A DNA stretch of 64,000 bases from Polytrichum commune (taxonomy: Eukaryota > Streptophyta > Polytrichopsida > Polytrichales > Polytrichaceae), in NCBI GenBank assembly GCA_950295325.1, contig OX485808.1:3474501-3538500 (forward strand), written 5' to 3'. The first letter of the stretch is position 1, and each line of letters opens with the position of its first letter. Position numbers and translations under genes: made by a program. Below the pieces are notes generated by a model that had not been told where the DNA came from, searched no databases, and worked only from the letters and a program-made list of their open reading frames with translations. Shown here piece after piece: positions 1-64,000 of the stretch.

Positions 1-54
1 CATGGTTGTTTGATACCACACAACCTAAGCTTCTTTGAAATATCTCCCATTAAG

Positions 55-180
55 GTAGAGGCCGCTCAATTTCATCTTTGACTAGTGCCGGAATGTAGTT
101 TTCACGTGGGACGTAGGTGGGTAGTAGCCAATGTGAGCATGACGTGTGGCGACTTTGAAGGAAGAAAAACTTCATTTCTA
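55..180 (+). repeat. Dispersed repeat R2, copy 1
   Basis: About 125 bp matches 49,705-49,830 in the same orientation at roughly 65-70% by eye. Shared blocks include TTTCATCTT, TGTAGTTT, CACGTGGGA, CCAATGT and TTGAAGGAA. It has no coding sense and no visible termini, so the family type is unknown. Confidence 0.5.
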
Positions 181-399
181 CCAAAATAGAGAACACTCCA
201 TGGTATACAACATTTCATATTTTTGAATCGTCAATTGAAATGCCAATTTGGAATTATCACGTGGACCTTCTACGAGGTACCAACCGATGCGATGTTGAAC
301 ATGAGTCTACAAAATTTTACAATATAAGCAACTAGTTTTTGACACAAAGGCGGTGAGGCATTTTGAAGTTCACAATGGGTGATGGCAGTGACATGTAAG

Positions 400-605
400 G
401 CACGATGCACAACAAATCAAAGTTTTAGTTGCTTTCCTCATAATGTTTGGAGCTCGTTTGAATATCTTATTCACGATCAATGTGCTCATTAAAAGGTCAT
501 ATACCTCCCCCCCCCCCCTCCCCCTGTCAATTATGTTGACCATTGAACTTAGAATGGTTATCATATGTTAAGCATGGAACCTCGTCTCTTTTAAACACAT
601 GTCTT
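400..605 (+). repeat. Dispersed repeat R1, copy 1
   Basis: First of at least four same-strand copies of a 200-300 bp repeat. The shared core is GAATATCTTATTCA, followed by CTCATTAA, GGTCATATA, ATGTTGAC, AGAATGGTTATCATAT and TCTCTTTTAAACACATG. This copy carries a poly-C run (507-524) in its middle, where the other copies have a short C-rich stretch. No termini or coding sequence were recognised. Confidence 0.6.
507..524. repeat. Poly-C run (C12-T-C5)
   Basis: A homopolymer run of 12 C, one T, then 5 C lies inside repeat R1 copy 1. Similar C or G runs of 10-16 bases occur at 1524-1539, 31,917-31,929, 32,238-32,247 and 50,048-50,058. Confidence 0.8.
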
Positions 606-1044
606 TGTGGAATCTATGCTTGGAACCACACCTAACTACCTCTACCACCCAAATATAAGTACCTGATAAGGAAAGCAACCGAACAAAGGTTATCCACCTT
701 ACATGCACTTGCTTCATTTACAATACATTCTTATCGTTAACCGTATCATAAACGTATCAAATATCGAGGGTTGCAAACAATTGGTTGGCATCCAATAGGC
801 CTTGAAAGTACATACTTGACCCTAGCCTCCCTACCACATTAAGGTGGCACACCACAATAGTCTAGTGCATGGGAGGCAACCCAACGACCAAATCCAACAT
901 AGTCTTGCCACATGTGAGGTTGGAGAGTTGAATGTTTGGCAACTAGGATGTGTTAACAATATTCAAACAAATTTGTGTTCATAAGTAAGGTAGGCATGTG
1001 CTATGTGCATACTTTCCTCTCTGCACCCATTTCTTGTAAGATAT

Positions 1045-1330
1045 GAAACACACAATTAGTGTGAGATGAATAGCAAACCCACACAGTGCATGTAGTCATT
1101 TGCCTTGCTGTTTTCGGAACTCATATGAATTTCTTATCCATTAAGTGGTCATATAGGTCCAACTCCCAATCATGTTGACTGCTAAGTCTAGAAGGGTTAT
1201 ATATCATAGGTTGAGTGCACGATCCAATCTCTTTTTGACACATGTGTTTTTGGTGTTTGTTCTTAGATCCCCATACCAATCAAATACACGTGTATAGGTT
1301 ATTATTGTGTTTGGAATTAGGCACATCTAC
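1045..1330 (+). repeat. Dispersed repeat R1, copy 2
   Basis: This is the longest R1 copy. It shares the order GTGAGATGA, CATTTGCCT, TTTTCGGA, ATATGAAT, CATTAAGTGGTCATATAGG, ATGTTGACT, CCAATCTCTTT and CACATGTGTTTTTGG with copies at 400, 18,940 and 31,610. Its downstream part, GTTCTTAGATCC to CCAATCAAATA, appears inverted at 16,080-16,180 and 59,215-59,310, which extends the repeat boundary to the right. Confidence 0.6.
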
Positions 1331-1523
1331 CTCACATCGAAGAAAATGACTTAACTAGGTCCTTATCATTAATGGGCACTTGTCACCTACTTGTAGTGGG
1401 CGGTGCATGATGAAAGTTAAGGGTACCCTTCATTGTTTGGCTATTCATGAGTGAGGGGTAATGGTATCCTACAAACAGATACACCCTTTAATGAAGATTA
1501 CTCTTCCAAGTTCCAATCCTCCT

Positions 1524-1539
1524 CCCCCCCCCCCCCCCC
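1524..1539. repeat. Poly-C run (16 C)
   Basis: A perfect run of sixteen cytosines. It encodes the proline stretch of a spurious frame and is the longest of five such runs in the window. Confidence 0.85.
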
Positions 1540-2094
1540 GAATACCCATACACACTGACATACAAAATAAAAGAAGTAAAGAGTTGTTTACAAACAAATT
1601 AGGCATGAGCCTGGATGAAGCTCAAATGTACCTTAGGATATCCAAATGGCAATGACATACATCACAAACTCCCAAATCTCAAAATGTTATGTTATATTGA
1701 AATCACACCTAGTGGTGTATAGCATGATTATGTTATGTAATACAATCATTAGTCTTACATATATTAGTCATAGTTTCACATAGTGGTGTACTACACGTTG
1801 TCGCAACCCAAAACCATACTTACCTCAAAGGTGGCCCGTTGTGTAACGATGGTGGCCATTGAGTGGGAGACTTTTTAATTGATTTAAACTACAATTTAAA
1901 TGGTTGTGTTATTCAAACCCCTATATAACATGAGCACTCCCAAAATACCTCAAAGCATCATACAAAAAATTATAATGCAGTCCCAGAATATTTATGAACA
2001 CACCTTCAAAACACGTCCAAAAACTTAGTTAGAAAGGCGTGCTCAAGCTCGTGCTCATGCCCTAGCTTATGTAGGTGTTCAACGTTCTTAATGT

Positions 2095-2150
2095 GTGGGT
2101 ATTCAACTTTGCTTACGTTCCATGTCAAGATGCCAAACTCCAATTCTCTT
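2095..2150 (+). repeat. Dispersed repeat R4, copy 1
   Basis: The core GTATTCAACTTTGCTTAC, then TTCCATG, TCAAGATGCCAAA and CTTCAATTCTC-like sequence recurs at 15,698-15,755 in the same orientation. More loosely similar sequence extends about 100 bp upstream of both copies. Confidence 0.55.
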
Positions 2151-3396
2151 ATACTCTTCATGAATTCGGGCATCAAGGTATATGTACATGCATTGCCAAT
2201 ATACAAACATATTCATTTTGATCCACACATACACCTTGTTCAAGGCAACAACATGAAAACACCGCCCCTCACATTCCCCTTCTCCTTGGATTATCTAGTA
2301 GACCCAAAGTCAAATCCTCTTGAGAGTAGCATCGTCGAGAACAACCTCACCAATGAAAGGATTACATTTCTTGGAGGGGCTCCCAACTTGTAGCAAAAGC
2401 CAAGAGGAGTACTAAATTGTTAAGGAAGTATGAACAAATGACTTGTCCAAAAAGAATATTGCATAATTTGAGAGCATGTTTTTTCGTTATCAAGACATGC
2501 ACCATAGAAACAAAAACAAAAACAAACGTTATTTGGGAAAGGAGACTCGAAGAACATGACAAAATTCAAATCATACAAACTTTGAGAAGCAATGTGGTCA
2601 AATAATCACTCTAGACGAGTATTTTCTACAAATAACACAATGTGCATTCAATTAAAACATGTTGAACAAAGATGCATGTTAAATATGAAAATAATGGTCG
2701 TCATTTCTATCATTGAACACGATTTTGTTTTCTAGGGAAGACATCAAAATTTACAAAGAAATTGCAGAGGGGAAACTATCAACGTGCCTATCTAATTTTC
2801 AAAGACTCAAATTGTAGTTGTTGTCCTCCATTCTTTCATGTCCATCCTCTTTTACAAGCGGAAAACACAAAATGCAAGAGAAATTCAGCTATCCAAAGGT
2901 AATTTTCTACATAACTGAAAACTCCACATTAAATTTCACATGTTATATTCATTCCACCTTGGAATCATGGGTCCACGAGCATAATTGTTATCGGGAGACC
3001 GTTAGAAACGTTAAATATACCCAAGTATGTGCCAAACTTAGTTCCCTCTCCCTTGACCCACGTCTCCTTAGGGTTTCCTCATCATGTCAAATGCGTTGGA
3101 AATTCATACATTGCAAGAATGTGCACTTGAAGATATGAATTGATTGAGGGTAATCAAATCACATTACTTGGACAAGGAGCCTCTCCACGTCATGTGTCAT
3201 GACGTGGAAGGAGGTATATGAGTTTAAACGGGTTTTCTACACGCACACGCCCCATACACTATATACGTATACACATGATATTGTAACCCCTATTTTGCTT
3301 GTTCTAATTACGAATGATTCAAGACGTAAATATTGAAAAAACAAAAGTGCAAACAATTGAATTGGACTGCATTTGCTAAGAATTGGCTAATGATTT

Positions 3397-3427
3397 CACT
3401 ACAAGGAATACGTAGTGAAATCACTGC
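3397..3427 (+). repeat. CACTA left terminal inverted repeat
   Basis: CACTACAAGGAATACGTAGT begins the repeat. It continues into a small palindrome (GTAGTGAAATCACTGC). The right end carries an equivalent palindrome (GTGGTTGAACCAC) at the same distance from the tip, so each end has a hairpin-capable subterminal motif. Confidence 0.85.
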
Positions 3428-4993
3428 GAAATAACATGGAATTTTGAGGTGTTCCGTCCACAATCACTCGTTCATTACTGCATTGTTTTGTAGTGATCGG
3501 GAACCAGTGCCGGGGGACAGTGGTTTTGGTTTGTCATAAAAAGCTACATGTACATTAAGTGTGAGCACACAATTAAAATACAAATGCCAAAAAATTTGTT
3601 CATGTAAAAGAGTTAACAACAACCACGGTGAAAAATGACACAAGTCTTTAAAATAACATGAAATTTTAACTTCATAATGCATTCACAAATATAACATTGC
3701 CGTCCAAAATGTCATCATGCAGAGTATGTTGAACATCAAATCTTTACAAGCAATGTGACAAGCGTCCCACATCCTCGCCAATTGTGTCACGTTTGTGTCT
3801 TAAATACCATTCCCTCGGCGAGTACATTCATGACACAGATTTCCTCTCCATATTCAATGACAAGTTCAGCCAATGTCAATGAATATCGTATGCCAATGCA
3901 GGTCAAGAACAACACAAGCAAACCACTTTCAACAGGTACATATTCCGAGTGCACATCGATGAGGACCAACGTGCTCACACATTGTGATCAACAATATTAA
4001 TAGAGTTCACGCAGTGCATACTGGACACTGCTCAGGATGGACTGGAATCACATTCATTCTGGAATGAGGTGCACATGAAATGGTGTAGATTCAAAATGTC
4101 TTTACTGCTTGGTGTCCAAAGTGGATGTCCATACAAATGCTGCCCTTACGGCACAATTTCAGCATCTACCCTACACCCCTCACTGTAACTGAATACCATC
4201 TAACCCCAAAATTCTATGTTTCTTGCCTATGCTGCAAGACACCTTCTCTTCCAGGTGCATCACTTAATGGACACAACAGGAGTAGCCACATGGATACACA
4301 AAGCCCTAATAGGCCAATACACCTTCCACCCCACTGCATTGTTCAGAGTCTGCATCATTCTGCCATTCCTATGGGGAGCAGGGTAGGGGAGCTCGCAGCT
4401 GGGGCTCATAACATCTGTGATGGTTACTACTTGTGCTCCAAATGGCACGAGAACAAAATGGGAGGAGTTGCTTCTACCATGGATGTGGGCACGTCCATGT
4501 CCTACAATCTCTGATGCTCGCTAGGGGTGAAGCAATTCCACCATGGACCCGTATGGCATTGCAACCTGTAAAGCAGTTGCCACACAACATTCAATCACAT
4601 GCAGAGCACACAACTCAAGCAATGGAAGCGTACAAATTGAACTGACCCAAATATAAGCACGCCTTGCTTACTGGCAACACGGTTCGAGCACTTGCGCCTC
4701 GAACCCCAACTATTGGGGCTCTTAATCCAATAACTCGTCGGGAAGACTGTGGAGGCCCTCCCTGTGACGGCGTCACCATCGCCTCAACAACCTGCAGCTC
4801 AAAAGTAGTTAGCCTACATGTCCAAAGAACTTTCCCTCAAACAACCAATTCAAAGATATACATGCTCACCGACTCTGCATTTCGACGTCGTGGCACGTCG
4901 TGGCACGTCTGGTTTTCTACTCACAACCCCAGCTGGTGAAGGTGTAGGTACACCACGAGCAACAGACATGGTTGCCTCATTCCTCCTGCCGCC

Positions 4994-7984
4994 TCAAGGA
5001 GTTTGCGAGGGCCCCTTCATAGGTGTCAAACGATGCTCACCGATAGAGGGTGCGCTCTCTCTCCTTCGTGGTCGTCTTGGCATCCCCTGACTTTGTTGAA
5101 TTGGGGATGGAGCTTCAAGAATGCCTTCACGTTGCATGCCATCATGTTCTATGTGGTATAAGGCCTCGTCAAAGCTACATGTCATGCCTTGCAGGTCCAT
5201 CGCTCTCGGCCCAGGTGCACTTCGGTCCACCTTTGGTGATTGGAACTCAACCCCCCGCTTCCCTATAAGGTTAGACCTCTCCTCCACTGCCGATTGCACA
5301 CCATCTATGCATGGCGTATCGTGGACCACACCTTCGGATTCAAATTTCTCACCTAGCCGAACACGAATGTTTCGACCTCCCTCACCTGTAGAAGGAATGC
5401 CCATCTGTTTGAATATATTAGTTAGGAATATTCGTCTGTCAGGGGTTATAAAACCCACCTCTCCTTCAACTCCACCCCAGGGACACACCACATCCACCCT
5501 TGTCTTCAATTCCCCGAGTTGTTTTGTTAAATCTTCCACCGCACCCTTCAACTCAGATCGGAAGTACTCAAACACCGACTGAGACACACACAACAAGCAA
5601 TACTTTGGGTGAATGCCATCCTGCAATTCCCCATGACCACACACCCTTCAATTCTCCAATCCTGAGCTTCCTACATGGTTTAGGCAACAAACAAATTACA
5701 AAATGCACGCAATCCACAATTCAGTGACTCATACTTGGGAATTTGACATCACAGAAACTGGACGACATGGTTGTATGGGGCTCAACATCTCCACATCCTC
5801 CACCTTGTTATCTTCTCCCTTGTCGGTCACTACATTATTGTGGACGTTGGTATGAGGAATTATGCGCCCCACCCCTTCCTCATGCTGAGAAACGTCACCC
5901 TACAACAACAGGCACACTTCGCATCAACCATACTATGTTGCAAAAAACCGGACGTGCATGATACATGATTTTCAAAATTATACTAAGTGCCGAATTTTTT
6001 TTTGACTTGCATGCAACAAAAGAATGTTCAATCACCGTATGCATCAACAAACTTGTCACTGGTATATTGCCACTGTGCGAAGGGGCGCCAACACATGACC
6101 GCGCATGCACCATCTTTTCGGAAATTGCTTGGCCCTCTGGGCTCTTCCAAAATCTCAAACATTGTTTCCAAACATGAGGAGGGCACCCTACAGCGATTTT
6201 ATTGTCATCATAACCACTTAGCCTCCATGCTCTCCACCAACGTGATCTTGCGTGCTTCATGCTAGATTTAAGGTAATCTACAACTGCAGTAGGGGCCAAG
6301 GGGTAAGGTGAGTAGCTGAACATCTTTTTTCGAATCTTCTCGTCAATGGAGGCAATGAGCTCCGGCACATGTTCGTCGAAGTCCCTCTCTGACCACTTTA
6401 GATAGTTCTGTGCCAATGCCCTAATGGCACCTTGCCACTTTGAACGCAACAAAATTACAATACCTGACGCGTTTGTTGTCAATGGGACAATGATTTCCTC
6501 GCCAGAGGCTACTTCCTTCCTCACATGTTCATGATAATCTCTCAGTGCTTGCCGATTTGCCAGTTTCCGTGCTGGGTCGTATGCTCTACTGGTTGCTTTT
6601 GAAGCGTCAACCGAAGCCTCAAAACGAGGAACGGGGGGCGCTCGCCTCGGTTGGCATGACGGTGTGCCCTGCGATGTTGGGTGATTGTGGGCTTCCTTCC
6701 CTACGGGCTCTGCCACAGCATGTGCAGTTTCGGTTGCAGCATCGACCCCAACTCGGCCTCCTCTTCCACGGCTGCCCAATGCACCATATACGGGAACACG
6801 TGGCGATAACACCACGTTTAAGCTCACCACTCAACGTTTAAGCTCACCCACATCACTAGCCTGCATGACAAAGAACCAAACCACCATGCATAGTTATACA
6901 CATGACATGGTTTATTGCACCCCAGTGTCATCCCAAGGCACACACCCCGATGCCTTCCCACCAGCATTACTTGAGATTCTAGGCTAGACGTTCTGTACAC
7001 AGTGTTGGTAAGTGCATGAAATGGTTGGACATGAAGAACCACCAAGCTTAGAATTATTGCAATGCATGCACATACCTGCCTCACTTGATTGGAAGGCCGA
7101 GGAGTGCATGGTCGTCTTCCAGCCTGCAAAGACGATGGAGGTACTTGGGATGACAAACTTGATTGAGGAGCTCCCTGTCAATTTCTACCAATTGGGACTG
7201 GAATTGAAGCAAGGCTCACAATCTCCTCATCAGAATCAGTCTCCGACTCCGAGTTCGGGTGGTAATCCGGGGCATAGCATTCGCCATGCGGGAACTGTTG
7301 TTGGGTTTCTTCATCCTCGTAAGCCACAGCAGCCATTTTCGCCAATCGCACACTTCGCCGAGTTGCACCACTTCCGCTTCTTTGGATTTTGACGGCCTCT
7401 TCTTTCTCCTTGATCAACCTGCATTGGAAGTACTACCTTTTTGTTGAGGCAAATCATGGTTGTAGTAGGATGAAGCCTGAGATGCAATTGCACATACAAA
7501 TGGCGGCTACAAATCTCGCATATATCTCAATTATTGGGTAATAAGATCTCACTTCAATTAAATCAGAGGTTAAGACTATGATTAATGGGACCCCTTAATC
7601 ATACGAAATTAGTTGGAATTCTGTCCATGTCAAATTGCATGGGGTCCACGTCTCCCAGCGCACCCATCCACGTCATTTCGATGTGGACAGAAGAAGCCAC
7701 GCGGGATTTAGGGCTTAGTCACCTACGTCCAACCTGCATGTCTCTAGATCCAGGTACCTTGCGATTTCACACACCACACACCTGATGTGGGGGAAGATGC
7801 CCAATGACTCCAACTTGGCGTTGTTCTCCGCAATCTGTTTGTTTCGTAGCTCCTCATATTCGTTGGGGGGCTGCACCTCACTCTCCATGTGAGTTGGAAG
7901 GGTGGAAGACGACCGAGCTACGAAGGAGTGAGGGTTTACGTATGTGGGCATATGTATTGAATTTCCGATTTCTTGATGTTGCAC
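4994..7984 (-). CDS. CACTA second gene: Transposase_24 / TNPA-like protein
   Basis: Multi-exon minus-strand gene. Exon a (7984-7782) contains NEYEELRNKQIAENNAKLES, a coiled pattern common in plant transposon proteins. Its donor (ATCAG/GTGTG) and the acceptor near 7418 (AATGCAG/G) join in frame, and exon b (7418 to about 7189) encodes a basic RSVRLAK motif and an acidic ESETDSDEE tail. The main exon (about 6830-6050) carries the conserved core, including KWQGAIRAL, KMFSYSPYPLAP, PPHVWKQCLRFWKSPEGQ and SEKMVHARSCVG. These correspond to the 'W...W-SPE...SEK-K--R' signature of Transposase_24 (En/Spm family). A further exon (5644 to about 4994) has a short coiled coil (YFRSELKGAVEDLTKQLGEL). In CACTA elements such proteins bind subterminal repeats and assist excision; that role is inferred. 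Exact splice sites between the last two exons were not settled. Confidence 0.7.
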
Positions 7985-8106
7985 ACCTCATAATGCCTCC
8001 GTTATTGCAATTCAGTAGGCATATCATGCTCTGCTACTTATGGGAACAATAATGTGCCAAACAGCCACATCGTGCTAACCCTTGGAATTAGATTGTTCAG
8101 TGTATT
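7985..8106. promoter_or_regulatory. Probable bidirectional promoter of the CACTA genes
   Basis: This 122-bp spacer separates the outermost start codons of the two divergent transposon genes (7984 minus, 8107 plus). No clear TATA box was seen. The assignment is by position only, and transcripts could start further out within the 5' exons. Confidence 0.35.
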
Positions 8107-11100
8107 ATGGACAACGGCAATGTTCAACGGCGTCGCCCGCTACACGACCCAAGCAGAGTGCGCGCTAGGGATTGCAAGCTATGGACAGCAGAGGAGGCAG
8201 CCGCTACACTAGCGAATGTGACGAAGGTGCGGTGCAAGTGCCGCAATTGCAGGGGGCAGACCTGGGTTTCTAGGCGCACATCCGCTAAACACATGAGGTC
8301 TATTGGTCGAGATCCCAGACTCCGGGCCAACGTCGACATAAGTTTTCATCTCCTCCGTATTCCACAATCTCGTCACCATTGTTTATGTGGGTTGCAAGGA
8401 ATTGGATTTGTATGTTAATGTGGTTGGTCACCTTGATTGAGGGATTTTGATTTGGAGGTTCTGAAAGTAGAGGTCAGAGATTTGGTTGTTGATGACGCTC
8501 ATGGAGCCTTTGTGGGTGCATGGGTTTAGGCAGAATTCTCTGCAGTTTGCGCATAATTCTCTGCAGTTTGCGCAGAATTCACAAACAATGTAGTGGTATG
8601 ACACAGAACATTGATGCTCCATGCCTTTTTTGTCAGTATTTGTTGATTTTTATGTCAACGGGTGCTACCGTCCAAGAGAGCATGCAGTCTTGGTTTGGGG
8701 TTAAATAAAATCACTCACATAGCTTTCATAGGCAAACACCCACTTTTAGGGAGAGCCCTCCATTGCCCATTGATGTACCCCAACCAAAACCCAGGAAGAT
8801 GGCGAAAGGATTTTGAGGTCGCCATAGTTGATCGCTGGCTCAATAGTTCTGGAGTTTCTACATGTGCCCTGTTGTAGACCTTGTCATCAAAATGCAGGTC
8901 ATTGGTATGAATTGTTTGCTGACTTTGAGAACACCCTTGTTTTTATCCGCAGGGTCCTCATGCGGATTCTTCTTCCGAGGAGTGGGTTGCTGCTGAGCTC
9001 AAATATCGAGCTTGTCTACGTGAATTCCATGATTGCGAGGAAGTTGATGCACCCCTGGATGTGGGTGCAGACCTTCGGCGTGTAGTGACATAATTGTTTG
9101 CTCGAGCAGACGAGGTTCGTGTTGAGGCAAATCATGCACGGGTTGTAACTAAAGACGGTGTGCCTCCAATTGGGAATGAACCTGAGGGCAGTGTGGGGGA
9201 GTCTGATTCAGACCCTTGGGATGGGACGACAAATGACGACCAACCTCATGGCGCAAACCACCCCGTTGAGGATGAGTTGCTTGAGGAGCTCAGCGTGAAG
9301 TTGTTTCCTGATGGCAGGGTGAGTCGATTGGGTGCAACCATTTACCTTTTATGTGCTTTCAAGGTTGCAAAGGCACCAAACAACCTCATTAACGAAGTCT
9401 TCAAGCTATTGCACGAAATAATTATACCGCATGGGAACACGTTGCCTTGCTCTGAAAAAGAGGCCACTCGCATGCTTAGAAAATTAGGTCTTGTGTATGA
9501 CACAATACATTGTTGCCCACACAATTGCGTATTGTTTTGGGGGAATCTTGTAGATGCATCCGTCTGCCCAAAATGCAATGCAAATAGATTTGTCAGACAT
9601 TCTGTTCCAGCAAAAGTCTTGCGCCATTTTCCAATCATCCCGCGGGTGAAAATAATGTTTTCCATTAAGGAAATAGCTGAGTTGTTTTGCTGGCATCACT
9701 TCAACAAGTCCAAGGATGGCCTGATGAGGCACCCCGCCGACTCCCCGCAGTGGGCCAATGTCGACATGGAATTCCCAGAATTTGGATCAGAACCTCGCAA
9801 TTTACGTGTCTTCCTATCAGTTGATGGGGTGAATCCCTTCGGAATAAAAAATTGCAAATGGTCTTGCACCCCAGTGGTGATGACCATTGTGAATTTGCTG
9901 CCCTGGTGTATGACCAAATTCTTTTTTATGTCGCTTTGCCTGCTCATACCTGGAAAGGAAGCTGTGAAAGGCAGTGAATTCGATGTATTCTTTGAGCCAT
10001 TGTTGGAGGAGTTGAAAGAGTTGTGGTTTGAGGGGGTGCGGATGAGGGATGCTTCCGGATTTCTTGGGCAATATCACTTTACATGCAGGTTGGTTGTGCT
10101 TTGTACTGCCCACGACCTCCCTGGTTTAGGAATTGTGGCGGGATGCACAACCAAGGGGTACATGGGATGCCTGCATTGTGGACCTGGAACAATTTCGCGT
10201 TACTCAAAGAGTTTGAAGAAAATTGTTTATGACTCACAACATAGGCGATGGCTTCCAGAAGACCACCCTTTTAGGTTTGCAGACTCTGTATTTGATGGCG
10301 CAGTCGAGCATGAGGTCCCACCTCCGGAAGTGCAACCATCAGAGGTGTTGGAATGGGCAAGGGAAAGGAAGGCATTTTTGGATGGTGGGGCCAAGCCGAA
10401 GCGGGTTGATCCCTCGCGGCGCACGGGGATAAAGAGGGCATCTACTCTTTATTCACTACCGTATTGGGAGGTTTGGGAGTTCTAACCTTGGTCCTTCAAT
10501 GCTATGAAGTTCAGGGGCAATTGATTTAATGAAGCCCCTTGTGTATGAATTTGTTCATTACATTATAATATTTAGATGCGTGGAAGCTGGAGCAAAGTTA
10601 TAATTTCTAAGTCGATCCAGCTGAGATTCCTTGGTTGCGGGAGTTCACAGCTGAAACTCTATGCTTGTTAGAAGCATGGATGCCTCCATCTTTTTGGGAC
10701 CTAATGAGCCACCTTGTGATTCACCTTGTGGACGAGTTGGAGATTTTGGGTCCAGTGGCTTGCAGATGGATGTATCCCATGGAAAGGTACCTTGGTGTTT
10801 TGAAGAGTTATGTAGGCAATCGTGCCCGACCTGAAGGCTCAATGGCTACATGTTACTCATTAGACGAGGCTTTGGGGTTTGTAACCAATCACATAAGAGA
10901 CTTCCCTCATAGCAGTCGCCGAATCTGGGACAATGACGAAGAACCAGGTATAAGTGGGGAGGTCCTTGAGGGCGCTGCAACGCGCAAGAGTTTGACTGAC
11001 GTGGAACTACGTCAACTTCATAATTTTGTAATATCAAACTCTGAGGACACTGCGTCGTACCAAAGGTCTGATTTTTACATCCACCTAGCTAGGACTGTCT

Positions 11101-11787
11101 GTAGCTTTAAATATGCTTATGTTTGAATTCATGCATTTCATGATAGCACGACCCTCCTGGCCGATAGTATGAATGGCATCTATGGTTGCTGGGTTATTCA
11201 AGCAAGGTTGTCGGAGCAACACACGGGATAAGGAAGTTGTGGAGGTACAATTGGCATATGTGGGCACTTTAGTTGAAATTCTCCAAGCTTCTTATGGGAG
11301 CACGAATGTTATATTGTTCAAGGGACGTTGGGTGCGGCCCGATTGTGGGGACACACCAACCATGAAACAAGATGAATATGGTTTCTGGCTGGCAGATTTT
11401 TTCCGTATGCAGCCCCCCAATGTCCAGCCGTATGTGTTTCCATCACATGTACAACAAGTGTCTGTGAGTGATGACCCGTGGGAAGCAGGGTGGAAGGTGA
11501 TTATGAACGCTGAACCACGCAGTGTACGAGTTGCAGATGAGATGGAAGATATGCGGTTGGTGCAGAGCACAAACAAGTTCGGAGTCGATGCTCACCTACA
11601 CAATGATGAGCCGGAAACGAGAAACGTGGCCCAAGAGGATTTTCAAGTTTTCCCGGATGAAGAAGTCTTTGTTTTTGCGTTCAATGTAGCTACATCTGGA
11701 AGAGAAGGCAAGGGCTCATCTTCGGCACCAAATGATTCTGCAAGCGACCATTCTTGCGATGGTGGAGAGGACGGACTGCAGTGGTAG
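8107..11787 (+). CDS. CACTA TNP2-type transposase (Transposase_21 with DUF4218 and DUF4216 regions)
   Basis: Exon 1 starts at 8107 and encodes the transposase-associated zinc-binding region (VRCKCRNCRGQTWVSRRT, then AKHMRSIGRDP). A good acceptor (TTTATCCGCAG) at 8952 opens the main exon, 8953-10,485. It matches the TNP2 catalytic region: HNCVLFWGN, CPKCNANRF, VDGVNPFGI, VVMTIVNLLPWC, TTKGYMGCLHCG and LYSLPYWE. The next block, 10,635-11,126, is DUF4218-like (WMPPSFWDLMSHLVIHLVDE, GPVACRWMYPMERYLGVLKS, ARPEGSM). The last, 11,173-11,787, is DUF4216-like (VILFKGRWV, KQDEYGFWLADF, DDPWEAGWKVI). This domain order is standard for CACTA transposases, which cut and paste the element by binding its ends. 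A TAA lies in frame at 9091-9093. The stretch usually joining LPYW to DUF4218 (with a DVMH-like motif) is missing or scrambled around 10,485-10,630. AATAAA near 11,930 could be its poly(A) signal. Confidence 0.85.
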
Positions 11788-12484
11788 CTGTGCACATGAT
11801 GTTGTTCGTAGGTGCATACATGTGATATCATAGGGATTTTCAGAGTAGTTTGAAATCATATACGGAAGTTCATTAGCAGAACATTAGTGGAACGGGTTTC
11901 TGAGCCCTGGTATATGACATTTTTTTCACAATAAAATATAAATATGTATGAGTCATCATTTTGTGTACATACATGTGTGGTGTTTGATTTATAAGACCAT
12001 GTTTCTCAGTAGTATGAATGGTGTATGGCCCTGGTTTGTTTGATGTGCACAACGAGGATTTGAGTCATCACAGCGAACACTACACGAATTTGTAGTCGTG
12101 GGAATGGACAGGGATTGGACGGTCATGGTGTTATTTCTGCCCTTGGGACGATCCATGTAGAACACATGGCTTTGGGGATAGAAAGTTTGGAAGTCCAGAA
12201 CATGAATTAAAATACAACATGTAGTTATATGTCAAAAAATTAGCCCATCTAGCTCTTATGGTGGAAGTTTGTATCACACAACTCGGTGACTTAGTGGCAA
12301 TGGACGTCTTATCCATTTTACATAATACTTATTTGTCATTGTCAACATTAAGACATGAATACCTCAAACATATTGGTCCGATGTCACTTCCAACAGAAAA
12401 CGCAGTGGTTGCGGACCTAATAAGCGCATTCTTTAGCCATTTTCTCGCATACGTGCTATCATAAAGAAGGCTCAATGACATGGT

Positions 12485-12515
12485 ACAGTGGTTCAACCAC
12501 GAGATCCTTGTAGTG
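12485..12515 (-). repeat. CACTA right terminal inverted repeat
   Basis: Reading inward on the minus strand it begins CACTACAAGGATCTCGTGGT and continues into a GTGGTTGAACCAC palindrome. The flanking TTT matches the TTT before the left end. Confidence 0.85.
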
Positions 12516-12529
12516 TTTGGAAGGTGTTA

Positions 12530-14645
12530 AAAACATGGTACCACACAATATCACCTCTTGTGTGAGGCCATGATAGTAATGTAGTGAAGAGGATATCACC
12601 AATATTTGAAGAAACAAAATTCATAAATGAAGTGCAAGCTTTCCGTAGTGGAGCTTACATGATGTAAAAAGCGATGATATTGCACGATACCGCCTCTTGT
12701 GGAGGTCATGACAAAAACAAACAAAACAAATTTGTACCAATATTGTAAAGGAAGAGATTTGGATTCATAGTTAGCATGTATTCGTTATGAAGTTGAACAA
12801 GAATTAGCTATTAGATAAATATAGATGCATGCATAACTTTTAAACATAATGAAATTTATATATAACAGAGCTCATGGCGGAGGGAGACTATAGAAGATGG
12901 ACACATGTTCAATTAGTTGTCCAAAGAAAAAGGGCCACATGCCAAAGTTCTTCTGAAAAAATGAAACATGTGACAAAAGAAAGAGGAAACAAATGTGGAA
13001 TCATGGGGGTTATTGGGGCGAGGTGGCGGGCATGGAGGTAAGGTGGCAACATGGCATGGCCAATAGGACTCCTTTAAAGGAAAAGAAAAAGAAAAAGAAA
13101 AAGATTCATTTATTTTCTTCCTTACTACACTTCATGGGACATGATGGTGGGTCGTTGAGGGCTTATATATGAACATGGGCATTGGCATACGTGCATACGA
13201 CGGGTATGCACGGGCATGGACATATGGTGGCATAAATGCATGGGGTTGGGTTCGTTCCAAATATTAATTCATACGTGCAGGTGCAACAAGCTGGAACACC
13301 ATGGGTAAAACTAGTTGTACATGTGCAATTCAATTGATAGGGTCCTATAATATAAGAGTGGCAAAAACTATCCTTAGATGTGGACTAAACCTTTTGCCAT
13401 ACAGATCCAAAGCGGTGATTAAACAAAGTCCCTGTCAAAATCTTTTGCTTTTCCCCCATAAAACCCCAACAAAGATTTTGCAATGTGTATGTATCGAGGC
13501 ACATACGACACTTCTCACATGTATCACTATAGGTTTTAGACAAGTGTTTTTGTGCACATTAACTTATATTCTAATTTGGAGTGGGGCTCACATTAGATGG
13601 GTTTCAAAAGGAAATGTGACATTGAAATATACCACCTTTTGTGTAGGCCACGGTTAGAAAGTTCAAAAGAGAGGCTCACTACATGTGAGAAAAACACACT
13701 TTCAGAAACGTTATTCGTGTGCATTTGTAAGGGCACTCACTTTAGGGTTAGAACATTTTGGAGGGTGTGAGAAACGTGGTGCCTTAATGAACCATGGTGT
13801 ACTGGCCTTTTGTGGTAGCCATGATAGAAACATGTATTGAATACCGGAACATAAAAACTGGAAATTTCACCGATTTTGTACACTAGGTTTTTTGAAGATG
13901 TACTCAGTATGCCTTTTGTTTATGAAAGCCGAGGTGATGTATAGGAGCAAACCAGTGCCCGGGAAGTTTTTGGGCATGGTGGGTCAAGATCCGAGTGATT
14001 CTAAATCCAACCGGTTACATGTTGACATCTTCCGGTTTTGCTTTTATTCATTTGAGGTATATTCTTTTTATAGATTCCTCTTAACTGATCGTTAATCCTC
14101 CTGAAGTCTTTGACTTCAACCGGTTATTTCTCAAACTCAACCGGTTCATCTGTAACTAATTGCCGGTTTTCCCTGGACAGTGGGGCAAACATATGAACCT
14201 TATGGTGGGACACCGGTGTCCCAAATAAATCGGAGCTTCCTTAACGATTGGTTTTGTGGATGTAAGTGATTGAAAATAAAAACCAACTTTGAACATCAGA
14301 GCGTATACATCTCAACGCTGCTTTGATCGCCTTCAACTGACCATTTTTGACGTCAACACGGACTTTAGGGTTTAATCGGTGTATTTATGGGACACCGGTG
14401 TCCTGCCACCATAATTTTCATATGGAGGGTGTGAAAAATGATACTAACACTATTACCACCTCTTTGTGGAGGGTATGTTAGAAACTTAGAAAAAAAAAAT
14501 CTTCAATTTTGGAAAACAAAAAGTTCTTAAAAATATGAAGTTTATCTATATTGCTTTTGAAATTTCAGGGGTCCCTGGGCTAACATTCCGAGAGTGTGAG
14601 AAAGCTGGCACAACACAATACCATCTTTTGTACTCTAACATGTCG
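12530..14645 (+). repeat. Degenerate local repeat R3 (about six units)
   Basis: Six scattered units share a pattern like 'GTGAGAAACRTGGTACC.ACACAATA.CACCTCTTGTG.AGGCCATGATAGAAAC'. They lie at about 12,528-12,580, 12,672-12,715, 13,610-13,665, 13,757-13,835, 14,440-14,485 and 14,586-14,645. They fall in three pairs spaced 137-160 bp apart, as expected for an old tandem array broken up by later insertions (the CACTA ends just before the first unit). No protein is encoded. A purine-rich (AAAAAG)n stretch is at 13,080-13,105. Confidence 0.55.
14190..14424. mobile_element. MITE with about 40-bp terminal inverted repeats
   Basis: The left end CATATGAACCTTATGGTGGG and the right end (inverted CATATGAAAATTATGGTGGC) continue on each side into GGACACCGGTGTCC, itself a palindrome. 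Length is 235 bp with no coding capacity. No clear target duplication was seen, so the superfamily is undetermined. Confidence 0.7.
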
Positions 14646-14714
14646 TGCACGTATCTATTTTGGGCACTCCCATGATCCATATGTAGGTGAAATTGATGAA
14701 ACTACATTGGTTAC

Positions 14715-14915
14715 CTCAATTAGTGTGTGTTACTAATCGGAGTTATACAGTTCAATAATGTCTTACTCAGGAGTTCAAATTTTAATAGGTTGTTCAGACA
14801 ATATAGAACATAAATGACTTTGCTTGGTAAAATATTACATGCTCACTAAGTAGGTATAGCACTGTGTAATTTTGCATAGTAACATGCACTAATTAGTGTA
14901 GTGTGTTGCCCTCTT
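14715..14915. mobile_element. Diverged MITE related to family M4
   Basis: The left side reads AATTAGTGTGTGTTAC, then CGGAGTTATACAG. The right side reads GGTATAGCACTGTGTAATTT, then TAGTAACATGCACTAATTAG. The two are imperfect inverted repeats and share the 'GGAGTTACACGATGCTATA' core of the M4 copies at 32,934, 53,219 and 61,561. Confidence 0.5.
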
Positions 14916-15697
14916 AAAACCAAAATATTCGTCAATATTTTAAGGCAAGTGACCACTTAAGGCACGTGGACCTTAATGTGGCACATTGTATTATGAAACA
15001 TATTTGTATGTCAATGTACAATTGTTTTTTGGGTCCTCATGTCATGCAACATATGATTGAGGTCAATGTTGATATGAGGTTTGCATCCAACATTGTTTGA
15101 AAGTTTCGTTCGTTTAAGATAAGAACTGAACGATTATGAATGAAAAATGTAGTTATTTTATACGTTGTGTTGGCTACTCAAAACCCCGTTTGACATGAGC
15201 ACCTGTAGAATACACTCTAAACTCCGTAATATCACGCTTGTGGCAACCAAAATGCATATGATATAAAGAAATCTTCTAGTGTTAACATGGATGCATGAAA
15301 AAAAAAAAGAACCAGCGTAGCATGTGACAATATGAAATAACACAAAGTCAACACTACAGTAATGAGAATAATTACAATGACACCATCATGTGTGCGAGCA
15401 CGTGGTTTGAATTCTTTGGTGGTTTATTTTCATGTCAAAATCCATTACATATGGGAGGGAAACGTGACAACAAGGAATGGGATTTAAACTACGAACTTCC
15501 ATTCCCCAGGATTTTGGGATGAAGGGAAGGAGTGGCATTACGAAGGTCGATATTACCGAATTTAGAGTATAGTTCCAAACACCCAAAAAATAAGAATGTG
15601 CAATCCCAACATGGTTATGAAGACACGTACAAAATATGCATAAAGAAACTTTGTGATAAAGATGTGCTCACAATTTTGTCCTAGCTTCTCTACAAAA

Positions 15698-15755
15698 GGT
15701 ATTCAACTTTGCTTACATTCCATGAAATTCAAGATGCCAAAACTTCAATTCTCAC
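15698..15755 (+). repeat. Dispersed repeat R4, copy 2
   Basis: GTATTCAACTTTGCTTACAT, then TTCCATG, TCAAGATGCCAAA and CTTCAATTCTC match the copy at 2095-2150 in the same orientation. Confidence 0.55.
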
Positions 15756-16079
15756 AAACACAAATTCCAGTGTATACGGTTGATAGATAGACATTCTTCC
15801 CGACACCTTATGATTGCAAACTACGCACACAATTTCATTTGACCGATGACTCCTCGGGTTAATGCAAACTAACTCAACCTCATCGCAAGTCAAAGGCACA
15901 TACGTACTCAACGGTCAACCGATGTTCTATCAGATACTTATAGATACTTAATTGTTGTACGGTCGACTACTTGCAAACTAGATAGCTCTCCGACAAAATA
16001 TCACGAAGAACGAGGAATATGAATTAAGAAAGAAACAATGCTAAAGGTAAGGCTTGCCTAATTTGGTTACTCATCTTAA

Positions 16080-16180
16080 TTGGATGCTCATATTTGACTG
16101 GTGTGTGGTTGGGTGTGGATTCAAGAACGGATACGAATAAGACATGTGTGTAAAAGAGATTGGACCGTGTGTGTAAATTA
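16080..16180 (-). repeat. Dispersed repeat R1, inverted fragment
   Basis: Read on the minus strand it contains CCAATCTCTTTTACACACAT, TTCTTGAATCC and CACCAGTCAAATA. It aligns with the right part of R1 copy 2 (1200-1300). Confidence 0.5.
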
Positions 16181-16351
16181 TGATAACCATTTTAAGTTTA
16201 ATGATGAACTTAATTATTTGAGTGGGCTTGTATCACCATTTGATGAGCACGTGAATCGTCACTTTGGTCATGGATTAAATATTCATACGAACTCAAAACA
16301 TCATGAGGAAAGTGGCTATGGTCTTGATTTGGATTTGCTAACTTGGTAAAA

Positions 16352-17085
16352 TAACTGAGTGACCATTATAGGTGCATTAGACTAGGGGTAGAATGAATTT
16401 TGTGTGGACCCAAAATGGTTAAAAGTGGTGCCTTAAAAAAGAGGCAGTGATAGGTGGGATGCACTGATTGGCCGGACGGGGGCTGTTTCTCACCACTTGT
16501 GATCACTTTTGGGTGTCATTGAGTTAAGCGTTTAGTGTACAGTCGTGTGCAGAGTAGGGTAATGTTTTGATTCTCAAATCAGAGAGAGACTCTACTATAC
16601 AACCAAGGGATTTGGCTTACTTGCCTCTTTGTGTAAATGTAACTAATCATTTACATGAAATGAAATTATAAACAAGTTGCATTCATCACCATTTCCTTTA
16701 AGGTAGATAAAAAGAAAAGAAAAAGGTGAATGACCACTGCTGGTGCACTAGACCAGTGGAATGTACTATGATTCTTATGTGGACCCTATGGCTAATTGTA
16801 AAAATGTTGGTCCGAAAAGGATGCAATAATAAGTGGGATCCAGGGATTGGCATGTTTATCCACACCACTGCCGATCACTTTTGGGTGCCATCGAGTTCCT
16901 TTTGAGTTACGAGTTTTTTGTCCGTTCGTATGCAAAGTGGGATCATTACTTTGATGCTCATATTAGGGAGACTCTAATGCACAAGGAAGGGTTTTGACTT
17001 ACTTGCCTCTTGGGGAAAATGCAACTAATCATTTACGCGGAATGAGATTATGAAACAACTCGCATTCCTCATCGTTTTCCTCCAC
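16352..17085 (+). repeat. Tandem duplication of about 370 bp upstream of the DUF599 gene
   Basis: Segment 16,352-16,710 is repeated at 16,726-17,085, offset about 374 bp, at roughly 70% identity by eye. Paired landmarks are GTGCACTAGACCAG-like, GATCACTTTTGGGTG, GACTTACTTGCCTCTT, AACTAATCATTTAC and CATTCCTCATCGTTTTCCT-like. The second copy contributes the start of an apparent frame at 17,050 that has no other support. The duplication is old, given its divergence. Confidence 0.75.
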
Positions 17086-17283
17086 TCCATCTCTGAGAAA
17101 GATTGCACGAGTTTCAAGCCACTCTTTCGTGCCAAATACCTTAACTATCTCACCCTAATCGCGTGTTTTCCATATCACATGAGAAGTGGGCGAGTGGGAG
17201 AAAGTAACCATTTAAGAGCCATCTACCCATCATCTACTATGAAGTTCCTCTGCTTAGTAGGTAGCCATGCAAGGCATGCATTA

Positions 17284-18614
17284 CTTATAAGAAGGGCCGG
17301 CGCTCTCCCCATTTCCCATCCTCTTCCTCCCGCTTCATCTGCTGTTTGATCTCCCACGCTCCTTGCCACCACGAGGATCATCATCATCATCAATATCTCA
17401 CGCCATTTCCTGATCTTGCCATGCATGCTGGAGGTGAGATCCAACGCGGTTGCACGGGGGAGCCCTGCAGGAGTAGTTGTTCGTGGATCACAGAATTTGC
17501 ATGCTTCTAGATCGAATTTGATGAGTACTACTATGACACTGTTGAAACTGTGGCCAAATTAACTTCTGTAAGGGTAGGTTAAGCTAGCTGCAGGGATAAG
17601 TACAACTCCCATGCTGGTTCGACTGTATGTATGGTAATTATTTAAGTGAGGGGTCATGGGGGTTAATATGCTTTCAAGGTGGTCATGGGTTTGATTGATT
17701 TCAGTCGTTCTGGGTGGCTTACATTTTTTGATTTATCAAGTGTTGGTGTTGTAGCAGGTGATCCTCGTGTGGAATTCTTCGTGGATGCGTAGAGCTCTTC
17801 TTTTGCCCTTTCTTTAATTTGGAGGAAGATCACAGACTTCGTAGCGTGTTTGAAACTTGACACGTAGTTGTGAGTCTGAAGGGATCTACGTACTGGGATC
17901 ACAGATGCTGCGAGAATAATGTTCTTGGTGAATTCTTTGCTTATACATAGGGTCGACGGAGATCCTGACTTTATTTGCGGCTAATTGATTTGCTTCAGAG
18001 CTGGAGGAGGTTTAGTGGATTCATTGCCTAGGCCGCTGGACTAGCTCTGATCGAGTTGCATCAGGATTCTTTAGATTGTTGGTCGAGCTGTAGCGCTCTA
18101 TTGGATTTATTAGAGCCATCAGGAGTAGTTGAGCGGTAGGCAAATTCAAGCGAATGACCTAACATTCATGCACCTGCCGCGAGAGGAATTCATGTATAAT
18201 TGGGACCAAGCTTCGGATCGGTGAAGTTAGCATATTGATTCTCAAAGGCCATCTCCAGGGCCTGATTCCGCCCTGTACTGGGAATTTTGAGTAACCACTC
18301 AGGAATTTTTTCACGACGTACACCTTCTCCGAGCTGAAGCAAGTGATAATCTCTGCCAAAAATTCCCAGATATCTATTTGACGAATCTGCAGAGACGTCA
18401 CAGATCATAAGCGGCTGAATTCAACAAGATTGTCAAATTGGTGCATCACCAAGGTCACATGACCTTATAGAATCATTATACATTCAGAACTTCAATTCAC
18501 AGCGATTCTAGCCTCATTTAAAGTAAAATAATAATTCATTTGAGTGCGATATCTATCGCGCTGAGCTGATCGGCAGGCCGATCGGGATCAATCTTCCCGA
18601 AATCTGCCTTTCAG
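17284..18614 (+). promoter_or_regulatory. Probable promoter, 5'UTR and 5'UTR intron of the DUF599 gene
   Basis: A TATA-like TTATAAG (17,284-17,290) precedes a GC- and pyrimidine-rich stretch unlike its AT-rich surroundings (17,295-17,433). That stretch ends in a textbook donor, GAG/GTGAGAT, at 17,433/17,434. A strong acceptor (CTGCCTTTCAG) ends at 18,614, 43 bp before the DUF599 start codon. This would be a leader exon plus a 1.18-kb 5'UTR intron, an arrangement common in plant genes. No transcript evidence is available. Confidence 0.4.
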
Positions 18615-18657
18615 AAGGGTTTTACAAGATCGAGTCGGAGGTTAAGCTTTGGAGATC

Positions 18658-20937
18658 ATGGAGTGGAGGTCAGTGTACTTGGACGTACTCTTGGTGCCCA
18701 CTGGGCTTCTGATTCTACTCGCATACCAGGCGTGTCTCGTAAGGAGGGTGAAGTATAAACCTCTGGATACTGTGATCGGCGTGAACCACCTTGCCCGGCG
18801 TCAATGGGTTTATAGCATGATGAAGGTACAACAACTCCTCCATATACTTGTATACTTCTTTTGTTCATGTTATTTCGGAGCTAAGGTAGACGTGGATATT
18901 CGGAAAAGTGTCCGCACCCACTTCTCGTAGCTGGATATGAAATACGTCGCAATTAGTGCGAGATGATTACCAAATGCAAATTGTGCCCGCAGCCATTTGC
19001 CTCACACTTTTCGGAGATCATTTGAGTATCTTATTCATTATTGAAATGAACCTGATCCTCGTGCTTATTAAGTGGTGATAAAGGTCCTCCCAAATCTGGT
19101 TGACTATTGAGCTCAGAATGGTTAAGATTTTGTGAGTAAGTAGTCCAATCTCTTTTGAATGTACACGATCTGCCTTTTTGATGCCCGTACAACGTCTTGG
19201 GCTCATGTGTAGCAAGTTTGTGAAATTCGCCAAAGTTGCTGGTAAGCCGGCAACACTTGGGGAGTCTTCACGCATTTAAATTAGCTGGAAGATCCTCAGC
19301 AGATTGCCGACCTACCAGCAACTTCGGCAATCTGTAGATTCTAAGTCACGTCTATCTTGGTTGAATCATGCTTAGTGTAATTCAATTATGTTCTTAGTTG
19401 AATTTGCTTGAAGATGCTGAGAGTTTAGGGTGTACGCCTGACTTCTTCCAATGTAAAATGAGAGCTCCAGTTTCTGCGTCGTAGAAAAGGAGAAACCAGT
19501 ATTATTGTTCTCTGTGTCATCAGAATTTGCAGCTGCATTTATTGAGCCTTGAAAACGCTCAAAGAAACTCAACTGAGCATCTCTAGATCCTCACACCATG
19601 GAGTGTGATGCATGTTTGCCTCGTGTGCTCATCCCAATGAGTCCGCTTGCCATTTAATCAAACCAGCTTAATTTAATATGGCAGACTCAGAATTTGCGGC
19701 CGCAGTAGTTGAGCCTTCAATGCACTTAAGAAACTCAACTTCGGAACCTCTCGCAGATTACTCTCCCACCACCAACCCAAATCCGATCCTTCCGTTTCGG
19801 TTAGTATGTCGGCCTGAGAACTTGCGGCCGCACTTGTTGACCCTTGAATTCACTCAACAAACTCCACTTCGGAAGTTTTAGCAGATATTTATCCCAACAC
19901 CAACCCCAGTCTGAACCTTGCGTCTCGATTACCATGCCGGCCTCCGAATTTGTGGTGGCCGCGCTTGTTGAGCCTTGAATTCACTCAACTGAAGCATCTG
20001 CAGATTCGCACACCATGGAGTGATACATGTGTACCTCGTGATCCGTGCCGAGTGTGCCCATCTCAATCAGTCAGTTTGACATTTATCCCGATCAGTTTGG
20101 TAAACATGTCGAGATCAGAATTTGCGGCCGCCGTGATTGTTAAGCACCGAATTCACTCAAGAAACGAAATTTCGGAAGCTTCCGTAGATCATTATGCTTC
20201 TCCCACCACCAACCTAGCCTAACCTAATCTTCCCCTTGCTGCATGTCCTGGCATGGCAGGACAATGACAAGAAGAACATCCTGGCGGTGCAATCACTCCG
20301 CAACACCATCATGGGATCGACACTCATGGCATCAACAGCCATCCTGATGTGCGCAGCCACCGCAACCCTGATGGCCAGCGCCTACTTCCACACTGAGTCT
20401 CCTCTCTTTGGCGGCGCCAGCCAGAAGCTCCTATGCGTCAAATACATGTCAGTCATGCTCTGCTTCGGCTTCACTTTTCTCTGCTACATGCAATCGGTGC
20501 GATACATCAACCACGCCAACTTCCTCATCAACATCCCCCCCCATAGCGAAGACACCGGCTGCCCCACGTTCATTCGCATCACCCCGGACTACGTTTCCAA
20601 CGTGCTGGCCAAGGGTTGCAACTTCTTCACGGTTGGCACCCGTAGCTTCTACGTTGCATTTCCTCTCTTGCTGTGGTTCTTCAGCCCCGTTCCGGTTCTC
20701 GTTAGCTGCGTGGGGCTCGTGCCATTGCTCTTCTACTTGGACACCGCTGACATTGACGCAGAGGACGGGTTTATCTGCAAAAGCAATTTGCAGGCTAGGG
20801 TTGGTGTTGACATCGAAGCTGCTGCAGGGGGGAATGCCGGAGTGCACAATTCCGTGAAGAATTCTCCCAATCCCGATCATTGGAGTACCGTGGAGCTCAG
20901 GATTCGAGCTGCCACGCATGAGGATGTTGGGCGCTAG
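18658..20937 (+). CDS. DUF599 family multi-pass membrane protein, two coding exons
   Basis: Exon 1 (18,658-18,825) encodes 56 residues from ATG, MEWRSVYLDVLLVPTGLLIL onward, to VYSMMK. The donor AAG/GTACAA is followed by a 1,434-bp phase-0 intron and the acceptor GGCATGGCAG at 20,259. Exon 2 (20,260-20,937) gives 225 residues beginning DNDKKNILAVQSLRNTIMGS. The joined 281-residue protein shows the DUF599 pattern of land plants: YLDVxLVPxGLL near the start, GVN-ARRxWV, NDKKNILAVQ-LRNTIMGSTL at the exon junction, and VGTRSFYVAFPLLLWFF late. About four hydrophobic segments are visible: residues 9-27, the IMGSTLMASTAILMCA region, KYMSVMLCFGFTFLCYM, and FYVAFPLLLWFF through LVPLLFYL. The C-terminal tail is hydrophilic. 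The family's function is not established; membrane location is predicted. No break is seen. The intron holds repeat R1 copy 3 and a five-unit minisatellite, and the 3' end is tandemly amplified downstream. Confidence 0.9.
18940..19180 (+). repeat. Dispersed repeat R1, copy 3, inside the DUF599 intron
   Basis: It shares GTGCGAGATGATTACCAAAT, GCAGCCATTTGCCT, TTTTCGGAGATCATTTGAGT, ATCTTATTCATTAT, GTTGACTATTGAG and CCAATCTCTTTTGAA with the copies at 1045 and 31,610. It is in the same orientation as the gene. Confidence 0.6.
19515..20200 (+). repeat. Intronic tandem repeat, about five units
   Basis: Units begin at about 19,519, 19,687, 19,811, 19,944 and 20,115. The shared core is CAGAATTTGCGGCCGC, then GTTGAGCCTTGAATTCACTC, AAACTCAACTTCGGAAG and GCAGAT. 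Spacing is 124-171 bp. Three units keep an intact GCGGCCGC octamer. Units 1 and 4 also share CACACCATGGAGTG, then CCTCGTG. The array fills most of the second half of the coding intron. Confidence 0.7.
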
Positions 20938-21166
20938 AAATCAATCAGAGCTATGTATTCGATTTGGCGGATTCTTGACCGAGCTAGTCATATTCATGGA
21001 GCTGTAGAAAGTATTCCTCATCATGAACATTTTGTGATATTATGCGAAACTTTAAGGTGGAAGTAGAGAGGAATTAGCGTTAGACAGAGGATTGGAGTCC
21101 TGCAATCTTGGGCATCAGATTAATGTGTTCAAGATCAGCGAGAAAGTTCGTAATTACCGATCGCCA

Positions 21167-21172
21167 ATAAAT
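21167..21172 (+). terminator. Candidate poly(A) signal AATAAA of the DUF599 gene
   Basis: AATAAA lies 230 bp after the stop codon. Equivalent AATAAA or AATATAAA motifs recur at the same place in the later units of the downstream array, so several cleavage sites are possible. Confidence 0.45.
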
Positions 21173-23301
21173 ACATAATCTCTTCTAACACATGCACCAA
21201 GTTTTGCATGTGAGTATGGCCGGCGTGGCCGGAAATTAATTCTGTGATGTTCTGTACAATTCTCTTGCATTGGGCAATTTCTAATTGGGCCGCCGCTCTT
21301 CAACTTGGACGCTCGTGACTCCGACGCTGACGATGAGTTTATCTGCAAAAGCAATGTGCAGGCTAGGGTTGGTGATGACATCGAAGGTGCTGCAGGGGGG
21401 AAATGGAGTGCATGATTCCATGAAGAATCTTACCAAATGTGACCATTAGAGTACCCTGGAGCTCAGGATTGACTTGCCACGCATGAGGATGCTCGAAGGT
21501 GGAAATAAAGTGGAAATATGTATTCGATTTCGCGGATTCGAGTCATATTCATGGAGTTGTAGAATGAATTCCTCATCCTCATTTTTGTGATCTAATGTGA
21601 AACTTGAAGGAATTAGCAGACAGAGGATATTTGGAGTTCTGCAACCTCGGCCATCACATTAATGTGTGCGATCTCAGGGAACAGTTCACTTTGTGATTAC
21701 CTACCTATTGCCAATAAAAGCATCAATTCTTATAACGCATTATTATAGTGCATGCAGGTTGTTCAATGTGGGTATGCAAAGTAGATGTTCAAGCTGTGAT
21801 CTACAGCCTTCATGCACTCTGGAATTTCATAATCACACAAAGGAGATCGAGAGAGTTGACATTCCAGAAAAACGGTTCGAAGAATTCGCAAAAATGCTGT
21901 TCACGATTTCCTCAAAGATGACATTACCCCTGATCATTGGAGCACCGTGGAGCTGAGGGTTCGAGCTGCCGCACATGAGGACATTGGCCGCTAGAAATCA
22001 AGCAGAAATATGCAATCGATTTGGCGTATTGTTTACCGAGTCATAATCATGGAGTTGTAGAAAGCATACGTCGTTTACATTTTGTGATGTTATGCAAAGC
22101 TCTAAGGAGGAAGTAAAGAGGAATCAGCCTTAGATAGAGGATTGGAGTCCAACGTTGGGCATCATATTCATGTGTGCGAAATCAGGGAGACCAGTTTATT
22201 TAGTAACTACCCACCGATTGCCAATAAAAACATCAACTCCTATAGCGCGTGCTCCAGTCTGTACAGTAGGTCGTAATTCTGGGGTCTACAGTCTTCATGG
22301 AAAGGAGATCGATCGAGCTCACATCCCAGGTAAGAGGATTGGAAAATTTGTGATGCTAGAAACCTCTACATTTCTCTTGCATTGGCTAAATTCAAGCTAG
22401 AAATCAAGGCAGAATGCACGCGATTTAGCGGATTCTTGAATCACATGGCTAATCCACTCGCATATCATAGAGCTGTAGAAGGAATTCCTCACCTACATTT
22501 GTGATGTTATGTGAAAAATGGACGAAGTAGTACTAAAGAGGAATTAACCTTAGACAGAGAGGATCGAAGTCCACCCTCGGGCAACCGCGATCAACGAGAA
22601 CAGTTTGACTTCGTAATTACCGATCGCCAATAAATAAATAAACCTCAAACCGTATAGCGCATCCTCTAGCTTGTTCATGTGATTATACCCGATCACGTGG
22701 ACGGGATTAGGCAAAGTAAGTCTTCATGCATGCGCTCTGAGTTGAAGTTCACACATATTAGAAAATCGATCGAGCTCAAATTCCAGAAGAAGGAATGGAG
22801 GACGTCTGATAGTAATGATCCAACCTGTACAATTCTCTAGCATTGGCCAATCATGTTCGTAGAGCTGTAGGAAGAATTCCTCACTTACATTTTGTGCGAC
22901 TTTTGTAAATTTTGACAAGGAAGAAGTAGAGGAGGAATAGCCCCAGACAGAGAGAATTGGAGTCCTGCAACAAGTCGGGAATCCCAATGTGTGCGTTCGA
23001 GATCCACGAGAAAATTCCACTTCGTAATCAATTACCAATTGCCAATATAAAAAATTGTGAAGTCTTCATGCTTGTATCTACAACCTTCATGCACTCTGGA
23101 TTGAAGGTGGAATTCACACAAAGGAGTTCGATTAAGGTGATGCTCCAGAAATAAAGGATTGGAGAATGTGAGATTGTAGAAACCTATGTGATTCTCTTGC
23201 ATTGGCCAATTTCAATGTCGGCCGCTTTTCGAGTCCCATGACTGCCAAATTCACATACATGCATAGAGCTGTATAGAAATAATTCCTCCCCTACACTTTG
23301 T

Positions 23302-23937
23302 ATAGGGGAATTGTCCGAGCGACGACCATTCAGGGAAGAAACTAGATTACCTCTACCTCAAGAATTTTCTCAAACACGAATGTGAATCGCACTTGAAGCA
23401 ACCGTTGACACCACCACAACGCAGGATCACTGTTGGTTACCTCACCTTGAATCGTAGACTTGCCATTGGAATCAGTCGACGTTCGACTCTCCCTATCTTG
23501 AGAGATAATAGATCATGCCACTTTTGCTCCTATAATACAGTTGAAAAGAGGCACACTTTGTGTTGAAACGTTCCCTTTTATAACCCCATTACAGATAAGT
23601 TTCCACCACTATTTGAGAATGTAGTACTAGGAAACCTTAAGTCTTTCTTTCAATCGGACCATCTAGTTGACATTAGCCTATATCTCACAGAGGCTACATC
23701 ATTTCGCCACTCCGAGGAATTAGCCGGTTTGAAACCATCCTGATGTACTTTTAGTCCCATTAGCCTTCTGGCTTCCCAGACTTGGAAATCAATTTCAGTT
23801 CATTCATTGACGTGGTCTGCCCTTGGGAACATGCTATTTCGGGGTATGTGACACATGACGTCTTATGTATATGTATTTTCGCATCTCAATTTCGATTCCG
23901 AAACCTGTAATGATAATGTTCATACCTTGCTAACCCA
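23302..23937 (+). mobile_element. 5'-truncated LINE fragment (C-terminal end of the second ORF)
   Basis: This 636-bp insertion is flanked by a perfect 12-bp duplication, CCTACACTTTGT (23,290-23,301 and 23,938-23,949), and splits unit 6 of the DUF599-derived array. Its plus-strand frame reads KKLDYLYLKNFLKHECESHL, then TPPQRRITVGYLTLNRRLAI, RSCHFCSYN, NVPFYNPITDKFPPLFENVV and a terminal LAGLKPS. This CxxC-containing tail pattern is typical of plant LINE ORF2 C-termini. One in-frame stop interrupts it at about 23,565. Reverse transcriptase and endonuclease parts are absent, as expected for a 5'-truncated insertion. No poly(A) tail was seen at the 3' end. Confidence 0.75.
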
Positions 23938-24080
23938 CCTACACTTTGTGAAACTTGGATGGAAGTAAAAAGGAATTAGCCTTAGACAAGAGGAGTCGAA
24001 CCTTGCGAATCACATTCGATGCGTTTGAGATCAGCCAAAACAGTTCACTTCGTAACATCTGGTTGCCAGTAAAAAAACAC

Positions 24081-25270
24081 CAATCAATATTCCTTTGCAT
24101 TATCTCCTGAGTTGTGCTCGTATCACAAAAAAAGGAGAAGAATAAGGGTAGATGGAGATTGTGTGTTGGTAAGAAACATGCACAATTCTCTTGTATTGGT
24201 GAATTTTAGATACACATTCCGATGACTGGTCTTGTGATGGGGGCTCAATGTGAGATGGAGGTGTCTTAAAATGGGGGCACTAGAAACGGAGTAAAACCTT
24301 ATCTCCCATTTGTTAGGCAGTACATTTAACCATGTGAACCAAGAAAGACTTGTCATTTCTAGATGGCCTTGACCCACCATATGGATAGTTTCCCATTGCA
24401 AGAAGTGAACACTACCAACATATTCAAGTCCTAGGCAATCATCTTACGTTAGCGAACGAATAACGTAAATCTACCACAATGTTAAATTCGCTAAATTTCC
24501 AGTGGCACATGACAATTGTCCGGGACTCATGCTTGTAATGGAAACTGGTCCCAACTGGGGTAATCACCACAACACTGCAAAAATTAGTTAAGAATGGAAA
24601 CTGGGTTGCCACTTGTAGATTAGTTATCGTAACATTTCGATGCTCGAGAAATAAAAGGGTTCTCAAGTGCATACATATACGAGAGCCACATCCTTTGAGA
24701 GAACTTCCCCTCTGCGCTCCTGCAATCACATGTTTGCACTTGAGGCTGAGGAATACTTTATTATTGTCGTAAGGTGGATCCCCCATTTTTATTCCTTTTG
24801 CTAAATCTCTAGGGCATGGGAGAGATATCCTAGTGCGGATGAATCACGTTTTCGAAAGGGGACCCAACAAACTGATGATGTGTTGTTGAAGCTGAAGATA
24901 AGAATATCCATACGAATGTTCAGTCTTTCGCGTTACTTGACATCATTCCAGTTCGTAACATTCACAATAAGTTTATGGAAGCTTCCCCAAGTAAACTGGT
25001 TTTGCAATTCTCATATATATGCCCCGGGATCAAGGTCGTCAATTTAATTTCATGTCTCATATCACCCTAATTTTATTTCAAGGGTGCTGGAAGAGGCTGC
25101 ATTTTAAGACAAATTATGTACGTAATCAAGGGTACTTATATAAGCGTAAATGCTAATACAGATAAACTGGTTTTTAAGATTGAAAAATGTGGAGGCAAAT
25201 TAAATTGTTTGAATTCATCCCGCAAGGTTATTTAAGCATATGTACATAGACACGTATAGACTTCAAGGCA
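24081..25270. other. Intergenic, no supported gene
   Basis: Minus-strand open frames at 24,123-24,401 and 24,439-24,786 show no recognisable domain. Sequence around 24,430-24,560 (AGGCAATCATC, then GGCACATGACAATTGTCC, ACTCATGCTTGTAATG) resembles 59,570-59,700, which marks another low-copy dispersed repeat. Confidence 0.5.
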
Positions 25271-25511
25271 AGAGGGAATTGCTGCATGCAAGTGTTTACC
25301 TCTCATTCATCCAACATAAAACTTGACCCATGTTTGCGGCCAATTCATCTCAAATGACTTGGACTAGACAAATACATGGTCTTTGAGGCTAATTCTGGTG
25401 ATAAATCAAGTTAAGAAAAGTGACCTTTGGGACTTGGGTTGCATGCTATTTTCATGACATTTATGTTAATGAATGAGAGGTATGCACGCTCGTATGCGAT
25501 AACTCCCTCTC
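25271..25511 (+). mobile_element. MITE family M5, copy 1
   Basis: Left end AGAGGGAATTGCTGCATGC, then ACCTCTCATTCATCCAACAT. Right end ATGAATGAGAGGTATGCACG, then CTCGTATGCGATAACTCCCT. Inverted repeats span about 45 bp. The interior (CAATTCATCTCAAATGAC) is shared with copies at 25,538 and 50,505. Confidence 0.75.
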
Positions 25512-25537
25512 ACCATGAATGCTAAATCTTTAAAATA

Positions 25538-25759
25538 GAGAGGGAATTATCGCATACGAGCAAACCTTCCATCCATCGAATATAAAAACTTTGACCCCTT
25601 ATAGGTTTGTGGCCGAGTCATCTCAAATGACATGGGTTAGATCAATTCGGGCTCTTTCAAACTAACTCTATTGTCAAATTGGTTAACAACAGTATTTCAG
25701 GTCTTTTTTATGTTGGATGAATGAGAGGTACTACGCTCATATGCAATAATTCTCGCTCT
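25538..25759 (+). mobile_element. MITE family M5, copy 2
   Basis: It starts GAGAGGGAATTATCGCATAC 27 bp after copy 1 in the same orientation. It ends TTGGATGAATGAGAGGTACT, then GCAATAATTCTCGCTC. The interior matches copy 1 (GAGTCATCTCAAATGACATG), so the two form a head-to-tail pair. Confidence 0.75.
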
Positions 25760-27676
25760 TTTTCTTTAAACACGTGCATATTTATTCACAAGTAGCTTCA
25801 GTAAGTTGAGTTACGGTTTACCCAGCAAATGAGTCACCACAAATCACTGAGCTCCATGTGCACATGTTAACTACTTTCTATCAGTGCTGAATGGTTAGAT
25901 CGTGACATATAAATAGAAGGAATTCGCTTTCAGGCATTAAGTTATAAGCACCTGCAGCTCGTAGTGAATTCTTAGTCCCAAATTCATAAGCTCAAACAGA
26001 AAGGAGGAAGAAAACAAAAGAAAACAAAAGAAGTCAGACTGTCAGTGCCAGATTAAGTACACACAGTATCCAATGTACAGGCCGTGTGCACATAGATCTT
26101 CACAGTCTGAGCACAGCTGCAAAATACACTGAGGGAGAAAGCTGAGCAACGGTATGATAGGGATCCACATGAAATGCACTAGACTTTTAATTACTTGTGT
26201 CAAGACTTGAGGTCCACGTATATGACTTAATAGCTAACAATTCCATCCCTCCTTGTGTCGTACTTGGTGCATATATGTATAGGTACACAGATCAGTGATT
26301 CGTATTTCAACTTTTCAAGAGAGGAGCATCGGCTTCACCCATTGGAGTGACAAAGATACGTATGGAGAATTATGCAAACTTTCATCCAAATTTGAACACA
26401 CATCATTCAAAAGTTGACAGTTTCATCCAATTTTCGTCATTTTTAGAGACTTTTCTGGTCATTTCATGCATGAAAATTCATGGAAGAAATGCAACATATT
26501 TTATTTTCTATCTTTAGAATCGCAAATCAGCAGCGTATAGCCAGATTAAAAATTCATTGACACAGACAGACCCGGGGTCACACTTTTAGTACAATTGGCT
26601 CTACTACTTCCAGATTTCTCATGAATTGATGATCCGTTCTTCCACAAAGAGGAGAGATGTGCTTGGAAAGAGGCTCTTGGGAGGAGTCTATTGATATGTT
26701 ATGTGTTTGATAAATTTGAGGAGGCGTATACTTTCGGTTTCGGATGTCATTTTTACAATCATTTAGAAGCAAAAATCCTAAAACGTAGATCACCATCCAA
26801 GGCCCCACTAGCTAGGTGTTGATCTCCACTTCTACAAACATTCATAAAATTTCACTTCTACAAGCATTCATGAAATTCCACAGAAGAAGTTCAGTGTTAA
26901 AAATGCTTAGAATACTAAAGTAGCTCCCAAAGAATGCTTCATAGACCTCTTTCAAGTGCTGCAGATAGTAGTTGCCACGTCAGGCAGACAGATTACTGGC
27001 TCGAGAACCTGCCACGTATTCAGCTTCTGCAGGCATGTAAGTAAAGTAAGTTGGAAGCACGCCCACATGTTTCATTTCAATTCAATTCAATTGAGGATGT
27101 GGTGATTTGTTCGAAACTTTTGAGGAATCCTGACCATCGAAAGGATTTTGTGGTGGATATGTACTGTGTGTAGGAAGAATTTGAAATTAATGCAGGTGGG
27201 TGCAGACATGTGTGGATGGATCCCTCATACATTATACAGTAGCTCATCATCATATGGTTTGAAAAATCGGAGTCCCGGTATTGATAGACACATGGGATTT
27301 CTTGGCTGGGGAAAGCATCATTATATATGTTCGCCAAATTTGCGCCGCTGCCGCCGGCATCAATTGCACTACTTATTTTATGAGTGGCAAAAGTGTCATT
27401 AGCCACGTCTCCTTGGAAGACAAGTTACACATACCCGATCTGGCTTTTTGGATACACAGCTTCCAGTACAGATCAACAAGTCCCATTGTGAAAGTCTTTC
27501 ATGTGTCGGTGTGAAGAAGATGCCCACGTGGTGCCTTGATCGATACTCTATGAACTTTGTCTGTAATATGTGTGCGCAATTAAACCAGAAACCAAGATCC
27601 TGTGGAAATGAACTTACGAGCTTCAACCATTTAATGAAGTCCTGAACTTCAACCATTTAATTAAAAAAAAAAAACC
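25760..27676. other. Intergenic, no supported gene
   Basis: Several frames of 76-109 codons occur (27,077-27,406 minus, 27,148-27,402 plus) but none shows a recognised domain. A short duplicated phrase (CTTCAACCATTTAAT) and an A12 run lie at 27,618-27,675. Confidence 0.45.
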
Positions 27677-28150
27677 ATGTTGGTTCCTAAACCCTACCTT
27701 GAATATACACAGGCTCAACATGTGATTTCAAATAGGGTATGCCCTTGTTGTTTTGTGACAAAATGCTTATTTTTTGGATTTTATTTGCCCATACATGCTT
27801 GAGTTATTCAAAATTATGTCTTGGGACTTAGTGCACCCTTCATAACTGCTCAACATGAAGTTGATCATACCAACAAAAGTTATGATATGTACTGAGGTTC
27901 AATATTATGCATTTATGTCTTGTACTAAATTTACTTGCTTGTGAATTGCTACTATAGCTAGTATAAACATTAATATGGATCATACACCAATGGATATATG
28001 CATCAGGTATGGACCGATAGAATAGCATGTGCGATCGATATAGAAAGACCCATGTTGGTTTAGGATCCATGGCTTTAATCTTTATATGGAACTCAATATG
28101 TGATTTTAAATGGCGTTTGCCATTGCTATGTCATGTCAAAGCGCTAATTT
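27677..28150 (+). repeat. Two diverged copies of a 100-bp segment, offset about 371 bp
   Basis: CCATGTTGGTT, then CAACATGTGATTTCAAAT, GCCCTTGTTG and AAAATGCTTATTT at 27,677-27,780 recur as CCATGTTGGTT, CAATATGTGATTTTAAAT, GCCATTGC and AAAGCGCTAATTT at 28,048-28,150. No coding role was seen. Confidence 0.5.
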
Positions 28151-30544
28151 GTAGAAGTGAAATCATTGGAATCTTGAAGGAAGTCTTCATTGCTCTTGGA
28201 ATTGGATGTGTCTATGTTTTGGGTGTTTAATGAAAGTCTTGCATGTTGGATAAATGTTACGAGGGTGCATTGAGGGTGTTTGCACATAATCACAATCAGT
28301 CTGCATGGGCAAATGTAAATTACATTGGTAGTTTGATAGTTTAGTGTGAGGTGATCTTTTGGTTTTTTTATACTAGAATGTGATGTTGTGTGCAAGAGAG
28401 CCATGATGTCTTTTAATGTGATAAGAATGTGATTTGGTTTTATTTAGTGACTTCTTGATATGTTAATCTTCATTTGGGAAACTAAGGAGGGTGGATTGAG
28501 GCCATAAAGCTTGATGATACCTCTCAATGTTCACTCTTGAGAAAAGCATGTGCACAATCTTGTTCAATCTTAATTGTTTGTTTTTTTTTATCAAACTAGA
28601 GTACCAAATTAACCTCAAGATGACATCGGGAAGTAATTGAAAGTTGAGCAGACGACACGGATCCTCACAAACTCTCCATAATATCTTTGTTTGGTTCTCA
28701 AGGTTCACTAAGACATGAACCATCTCAAGAGGTACATATTTAAATCGTTTACTCTAAGATATGTAAGTTCTAAAGATATTTATTAGGTACTTTTTATATT
28801 TGGACAATTGTATTATGAATAATTGAATAATATGGATGATTTTATATATGAATAATTTATATTTATATTATCCTACATAAAAGAATTTTCCATATAAGTT
28901 CAATTTGTATTATTTTATAAAAGTTTTAGTTTTCCATTTCTTACACATGAATCAATCAGAGTTGGAATTCCATAGATTACATCACAAACTCAAGTACATG
29001 AGCCACTTTCAAATAGTGAACATCCACCTTCCAACAATAATTTATTGAACTCCCAAGAAGTTTAACAACCTACACCCACAAGAGCTTATGCACGGACATA
29101 TGACGGGAAGTCCAAACCACCTTGGAAAATTGACAGGAAATGGCTCATGTATATGAGACCACATGATGGGCCTACACATGGTTACATGAAATGCTATGCA
29201 TGTGAGAAATTTTGTGTTAACTCAGCATGTTAACTCATGCAAGTTGCAAAAGTATGCATAAATCAACCATAAATGACCATGAGAAAAACAATGATCACAA
29301 ATCCACGGTGGTTGGATGGGAGGCCCTTCATTGTTTCCTCCAACTGGTTTAATTTCTATTACTAGTTATGTGCAAAATACTATTAAAAAAACATGCAAGG
29401 ATTATCACTTGCAAGAAGATCTTGCCTTTTTATAGTCAATGATCTCTTTATTATTAGTTCTGAAAGAGTGTCAATATTTACAAGTTTTGAATACTCTTGA
29501 CATGGTGAGTATGAATCCTACATCACACGTAAAGCTAGATAGGGTCCCCTTTTGTACATCCACCTTTACTTCAAAAACATTATGGCATGTTTAATAATAC
29601 ACACTGGAGAAATTAATACCTCTCCCTTATGTATACTATGTATAGTATTGCCTAAAAAATCCATGCTTACATTAATGTTAATTTTTAGGTGGTATGAAGA
29701 GTCCACCCCCTAGGAGCTGCAATTGTATTATTTGTGGAATTGTTAGTAAATGAGGAGTCTACATGGGGAAATATGTATTTCCCAACAAAGGATTTTATTG
29801 GAAAGATTATAATAGAATATTAATCAATTTGTGACTTTAGCAATAGATAGAGCAACTTCAATGATAAGTTGTCGTTATGGATTGCTGACCCGTCTGAGAA
29901 ACGATGTGTTTGTTTTGGTCAACACCCATTGCATTGCACATTGAGAAGCTTTGTCTAAATCAAAACATTGCATGAGACTGTACGTTCAATTCGTTCACGT
30001 ACACTTCTATATGTGCACCCTAATTTGAGCTTATTTCCTCAACCTAAGAATCCTTTCAAAATGATAAAAATATTAAAGTAAAGACTTTTCAATCTAAGGA
30101 ACAATAGAAATGACACCATCACCAATAAAAAAGAAGTTTTTGTTGGCCTTGTTTGATTGTACAAGGGCTCACTTCGGATGGGTTCACATATGCCGGTGAA
30201 CGTTATTGCTAAATAGGGATCTAACATACACATCACATTTGCATCTTGTTATTATTGTCAAAAACACTATCCGTAATCCCATTCCAATAGCTCTTTGTTA
30301 AGTACGTTGTCAACGGTCAAAGACACCTTGATGACAGTATGATAGGATAATCAAATCATAGATACCATCATCAATGTTGCAATCTTCAAGTCGACGTCCC
30401 AATACATTTGAAAAACCACTTAATGAGTCCACGGAAGCTTCCGTGAAATATCATTGAAGTAGTGTTAACTATGGATGCCATATTAATGACACCATTTGTA
30501 ATAGTGACTCCGATTCTCTTGTTTAATTCTGTACCCTTGTCTTC
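28151..30544. other. AT-rich intergenic region, no supported gene
   Basis: 28,740-28,930 is simple AT-rich sequence with repeated GAATAATT-type words. Around 29,060-29,220 a broken frame includes KPPWKIDRKWLMYMRPHDG followed by a CxxC, which weakly recalls a transposase zinc-finger region but is too short and interrupted to assign. Nothing else is recognisable. Confidence 0.45.
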
Positions 30545-30935
30545 TAGAGTATTACTATTAACATCCCATGGTACATATATTTTTATATGTGCACCCATGT
30601 GGCATCATCATAGTATGGGCATGAGGTAATGGCATATGTATTTATGTTCTCTCGACCATCATGATGGCTCCATTTTGGTGCAATAAGTTCCATAACTTAA
30701 TACATGCTAGTTATATGGACGGTGGGGAGTCATTACTTATTCATTAACTTGACTTATGAATCTTAATATAAACTATGGGAACTACTATTCACATCCCATG
30801 ATACGTGTATTTTATATGTGCACCCATGTGGTATACTATCGGCATTGCATAAATAACATAAGTACTCCTATATTTCTACACCATGATGACGGCTCCATTT
30901 ATGTTCGATGGGTACCTTAACACATGTGGTATGAA
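30545..30935 (+). repeat. Tandem duplication of about 160 bp, offset about 235 bp
   Basis: Both copies read in order ACTATTAACATCCCATGGTA-like, TATATGTGCACCCATGTGG, a CCATGATGGCTCCATTT-like block, and a closing AACACATG-like block. Copies are at about 30,545-30,710 and 30,778-30,935. Confidence 0.6.
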
Positions 30936-31155
30936 TGGCGGGCATAACTTGGCATCGTAAAGTTTTGGAGGCATGATTATTTGCACACGTTTGAATAGAT
31001 ACTCGCATTGGAAATGACTATATTGCACTCCTATTTGAATGTGATGTTGTGGTGTGTCATATTATATCATACTAATTGTGAAGTAGGGTAAACATGAATC
31101 CCTTCCCGAGGCATCAAAAGTCACTCTTTGGAAACAATGGGCCAATCTCCCCCTA

Positions 31156-31509
31156 ACATTACCCAACCCAATACTCTTAACTCCGGCGCGGAGTTCGATG
31201 CGGCTCCGATGCGGCTCCGGGGAGGTTCGGATGCCAGCTCCGGTGGGTCCATTTTTCTGGCCCTCCCCGTTTTGGCCCCTTGATGATTTTTTTTGGGTTT
31301 TTTTGCTAAATTTGGGTCTTACGGCCCCAAATTACTCTAGGAGCCCCCTTATGAGATCAAGTAAGGCCCCACCCAATCAAAAAAATAGGGGGCAATTTTT
31401 GCCCCAACCCACCCGAACCCACCGGAGCTGGCATCCGAACCTCCCCGGAGCCGCATCGGAGCCGCATCGAACTCCACGCCGGAGTTAAGAGTATTGGGTT
31501 GGGTAATGT
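31156..31509. mobile_element. GC-rich foldback MITE with about 95-bp inverted repeats and TA target duplication
   Basis: Left arm ACATTACCCAACCCAATACT, then CTTAACTCCGGCG and GATGCGGCTCCGATGCGGCT is repeated almost perfectly inverted at 31,418-31,509. TA lies directly outside both ends (31,154-31,155 and 31,510-31,511), as for Tc1/mariner-type MITEs. The arms are strongly GC-rich in an AT-rich setting and contain an internal doublet of GATGCGGCTCC. The frames at 31,198-31,488 and 31,349-31,546 are by-products of the foldback. Confidence 0.85.
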
Positions 31510-31609
31510 TATCCCCAATCTCCCACCACTTCGTGCTTCGAGTCATGCTCGAGATCTAAAGGTTGGTGGGTGATAAATGGTTACATTCCTCAAGTAGCCC
31601 ACTACTCCT

Positions 31610-31860
31610 TGGAAATGAAACATGCATTTAGTATGAGATGGTTTGCAAATCCAAATCGAGGCCGTAACCACTTTTCTCATAGTTTTCGGAGCTCATATGA
31701 ATATCTTATTCATTATCAAAGTTAAGATCGTTGTGTTCATTAAATGGTAATTAAGGTTCCCCCAATTATGTTGACTATTGAGTCTAGCATGGTTGTCATA
31801 TTTTGAGCAGATAGTCTTATCTCTTTCAAACACATGACGTCTTTCTAACATGTAACTACA
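31610..31860 (+). repeat. Dispersed repeat R1, copy 4
   Basis: It contains GTATGAGATGGTTTGCAAAT, TTTTCGGAGCTCATATGAAT, ATCTTATTCATTATCAA, CATTAAATGGTAATTAAGG, TATGTTGACTATTGAGTCTA and ATCTCTTTCAAACACATGAC in the same order as the copies at 400, 1045 and 18,940. Confidence 0.65.
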
Positions 31861-31905
31861 TATCACTCAATTATAGGTCTCCAATTAAGATACGTAACCG
31901 AACTA

Positions 31906-32260
31906 GGCATGTCCTCGGGGGGGGGGGGGTAGTCATTGGTTGGAGTAGCAATATACGTGCAAACAAATGATAGGGTATTTTAAAAACATGGGGACAAAAA
32001 TTTATAAATGGACTTAAGAGTAATATAGGGTATCAAAAATGGCACTGGACATCTTTAAAGTACTATAGGGTATGGAATAATAGGTAATTTGGAATTATAA
32101 GTAATGCAAGCCATTTTTCTATTAACCCAAAGTAGAAAATTTTATAATGATAGCATGTGGAAAAAAAAATTGAAAGTAATAGCCCCCTATAAAATAGTGG
32201 TTGTTTGCACCTATATCCTTCACTTTTTAACACACTACCCCCCCCCCTCGAGGGCATGTC
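31906..32260. mobile_element. MITE with G/C-run inverted ends and TA target duplication
   Basis: Left end GGCATGTCCTCG, then G13 and TAGT. Right end ACTA, then C10 and TCGAGGGCATGTC. The ends are inverted repeats of about 28 bp, with a further shared GTGCAAACAA inside. TA flanks both ends (31,904-31,905 and 32,261-32,262). Length is 355 bp. Confidence 0.7.
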
Positions 32261-32337
32261 TAACTTATTATTTTCTTCCTCCCTTTCTTCCTTCCAATCG
32301 CTTAAAATGAAATGGCCACACCGTCACTTTCAGTGAC

Positions 32338-32703
32338 CACACTAAATAGTTTTATTACTATCAATAGAAAATTAGTGTGATAGAAATTAGTGTGGGTCGC
32401 TCTAATTCTCTAGTTGGAGTGGAATTAATGTGGGCCCAAGATCCTAGGTCTTCCCCTCGGTCTTCCTTGGGACTTTGACCAACACCTTACAATAGCTAGT
32501 CACCTTGTATTAAAAAATAATGCAAATAATAAAACCCACCCATATTAATTTCCTAGAAAAATGAGTAATGTGACCCACACTAATTCTTACTAGAAAATTA
32601 ATGTGGATTGAAAATCAATGTGGCCCACATTAATTATTTTTATGAGAATTAGTTTAGGCTCTAGAACATTAATGTGGCCCACGGTATTAGGACTATTTAG
32701 TAA
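32338..32703 (+). mobile_element. MITE family M3, copy 1
   Basis: It begins CACACTAAATAGTTTTATTA and ends in inverted form GGACTATTTAGTAAT. The interior has repeated ATTAATGTGGCCCACA-type words and GGGCCCAAGATCCTAGGTCT, then TCCCCTC. It matches 51,096-51,442 in the opposite orientation. Confidence 0.6.
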
Positions 32704-32933
32704 TATTCCACAAATTCCACAAAGCTTGGTAATATTATGCGTTGCAAGTGAAAAGAGTGGGATATTTCGGTGTTGAACAATGCTATGACATTTGCTTGGT
32801 AAAAAATTAAGTTAGAATTTTGATCTCATTCAAGTAAGAGATTTACGGTTTGCACCATTTTAGTATAATATAATAGAATATATAAACTCACACTTGGAAG
32901 TTTGTGATGGACTCAACACCACAAAATGACTAC

Positions 32934-33159
32934 TACACTAAGTATGATATTTAATGTCACTTACTATTTGGAGTTACACGATGCTATATCTTTTTTTACT
33001 GATTGATGCAATTTATTAACTAGTAAAGTTGTTAATGTTTTATAATGTCCAAACCACCAAATTCACATTTGTTGGCAAAATATGATATATGCAATTAAGA
33101 GATATAGCACTGCGTAATCCCAAAGAGTAAGTGACACTTAATACATTATTCTATTGTAG
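32934..33159 (+). mobile_element. MITE family M4, copy 1
   Basis: CTACACTAAGTATGATATTT, then AATGTCACTTACTATTTGGA and GTTACACGATGCTATA form the left arm. The right arm is the imperfect inverse, TATAGCACTGCGTAATCCC to ATTCTATTGTAG. The arms cover about 57 bp and the element is 226 bp long. Confidence 0.7.
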
Positions 33160-33704
33160 CTAAACTTTAGGGCTTCATGGTATCTTGGTACACTCATGGC
33201 ATTGTGGACGAAACGGATATAGTAGAAAACATCCCTCCTATAGCTTGAGGGTTAATTCATTCTAATTGGTGTCCACTATATTTGTTTGGGGTCTCGTTCT
33301 CATGTCAGCTTTGGAGTCAAGTAGCTCATTTGAAATCAACAAATCAAGGTATAAAGTAGCTTTCGTTGCATTTTCACGCCCTTTTCACATTCCCAATATG
33401 AATTGAGTATTTATAAACATGACAAAGCTCTAGCCCATTTCCTAGATTGCAATTTTAACACAAGCATATCAAATACCTTGCATCCATTGTGACTAAATGC
33501 TCCCATGCAAGTGTGTGACTTAGTTCAATCACCAAATTGCAAACAATGATATGCATGGAGTGCATTGACTTAGGGATCTAGATGTATGTTTGGTGTCACA
33601 TCGTTTAGACTAGATAATACAATTTGAATAGCTATTCATAGCTATGAATAGAAATAATAAACTATGACACATATTTGCAGTGGAACATGACAAGGAAAAG
33701 TTTT
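33160..33704. other. Intergenic, no supported gene
   Basis: No open frame of note. Part of 33,300-33,450 loosely resembles 60,650-60,770 (CATGACAAAGCTCTA/CATGACAAGCTCTAAA), possibly another dispersed repeat. Confidence 0.4.
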
Positions 33705-34251
33705 TGTCGTGTAAATAGCGATCGTGTGTCACTGCAGCTCGAGTACCAACCACCACTAACAAACAATACTAAAACATAGCAAAGTCACACATAAACAACA
33801 CACCTCGACAGATAAGGAAGAGAGTAAAACACTCATAAGAGTTCTAATTTTTCTCCAAATGCACACAACTAGTCAAGCTATCTCTCACTCCACCAAGGGA
33901 GAATCCAAGAGTGTAAGTAGGGGAAGAAGAACTCAAGATTTATTGCAAAATCATGCAATCTACACCTCAAACAAGCTCTCTCCACACACTAACTCACAAG
34001 ACTTGACTTGGCAAGAATGCCAAGCCAAGAAGGAGGCTCCTCACTTAGGAGCCTTCTTCTCCACATCTAGATTCATCCATCCAAATCTAGATGGATGAAA
34101 CCCAACGGATAAGGTGCGGCCATCGACGCCGCATACCGTGACAGTTGTCGTGTAAATAGCGATCATGTGTCACTGCAGCTCGAGTACCAATCACCACTAA
34201 CAAACAATACTAAAACATAGCAAAGTCACACATAAACAACACACCTCGACA
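33705..34251 (-). repeat. 3' LTR complex: 333-bp LTR-like core between two 107-bp direct repeats
   Basis: A 107-bp unit, TTGTCGTGTAAATAGCGATC to ACACACCTCGACA, occurs at 33,704-33,810 and 34,145-34,251 with about two differences. Between them lies the 333-bp core (33,811-34,143) shared with 44,888-45,220. Minus-strand sequence at 34,251 begins TGTCGAGG directly after the polypurine tract, as an LTR start should. The far end also has TG/CA borders. The matching right-hand terminus lacks both 107-bp units. Confidence 0.7.
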
Positions 34252-34588
34252 TGCCCCCCTCAGCTGACTATGGAGTCCCGCCAAGCAGCTAGGACCAATG
34301 CCAATCTAAAGGGCATGGATAATAAAAGAATTGTTCCGCAACTAACTAGTGTGGTAACATTATTCCAAGGAACTGTAGGCTGGGTGCAAGGTGAGCCCCA
34401 TCCTTAATCGCCTCTGATGTTTGGCCATCAGATCCCAAAGAATTAAATCCACCGCCTCATGTTGATTGCGTCTCTAAGCCATAACTCCTCATTTTCCATT
34501 TGGGCAGACACAAGATGATGAAAACCACACAGGATCATTGAGTATGATTGGTGGAAGCACCAAGTACCGAAGATCCTCGACTGCGAGG

Positions 34589-34714
34589 ACAACTCCACTG
34601 TCCAGATGGTAGAGAAGTCAAGGGTGGCCTCAAGCATGCCATGTGCCAACCGTGTTGACACTGATCACACAATAGCATAGTAGCCGCTTCTTTCTTCTCT
34701 CCACACACAAAACA
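34589..34714 (-). other. Gypsy part: PHD-finger-like module after the integrase
   Basis: Minus-strand translation shows CFVCGEKKEA, then MLLCDQCQHGWHMACLRPPL, LPSGQWSCP: the C-x2-C ... C-x2-C-x4-H-x2-C ... W-x-C layout of a PHD finger. PHD fingers usually read histone H3 tails. Other Gypsy lineages (chromoviruses) carry a chromodomain at the same place, after the integrase, to steer integration, so a targeting role is a reasonable inference. Confidence 0.8.
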
Positions 34715-34779
34715 TGGAAGACCCTCTGACACGACGGCTATTTCAGGATGAACTGTACCCTCAATAGGTAGATGACATG

Positions 34780-35900
34780 GGGCACAGTTTTTGGAATGCT
34801 CGCGACATTCCCTGCCATCCTTGCCTTCCAATAACAACAAACCACTCGGCAACACCTCTTTCACCCGAAGGATAGTGCGCCCCGCCCTGACATTCAATGT
34901 CGTAGGCGCCTCACGTTGGAGATAGACATAATCTCCCTGCTGGAATCTCCGCAACTGAGGTCGGTAAGCACCACTGCGAATGCGTGCATAACGCAATGTA
35001 TCACGGTGTTGAGCAATGGACAAATTCTTCATGGCCATAGGCATGGCCCTCTAGAAGAATTGAACCCGCTCCTGTAAACACTCTGCCCAAAGATCTGGGT
35101 CATCCAAGTTTACAATAAGAGCTAGTTTTTCCCGAATAGAATTCGGGAGTATAGGCTCACGTCCATACAACAACTGATACGGGCTGTAGGACGCCAAAGA
35201 GGCCTGCCTACTAAATCGATAGCCCATAGCAATCCAAGGCAACATAAGGTCCCAATCCCGGTGGCTTCCCCGAAGTAATCCATACCACGCTTGGTTGTTT
35301 GAACAACCCGTTCAGCCAAGCCATCTGCCTCCGGATGATTTCGTGAGGTGGTGCGGTGATCTATGAGCGCCTTAGTGCACAACTCCTCAAAAGCACCAAG
35401 GAACTCCCTCCCTTAGTCCGTCAACACCTCAGCTGGTGCTCCAAAACGTGCTAATACACGATCCAAAAAGGCGGCCGCGGCCAATTCTGCAGAGTTATGG
35501 GGTAGAGCAACAAGCTCAATCCACTTGCTAAAATGCTCCACCATCACCAAAACGTACTTTGCTCCACGTGGTGTAACCACCAACGGCCCTGCAAAGTCCA
35601 GCGACCAACGGTAGCCTAATCCCATGATAGGTAAGGGCTGTAACTGAGGTGATAAGGTGTTAAAGCTAGACCTGACCCGGTCACAAACTTCACATCTCCC
35701 GACATATGCAGCCACATGTTGATACATGCCAGTTCACCAATATTGGCCACGCAACATCAAATGTGTCCTGCGTATGCCAAAATGACCAAGTTCTTCGTGC
35801 ACTTGTCGCACCAAGGAGGCCCTCTGATCCGGCCTAGGAACAATACGCCTTGTCCCATCCGGCCACAATCGAAATAACAAACCGTTTTCCCAACGGAACC
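34780..35900 (-). other. Gypsy part: integrase
   Basis: Zinc-binding N-terminal region around 35,690-35,800 (GHFGIRRTHLMLRGQYW, then GRCEVCDRVR). The catalytic core follows with WSLDFAGPLVVTPRGAKYVL and VMVEHFSKWIEL. Further along come SYSPYQLLYGREPILP and a C-terminal RFQQGDYVYLQ segment, the usual end of Ty3/Gypsy integrases. Confidence 0.85.
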
Positions 35901-36447
35901 TTGTTATTCGATGTCCAATCCTATCCCTTTCCATTGCCGAAATAGACAAAGGAAAGGTACCCTGTTGAAGCTTATGCAATACGAGAAGATCCTCCCATAT
36001 ATCCGCAATAGCTTGAGGCCGATCAGTCTCATCATCCGAGCCCTGTATCGGAATCTCAACAGATGCACTAGAAAATAAAGTGAGGTAGGCAGCCGCGTGC
36101 CAACCTGGAACCGCCTCTCGATCACAATCTCCATGCCACCTGGCCCCGGTTAAGTCCTCATCTGAAGGACTTGGATTGCGTGAGAGTCCATCTGCATCCA
36201 TGTTGGTGATCCCAACACGGTGTATCACCTCAAAGTCATACTCCTGGAGCAATAAAGCCCACTTGGCAAGCTTGCCAATAAGCTTATCCGACTCCATGAG
36301 CCACCGTAACGGCTGATGGTCAGTCACTAAAGTAAAGTGCTGACCATAAATATACCATAAATAGCCCATACCGCCGCCAATGCTTCTCCCTCGTAGGATG
36401 AATAATTAGCCTCCGCCGTGTTATTGCTTCGCGAAGCGTAAGCAACA

Positions 36448-37558
36448 CACTACAAGGAAATGGGTGTATAATTGACAAAAATGTGACACTAAAATGTCCG
36501 AAGTGACAAAATCAGCTCAAAGCTATGAATTTTTGTCAATTCGGACATTATTCAAAATTTGTGTCAATTTTCTGTCATCAGATTTATATATTTCACGTTT
36601 AACTTATTCCCTTCACCTGAGCATGTGTCTCATATTTATTAACAACAAAAGGTGTTACAAAAGGGGTTACAAAAGGTTTTTAAGTATTGTAATTACTAGT
36701 ATAAGTAATTAATATAAATAATGTATTTACTATAATTAATGTAATAACTAATTTAATTAATTAATGTAAATACTGAAATTTGCTAATTTAAGTAAATATT
36801 GAAATTTGCTAATTTAGGTAAATACTGAAATTTGCTAATTTAGGTAAATACTGAAATTTGCTATTTTCAGTAAAATACTGAAATTATTGTAATTAATGTA
36901 GTTAAAATAATTACAATAATTACTGTAATAATGTTTAGGAGTATTTTTGTAAATTTTTTTTAATACAAATACAATACGTACTAATTAAAAACAGTAAATA
37001 CATTAATTCTATGTTTGTTTTTACTTTCACTAATTAAAAAATATATATACATAAGTTTATAAGTCTTATGGCTTCTTCATACAAAACTCTTACATACTTG
37101 GCCTATATCATGTAATGAGCGGTGGCTTAGTGGCTAAGGCCTTCACACTATAGCCAAGAGGTTCAAGGTTCGATCCCCTTGACCCCTCACCCTTGGCTTC
37201 GCCTAGGGTAGGTAGGTGGCTTTGTCCATTCGCCTAGGTTAGGTGAGGTGGCCTTTTGCCCTTAGACCTATGTGAGTAGGCCACGAATGCGAGGGTGGAT
37301 TACTAATTTAGGATTTTTTTACTAGTATAACTTGGACATTAAACCACATCACCATGGGTAAATGACGAGGTAAAGAGAATCCAACATGGCAAGGGGGCCG
37401 GAGTAAATGGAATCCTATGTGTATAATTATCCCAGATGACAAAAAAATTGACAGAACTCTGTTAATTGTATGACCGAATCAAGGTGCCCTATATGACACC
37501 CAAATTAACAGAATTTCGTCACATTTTTGTCAAATAGGTCATATAAACTCTTGTAGTG
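36448..37558. mobile_element. 1.1-kb non-autonomous CACTA element inserted in the Gypsy element
   Basis: It begins CACTACAAGGAAATGGGTGT and ends ACTCTTGTAGTG, with ACA duplicated directly outside both ends (36,445-36,447 and 37,559-37,561). The ends share a further subterminal TTGACAAAAATGTGAC in inverted orientation. There is no transposase. The interior is very AT-rich, with a fourfold AATACTGAAATTTGCTAATT-type repeat (36,770-36,885), and carries a SINE at 37,117-37,320. It could have been mobilised by an element like the 3397-12,515 copy, with which it shares only the terminal 10 bp. Confidence 0.9.
37117..37320 (+). mobile_element. tRNA-derived SINE inside the CACTA element
   Basis: The pol III box A is GTGGCTTAGTGGCTAAGG (about 37,122-37,139). 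Box B is GGTTCGATCCCC (about 37,168-37,179). The T-rich 3' end is GGATTTTTTT at about 37,310-37,319. Length near 200 bp and the tail fit plant tRNA-derived SINEs. The downstream body (GCCTAGGGTAGGTAGGTGGC) resembles that of the SINE at 45,600-45,830. Confidence 0.8.
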
Positions 37559-39059
37559 ACAACATACTCCCGGCCAAAATCATCTTTTTGAGTGAGAACT
37601 GCTCCCAAACCCAATGAACTCCAATCTGTATGCAACTGGAAAGATTTGGAGACATCTGGACATCGAAGCACTAGAGTCGTACATAGTTTCTGCTTCAATG
37701 TCTCAAATGCCTGTTGTTGCTCACGACCCCAAGTCCATGGTTGGTCCTTGCTCGCGAGAATGGTGAGAGGCTTGGCGATCAAGCTAAAGTCCTTGACGAA
37801 TCGCTGATAGTAATTCGCCAAACCCAAGAAAGCACGAAGTCTCGGCACATCAACCGGTGCCGGAATCTTCTGCAAGGCGTCCACCTTAGCTTGTTGTACC
37901 CCAAGACCTCTTGGAACAATCATATGTCCCAGATATGCCAGCCGGTCATGAAAAAACTTGCATTTGCCGTGGTGCAAGCTCAATCCCCACCGCTGCAACC
38001 GTTCAAAAACGGCTTGCAGATGCCTCACATGCTCCTGTGGTGTTGTGTTGAAGATGATCACATCGTCTATGTAACACCGAGCAAAGGGCAAGCCAAAGAG
38101 AACCTGATCCATCACCCGCTGAAACTCAGCGGGTGCATTCTTCAGGCCAAATGGAAAAAACTTCCAATGATAAAGTTGATCTTTCCCATCTTGATCAACT
38201 CCCCAAAATGCGGTCTTCACTCGATCTCCCGTAAGTAATGGAAGTTGGTGATATCCGGATCTCAAGTCCAAGGTGCTAAAGACCCGAGAAAATCCGATGG
38301 CATCGAACAACTCCTCCGGGATTGGCATGGGATACCGATCCGACTTGGTCTTCCGATTAACTGGACGGTAATCCCCACACATCCGTTTCTCCGTCCAATT
38401 GCCAAAGATATCCTTCTTCGATGGCATAACCGTAGCACAAGCATACTCCCCGTTGGAAAGTTCGATTAGCCCTGCTGCCAAGAGCTCTCGGCAACGAGCC
38501 TGAACGCCAATCCGCTCGGAAACACTGAGCCTGTAAGGTCTCCGAAAAATGGGATGGTCATCCTCCAACTGAGTGTGGATGGGTTTTCCTTTATAACCTT
38601 CAAGATCATGAAGGCTAAAAGCAAAACATCTACGGTATGAGCGAATAAATGCTCGTACCTTCCGTGCCTCAGCACCAGTGAGACGAGAGCCTAATTCAAG
38701 TGGCCAATCATCAAACTCTGTAGTCTCCCTCTCCACCAAAAGAGAACCACATGATGCTAGCACAGACTCTAATTGCTAATGAGAGGAGGGGGCATTAACC
38801 ATGCCCCCGGTCTCGGTGCTAGTACTAGAGTCTGACATTTCTTCATCACCACCAATATGTGATGATGAAGCCACCACCGGAGGCGAAGAAACCGAAGCAG
38901 TGTAAAAATGTTGAGCTCGAAGCTCCTCCATCACATGCTGCTCGAATTGAAAAATTCGTTCGACTTCTCAAACCATGGCGTGAATTCCCTCCTCCATGGG
39001 TGTGGACCGCTGTGCCCCCTGACCAGAGTCCTCTGCCCCCAAAGACAACCACTGGTCAC

Positions 39060-40040
39060 CATGATGCCTTTGCAATGAAAGGCATAAAGCAACAGTCCAC
39101 ACCATAGTATGAAGATCCATAGCTTGGCCCAACACGAAGCGTCGTTGGCCCTCAGACAGGCCAGGAGCTGCGGTGGTGCCAGTACGGAATCCCATGGCAC
39201 GCTCCCGTTCGTCAGCCAATGGTTCAGTGTGGGTTTTGGTGTGAGCATCCTACACCATACCCGGCCCTCGATCGCGGAAGGCGAATGACTGTGGAAACGT
39301 CATAAAGGTGGGAAATGCCCTCCGTGGTACCCCCACTTTGTTGACCAATGCCAACGGGGGTAAATCATCTCGAACAACCGGCAAAGACGTCCGGTTTGGA
39401 TCCAAGATGGTATCCACCTTCTGATCCAAAGGTGGAGGCACTACAGAAAATGCTGCAGCTAAAGTAGATGACGGTGCGAGGTTGGTCCAAATCCACCGAG
39501 GCCGGTGGGCATAAGAACCAATGCTCGCGGCATCCACAAAAATGGGATCTCCAAGGTGTTGACGAACATAATAATCGCCTTCCAACACCTTGTCCCGAGA
39601 GTCTCCCAACAAAGGTACATTCTCAAAAATATACCCTGGAAGAAAAGGTTGGTGGGAATACCACCACTGCATGAGGCGGATGAGGTCCCAAAATAGAGTA
39701 GACCTGGGATCCTCTAGTCCTCCGCCTGCTCCAGCACGTGAATGGCCCTGGCATGGCCATCCCGCAATCACCATATCCACCGGACCTAAGTGTCATAAGT
39801 CGGCCTCACTGATGAGTGTGACATCACGAGGGAGACGTGAAAAACACCCACGAATGGCAGTTGGAGGTAACTGCTGGGGATACAATACCATCAATTGGTG
39901 AAGATGGTGACGAGCCACACGGGTGGACACTTGAGAGTTGTCCACATAGACATACCGTCTAACCGTGAGGCCAGCCTCCAATACGGCCGCTAAGCCTGTG
40001 CCGATGCCCCCAAACAGTTCCACCAAAGTAATCCCTGCGT
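39060..40040 (-). other. Gypsy part: DNMT3-like cytosine-5 DNA methyltransferase domain
   Basis: Located between protease and reverse transcriptase. Motifs appear in the normal, unpermuted order: motif I ELFGGIGTGLAAVLEAG (SAM binding, about 40,000-40,020), then YVYVDNSQVSTRVARHHL; motif IV MVIAGWPCQGHSRAG with the catalytic PCQ (about 39,750); motif VI YIFENVPLLGD; motif VIII-like SYAHRPRWIWTNLA; then FPTFMT, ERERAMGFRTGTT, and motif X RRFVLGQAMDLHTM (about 39,090). The spacing and the AHRPRW, FPTFM and MGF blocks resemble DNMT3, not DNMT1/CMT, and the unpermuted order differs from plant DRM. If once active it could methylate DNA; that is inference. Confidence 0.88.
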
Positions 40041-40059
40041 CTGGCGGCTGCCATAAAAT

Positions 40060-42010
40060 GGGATGTGCCAATGCCGAGAGGACACCCGGTATGACCGGTG
40101 TCTTAGGAGTGAGAGAGTGAACAATATCCTCGCACCTCCGAAATAGCTCGGTGGAATCACGCCAAGGAGGAAGGGGATCCTTGGGATGGCGCACCAATGC
40201 ACCTTTAGGTGCCATATCCCGTTGATCGTCTGTACTTCCCATGAATGCCAATGACTCCTCCAACAGTGCGGAACCATAAGGCAATGTGTCCACCATAGCA
40301 CCACATCCAAAAACCATAGATAATGGTGCTATGGTCGCGGCCGCCGCGAAAGCCACGGGAATAAGTTCCCTACAACCATCCCGAGCCGACCAACCTGGTC
40401 GAATCCACGCCTCCTCAATCCAATTGTCCAAACCAAAACCAAGAGGGTAAAGTGCTTGCTGACCAACTAAAATGTCATAGTTGGTCGCATCCGTCACCGC
40501 ACACCTAAGAAGGAGAGGTGCGGGTGAATCTCCAGGCTCCACTCGGAAGCTAAGCTGTAATGGCTCTCGAGTATAACCCATGGCCCGCTCCACGTGACCA
40601 ATGGATGTGACAATGGTGAATGGACAGGGAGCCAAATCCTCGACCGTCAACCTCAACTCTTGGACAAGCCTCTTGCCGATCATAACTGGCTGTGCCCCTG
40701 AATCCATCATCACACAACGGGGAGCAACCCGAGTAGCATTGCTCCCAGTGCGACTGACCACCAAAATTCCGGTATCATTCACCATACGCACAACGCCGGG
40801 TCGAATACCGCGGCGCTCGCGGACAGGTCTAGCAGCGACATCAGACAGATAGGCTGCACCCGTGGATACTGGTGAGTCATAAGACGTGGTCGGTGTCTTG
40901 TCATCTAAGGCGTGTGCGTTAAAAGACGCAATGGTCTCTGCCGCAAGTCTCGCTTGCTGTGTGGCCACATCCTCAGGATCTTCAGAAGCAGGGATGTGTG
41001 TAGTGGCTTGAGCCACGGTCAGAGAAGGTAAGGATGCCTTCCCTTCCAAAATCCTACCTGCTAAGTGAAAAACCTTAGCAGGTTGGAACTCTGGCGATGA
41101 CCAGTCCATGGCCATGAACAAAGGTGTGTGCAACACCTTGGATGCCAACGTGTGCGCCACATCAGTCGCTGAATGTGAAACCTCATCATTCGGATGACGA
41201 CCATTGACAGATTGGACGGCATCGGCCAATCCAAAAGATAATGGTAGTCGTGCCTGACCAATTTGGTCCGTGGGCGCATTGTCCCGAGCTCGCGAGGTTG
41301 CCACATATTCATTTGTAGTCGAAAGTATGGATTGTGACACGGCTTGAGCACGTGTCACGGCCGCGGAACTCACCACCTCGCCCGAGGCTCCGAACATATA
41401 GTAATCCGGAGTGGAAGAACTAGCCTGAGCTCTGGAGGAAGACGGTGAGGCCAAGATTTGGCCGGATGACGCCAAGCTTTTGAACCTCTCCTCCATGGCT
41501 TCAATCTTCGCCTCCAACGTCTTCTCCCGGTCGGAAGAAGGACGTTTCTCAGGATGGAGAGCAAAGCAGTTCTCTACCGCGTGATTGTTCCGCCCACAAT
41601 GGGAACACTTCAACTGTTTGGGTAACTGATTACCCGTCGTCCCCTTCGCCGAGCCCTTAGCGGGAACAAATGGTTTCCACTTCGGAGTAGTGACGGTCTG
41701 GGCTTGCCTTTGCTTCGAAGGACAGTCCTTCTTAGCGTGGCCGGCCTGCCCACAAGACCAACAATACATGGTCTTGTCTACCTCGGCCTCCGCCAATCCC
41801 GCAGCCGCAACCGGAACTCTTCGGGATTTGCTAGAATCCACTAGCAAGGACACCAAATCAGTGGCATCGTGCTGACATAATGCACGATCACACTGCTCGA
41901 CCACGGCGAATGCCTCTGCGAGTGTCACTCGACCACCAAACTCCATGATGATCCTGGGTAGCGCCAAGTCAAGGAAACGTTTGTCAATCGTTGACAAAAA
42001 CACCTTCACC
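40060..42010 (-). other. Gypsy part: zinc knuckles and aspartic protease
   Basis: Two CCHC knuckles are visible: CWSCGQAGHAKKDC (about 41,730-41,775) and CSHCGRNNHAVENC (about 41,560-41,610). The protease active-site motif CVMMDSGAQPVMIGKRL lies near 40,700, with a downstream ILVGQQALYPLGFGL segment. A long low-complexity linker (SPSSSRAQASSSTP) separates the knuckles from the protease. Confidence 0.85.
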
Positions 42011-42850
42011 AACTAACTTTCCGCGAACACACCTCCAGATTCTCTGGCAAACCTCGCCAACCTCGTATACATGGTACGAGGTGTATCGTCCTTCTCCCGT
42101 CTGAAATCTTGTATCCGCTGCATCTGGTCACGACGGAAGCCTCCGTACTCCCCCTGTAGATGCAGCTCAAATGCCCGCAATGGCTCAAAATCTCGCAGAG
42201 CCCCTGAAGAGGCTAAAGCCGCTTGGGTGGCCATGGCATAACGTGAGAGTGGAAGAACTGGGATCGACGTACTCGCCGCAGTGGGAGCAGGACCCGTAGC
42301 CCTCGGCTCACCAAGAGGAGCTCCCTCCACATCCACCACATAACCTCCCTCCGGTACCTCCGTCTTGACATCCGAAACGGCCATGAAACTGGAAGCTGCG
42401 CGCGGATACCAACTCAACCCGAGTCTCCCAGTACCGCTCCACCTGGCACAGCTCCATCCAATGAGCCTCCGTCCACTGCTCATAAGTTTGGAGAGCTTCA
42501 TGCTCGAAATGCTGAGGCAGAAGCTCAAACGCATACCAATCGTTAAAATTGGTATTGCGTTGGCGTTTCTCTCGCATCCACGTACGAAACTGGATTTTCC
42601 AGTCTTGCAGAGAAATGGTCCCTACTCGACCGGAAAACCAGTCCCGTATCCCTCCCCTAGTCTCCTCCTCCATATCGTCAAAGGTTCCCACCCACAGAAC
42701 GTGAGACCGAGTGATAGTCCCCCACGCCGAAGTAGGCTGAAAAGCCTCGTTGGGTGCTACCACTGGTTCAACGTCCGAGAGGTCCGAGGAATGACCTTCC
42801 GATGCTCCTGGGGACGGAGAACGATAGTGCTGAGTACGAGTTGTAACCAT
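42010..42850 (-). other. Gypsy part: gag
   Basis: The minus-strand frame opens MVTTRTQHYRSPSPGASEGH near 42,850. It continues with a gag-like helical region (WKIQFRTWMREKRQRN, FNDWYAFELLPQHFEHEALQ, WMELCQVERYWE) and then LRAFELHLQGEYGGFRRDQM and MYTRLARFARESGG, the retrotransposon gag pattern. Confidence 0.75.
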
Positions 42851-44640
42851 AAACCCACAATGGGATGGTCACCGAATCAACAACCCAAATGAATTAGTAT
42901 CCAGGTACAAAGAGAAAAAGGGTCAAAGGCAACCTGCACCTGCAACCACCACCAAAACTTATGGTCTGCTGGTCATTAACCCAGCCTCATCACAAGTGAA
43001 AACAAGCACCGCCCACTTGGTGCACAAACAAAGGTCCCGTCGGTCATTAATCCGACCTCACCTCCACAGTACCCTATCACAATCTAGGATTACACAAAAT
43101 GGGGCAATGCTAGAACACTCCAGCACTACAGCCCGCCACAGGGGAAGGTACCAAAACAAAATACAAGGAACAATGCAAGAACAGCACTGGATCCTCTTCC
43201 CCAAAACAACATTCAAGCAGAAATTGAAAACGACCGCAACCAACTGGCACCCGCCTGCAATTGGTGGTCAAAATAATGAGCCCATGTTGCTTAAGAAAAG
43301 AAATTGCATAAGCACATTGCTCATTTTCCCACCACTACCCAAGAATCTCTCCTCACAACAATGCCGGGAATATGTTGATAAACACAATTCGACCTTAATA
43401 ATAATTTATTTTAGGCCGAACGTAAATTACACATGCCACCCAAATCCCAATAACATTTCTCTCAGAAATTTTGTACAACACAACCCCTAAAAGAAATCCC
43501 AAGTATGTTTAATACTTCATAAGAGCTTAAGTTTTTTTTTTCTAGTATCCTTGATTAATGAGCCCAAGAAATTAACCTCTTAGAGAGAAGAGAAAGGATT
43601 AGAAGTTGTAGGAATCTAAAGTAATTAATTAATTAATTAATTAAAATAAAAATAATCCGGTTTTTAATTAATTAATTAATTAAAACACAAAATAAAACAA
43701 AAATAAAATGTAACCGGTTGGACTTGCAAACACCTGGGTCCCAACCAATTATGCCCCAAAAAACTTCATTGACCAACCATGGTCTCAACTGGGTACGCCC
43801 AGCAATCTCAGTTTCTATGCTGGACTAAATAAGATCTGCCCTGGCTCAGTATACCCAACAATCTCCCCGAAACCTATATGGTAGGCTAAATACAGGCCCG
43901 AACCGGTTATGCCCAACGATCCCCTTAATACTTGTCTGTCAGACAAAGGAGATCTCAACCAGGTATGCCCAAAAATCTCCCCGATCTCTGTACTGGGACT
44001 AGGCCTCCAATATGCCTAGCCTGTACCGGTTTAAATAGGCCCAGCATGGTTTAATTAGGGCCTAAAGGCCCCAGCTAATTATGCCCAACAATCTAATTAA
44101 TTAAAACAAACACAAAATAAAAATAAAAATAAAAACAAAACAAAAATAAAATGTAACCGGTTGGACTTGCAAACACCTAGGTCCCAACCAATTAAGCCCA
44201 AAAATATCCGACCAGGACCTCAACCTGGTCGAAAATGCCCGAAAATCTTCGTTCACCTGGCTGCCAGAGAGGCAGCCAGGGCCTCACCCTGCTACGCCCA
44301 CCAGAGTCTGCTTCCTGGCTGCCAGGGAGGCAGCCACGGTCTCACCCAATTATGCCCAAAAATCTTCTTCGTGTTCCGCAGAGGCCAATAAGTCTGGCTA
44401 GGTCAGCTGGATGTGACCTCCGGCTATCTTGCCGAGGTCCCGAGTTCGAATCTGGGCTCGGGCGACTGCGGGCCAAGCGGCGGGCCACCGCAAGGCACTG
44501 ACAGAAACCGGACAGCGGCGGCCAGGAGCCAGAAACCAGAAGCTACATGTTTTTCTAAATTTTTTTATTTTGAATTTTTGAATTTCTGTTTTCTTGAATG
44601 AATGAATCGCTTTCGAACACAAACAAGAATTGTTTCTAAT
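42851..44640 (-). other. Gypsy part: long repeat-rich leader
   Basis: Non-coding stretch between gag and the 5' LTR-related repeat. From about 43,735 to 44,370 a motif like CAACCAATTATGCCCAACAATCT recurs roughly ten times at about 45-65 bp intervals in strongly diverged form. In addition ATGTAACCGGTTGGACTTGC plus AAACACCT occurs twice (43,709 and 44,151). (TAAT)n-type runs lie at 43,622-43,685. A tRNA-like segment sits at 44,385-44,560. Confidence 0.6.
44385..44560 (+). mobile_element. Possible tRNA-derived SINE or captured tRNA-like sequence in the Gypsy leader
   Basis: A box A-like TGGCTAGGTCAGCTGG (about 44,395) and a box B-like GAGTTCGAATCTGG (about 44,451) are about 55 bp apart on the plus strand, followed by a T-rich tail at 44,550-44,580. 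A full cloverleaf does not form by eye, so a functional tRNA gene is unlikely. Confidence 0.5.
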
Positions 44641-44887
44641 AGCTTAACGCCATGAATTCAAGCTTGCAAGCACTCAATTAACATAAAATTTTGTGGAGAA
44701 TTCAACACCACAATTCACCTTCAAGTGACCTTCACAAGCGAGCATTCTTCATGTTGCTTCACAAATCCGCGGTGTTCTCGCTCCGGAACTTCACAACATC
44801 GTCACTCCTTGTTTTCACGCCCTCTCTTGCGCGTTACATCTCAAGAATGAAGAAGAAAACATCAAAGATGAAGCATTCTTGCCAAGT

Positions 44888-45220
44888 GAGAAGGAAGAGA
44901 GTAAAACACTCATAAGAGCTCTAATTTCTTTCCAAATGCACACAACTAGTCAAGCTATCTCTCACTCCACCAAGGGAGAATCCAAGAGTGTAAGAAGGGG
45001 AAGAAGAACTCAAGATTTATTGCAAAATCATGCAATCTACACCTCAAACAAGCTCTCTCCACACACTAACTCACAAGACTTGACTTGGCAAGAATGCCAA
45101 GCCAAGGAGGAGGCTCCTCACTTAGGAGCCTTCTTCTCCACATCTAGATTCATCCATCCAAATCTAGATGGATGAAACCCAACGGATAAGGTGCGGCCGT
45201 CGACGCCGCATACCGTGACA
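44888..45220 (-). repeat. 5' LTR-related repeat of the Gypsy element
   Basis: These 333 bp are about 98% identical to 33,811-34,143. The minus-strand start TGTCACGGTATGCGGCGTCG abuts unrelated flank at 45,221. The LTR may extend leftward to about 44,650, where CATGGCGTT on the minus strand could mark an LTR end and primer-site start, but nothing in the left LTR matches that extension. Confidence 0.7.
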
Positions 45221-45257
45221 TTTCACATTGAGGATGAGAATAAGTATTATGGAAGAA

Positions 45258-45275
45258 CTATCTATCTATCTATAT
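45258..45275. repeat. (CTAT)n microsatellite
   Basis: About four tandem CTAT units lie directly downstream of the Gypsy right end. Confidence 0.8.
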
Positions 45276-45589
45276 AATACACATGATATACCATGTTTGA
45301 ACAATGTATTGTTCATAACTTTGTAGTTGAATTCAATTGATTACTTTTCATAACACTACTTCGCTATGTAAGCATGCTATGTTGGGCCGGGAATGTGACA
45401 CGTGTTATTCCACCATCATTCATGGGATACTCCTCATTGCATGTAAAATCAACATGTCCCTTGCTTCATTGCTTCATCAACATTCTTAGAGTTACCAACT
45501 TTTATAAGTGCCCACATATGTATGGAAGGACCCCATGGGTCATGAATAAATAAACAAATAAATAACGTAGGACAACCCAACGTGAATTT

Positions 45590-45835
45590 GAGTCCGTTGG
45601 CCCTACCCTGCTCAAGAATCTTCTTGATGCAAGGTAAGGTTTACTGCCAATTTTGCGGTGGGTGGGCTCTGGGTTTCCTACCTACCTACCTAGTTTGTTT
45701 CCATCAAGAAGAGAGAAGATTTCACAATGGGAATCGAACTGCCAACCACTCCATTTGGAAATGGGTACCCCCCGGGTCAAATACGATTGGCTTCCCCAAC
45801 AAACAACTTAGGCAACCTAATGTATGGGTAGTTGG
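45590..45835 (-). mobile_element. tRNA-derived SINE, minus strand
   Basis: On the minus strand, a box A-like TTGCCTAAGTTGTTTG (about 45,815-45,800) is followed about 60 bp on by box B GGCAGTTCGATTCCC (about 45,735). The body contains AACTAGGTAGGTAGGTAGG, similar to the GGTAGGTAGG of the 37,117 SINE. The plus-strand frame at 45,582-45,851 is incidental. Confidence 0.5.
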
Positions 45836-45964
45836 GCCTACTTCTAGTTAGGTCTCCACAAATTGTTTATATTTTTTCACTATAACTCAATCACTAAAGG
45901 GTTGGGGCGAAACAACCCGTACATTGGTTCCTTGGAGGCATGGTTGCAGTCATCCAACAAGGAA

Positions 45965-46308
45965 CTACACTAAATAGGTAGATTAGTGTTGGAAACACTA
46001 ATAGTCGACGAAAACGCTACATGTAAATTGTCTCTATAGTGTTAGAACACTAAATGTCAACTCTAACATTATTTGTACCAAATAGTAACTTTAAATATTT
46101 ACATGAGCACATTTAGTGTTAGATGATATTTTGTAAATCTTGGAATGAAGAATTGAAGGAAGAAGAATATGAGAACCTCGTAAAAGGTATAATTTGTTCA
46201 AACCCTATTCAAACACTAATTGTAATATCAGTTGAAAATTAGTGTTTTAGGTAACTATTGCATCTAACACTAATCTTCATCTAACACTAATCTACCTATT
46301 TAGTGTAG
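45965..46308. mobile_element. MITE family M6 with perfect inverted tips
   Basis: CTACACTAAATAGGTAGATT, then AGTGTT at the left is exactly inverted at the right (AACACTAATCTACCTATTTA, then GTGTAG). The 344-bp interior is rich in TTAGTGTT/AACACTAA words. No clear target duplication; coding capacity is nil. Confidence 0.8.
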
Positions 46309-46615
46309 TGTAGTGTATGGGTTGGTTTGCCCTCCCCCTCATTAAAGTGGCAGGCAAGTCACACAAACTTCTATTTAACTTGCTCCACTCGAACTAGCAA
46401 GGGTGCATAGTTAATCATTCGAGTGATTTTACAACCAAAAGTATTTATCAAGTTTGTCGAATCAATTTTACACATATGAACTTTTGTGTTATTTAGTTGA
46501 GGTGTGTAGCGTGATGAGGAGCCCCATTTTACATTTCGAAAATCGAATAGGAACAACCAATTACAGCAAGGCATCCATGGTAAGTCGAAGAAACGAAAGA
46601 TTGTTGATGAGATTG

Positions 46616-47069
46616 TAGCTCTCTAGCAGCATGGGCACGATTTTGCTGAATAATTAATCAAAGTGCGAAAGTTAGTTAGGCAACCTAGAAATAAATATTC
46701 TAAAATTGGGCATATTCAAAAAGTAATTTCAAAATAAGTTAGACATTCATCAAAGCCATTTCTACAATTCCTAGATGGTTTTCCTAATTTCATCCTATGG
46801 CAGCTATGATCAACCTAAATACTTCCCTTAAACCCTAAAAGTTTGTCGTTTACTTGTATCTCAGGGTTTTGCGTGACAATTTTTGTTGCTTTGATATGAT
46901 GCTACTTCGTTGGATTCAAGTGAATGTCACTTGCATTATCATGACTTTGAACACTCTTTGATTTTTTATTTTAAAAAATATATTTTTGGAATACTCAATG
47001 AAACTAATTTCCCATAAATTTAAACACCTTTAAAATTAATTATTTTCTGCCCAAGCTGCTAGAGAGCTA
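46616..47069. mobile_element. Foldback MITE M7 (454 bp)
   Basis: Left TAGCTCTCTAGCAGCATGGG and right (inverted) TAGCTCTCTAGCAGCTTGGG continue into AATAATTAATC and AATAATTAATT, giving inverted repeats of about 40 bp. No target duplication was identified. Confidence 0.75.
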
Positions 47070-47189
47070 TGGTAGAATAAAACCTCCGCCAATTGTTGTT
47101 TGCCCTATGGAAGTTTGATCCCAATGCAATTTCTGGACCCCCAATGCCAAAAGTGATAATCATGAGATTCACTCTTTACCCCTCGCCAA

Positions 47190-47252
47190 CCACGTGTCAA
47201 CCCTTCAACGGTCCAAGTGGGCCTGCGGTGGAGATTCTAGAACATTCTGGAA
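47190..47252. promoter_or_regulatory. G-box/ABRE plus perfect four-unit heat-shock element
   Basis: CCACGTGTC (47,190-47,198) is a G-box/ABRE-type site. TTCTAGAACATTCTGGAA (47,235-47,252) consists of four alternating TTC/GAA units with 2-bp spacing, a perfect heat-shock element. A GC-rich stretch with a possible splice donor (TCTCG/GTGAGC, about 47,405) follows, but no convincing coding exon was found, so the controlled gene is unknown. Confidence 0.5.
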
Positions 47253-49140
47253 TCCCCACCGGATAAGCCAGGCCGCCCGCCGTGGCACCTAGTCCACCAA
47301 CGTCAACGCGCCACGTCATCAACCCGGTGGCGCCCGCCACGACGAGAAACGTGCTGAACAGGCTTCTCGTCGTCGTCAGGCGTCCGCCGTTCGTGGTCGT
47401 TCTCGGTGAGCCCCATCTACCAGTCCAAGCTTACCTTAGATGTTCCCATGGAGTAGACTTGAACGGCGGAATGGTCTGAACGAAAGGCATCTTCTTCGTA
47501 ATTTGGGGAGCCGGATTTGTGGAATCTACACTTTGCTGTGTGCAATTAGGTTGCCTCTTTTCTCACGCAAATTACCACATTATAAACATGATTATTTTGT
47601 TTTGTTAATTGTGGTAGTAAATATTGTAAATAGTGTGGAATGGCAATAAATTAGTGTGGGGCAACTTAATTGCACATATTAGTGTACAAGGTTGATAGCA
47701 GTGTTGGTATGTTGTTGTATAGGTGAATGCACGGGTATCAATAATCAACATGAATAACGGGTATCAAAGAACCTACACATGGGTACCAAAATTTTATTAC
47801 CACTTGAGTATTGATATTTGGTTGGTATGTCAGGTTCAAAGAATTTTTGTGTATTGATTTATAATCACTATGACATGCTGCGGTGATTTGTCCTACGTAT
47901 GAATTGTTCTTGCATGGTATATAGACACGGATGTTATTAATAACATCAAATGTTGTCAAATACCCACACCCAACTAGTGTTAAAGGATGTGAAAATCCTT
48001 GTTGCCTATAAAGGAACCCAAAATGATAGAAAAACAAATACAAAACTATCCCAAGAATGGCTAATACATATCTCTAACGAGAATATATTATATAAACATT
48101 TATACCATTAAATGTAATAAAATGTGATATTCAAACTTGGAAGACCTATAAAATTCTTCAGTTGTGTTCGGTTGATCGTTTTCTATTACAACACACGTGT
48201 ATAATGTGGCATGCCATGGACTCCGAGTAACCCAATTTTTTTATTTTAGAATTGAAACTAAGACAACCACCAAAGAGGTATGTAGCAAGATAGGTATGTA
48301 ATGGAGGGGTTAAAGATGGGGGTAGCACATGGCTTTTACCAACCATTAGAATAATTACTCCACCATTCTAACAATCTGAAAGTCCAGAGGAATTTTATGT
48401 GGTATGAACCACCCAACCATGAGCTATGGAGAGGAGGCTTGAGAGTAAACAACATAAGGAACAATGAATGAATGAATGCACGAGTGCATGTTCCCTTTCT
48501 ATTCCCTTTTATAGCTCCCTATGTGCCTCATAGAACTAGAGTTCTCTATGTCTTAGCTTAAGTTCCATTCACGCACACGCTTTATATAATGCACATGACA
48601 TGAGCATTATCTAAAGAGTGGAGTTCTTAGTTCGATTAAGTAGAGTTTTAGGTGTAGTCCCTTTTATATAGGCCTTGAACGATACAATCATCCACAACCC
48701 AAAGTTAGCAAAAATGAGGGTTGGGATTTTGTAATTGATTGAAACCCTACTCCCCCGTTCGTCAAGATGGGAAACTTTGGCAATTGGTAACAAATGTGTA
48801 AGTGCATGGTGGCACAATGTAAATGTCAAGTGAGTTCTACTTGGCCCCTCTTTTGAAATACATTTTTCATGCCAACCAATTTTGGTTTACTACAATTAGA
48901 GGTTTTTTTTTGTCCAATCAAAAAAACATGGCAAGTAATTTTTAATGTCATATTAAAACATGTGTGTGTGTGTGTGAGAGAATTGAAAATTTGAGATTGA
49001 TTGTTGTTAAGTTTGCTAGTTGAGGCTATGGCAAAGATGCAAAAACCAACGTTTTGAATGAGTGTCATACATTTGGAGTCCCCAAATGTATAATTGCGGT
49101 ACATAGTGTTGGTTCCATTTTAGTTATGGGCAAGAGTACC
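47253..49140. other. Intergenic, no supported gene
   Basis: GC-rich, exon-like sequence at 47,260-47,410 has an open frame without an ATG (from 47,282). The rest is AT-rich with no recognised domains. A (TG)8 microsatellite is at 48,961-48,976. Confidence 0.4.
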
Positions 49141-49870
49141 TTACTTGTGTCCACCCACTGTACCATGATTGACTTTCAACCATAACACCACACTAAACCG
49201 CAGCGTAGTGAATGTGTTTTCAAACCAACCAACGAGGGCAAGTTTGAATTGGGGCAATGCTCCAATAAACTTGGGGTACAAACATATCCTTGTGACCCCT
49301 ACGTTTGGACTCAAGATTGGACCCAAGCTCGAAGTTTGCTTTCTCAAATTGGGTGAGGTGTTTGCTTATGTCAAGACCACTTTCCCACATTGGTACCACT
49401 TATTTTTGTCATAATTTGGACTTGTACCCTAGTGTGAACTCAAGTTGGATCCAAAGTTTTGCTCTCAACCAGGAGTAATGCTTTGTTGTACGCTTTCTTT
49501 GGTCTTGGACACTGATTGTAAATCCACCCTCAAGGTGAGTTTGCATTCGCATGTGGATCTGAGAAACTAGAGGTTCAAAACACCCTTTAACGAGCCTGAC
49601 CTTTGGACTCAAGATTGGACCCAAGCTTGAAGTTTGATTTCTCAAACTTTCGAATTGAACCCTAGTGTAAACTCCTTGGATCCATAAAGTTACTCTCAAT
49701 CAATAAGATTACCGCAGAGGGCACTCTATTTCATCTTCACTTGTGCCATAATGTAGTTTCCACGTGGGATTTGAGAGTGTCTCGACCAATGTAGGATTGA
49801 CATATGGCGAAACTTGAAGGAAACACAATTTACTTTTTCGGGATAGAGAGCCTCTATAGTCTTCGATTTT
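49141..49870 (+). repeat. Internally duplicated dispersed repeat including R2 copy 2
   Basis: TTTGGACTCAAGATTGGACC, then CAAGCTCGAAGTTTG occurs at about 49,303 and again at about 49,607. CCCTAGTGTGAACTC, then TTGGATCCA recurs at about 49,427 and 49,660. GGTCTTGGACACT occurs at 49,501 and 49,887. The segment 49,705-49,830 matches R2 at 55-180. The mix suggests nested local duplication. Confidence 0.5.
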
Positions 49871-50047
49871 GGAGTTCTTTTGGGGGTCTTGGACACTAAA
49901 GTAAACCCACCCTTAGCGTCCCACCCTATAACGGACTAATATCAACTATGAACGATTCACCATTACATAACTTTGCTCATCTCTCAAAATATCTTCAATA
50001 GACTACATGACAATGTAGAAGGTCCGTGCATCCCTATTCCTCTTTAA

Positions 50048-50058
50048 CCCCCCCCCCC
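50048..50058. repeat. Poly-C run (11 C)
   Basis: Eleven cytosines in a row, one of five such C/G runs in the window. Confidence 0.85.
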
Positions 50059-50412
50059 CTTCTTTTACACTATATACGGCATTTTTAGTGTAGAATACGG
50101 CATCATAGTACTGAAGTTCCAAATACATCCCTAGCTATGGAGTTGACTTCTTAGCCCCGGCGACAAAGTCCAAAGAAGGGGAAGTGCAAATGTGCTTGTC
50201 AGAGCTTCAAGTTGCCTTAGCTTGACCCATTTCGATTCGCCTCCAATCCGGATGGATGGATGAATTGATGGATGAGGCCCTTGTGCCCGATGTAGACAAA
50301 AAACAAAAAAAACAAAAAAAATCTTGAATCTCCGTCCATCCATGGTACCAATTCAATTGGATTCCGTGCTCCATTATTGTTATTGTTGTGGATTCGTTAT
50401 AGTACTTCATGA

Positions 50413-50462
50413 ATAATCCTTGTCGTGCGGCATCTAGGAATCCTTGTCGTGGGGCATCTAGG
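50413..50462 (+). repeat. 22-bp tandem duplication
   Basis: CCTTGTCGTGCGGCATCTAG, then GAAT is repeated immediately with one change. It underlies a repeated DAPRQGFLDAARQG in a spurious minus-strand frame. Confidence 0.7.
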
Positions 50463-50504
50463 AATAGTGTTCCTCTTGAAAGGATTCTAGGGTGAGAAGT
50501 TGGT

Positions 50505-50739
50505 GAGAGGGGATTATCGCATACACAAATGTACCTCTCATTCATCCAACAAAAGTGTTCCAAAATAGTATGGAGTGTGGAGTTGAGGTTTTTTCAGTCG
50601 AAATGACACTAGAGTGAGCGTCAAAGATCCCAGTTTGTTTACTCGACGTTATTTGAGATGAATTGGCAACAAACATATGAAGGGTCAAGTTTTAAAGTTG
50701 GATGGATGAGAGGTACATTTGTATGCGACGATTTCCTCT
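50505..50739 (+). mobile_element. MITE family M5, copy 3
   Basis: It starts GAGAGGGGATTATCGCATAC, then ACCTCTCATTCATCCAAC. It ends GTTGGATGGATGAGAGGTAC, then TATGCGACGATTTCCTCT. The interior contains TTATTTGAGATGAATTGGC, the reverse of the copy 1 interior, so it lies inverted relative to that pair. Confidence 0.75.
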
Positions 50740-51095
50740 TGTCGTACGTGAATTCAACTATGTACTCACTCTCATTTTGAGACATTTGTGTTTAAAATTG
50801 ACTCATTCTTCAAATGTACTTCTCAAATAAGTTGAATAGCATGATGTTATTAAAGATTTAGTTTTCAATGCACAACATGGACGCCCTTGGATGCAAATGC
50901 ATGTATACTATTTTTGATCATTGATATCACAAATTCACAAGCTCGTCTGAATTGTGTATATGGACCGTACAATGAAGTCCTTGGTCCCTTAAGGGTCAAG
51001 GATATAAAGGTGGGCAATCAAGGGAGCCAACTTGAAATACTCCTCTTAATAGCCTTTAGCCAATCAAACCTACCATCCTCATGAGTACATTCCAT

Positions 51096-51442
51096 GCACA
51101 CTAAATAATCTTATTATTGTGGGTCATGGTAATTTTCTAAAGCGCACACTAATTCTCATAGCAAGAATTAATATGGGCTACATTAATTTTGAACCCATGT
51201 TAAATTTCTACTTGAAATTTAACATGAACCACATTAATTGTTATTCTAGAAAATTAATGCATGTAATTATCTTATTTAGTGTTGCTTTAATCCCATAACT
51301 AATATTCAATATGCTCAACAACATTATGAAAACTTAGGGGAAGATCCATGATCTTGGACCCACATTATTTTCACCCTAACTAGTAAATCAATGTGGCCCA
51401 CACTAAATTTCCACCCCACACGAATAGGACTACTTAGTGTAG
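51096..51442 (-). mobile_element. MITE family M3, copy 2 (inverted)
   Basis: GCACACTAAATAATCTTATT opens the element and GACTACTTAGTGTAG closes it. The block AGGGGAAGATCCATGATCTT, then GGACCCACATTA is the inverse of the 32,338 copy's interior. Confidence 0.6.
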
Positions 51443-53218
51443 TTTGGTAAACCTTACTTTTGGCATACCAACAAATATGCTTAAACACAAGCCCTAACTC
51501 ATCATCGACCGGTACGTCCACAATGTTTTTTTAACAATCTAAAGAGCTCCAAATAATAAGACTTTCTCAACCTCGAGGGCAAATCCCATTTGGCGTAGCA
51601 AGAAAAAGTGAAGTTGGAAGCCCTTTTCACTTTCTTTTGTGTATATAAGAGTGCACATAAGACATTTGATGCAAACTTTGAAGTGGAGGAAGGTGATGGA
51701 GATGGAGGCAACTAGGTGTTATTTCCTAAGAACTTGCTTGCATATCCTTTAAGGTAAGAAAGTCTATTTTGGTAACTTCCGTGAGATTTGGCGCCTTCAT
51801 AGAAAATACCTAGTTTATAAATGAATCTTGTACAAGTCCAATGTCATAAGAATGAGAGTCAAATGATTGGACTTCAATGTTCACTAGTTATTGAGACATT
51901 TGAAACTACTAAGAAGACATCCATTTCTCTCTCGTTATAATGTCCACAAAACATTGATATAAATGAAATCAATTTAGTACATGTTCCTAAACGGTTATGT
52001 CTACAACAACACATGGTTTTTGCCTTAATTCCTTATTGAATATTTCATAGTCTTTTATGTTGCATTAGCAAATCTACGAAGAAGTGTTACTAGAAATCAA
52101 TTTGAAAATTGGACCTCCTATGATTTAGTTATGAATTAGAAGCGCATGATTGTTGATTTCTTTACTAAAATACATAGGTCCTTCTATTTCAGTTCATTGT
52201 TGAGTATGGAGTAGTCAATTAAATTTGAAGATGTAGTCCAATTTGTTTTTCAGTTGTGACCTTATGATGAGTGTTCTTTGATCCTCACGAGACCACACAC
52301 CAATTGAATAGAGGTGTCCGACTAAGAAAAGTAATTGAATAACACATGCATACCTTAGATGTAGATACCAAACTATTAGTGTTTGATTGGATGATTGGGT
52401 ATGCATCAAGGGATGATTCAACTTACTTGGACGACTCCATACTAGAGTTTGATTTCGCTGTGAACTCCTCCAACCTCACATCAAAGGTTGTTTTTTTCCT
52501 AGGCGGTATTAACACTAAAGCACTCATGCAACTCAAAATGGGTTGCCACCTAGTATTCTCATGGGGTTTGCGATCCATTGGGTGACAATCCATGTGGATG
52601 GAGATATGTACTAGTTTAGGGTGTTGCCCACTATCATGTGGACCAATATAACATATATAAAGTCCAGTAAGACGAGCTAAAAAATCAAATTTAAATAGCC
52701 TAACACCATTCCTTGTGTGTAATAATTTGAGCATTAAAAAACTTGGGTGACTTTGTGTTTATTCTCATAAATTTTGGGTTTGGGACTAAACTCATGGTTT
52801 CATCTGCATTCTTGCTAGCATACATCATGACTTTCTAATTCATTTTCGGGCTTTCTGATCAATTTTGGGCATCTGATATATGTTTTTTGTTTGCTTGGCT
52901 CAATTTTGACCCTAGGGATGCAAATCGTGGTTCATTGCAAAGCTCTATGTTGGCTTTTCCATGTAGGCCGTTCGCCCACTAGATTCTAGATAATAGTGGG
53001 TCAAAGGTGTTCTCATGTTAGTTGAGCACATGTTGCCATCCAACCACATTCTAGTGGTCTACTAGAATATGAAGGGCTATGGATACGGGCTACTAGAATT
53101 CCATGTGCCCACTAAAGAATCTTTAACCTACAAGTGCCGGTTGTGGAAGGATTGAGGAAGTTTCAACTTGGAGAAAAAAGATTATTAGGTGGGCCCATAA
53201 TTGAGAAGATGGGAGTAG
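51443..53218. other. Intergenic, no supported gene
   Basis: A TATA-like GTGTATATAAGAG at 51,637-51,649 precedes only an 18-codon frame. Frames at 52,346-52,585 (+) and 52,423-52,734 (-) overlap each other and match no family I know. Confidence 0.4.
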
Positions 53219-53420
53219 CTACGTTAAATGTGATATTTAGTGTCACTTACTATTTAGAATAACCCATTGCTATCACTATTTACTATATATCTCATATTTT
53301 ACCAACAAATTGTTAAATTAATTGTTTGGACATCATAGAACATTAATGAATTTACATCAAATAGTAAGAAGATATAGCGCTATGTAAATCCAGTAAGTTA
53401 GTGACAAACCATACCCCACT
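53219..53420 (+). mobile_element. MITE family M4, copy 2
   Basis: CTACGTTAAATGTGATATTT, then AGTGTCACTTACTATTTAGA on the left. TATAGCGCTATGTAAATCC to TTAGTGACA inverted on the right. Confidence 0.6.
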
Positions 53421-53879
53421 AGATTCCCTCTACATTTGGGTGGGTTTGTCCTTATTCACACTAGAAGTTGGTGGGTGAGCGGCTTTCATGAAAACTCACC
53501 CTTAGTACCCTGGCTCAATTCATGCAGATCAGCTAGTGTGAAGCACTCGATGCATCGCAAATGTAATGTTTCAAGTGGAGGCCACACACACCCACAACTG
53601 GAGGTTTTCACAAAAAGCCATCTTGGACCAGAGAGGTGAAATCGGATGTTTTGAAACTTGCGGCCTCACTACGTGTGCAAATGAGCCACATTTTCATTAG
53701 TTTAGTGACACGTGGCAGGTTGAAAAGTCACAAGGTCCCACACACCTTTACCACGTGCTTTGACTAAATACTAATCATTTTTCTTGGTTTCCACCTATGG
53801 AGTCAAGTTTTTAGATTTTTTGCTCCAACGGAAAAACAATGTGAAAACGGGTTAAAAGACACTAGAAATATAATTAACA

Positions 53880-56800
53880 GATGTCAAATTTGGCAATGAC
53901 CTAGGAGATAGAGAAAGAAAGATACACGAGACTATGGTATGATAGGAAGGCTTATCACCCTAGAAATACACATAAACTATTTGAGAAACATTGAGTGTGT
54001 GTAATATCTTTAGAAAGCATCTTAGACCATCATCTCGTAAACCTTGATATTTTTGGTTGGGAGGGCCAATATCTTGTTAAGAACGTGAAGGATCAGAGAT
54101 TGATCCTATTACTTTGATCTTACCCTAGTTGTGCAAACTAGTGGTTATTTGTTAGTTCATGTTGATCAATCTCTATATGTGAAACTATGGCATGTGTACC
54201 ATTTGGTAAAATCACGTGGTTGCAATCCTGAGAGATGAACTTCGTAGTGTTTGTAACGGTTTGATGATTAAATTGGCTATGTTTAATTGGAGTCACTCAA
54301 TCAATTGTATGTGCTTGATTGTATGTAATTGTTAGCAAGTGGTCATATTGGCAATAGCACCGTCTCATAATTAAGGTGAGCAAGTTGCATAGAATGATAT
54401 GTTAAGTTGAATGATTATGTAATCAAGTCATTGTATTAGCAACCTAGAAGGGGGATGTATGGTGTGTACAATTGAATACACAAATGATTGTTTGGGCACA
54501 TATAACTGCAAGAATTAAAACTATGATGGTTTGAAACTATTAACTTGTTGTGAAATAACATTGACCCGTGAAGAGAGACAATTGTATGATATAAGAGTGA
54601 GTAAATGATTACAAGCACAAGATCATTTTGAATATCTAAACTTCAATGTCATCACAAGAATGGTTATTTTAACTTGAATCCTTCCTTGATTTCATGGAAG
54701 GACAATATTGAATGAGCCGAGGAATAGTCCTTACGTAGACCATTGCCTTGCAGTAATTCCATATTGAATAATATTAATACGGCTAATTCTTAAATGCTAG
54801 TGGATGTCATTGTGGTACATGGGCATATTCCAATTTGATTGCTACCATGAGATTGTTTGGAGAACAAGAATGTTGAAAGGTCAAAAGTCTATGGCAACCG
54901 AAAGGTTATCCTGCAAAGACTATAAGCTATAGAAGGTCACCAAATAATTCAAGAGACAAAGAGAATTGTATTCAAGTAAGTTGTAAATATTGTTAAGTAA
55001 CTTGAATATGAAATTGCATAAGGAAAATGTTAATTTTAATGCTAGGTCGTAGTCTAGAGACTTATGACCATAGGAAGAAACTTGAAATGAGTGTTAACTT
55101 GAGAACATATTAAAGTTCAAATAAGAAGAACAAGTAAGAAATTAATCCTTAATTCATTGATCATGTTGTGGTTTGCCTTCTGCTTGCAAATGAGAGTTAA
55201 ACTGGCCAAAATCTAGTAAAAGACCATTGTTTCGCAATGTGATTAAAACCGGCATCAATAGAAAAAAAAATGATAAATCTTGGAAGGATGACTGAACAAC
55301 AATTTCAAGTTACACTAAAAAAGATTAATTAACACAAGATTATTGACCACACCAACGTGCCGTTAGCTTTGCCAAAGAGACTTGAATGAGATACTTTATG
55401 CAAGTCTATTGTTGATGCTTATGTCTATGCATCACACTTGGTCCAATTAAAATGAGCTCACTGCCATAATATTGTTCTGGAAAATAGAGTTAGATTGAAT
55501 GATTGTCACCATATGCATCTACTATGATTGAGTGATTTTGAAATCTTTTTAATAAAACAAATGAATTGTAATTCCAAAACCCGAGATAGGTACTAACTTA
55601 TTTTGTTGTGATCATGTGATTGTCCTAATAAAACTTATTTTGAGACCCCTAGACAACATACAAATCACCTTTTAAGTCTTTCTTGAATGTTTCCCTAGTG
55701 TGTTGTGCATATCCAAAATCCTAACTACATTTTGGCACCGATGCCAGGGAAGGCTTTAGTTGATTCAAGTTTAGGCATGTAAATATGTTCGGAAATCCCA
55801 AAGGACTATAGTCTTGAGCAAGAAGTATGAACTACATCTTTGGGAAAGTCAAAAGTAAAAATTAAAAAAGGAAAAAAAATATTGTATCTTACAAATTCTA
55901 AAGTGGTAATTCAAACTTAAAATTTCAAAATTTCAAATGTCTATAATTGAAAACACTTGATCAATTCATGCAATCAACCAAAATATGGAGGGTTGCTGAT
56001 AGAGAGAGAAATGCACCTAGATAATTTCAAATACCGACATTTTGGATTATCATAATCTAGTTTGGAAAAAATAAGCTTAATATGATATGTGAAAGTTGTT
56101 GACAAAATCTTAAAACAAGTTTGTGAACTCCAGCTTATCACAAAAGATGACTTATTGGTCAATGAGACCCAATGTGCAAAAGTTTGTCAACAAAAGGTCC
56201 TCATGGGTAGTGTGCCAGACTAGCAAATGTTTGGGGCACTTCTCAAAAATTGTGAAGTGAATAAGCTTAAAAGCAAAATATATAGAAATACGAATATCAA
56301 CTTGCTAACACAAACTATAAGGTCACAAATTGATTTCTTATGAGATGGTCATCGTTGAGAATTTCAATAATCAAATGAGTCAACTTTCAAAATGTGGTCC
56401 TAGGAACTCAAACAAATGGAACTAAATACCCTTGACAATTGGTTTTACAAAGGACCACATTTATTTGTTGCCTTGTATCATTTTCCCAAAGCCATGTTCT
56501 AGGGAGCTAGGATCCAAATAGGACCAAATATGTACCATCCTAGACAATTAGAAAGCCAAAAAAACTACAGCTAAGAATATTATGGAGACTTTATTTGAAT
56601 ATTGGAGGATGTATATTATAGGTGATTAGTTTAACACATAGACCAACGAGGAATCAAATTTTATGTATATTAGAATCACATAAAGAATACATGCATAAAT
56701 GCAATTGTATTCTAAAATTTTGGATACATTAATGAAAATTAGTATTTTCTACAATGTCTTTTTTCAAGTATTCATTATTGGTTTGTGTTCTTATGTAAGT

Positions 56801-57300
56801 TATTATTCTAGCCAATTTTTGTATTAAGTCATCTTTGAGAATATTGAAGAGTAACACAATCTATATTTTACAACCACACAAAAATGTGATCAAATGCACT
56901 CCTATACATTTTCTATTTTATTTTTTGGCACAAATTGATCTATACATAATTTTCAAAGCCATATCACAAGAAATTATTCACTTTATAAAATTCTTTGTAT
57001 TGAACAATGGTGTCATGTTGGCAATCAACAAACTTGAGATTTCTAGGCCTCCAAACAATAGTACGAACAATCGCAAATAATGTAGGTGACAAAAAAATAC
57101 CATAAAGAATGTGGAATATCTACTAGATTGGCTAAAGGTTGAAGCTCAATGAAAAGACAAAATTTGATAAAAACAAAAAAATAAAAATCATCATGTCTAT
57201 AATCTTATTACATTCTCCATATTGGGAAATTGCAACAAACAAACATTCAAATGATTTAGAGTGAATTTTCTTTTGTAAAATCATGAAGTAATGCCTCAAA
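53880..57300 (+). mobile_element. Old LTR-retrotransposon remnant (Athila/Tat-like primer site)
   Basis: TGGCACCGATGCCAGGGA (55,733-55,750) is a decayed match to the tRNA-Asp primer-binding site typical of Athila/Tat Ty3/Gypsy elements. It follows ACTACATT as an LTR end would. The upstream 1-2 kb would then be a 5' LTR and the downstream AT-rich stretch a ruined gag leader. No second LTR lies in the window and no coding domain is recognisable, so it is thoroughly decayed and old. Boundaries are guesses. Confidence 0.4.
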
Positions 57301-57350
57301 ATACATAATATTTTTGTAATACAAAAATTAAGACATTCTAAAAAAACACA

Positions 57351-57370
57351 TCTCTCTCTCTCTTTGTATG

Positions 57371-57408
<38 letters not shown>
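57351..57408. repeat. (TC)n and (TA)n compound microsatellite
   Basis: A TC run (57,351-57,363), then TGTATGTATG, then about 17 TA units (57,375-57,408). Confidence 0.9.
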
Positions 57409-57410
<2 letters not shown>

Positions 57411-57412
<2 letters not shown>

Positions 57413-60195
57413 CTACTTAACTTATAATATACCAATACCTAAAAACTTATAGTTGCAATGATTTTTTAACTTGTATATCTATCTTCTATATAGACCACTT
57501 GAGGCCCAAAATCTGCGACTTTGTCCACTGCTTCCAAATTCCAACTTCAAGTGAAAAAGTTGGACTTTAATGTCTTCATATCTTTTCATTTTCTTCTTGT
57601 CTAATTTCAAAGTATCTTCATGAAGACGGAGTTCCAAGCTCTCCTAGTCACGGTGCATTTTGCGCAATCAAGATTGTATGAGCATTTACCAATATTAATT
57701 TAGTCACCTTCATAGCTTTCATAGGTATCCATGAACATTTATGATGCCAAATTTACTGGATTCCCCTCTTGCATATCAAGGCCTCTCTTATTTATTTATT
57801 TCTTTATAAAATTAACATTGCCATCAATATTATCCAGCTCGTAAATCCGTTATCTAGGAGAGTCATGTGCTTTGGGTCGAGGATTTCTTCAATGACATCT
57901 ACATATGGAGATCAATATACATTATTAAAAATCTCATCAGTAGAAGACAACATCGGCTTGTAGTTTTCTATAGCCTTGAAATTGAGATTTATAACATATC
58001 TAGTAACTCCTTAGAATCAAGATTTGTCACATTGGCAGTGAAAAATACTTTACTTGCATGGTTATATGCACCCAACGTGCCCACACTTATTGGAGTAGCT
58101 CCCCACAAGTAGTCACATTTGTCACAACATGGTCATTCCAATGGCACCCCTTCATTGACCTTGAACACCTTGGCCCGTTTGGGTTTACGATATTTTTAAC
58201 ACTAATGAGTCTTAGACTGAATGTTCATGATGGTCCATGCTTTTGTTAAAAGAAAATTAAGAGTTTTGACAATCTCATGCTAATGACATACTTTTTTAAT
58301 TGTCGCGTCCAATGTGAGTCACATAGCTCTTTGTAAATTCCGAGCAAAGATGTGATCTTCCCATCTCGCCCTTGAACTCATAAAAGTCTTGAAAGTCCTA
58401 CGAGCCACCATACTACACAACACACACATAATTTAAATTTTAGAAATGTAGCTCAAACTTTGGAATTCAATACCGGATGCAAATATCAACGGAATAGAAT
58501 GACCTTTGAGTCAATTTCTCCCTAAGTCAATCATTTTGTTATAATGATGAACAACAGTACCAAAAGATGTACATGCTCACATCAACACCCAAGAAATTGA
58601 AACTAGTATAAGTTTTGACATTAAACTTTCGAACCTTCTATCTCCCTCATTTCTTAACGAAATTCAATAAAGAAAATGAAGTAGAATTCTTTTTTTCAAA
58701 GTAGAGCATCTTAGTTTAAAACATCACAGAAAAAATAATCAAGTCACGAATGCACATTGAAGTTTATGATTTTGTAGCTTGCAAGCAAGCTTGTACTACG
58801 AGCTTCTAATATTACATACGATTGCGCCTAAATATTGATAAATTTTGAGAAACTTAGTTGCCGGCACCAACCCCACCTCAAAGTTGACTACTTTATAAAA
58901 ATACCAAAATATTGAATTTAAACATGTAAGATCCGATGTTACATTCTTATTGGCTTCCAAAATGGTGGTCTGTGTTTTCTCCTCCATCATTTTTCAAGAG
59001 TTGATGATCTAGTGGGGTGACAAACCCATGTTCCCAACTACCAATTCAATGAATAATCAACTATATTATTAGCTTCCTTGCTTTGAGGATGATGGCTTCA
59101 ATCCCCTTAACTAGCAGTTTGCCACCATGTGTAACATGCCCTATAGTTTAAAGGTCTTAACTAGCCTAATTCACTAAGATATGCAAGTGTTATCATGTTA
59201 TTTTTCTTCGTCAGACACCTATATTTGATTGGTGTGTGGTTTGGATAGGATCCAAGAACAAACATCATAAAGACACATGTTTAATAGATATTGAACTATG
59301 TTTTCAAATTTGTATTGAGTGCTCCACACTCATAGTGACACAATTGGCAGGACCTATGCATACAATTACAGATTCAACAAACATGCAATTTTGATAGCCA
59401 TAACAAAATTAAGGGGGAGGTCTCATTTTCAATCCGATTTTTTATCATGCTTCATCATAGATTTGCTAATGCAACACAAGTTTTGTAGTCCATTTGTAAT
59501 AGGTAGAGGTTGGAGAAATGAAAAACGAATTGAATAAAACCGACATAGCTTACTAGAATATGAATCTGAGGCAATCATCCTACACATGTGAGAGAACAAT
59601 GCAAGCTTGCCATTATGGTAGATTTGCATATTTTCCATGGACATGGAACAAGTTTCCTATGACAAATGACAATTGTCCATGATTCACATGCTTATAGTGA
59701 TTCTTGTGAGGCATCTCAACTAAGGTGATGGTCACATTGTTGTCCATGGGATAATTTGTGGCAACTTTGTTGAGAAACGTTTGTGAGGACAACGTTCTAT
59801 TTACATGCCATCACTATAGTACATTCTTGCAATATATCAAAGAAGAACAAAACAAGTATCATACATAAATGGAGATGTCCATAAGTCTATAGTGGTGGAG
59901 GCACCACCGCTACAATATCAATTGTTACTCTATAATCTCAAAATCTTGACGACAATAATGGGCATGTGTTAATATCAATGAACTAACCATGTATACTTTA
60001 TAATAAAGCATAAAAAGTATGAAGATAGCATTTTCTAGCATTAAATGAGACTCATCCGGGATAGAGGAGCCACTACATTGTGTCAACAAAAATAAAGGAA
60101 ACTCTTCATTTTGGTGATTCTTTAATTGTATTGATCAGTGCAAGGGAGGTGTGGTGGAATATAGTGGTGATGATCATGCCTTTTCTCCATGTACA
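57411..60195. other. Intergenic, no supported gene
   Basis: Short open frames only, none with a domain. It contains an inverted R1 fragment and, at 59,570-59,700, a weak match to 24,430-24,560. Confidence 0.45.
59215..59310 (-). repeat. Dispersed repeat R1, inverted fragment
   Basis: The plus strand reads ATATTTGATTGGTGTGTGGT, then GGATCCAAGAACAAACA and GACACATGT. Inverted, it matches 1225-1300 and parallels the fragment at 16,080-16,180. Confidence 0.55.
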
Positions 60196-60505
60196 CTACA
60201 CTAAATATGATATTTTATGTCACTATGGTAACTTTTTGGATGACACTTCTTATGAATAAGTGAACAAAATATTTTCATGGACGATGGATGAGTTCATCCA
60301 TTGGCCAAAACCCTGTCCGCAACTTGTGATGAAATATTGTCCCTTACTAAGTAAATCTATAATTCTCCAATTCTTTTTTACAAGAAATGACAAATAATGT
60401 TGGATTAACATTTACTGTTGGTGACACTATACCACAGTTTACAACTAGTATTGAGCAAGACAATTAAAATCGGTGACACTAAATATCATGTTTAGTGCAA
60501 TGTAG
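60196..60505 (+). mobile_element. MITE, long M4 subfamily, copy a
   Basis: CTACACTAAATATGATATTT, then TATGTCAC at the left and GTGACACTAAATATCATGTT, then TAGTGCAATGTAG at the right form inverted ends. The interior includes GACACTTCTTATGAATAAGT and GATGAGTTCATCCATTGGCC. Confidence 0.7.
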
Positions 60506-61101
60506 AAGGGGAGATGTGGCAATGGTATAGATGCTATACAACCTTATTTTGAAGAGTGACTCTTCCTTTTTGTGTTAAGAATGCATATGCAAATAGCATT
60601 GTGACAAGTGACACATAACATTACTCAACCTTGTGGAGCCTTTGTCCTTGTTGTTCAAGAACAAAGTAGCGGTCCTTGCATTATCTTAAACATATTTATG
60701 ACATGACAAGCTCTAAACTTGAATATGAAAAATTGGGTGATCAACAAATGCATCCAAGGAAACCAAGTACATTATTCCCAAATTGTGTGTTACTTTTTGG
60801 GGTTTATATAGTGCTATAACTATTTAACGAGAATGTAATATTTTATCAAACAAAGTCATTTATGTGATATAATGTGCAACTAACCTATTGAATTGTCGTC
60901 CGTCAAAATTGAAGTCACGAGTAAGCCGTTATTGTAATGTGTAGCTCTGAATATTAACACACATTAATTGGGAGAATTAGTTTGCATTGTTTTGCTTACA
61001 TAATAATTGGTTTCCATTCGGAGTTACGTGATGCTATAATTGTTTACTGTCATTATCATTTTTTTACCAACTAAGTTATATCAAACAAATTGGTGTGCAT
61101 A
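60506..61101. other. Intergenic with decayed M4-like fragments
   Basis: 60,770-60,900 contains TGTTACTTTTTGGGGTTTAT, then GTGCTATAAC. 60,990-61,050 contains TTCGGAGTTACGTGATGCTA. Both are M4 arms without clear partners. Confidence 0.4.
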
Positions 61102-61467
61102 CTAGCTCACTAAAGATGATCTTTAGTATCACCAATTCTAATTGTCTTGCTCCATGCTAATTGTAAACTGCGGTATAGGGTCACCAACACTAAATGTTAA
61201 CCCAACATTATTTGTCATTCCTTGTAATTATTTTGGGGGGATTATGGATTCAAAGTGTTGCGATTACTGTCACTTACCAAGTGTTTTTTCCATCCAAATT
61301 TCAATCATCCATGACAATATTTCATCACAAGCTGATGACAAGAGAAGGTAGGGTCTTGGCCAATGGATGAACTCATCCATCATCCATGACAATACTTGTA
61401 AACTTATTCATAAGAAGTGTCACCTAAGAAGTTATCATAGTGACATAAAATACCATATATAGTGTAC
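61102..61467 (-). mobile_element. MITE, long M4 subfamily, copy b (inverted)
   Basis: This is the reverse of copy a: TTGGCCAATGGATGAACTCA, then ACTTATTCATAAGAAGTGTC and TAGTGACATAAAATACCATA. It lies about 600 bp from copy a in opposite orientation, so the pair could fold into a long hairpin. Confidence 0.7.
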
Positions 61468-61560
61468 TTATGTCATTTGGGTAAGTAATCATGCTCTGAG
61501 TAGAATGTTACAGCAATGCGTAACTCCCAATGGCAACCCACACTAATTAGACAAAATAGT

Positions 61561-61787
61561 CTACAATGCTTACCATATTTAGCGTCACTTGCTATTTGGA
61601 GTTATACATTGCTAAAAAAAATTATTACTGATGTAAGTTTTTACTAGGTAAAGATGTCAATGTTCTATAGTGTCCAAACAAACAATTTGACCTTTATAGA
61701 TGTTAACAAAAGAAAATCTATAATAAATAGTTATCACACAAATTAAGTCCAAATACTAAGTGATACTAAATACCATAAAAGGTGTAG
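61561..61787 (+). mobile_element. MITE family M4, copy 3
   Basis: CTACAATGCTTACCATATTT, then AGCGTCACTTGCTATTTGGA and GTTATACATTGCTA on the left. TAAGTGATACTAAATACCAT to GGTGTAG inverted on the right. Length is 227 bp, like the 32,934 copy. Confidence 0.7.
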
Positions 61788-61889
61788 TACATTGAGCAGT
61801 AGTATAAGTAAACGGGAAGAACAAAAATTCATAATACTCCTTTACATAGTAAGAGTGTTATGTCAATCATGGACTTGAGTCACAAAATT

Positions 61890-62249
61890 GCCCCGGGTTG
61901 AATCACATCTTCATTCAGTTGGGTCCCGCCCCTCTCACGCCTCCTTCACTGCCCGGTCTTCATGCCCGCACATGTGTGGGAACTCTTCCTCATTGGGAAC
62001 CAATGTGACAATACCCGGTCAAAATTACAAATATTCAACTTGACATCACTTTCATTATTCCCAAGTGAATTGATGGAGTTCTTTCACATGCCAAAAGGAG
62101 CTCAATGGCGTAAGTGACCGTGTATTGTCACATTGGTTCCCAACGGGGAAGAGTTCCCATGCAGATGCGGGTAGGAAGACCGGGCACTGAAGGAAGCGTG
62201 GAAGGGGTGGTGGGGCCCATTTGAATGAAGATGTGATCTACCATGGGGC
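61890..62249. mobile_element. Mutator-type MITE with perfect 9-bp target duplication
   Basis: CACAAAATT lies immediately before (61,881-61,889) and after (62,250-62,258) the element. Left arm GCCCCGGGTTGAATCACATC, then TTCATTCA, GCCCGGTCTTC, GGGAACTCTTCC and GGGAACCAATGTGACAATAC is inverted on the right over about 135 bp at around 80%. Long terminal inverted repeats with 9-bp duplications are the hallmark of Mutator-like elements. The spacer of about 90 bp carries no gene. Confidence 0.88.
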
Positions 62250-62356
62250 CACAAAATTCTCAAAATCATTTATAAGTCAATACCCTCTCTATTTTTGGAC
62301 ACATATATTTTCGGACACACATTGTTGCAAGGCATTTAGTAGACCCTCCTTCAAAG

Positions 62357-62612
62357 CAAGGGTGGAAAAAACCCAACTTTTTCCAGCCAATGCATTGGGG
62401 TATTAGTTTTAATGCAAAAAAACCCGATCTCTGCAAATAAAACAATGGTTTTATTCCCGTTGCCTCCACGTGTATCGAAGCCGGCAATAATCATCAAGGG
62501 TGGGGAAAACCCGACTTTTTTTGGCTGATGCATTGGGTTTTTTTATTTTAATGCAAAAAACCCGATTTCTGCAAATAAAACCATGGTTTTATTCCAATTG
62601 CCGCTATATGTA
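62357..62612 (+). repeat. Tandem duplication, period 138 bp
   Basis: AAGGGTGG, then AAAACCC, CTTTTT, GCATTGGG, TTTTAATGCAAAAAA, CCCGAT, CTGCAAATAAAAC and ATGGTTTTATTCC occurs at about 62,358 and again at 62,496. A weaker third echo (AAAACCCAACTGT) follows near 62,730. Confidence 0.75.
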
Positions 62613-63144
62613 TTCACCCTATGCCCTATAATCTCAACTTATCTGCAATAAAACCGAATAAGACCGGATATTTGCTGAATCTCAAATGATTGGGTTTTTA
62701 TTTTATTCATTTTATTTTTAAAAAATCGAAAAACCCAACTGTAAAAAACTGCATGGTGCCAACCCTGCCTCAAAACACATGTGCCCACTCTTTCTCATGG
62801 TGGTGACGTGGAATAAGGTGAGAAGAGTGGTGCCAAGTGGCAAGAAATGCCACGTAGCCACCCTCAATAGGGCCCCACCTAATCCAGGCCAATCCACTGC
62901 CTACTCTAGAGCCTATCCAGTGAGGACCTGCTGAGAGCGTGCCAAGTGTCATGTGACATTGTGCCATGTCACGAGGAAGCCCCCCAGCTGCCGCCCAAAT
63001 AGGCACACAATGTGTTTCATGTTTTGTGCAGGCTTACTTTTACAAAAACGTCCCCAAGTGTATTTATTATTGTCCATGATGTCATAACTTAGGTCTTTGT
63101 GCCTTTCTCAAAAGGCTGCTGTAGTAGTGTAGCCCCTTCGAAAT
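62613..63144. other. Intergenic, no supported gene
   Basis: T-rich then moderately GC-rich sequence. The minus-strand 78-codon frame at 62,770-63,006 has no recognised domain. Confidence 0.45.
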
Positions 63145-63765
63145 GGCGGACGTTAAACACCCCCTCACGAACGAACTTTCGGGGGTGTCATATCTGAGCT
63201 GGGTTGGGGCAGCCCTCCAGGGAAATTTTCCGAACCCGACCGGAAACTGTTGGCTGCCCCACCCAATTTCGAAAAAAACATCGCCTTTTGAAGGCCGCTT
63301 GACTACAAATCCCATATTGAGTGCACTTCACCTTCAAGGTTTAAAATCCAGGATGTGTGTGCACTTCCAATTCGTAAATAAGCAATTGATTGGGATTTCA
63401 TTCCGGAAGTGAAACCATCGATGAAGCTCGTAATTGACTTGGAGGTCAAAAACTTTACAAAATCCTCATTAACATTGAGGTTATCATTTTTGTGACTTAC
63501 CATTCGAAAGTGTCTTTGTCATTCTAAAATGGCACTTAAATTAGTGTGTTGATTTAGTATATATATATTTCATAATAGTTTAGATAATGCCATATACTTT
63601 CACTTGCATTCAAACTAATTAAGTACTTATGATAAACTTGTTTTTTTCCGAAATTGAGCAGGATGGACAATAATTTTCAGTCGGGTTCAGAAATTTCCCT
63701 GGAGGACTGCCCCGGCCCGGATCTGACACCCCCGAAAGTTCTTGCGGGGGTGTCTAACATCCGCC
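63145..63765. mobile_element. 621-bp MITE with about 95-bp inverted repeats, Mutator-like
   Basis: Left GGCGGACGTTAAACACCCCC, then GAACTTTCGGGGGTGTCA, GGGGCAG and CCTCCAGGGAAATTT is inverted on the right, ending AACATCCGCC. The sequences flanking the ends, CTTCGAAAT (63,136-63,144) and CTTTATAAT (63,766-63,774), match at six of nine positions, compatible with a decayed 9-bp duplication. The interior is AT-rich with no gene. Confidence 0.75.
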
Positions 63766-64000
63766 CTTTATAATCTCGAGCACACTTATTAATTCATGGA
63801 TGATGTTAAACCCAATTTTGTTTCTTTCCTCGTTCTCAAAGAAGTTCAATTAATTAATTAATTATAGATAACAATGCCAACTCAGTATGCATAAAACTAG
63901 AGGTGTGAGGTGTAACTACAAGTGTGAACAAGGAGATCTGACCCTTAGGGCCAGTTCACACTATGGCCAAACTTCGAGAGGAGAAGCGTTTGGACCAATG
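63766..64000. other. Intergenic, nothing recognised
   Basis: The window ends in AT-rich sequence with a (AATT)n stretch at about 63,848-63,864 and no gene. Confidence 0.4.

Follow-up and report, generated by a model that had tools for sequence, protein, structure and literature searches.

Retroelements carrying DNA methyltransferases

The closest described system is KnitGypsy-Dnmt3 of Klebsormidium nitens, a Gypsy element that carries a DNMT3 domain (de Mendoza et al. 2018, PMC5890265). According to the published account, its methyltransferase (MTase) showed no activity in yeast, a result that the authors regarded as inconclusive. Two retroelements with DNA methyltransferases, SymbioDIRS-Dnmt3 and SymbioLINE-Dnmt, are described from Symbiodinium in the same paper, and DNMT3 in streptophyte and dinoflagellate retroelements is also noted in PMC12344493. 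For plants, PMC6317226 describes self-primed reverse transcription in Tcn1 and TAR, and target duplications that measure 4 or 5 bp. The main text of PMC5890265 mentions neither self-priming, PHD nor circular DNA, and its sole 'stop codon' refers to premature stops in LINEs; 'methyltransferase' and 'PHD' are both absent from the main text of PMC6317226.

Since capture of an MTase by a retroelement has been reported from Klebsormidium (PMC5890265), as an earlier note on the present DNA stated for a charophyte alga, the capture itself is not new. Integration of such elements from circles was not found in the literature searched, which lay mostly outside subscription journals. Circle integration is generally considered a dead end for retroelements with a DDE integrase. 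We consider it likely that a streptophyte Ty3/Gypsy family has captured and kept a DNMT3-type MTase, and that this family uses readthrough, self-priming and circle integration. Judged from sequence, its apparently new features are an MTase that closes ORF1, a UAG junction, probable self-priming, a PHD finger, a second lineage, and split repeats combined with 4-bp duplications.

A broken Ty3/Gypsy element with a methyltransferase domain

The window, a 64-kb stretch of Polytrichum commune DNA, contains an MTase-bearing Ty3/Gypsy element on the minus strand at 33705-45220. By direct reading and Pfam matches, its domains run in the order gag, CCHC, protease, MTase, RT, RNase H, H2C2, rve and PHD, in which RT, RNase H and DDE integrase follow one another as in other Ty3/Gypsy elements. 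Its parts are as follows, L001 being a related sequence discussed below.

33705..45220, minus: whole element; termini TGTCACGG (A1) and CACGACA (B2)
44888..45220, minus: terminal repeat A1; 97.6% identical to A2 over 336 bp, 8 differences
45083..45097, minus: 15-nt stretch of A1 that can pair with the primer site; RNA 5′ end proposed here
44873..44887, minus: primer site of the self-priming type, abutting A1 (A1 end from the A1/A2 alignment)
38776..42850, minus: ORF1 (gag, CCHC, protease, MTase); usual stop at 38776-38778, TAG CAA TTA
41716..41766, minus: CCHC zinc knuckle; PF00098 E=0.0018, 18.8 bits, under the Pfam cut-off of 20.8
40393..40755, minus: aspartic protease (DSGAQ), by direct reading
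39064..40038, minus: DNMT3-type C5 MTase domain; Pfam, profile comparison and fold of the relative L001
37519..38775, minus: RT and start of RNase H (ORF2); PF00078 1.2e-28, PF17919 1.2e-15
36447..37554, unstranded: later insertion of approximately 1.1 kb splitting RNase H, seen as a gap against L001 ORF2
35734..36405, minus: end of RNase H and integrase H2C2 zinc finger; PF17917 7.4e-10, PF17921 6.3e-6
35051..35733, minus: DDE integrase (rve), interrupted in the window copy by stops and a frame change; PF00665 4.9e-9
34583..34714, minus: PHD finger behind the integrase core; PF00628 1.5e-11
34252..34262, minus: polypurine tract abutting B1
34145..34251, minus: repeat B1
33811..34143, minus: repeat A2
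33705..33810, minus: repeat B2; 98% identical to B1

The window copy is broken, a point on which the earlier note was silent. Two in-frame stops lie inside the MTase (39793-39795 and 39250-39252), further in-frame stops occur at 42013, 38968, 35734 and 35413, and the frame changes in gag, near 36360 and near 35284. Unlike these stops, the one at 38776-38778 is the usual ORF1 stop of the element family. The protease piece of the window copy gave no Pfam match, whereas the protease of a relative (P0067) matches PF13650 above cut-off. The PHD finger has PHF12, CHD4 and KMT2D as its nearest PDB entries. The sequences flanking the element, GAAA and AAAA, agree at three of four positions.

Within the approximately 1.1-kb RNase H insert (36447-37554), a stretch near 37117-37180 was noticed that we take to resemble a tRNA-like promoter, possibly that of a SINE; ARAGORN found zero tRNAs in the window. 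Elsewhere in the window, ORFs at 9094-11126 (plus strand) match Transposase_21 (1.5e-58) and DUF4218 (3.9e-29) and presumably belong to a CACTA-type transposon, a DUF599 gene piece at 20218-20937 (plus strand, 8.7e-52) is likely a host gene, and an inverted repeat of 95 nt, 99% complementary and with arms 168 nt apart, occupies 31154-31511.

Identity of the methyltransferase

Read on the minus strand from 40038 to 39064, the domain presents motifs I (FGGIGTG), IV (GWPCQG), VI (FENV), a VIII-like motif (AHRPRW) and a C-terminal RRFVLGQAM, downstream of the DSGAQ protease and upstream of RT. The earlier note had read the same motif order between protease and RT on one strand, and had proposed a PF00145 search, in which the middle open piece of the MTase scores E=2e-10 and 41.1 bits (cut-off 22). 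Both the family score and the order of motif I, the motif IV Cys, the motif VI Glu and motif VIII are those of a C5 DNA methyltransferase. The catalytic Cys and Glu columns are invariant in the alignment (n = 28).

By sequence profile and by fold the domain is closest to DNMT3, its motifs are unpermuted, and the model of the L001 MTase has a DNMT3-like fold over residues 12-343. The interpretation offered earlier is upheld in part; in the MTase tree, the reference set held one DNMT3A fragment. We also considered a DRM identity and rejected it, as the order I-IV-VI-VIII-X is not the rearranged motif order of DRM. DRM chains have their best match to the motif I-IV half of the MTase at the C-terminal end of the chain (228-349 of 357, 4onj), and a second stretch passes too.

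Copies in the genome and constraint on the methyltransferase

In the genome of the window (407.8 Mb), PF00145 gave 353 candidates, and each of the 123 that were scored exceeded the Pfam cut-off. There are at least 123 MTase matches, 18 of them with open frames of at least 1356 aa, and a few could be ordinary host methyltransferase genes; DNA was inspected for part of the 123, as 8 short loci and 20 stretches with one place common to both. Because the same genome holds 123 PF00145 matches, the presence of an MTase in the window element is not a matter of chance. The 20 copies used below are the 18 with the longest open frames plus two others, a non-random sample; 5′ sides were taken from all of these and 3′ sides from 16. 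ORF1 comparison and the tree divide the genomic copies into two subfamilies, with the window copy in the second.

Between the window copy and L001, dN/dS is 0.100 for the MTase, 0.104 for the protease and 0.046 for RT (NG86, with dS saturated). For the MTase it is 0.116 between the element's own subfamilies (55 of 63 pairs computable), 0.223 within subfamily 2, that of the window (20 of 21 pairs), and 0.577 within subfamily 1, whose copies are the youngest and are, on these ratios, under weak constraint. The AGWxCQ motif is kept in 15 of 16 open ORF1 copies, L045 being the one without it. The observed/expected CpG ratio in 16 copies is 0.64-0.81 in ORF1 versus 0.36-0.86 in the flanks; as the ORF1 ratio is not below that of the flanks, no footprint of self-methylation was seen in these copies.

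The ORF1 stop and expression of Pol

ORF1 closes with the MTase (Gag-CCHC-PR-MTase). In 18 of the 20 copies its stop follows the MTase tail in a UAG-CAR-YYA context, with RT in frame behind it, and the junction reads TAG CAA TCA, TAG CAA CCA or TAG CAA TTA; in the other two (L046 and L049) ORF1 ends elsewhere. The L001 junction is TAG CAA TCA. UAG-CAR-YYA is a leaky readthrough context of the TMV type, and it is found here at a junction with Pol in frame. Many related ORF1 proteins terminate within about 165 aa past the MTase. The leaky stop is not universal, because in P0142-P0144 the MTase and RT share one frame that runs on. If Pol is produced by readthrough of the stop, the MTase would be packaged in Gag-like amounts.

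Split terminal repeats and target duplications

The terminal repeats of the window copy are A1, then B1, A2 and B2. Identical long terminal repeats at both ends, usual for Ty3/Gypsy elements, were found in none of the 16 copies with both ends read: 12 have the arrangement A-internal-B-A-B, and four (L030, L031, L041 and L045) are A-internal-B, with A and B once each and without any long terminal repeat. No B was detected by blastn at the 5′ side of the 12 A-internal-B-A-B copies, within which A1 and A2 are 94.6-100% identical. Every one of the 16 is flanked by an exact target duplication of 4 bp, and none by one of 5 bp; because the duplications lie on both sides, the outer A1 and B ends are the ends of integration. 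Among 20 further 3′ ends, 12 are B-A-B, three are B followed by other DNA, two show B|A but no further B within the stretch, and three have neither.

Both A|B and B|A junctions are present in 12 of the 16 copies. The A|B junction is that of joined primer-site and polypurine ends, and 21 of the 24 that were read are exact; the others are shortened by 2 nt (L080), by 21 nt at CTTG (L037/L057) and by 27 nt at TGT (L078), two of them with microhomology (4 nt and 3 nt). In L037 A1 is complete and A2 is the shortened one; the losses in L078 and L080 were gauged against other copies rather than their own A1. The B|A site is palindromic, CACGACA-GC-TGTCACG, with CA-GC-TG, and has one base altered in the window.

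Repeat A carries an internal tandem duplication of ~129 bp in L033 and L053, in A1 and A2 alike, and in L043 a further A-plus-leader stretch (586 bp, 88.6%) precedes A1 by about 1.3 kb.

A primer site complementary to repeat A

In the window, the 15 nt that follow A1 are fully complementary to a stretch within A, and a pairing as long occurred in 0 of 500 shuffles; in L001, where the end of A was set by hand, the pairing covers 13 nt (0 of 500 shuffles). With the end of A set by pattern, 12 of 12 copies show pairing of 12-15 nt that begins at the first primer-site base. Three primer pairs, those of subfamily 1, subfamily 2 and L001, differ in sequence and keep their complementarity, and L044 and L047 have primer-site changes without a matching change in A. 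The A1/A2 alignment ends exactly at the primer site in the window and in five subfamily-2 copies, extends up to 6 nt beyond the primer-site start in subfamily 1, and stops short in L037. A position directly after A is independently established only where this alignment ends there, because the end of A is otherwise preset.

As in Tf1-type elements, the primer site lies beside the LTR and is complementary to LTR sequence. The RNA probably primes its own reverse transcription, with changes that compensate each other between the subfamilies, and the complementary stretch would be its 5′ end.

Relatives and a second lineage

Three protein searches, each with 8000 candidates scored, gave 61, 91 and 67 matches. 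These include relatives from Marchantia polymorpha, Calypogeia fissa, Sphagnum fallax, Sphagnum troendelagicum and Closterium, and no Klebsormidium-named record is among them. The domain order of the window recurs in Marchantia, Sphagnum and Closterium records, and the occurrence of such records in liverworts, in Sphagnum and in Closterium suggests that the family is long-lived.

Domain maps of 174 proteins, obtained with the MTase profile and window pieces as queries, fall into a class I with the order PR-MTase or MTase-RT and a class II with RT-RNase H-MTase-H2C2-rve-PHD or parts of it. Judged from these maps, class II is a second lineage whose MTase sits between RNase H and integrase. A tree of 85 rows separates each class (42 rows for class I, 21 for class II) from all other rows by a branch supported at 100/97; this tree has a midpoint root, several long branches and 22 rows in no group.

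An MTase between RNase H and integrase was observed in P0149-P0156, P0159-P0170 and P0172, and P0166 has a G-patch match below the Pfam cut-off. L001 is a 9285-bp contig filed as a cyanobacterial (Synechococcales) MAG, and DNA of the same retroelement family (P0005) lies inside an Obscuribacterales MAG; both are probably plant contamination. IMG/VR contigs L003-L021 have weak partial MTase matches of 29-61% identity.

A proposed integration route and its alternatives

Because the primer site directly follows A and the polypurine tract directly precedes B, the cDNA should be B.A-internal-B.A. Self-primed reverse transcription would yield this linear cDNA, with B.A as its LTR, and its ends would then be joined to form a circle. 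The integrase may recognise the palindromic B|A site, cut after CA on both strands and insert the opened circle; the 2-nt 5′ overhangs expected from such a cut would resemble those of ends processed by integrase. Two-LTR circles would give A-internal-B-A-B, and one-LTR circles, or cuts at both B|A sites, would give A-internal-B. In all 16 copies the target duplications are at the ends expected from an opened B|A site. Since the MTase is on the Gag-side ORF, packaging and cDNA methylation are predicted: the MTase would probably methylate CG sites of the cDNA inside the particle. Such methylation could label the exposed circular DNA as self, or silence the new copy in advance. Whether a DDE-integrase family regularly integrates from circular cDNA and also packages its own MTase in Gag amounts to methylate the circle is, in our estimate, evenly balanced.

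Recombination or gene conversion between ordinary LTRs might instead have produced the split repeats once the element was inserted, and conversion could account for the 94.6-100% identity of A1 and A2 in 12 copies. We regard this as highly unlikely, as all 16 exact 4-bp duplications lie outside A1 and B2 (12 copies) or outside A1 and the single B (four copies), B1 begins directly at the polypurine tract, and the split arrangement is common to two subfamilies. Head-to-tail linear concatemers or PAT-like reverse transcription, followed by the same integrase step, would also produce A-B-A-B; identical A|B and B|A junctions are expected from such a route, and DIRS elements are described with A-coding-B-A-B (PMC5890265). 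In L037 and L078, however, the A|B junctions are shortened at microhomologies and resemble end joining of finished cDNA, and a tyrosine recombinase is absent from the scanned window ORFs, so that we judge this origin rather unlikely and favour the circle.

As for the MTase, a neutral passenger inserted once into a single element copy would fit the broken window copy and the weakly constrained youngest copies (dN/dS 0.577), yet it is the least probable of the alternatives, very nearly dismissed by the evidence. The genome has at least 123 PF00145 matches, every one over the cut-off, and ORF1 with the MTase is followed by RT in 18 of 20 copies, which contradicts the chance one-off insertion that the earlier note had named as its refutation. 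The domain order is also common to the Marchantia, Sphagnum and Closterium records, the catalytic columns are invariant (n = 28), and dN/dS between subfamilies is about 0.1. We give most weight among the alternatives, while still thinking it somewhat unlikely, to a target other than element cDNA, namely RNA or host chromatin, where the enzyme might for example disturb silencing. The element is without a CpG footprint, and its PHD finger suggests contact with chromatin; against this, residues 12-343 of the model adopt a DNMT3-like fold, the position in ORF1 beside Gag/PR favours packaging, and SymbioDIRS DNMT3 domains are reported to methylate CG of DNA in yeast (PMC5890265). With methylation of the cDNA as the preferred reading, the reason why a retroelement retains a DNA methyltransferase becomes testable in this family, for which Marchantia is a laboratory host.

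Comparison with known systems

Compared by published description, KnitGypsy-Dnmt3 resembles the present family in having a DNMT3 with unrearranged motifs in a Gypsy element, DIRS-like repeats (Fig. 4c legend) and purifying selection on the MTase, but according to PMC5890265 it carries the MTase in its Pol polyprotein ORF; in the present family, 18 of 20 copies have the MTase at the end of ORF1, before the conserved UAG. Circle integration, if true, would explain the DIRS-like repeats given for the Klebsormidium element in that figure legend. The SymbioDIRS elements, as described, share the coexistence of two domain orders, like classes I and II (PMC5890265); they and SymbioLINE differ in being DIRS elements with a tyrosine recombinase, or LINEs, while the window family has a DDE integrase and target duplications.

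The Tf1/Sushi elements and plant Tcn1 are alike in placing a primer site beside the LTR and complementary to LTR sequence (PMC6317226, PMC2864245); chromoviruses have a chromodomain where the window family has a PHD finger, and the MTase and split repeats belong to the window family only. DIRS/PAT elements share the split direct repeats, A-ORF-B-A-B. No PF00589 tyrosine recombinase was found in the scanned window ORFs, where rve is present, and the family thus differs from DIRS/PAT in combining such repeats with a DDE integrase and, in all 16 copies, an exact target duplication of 4 bp.
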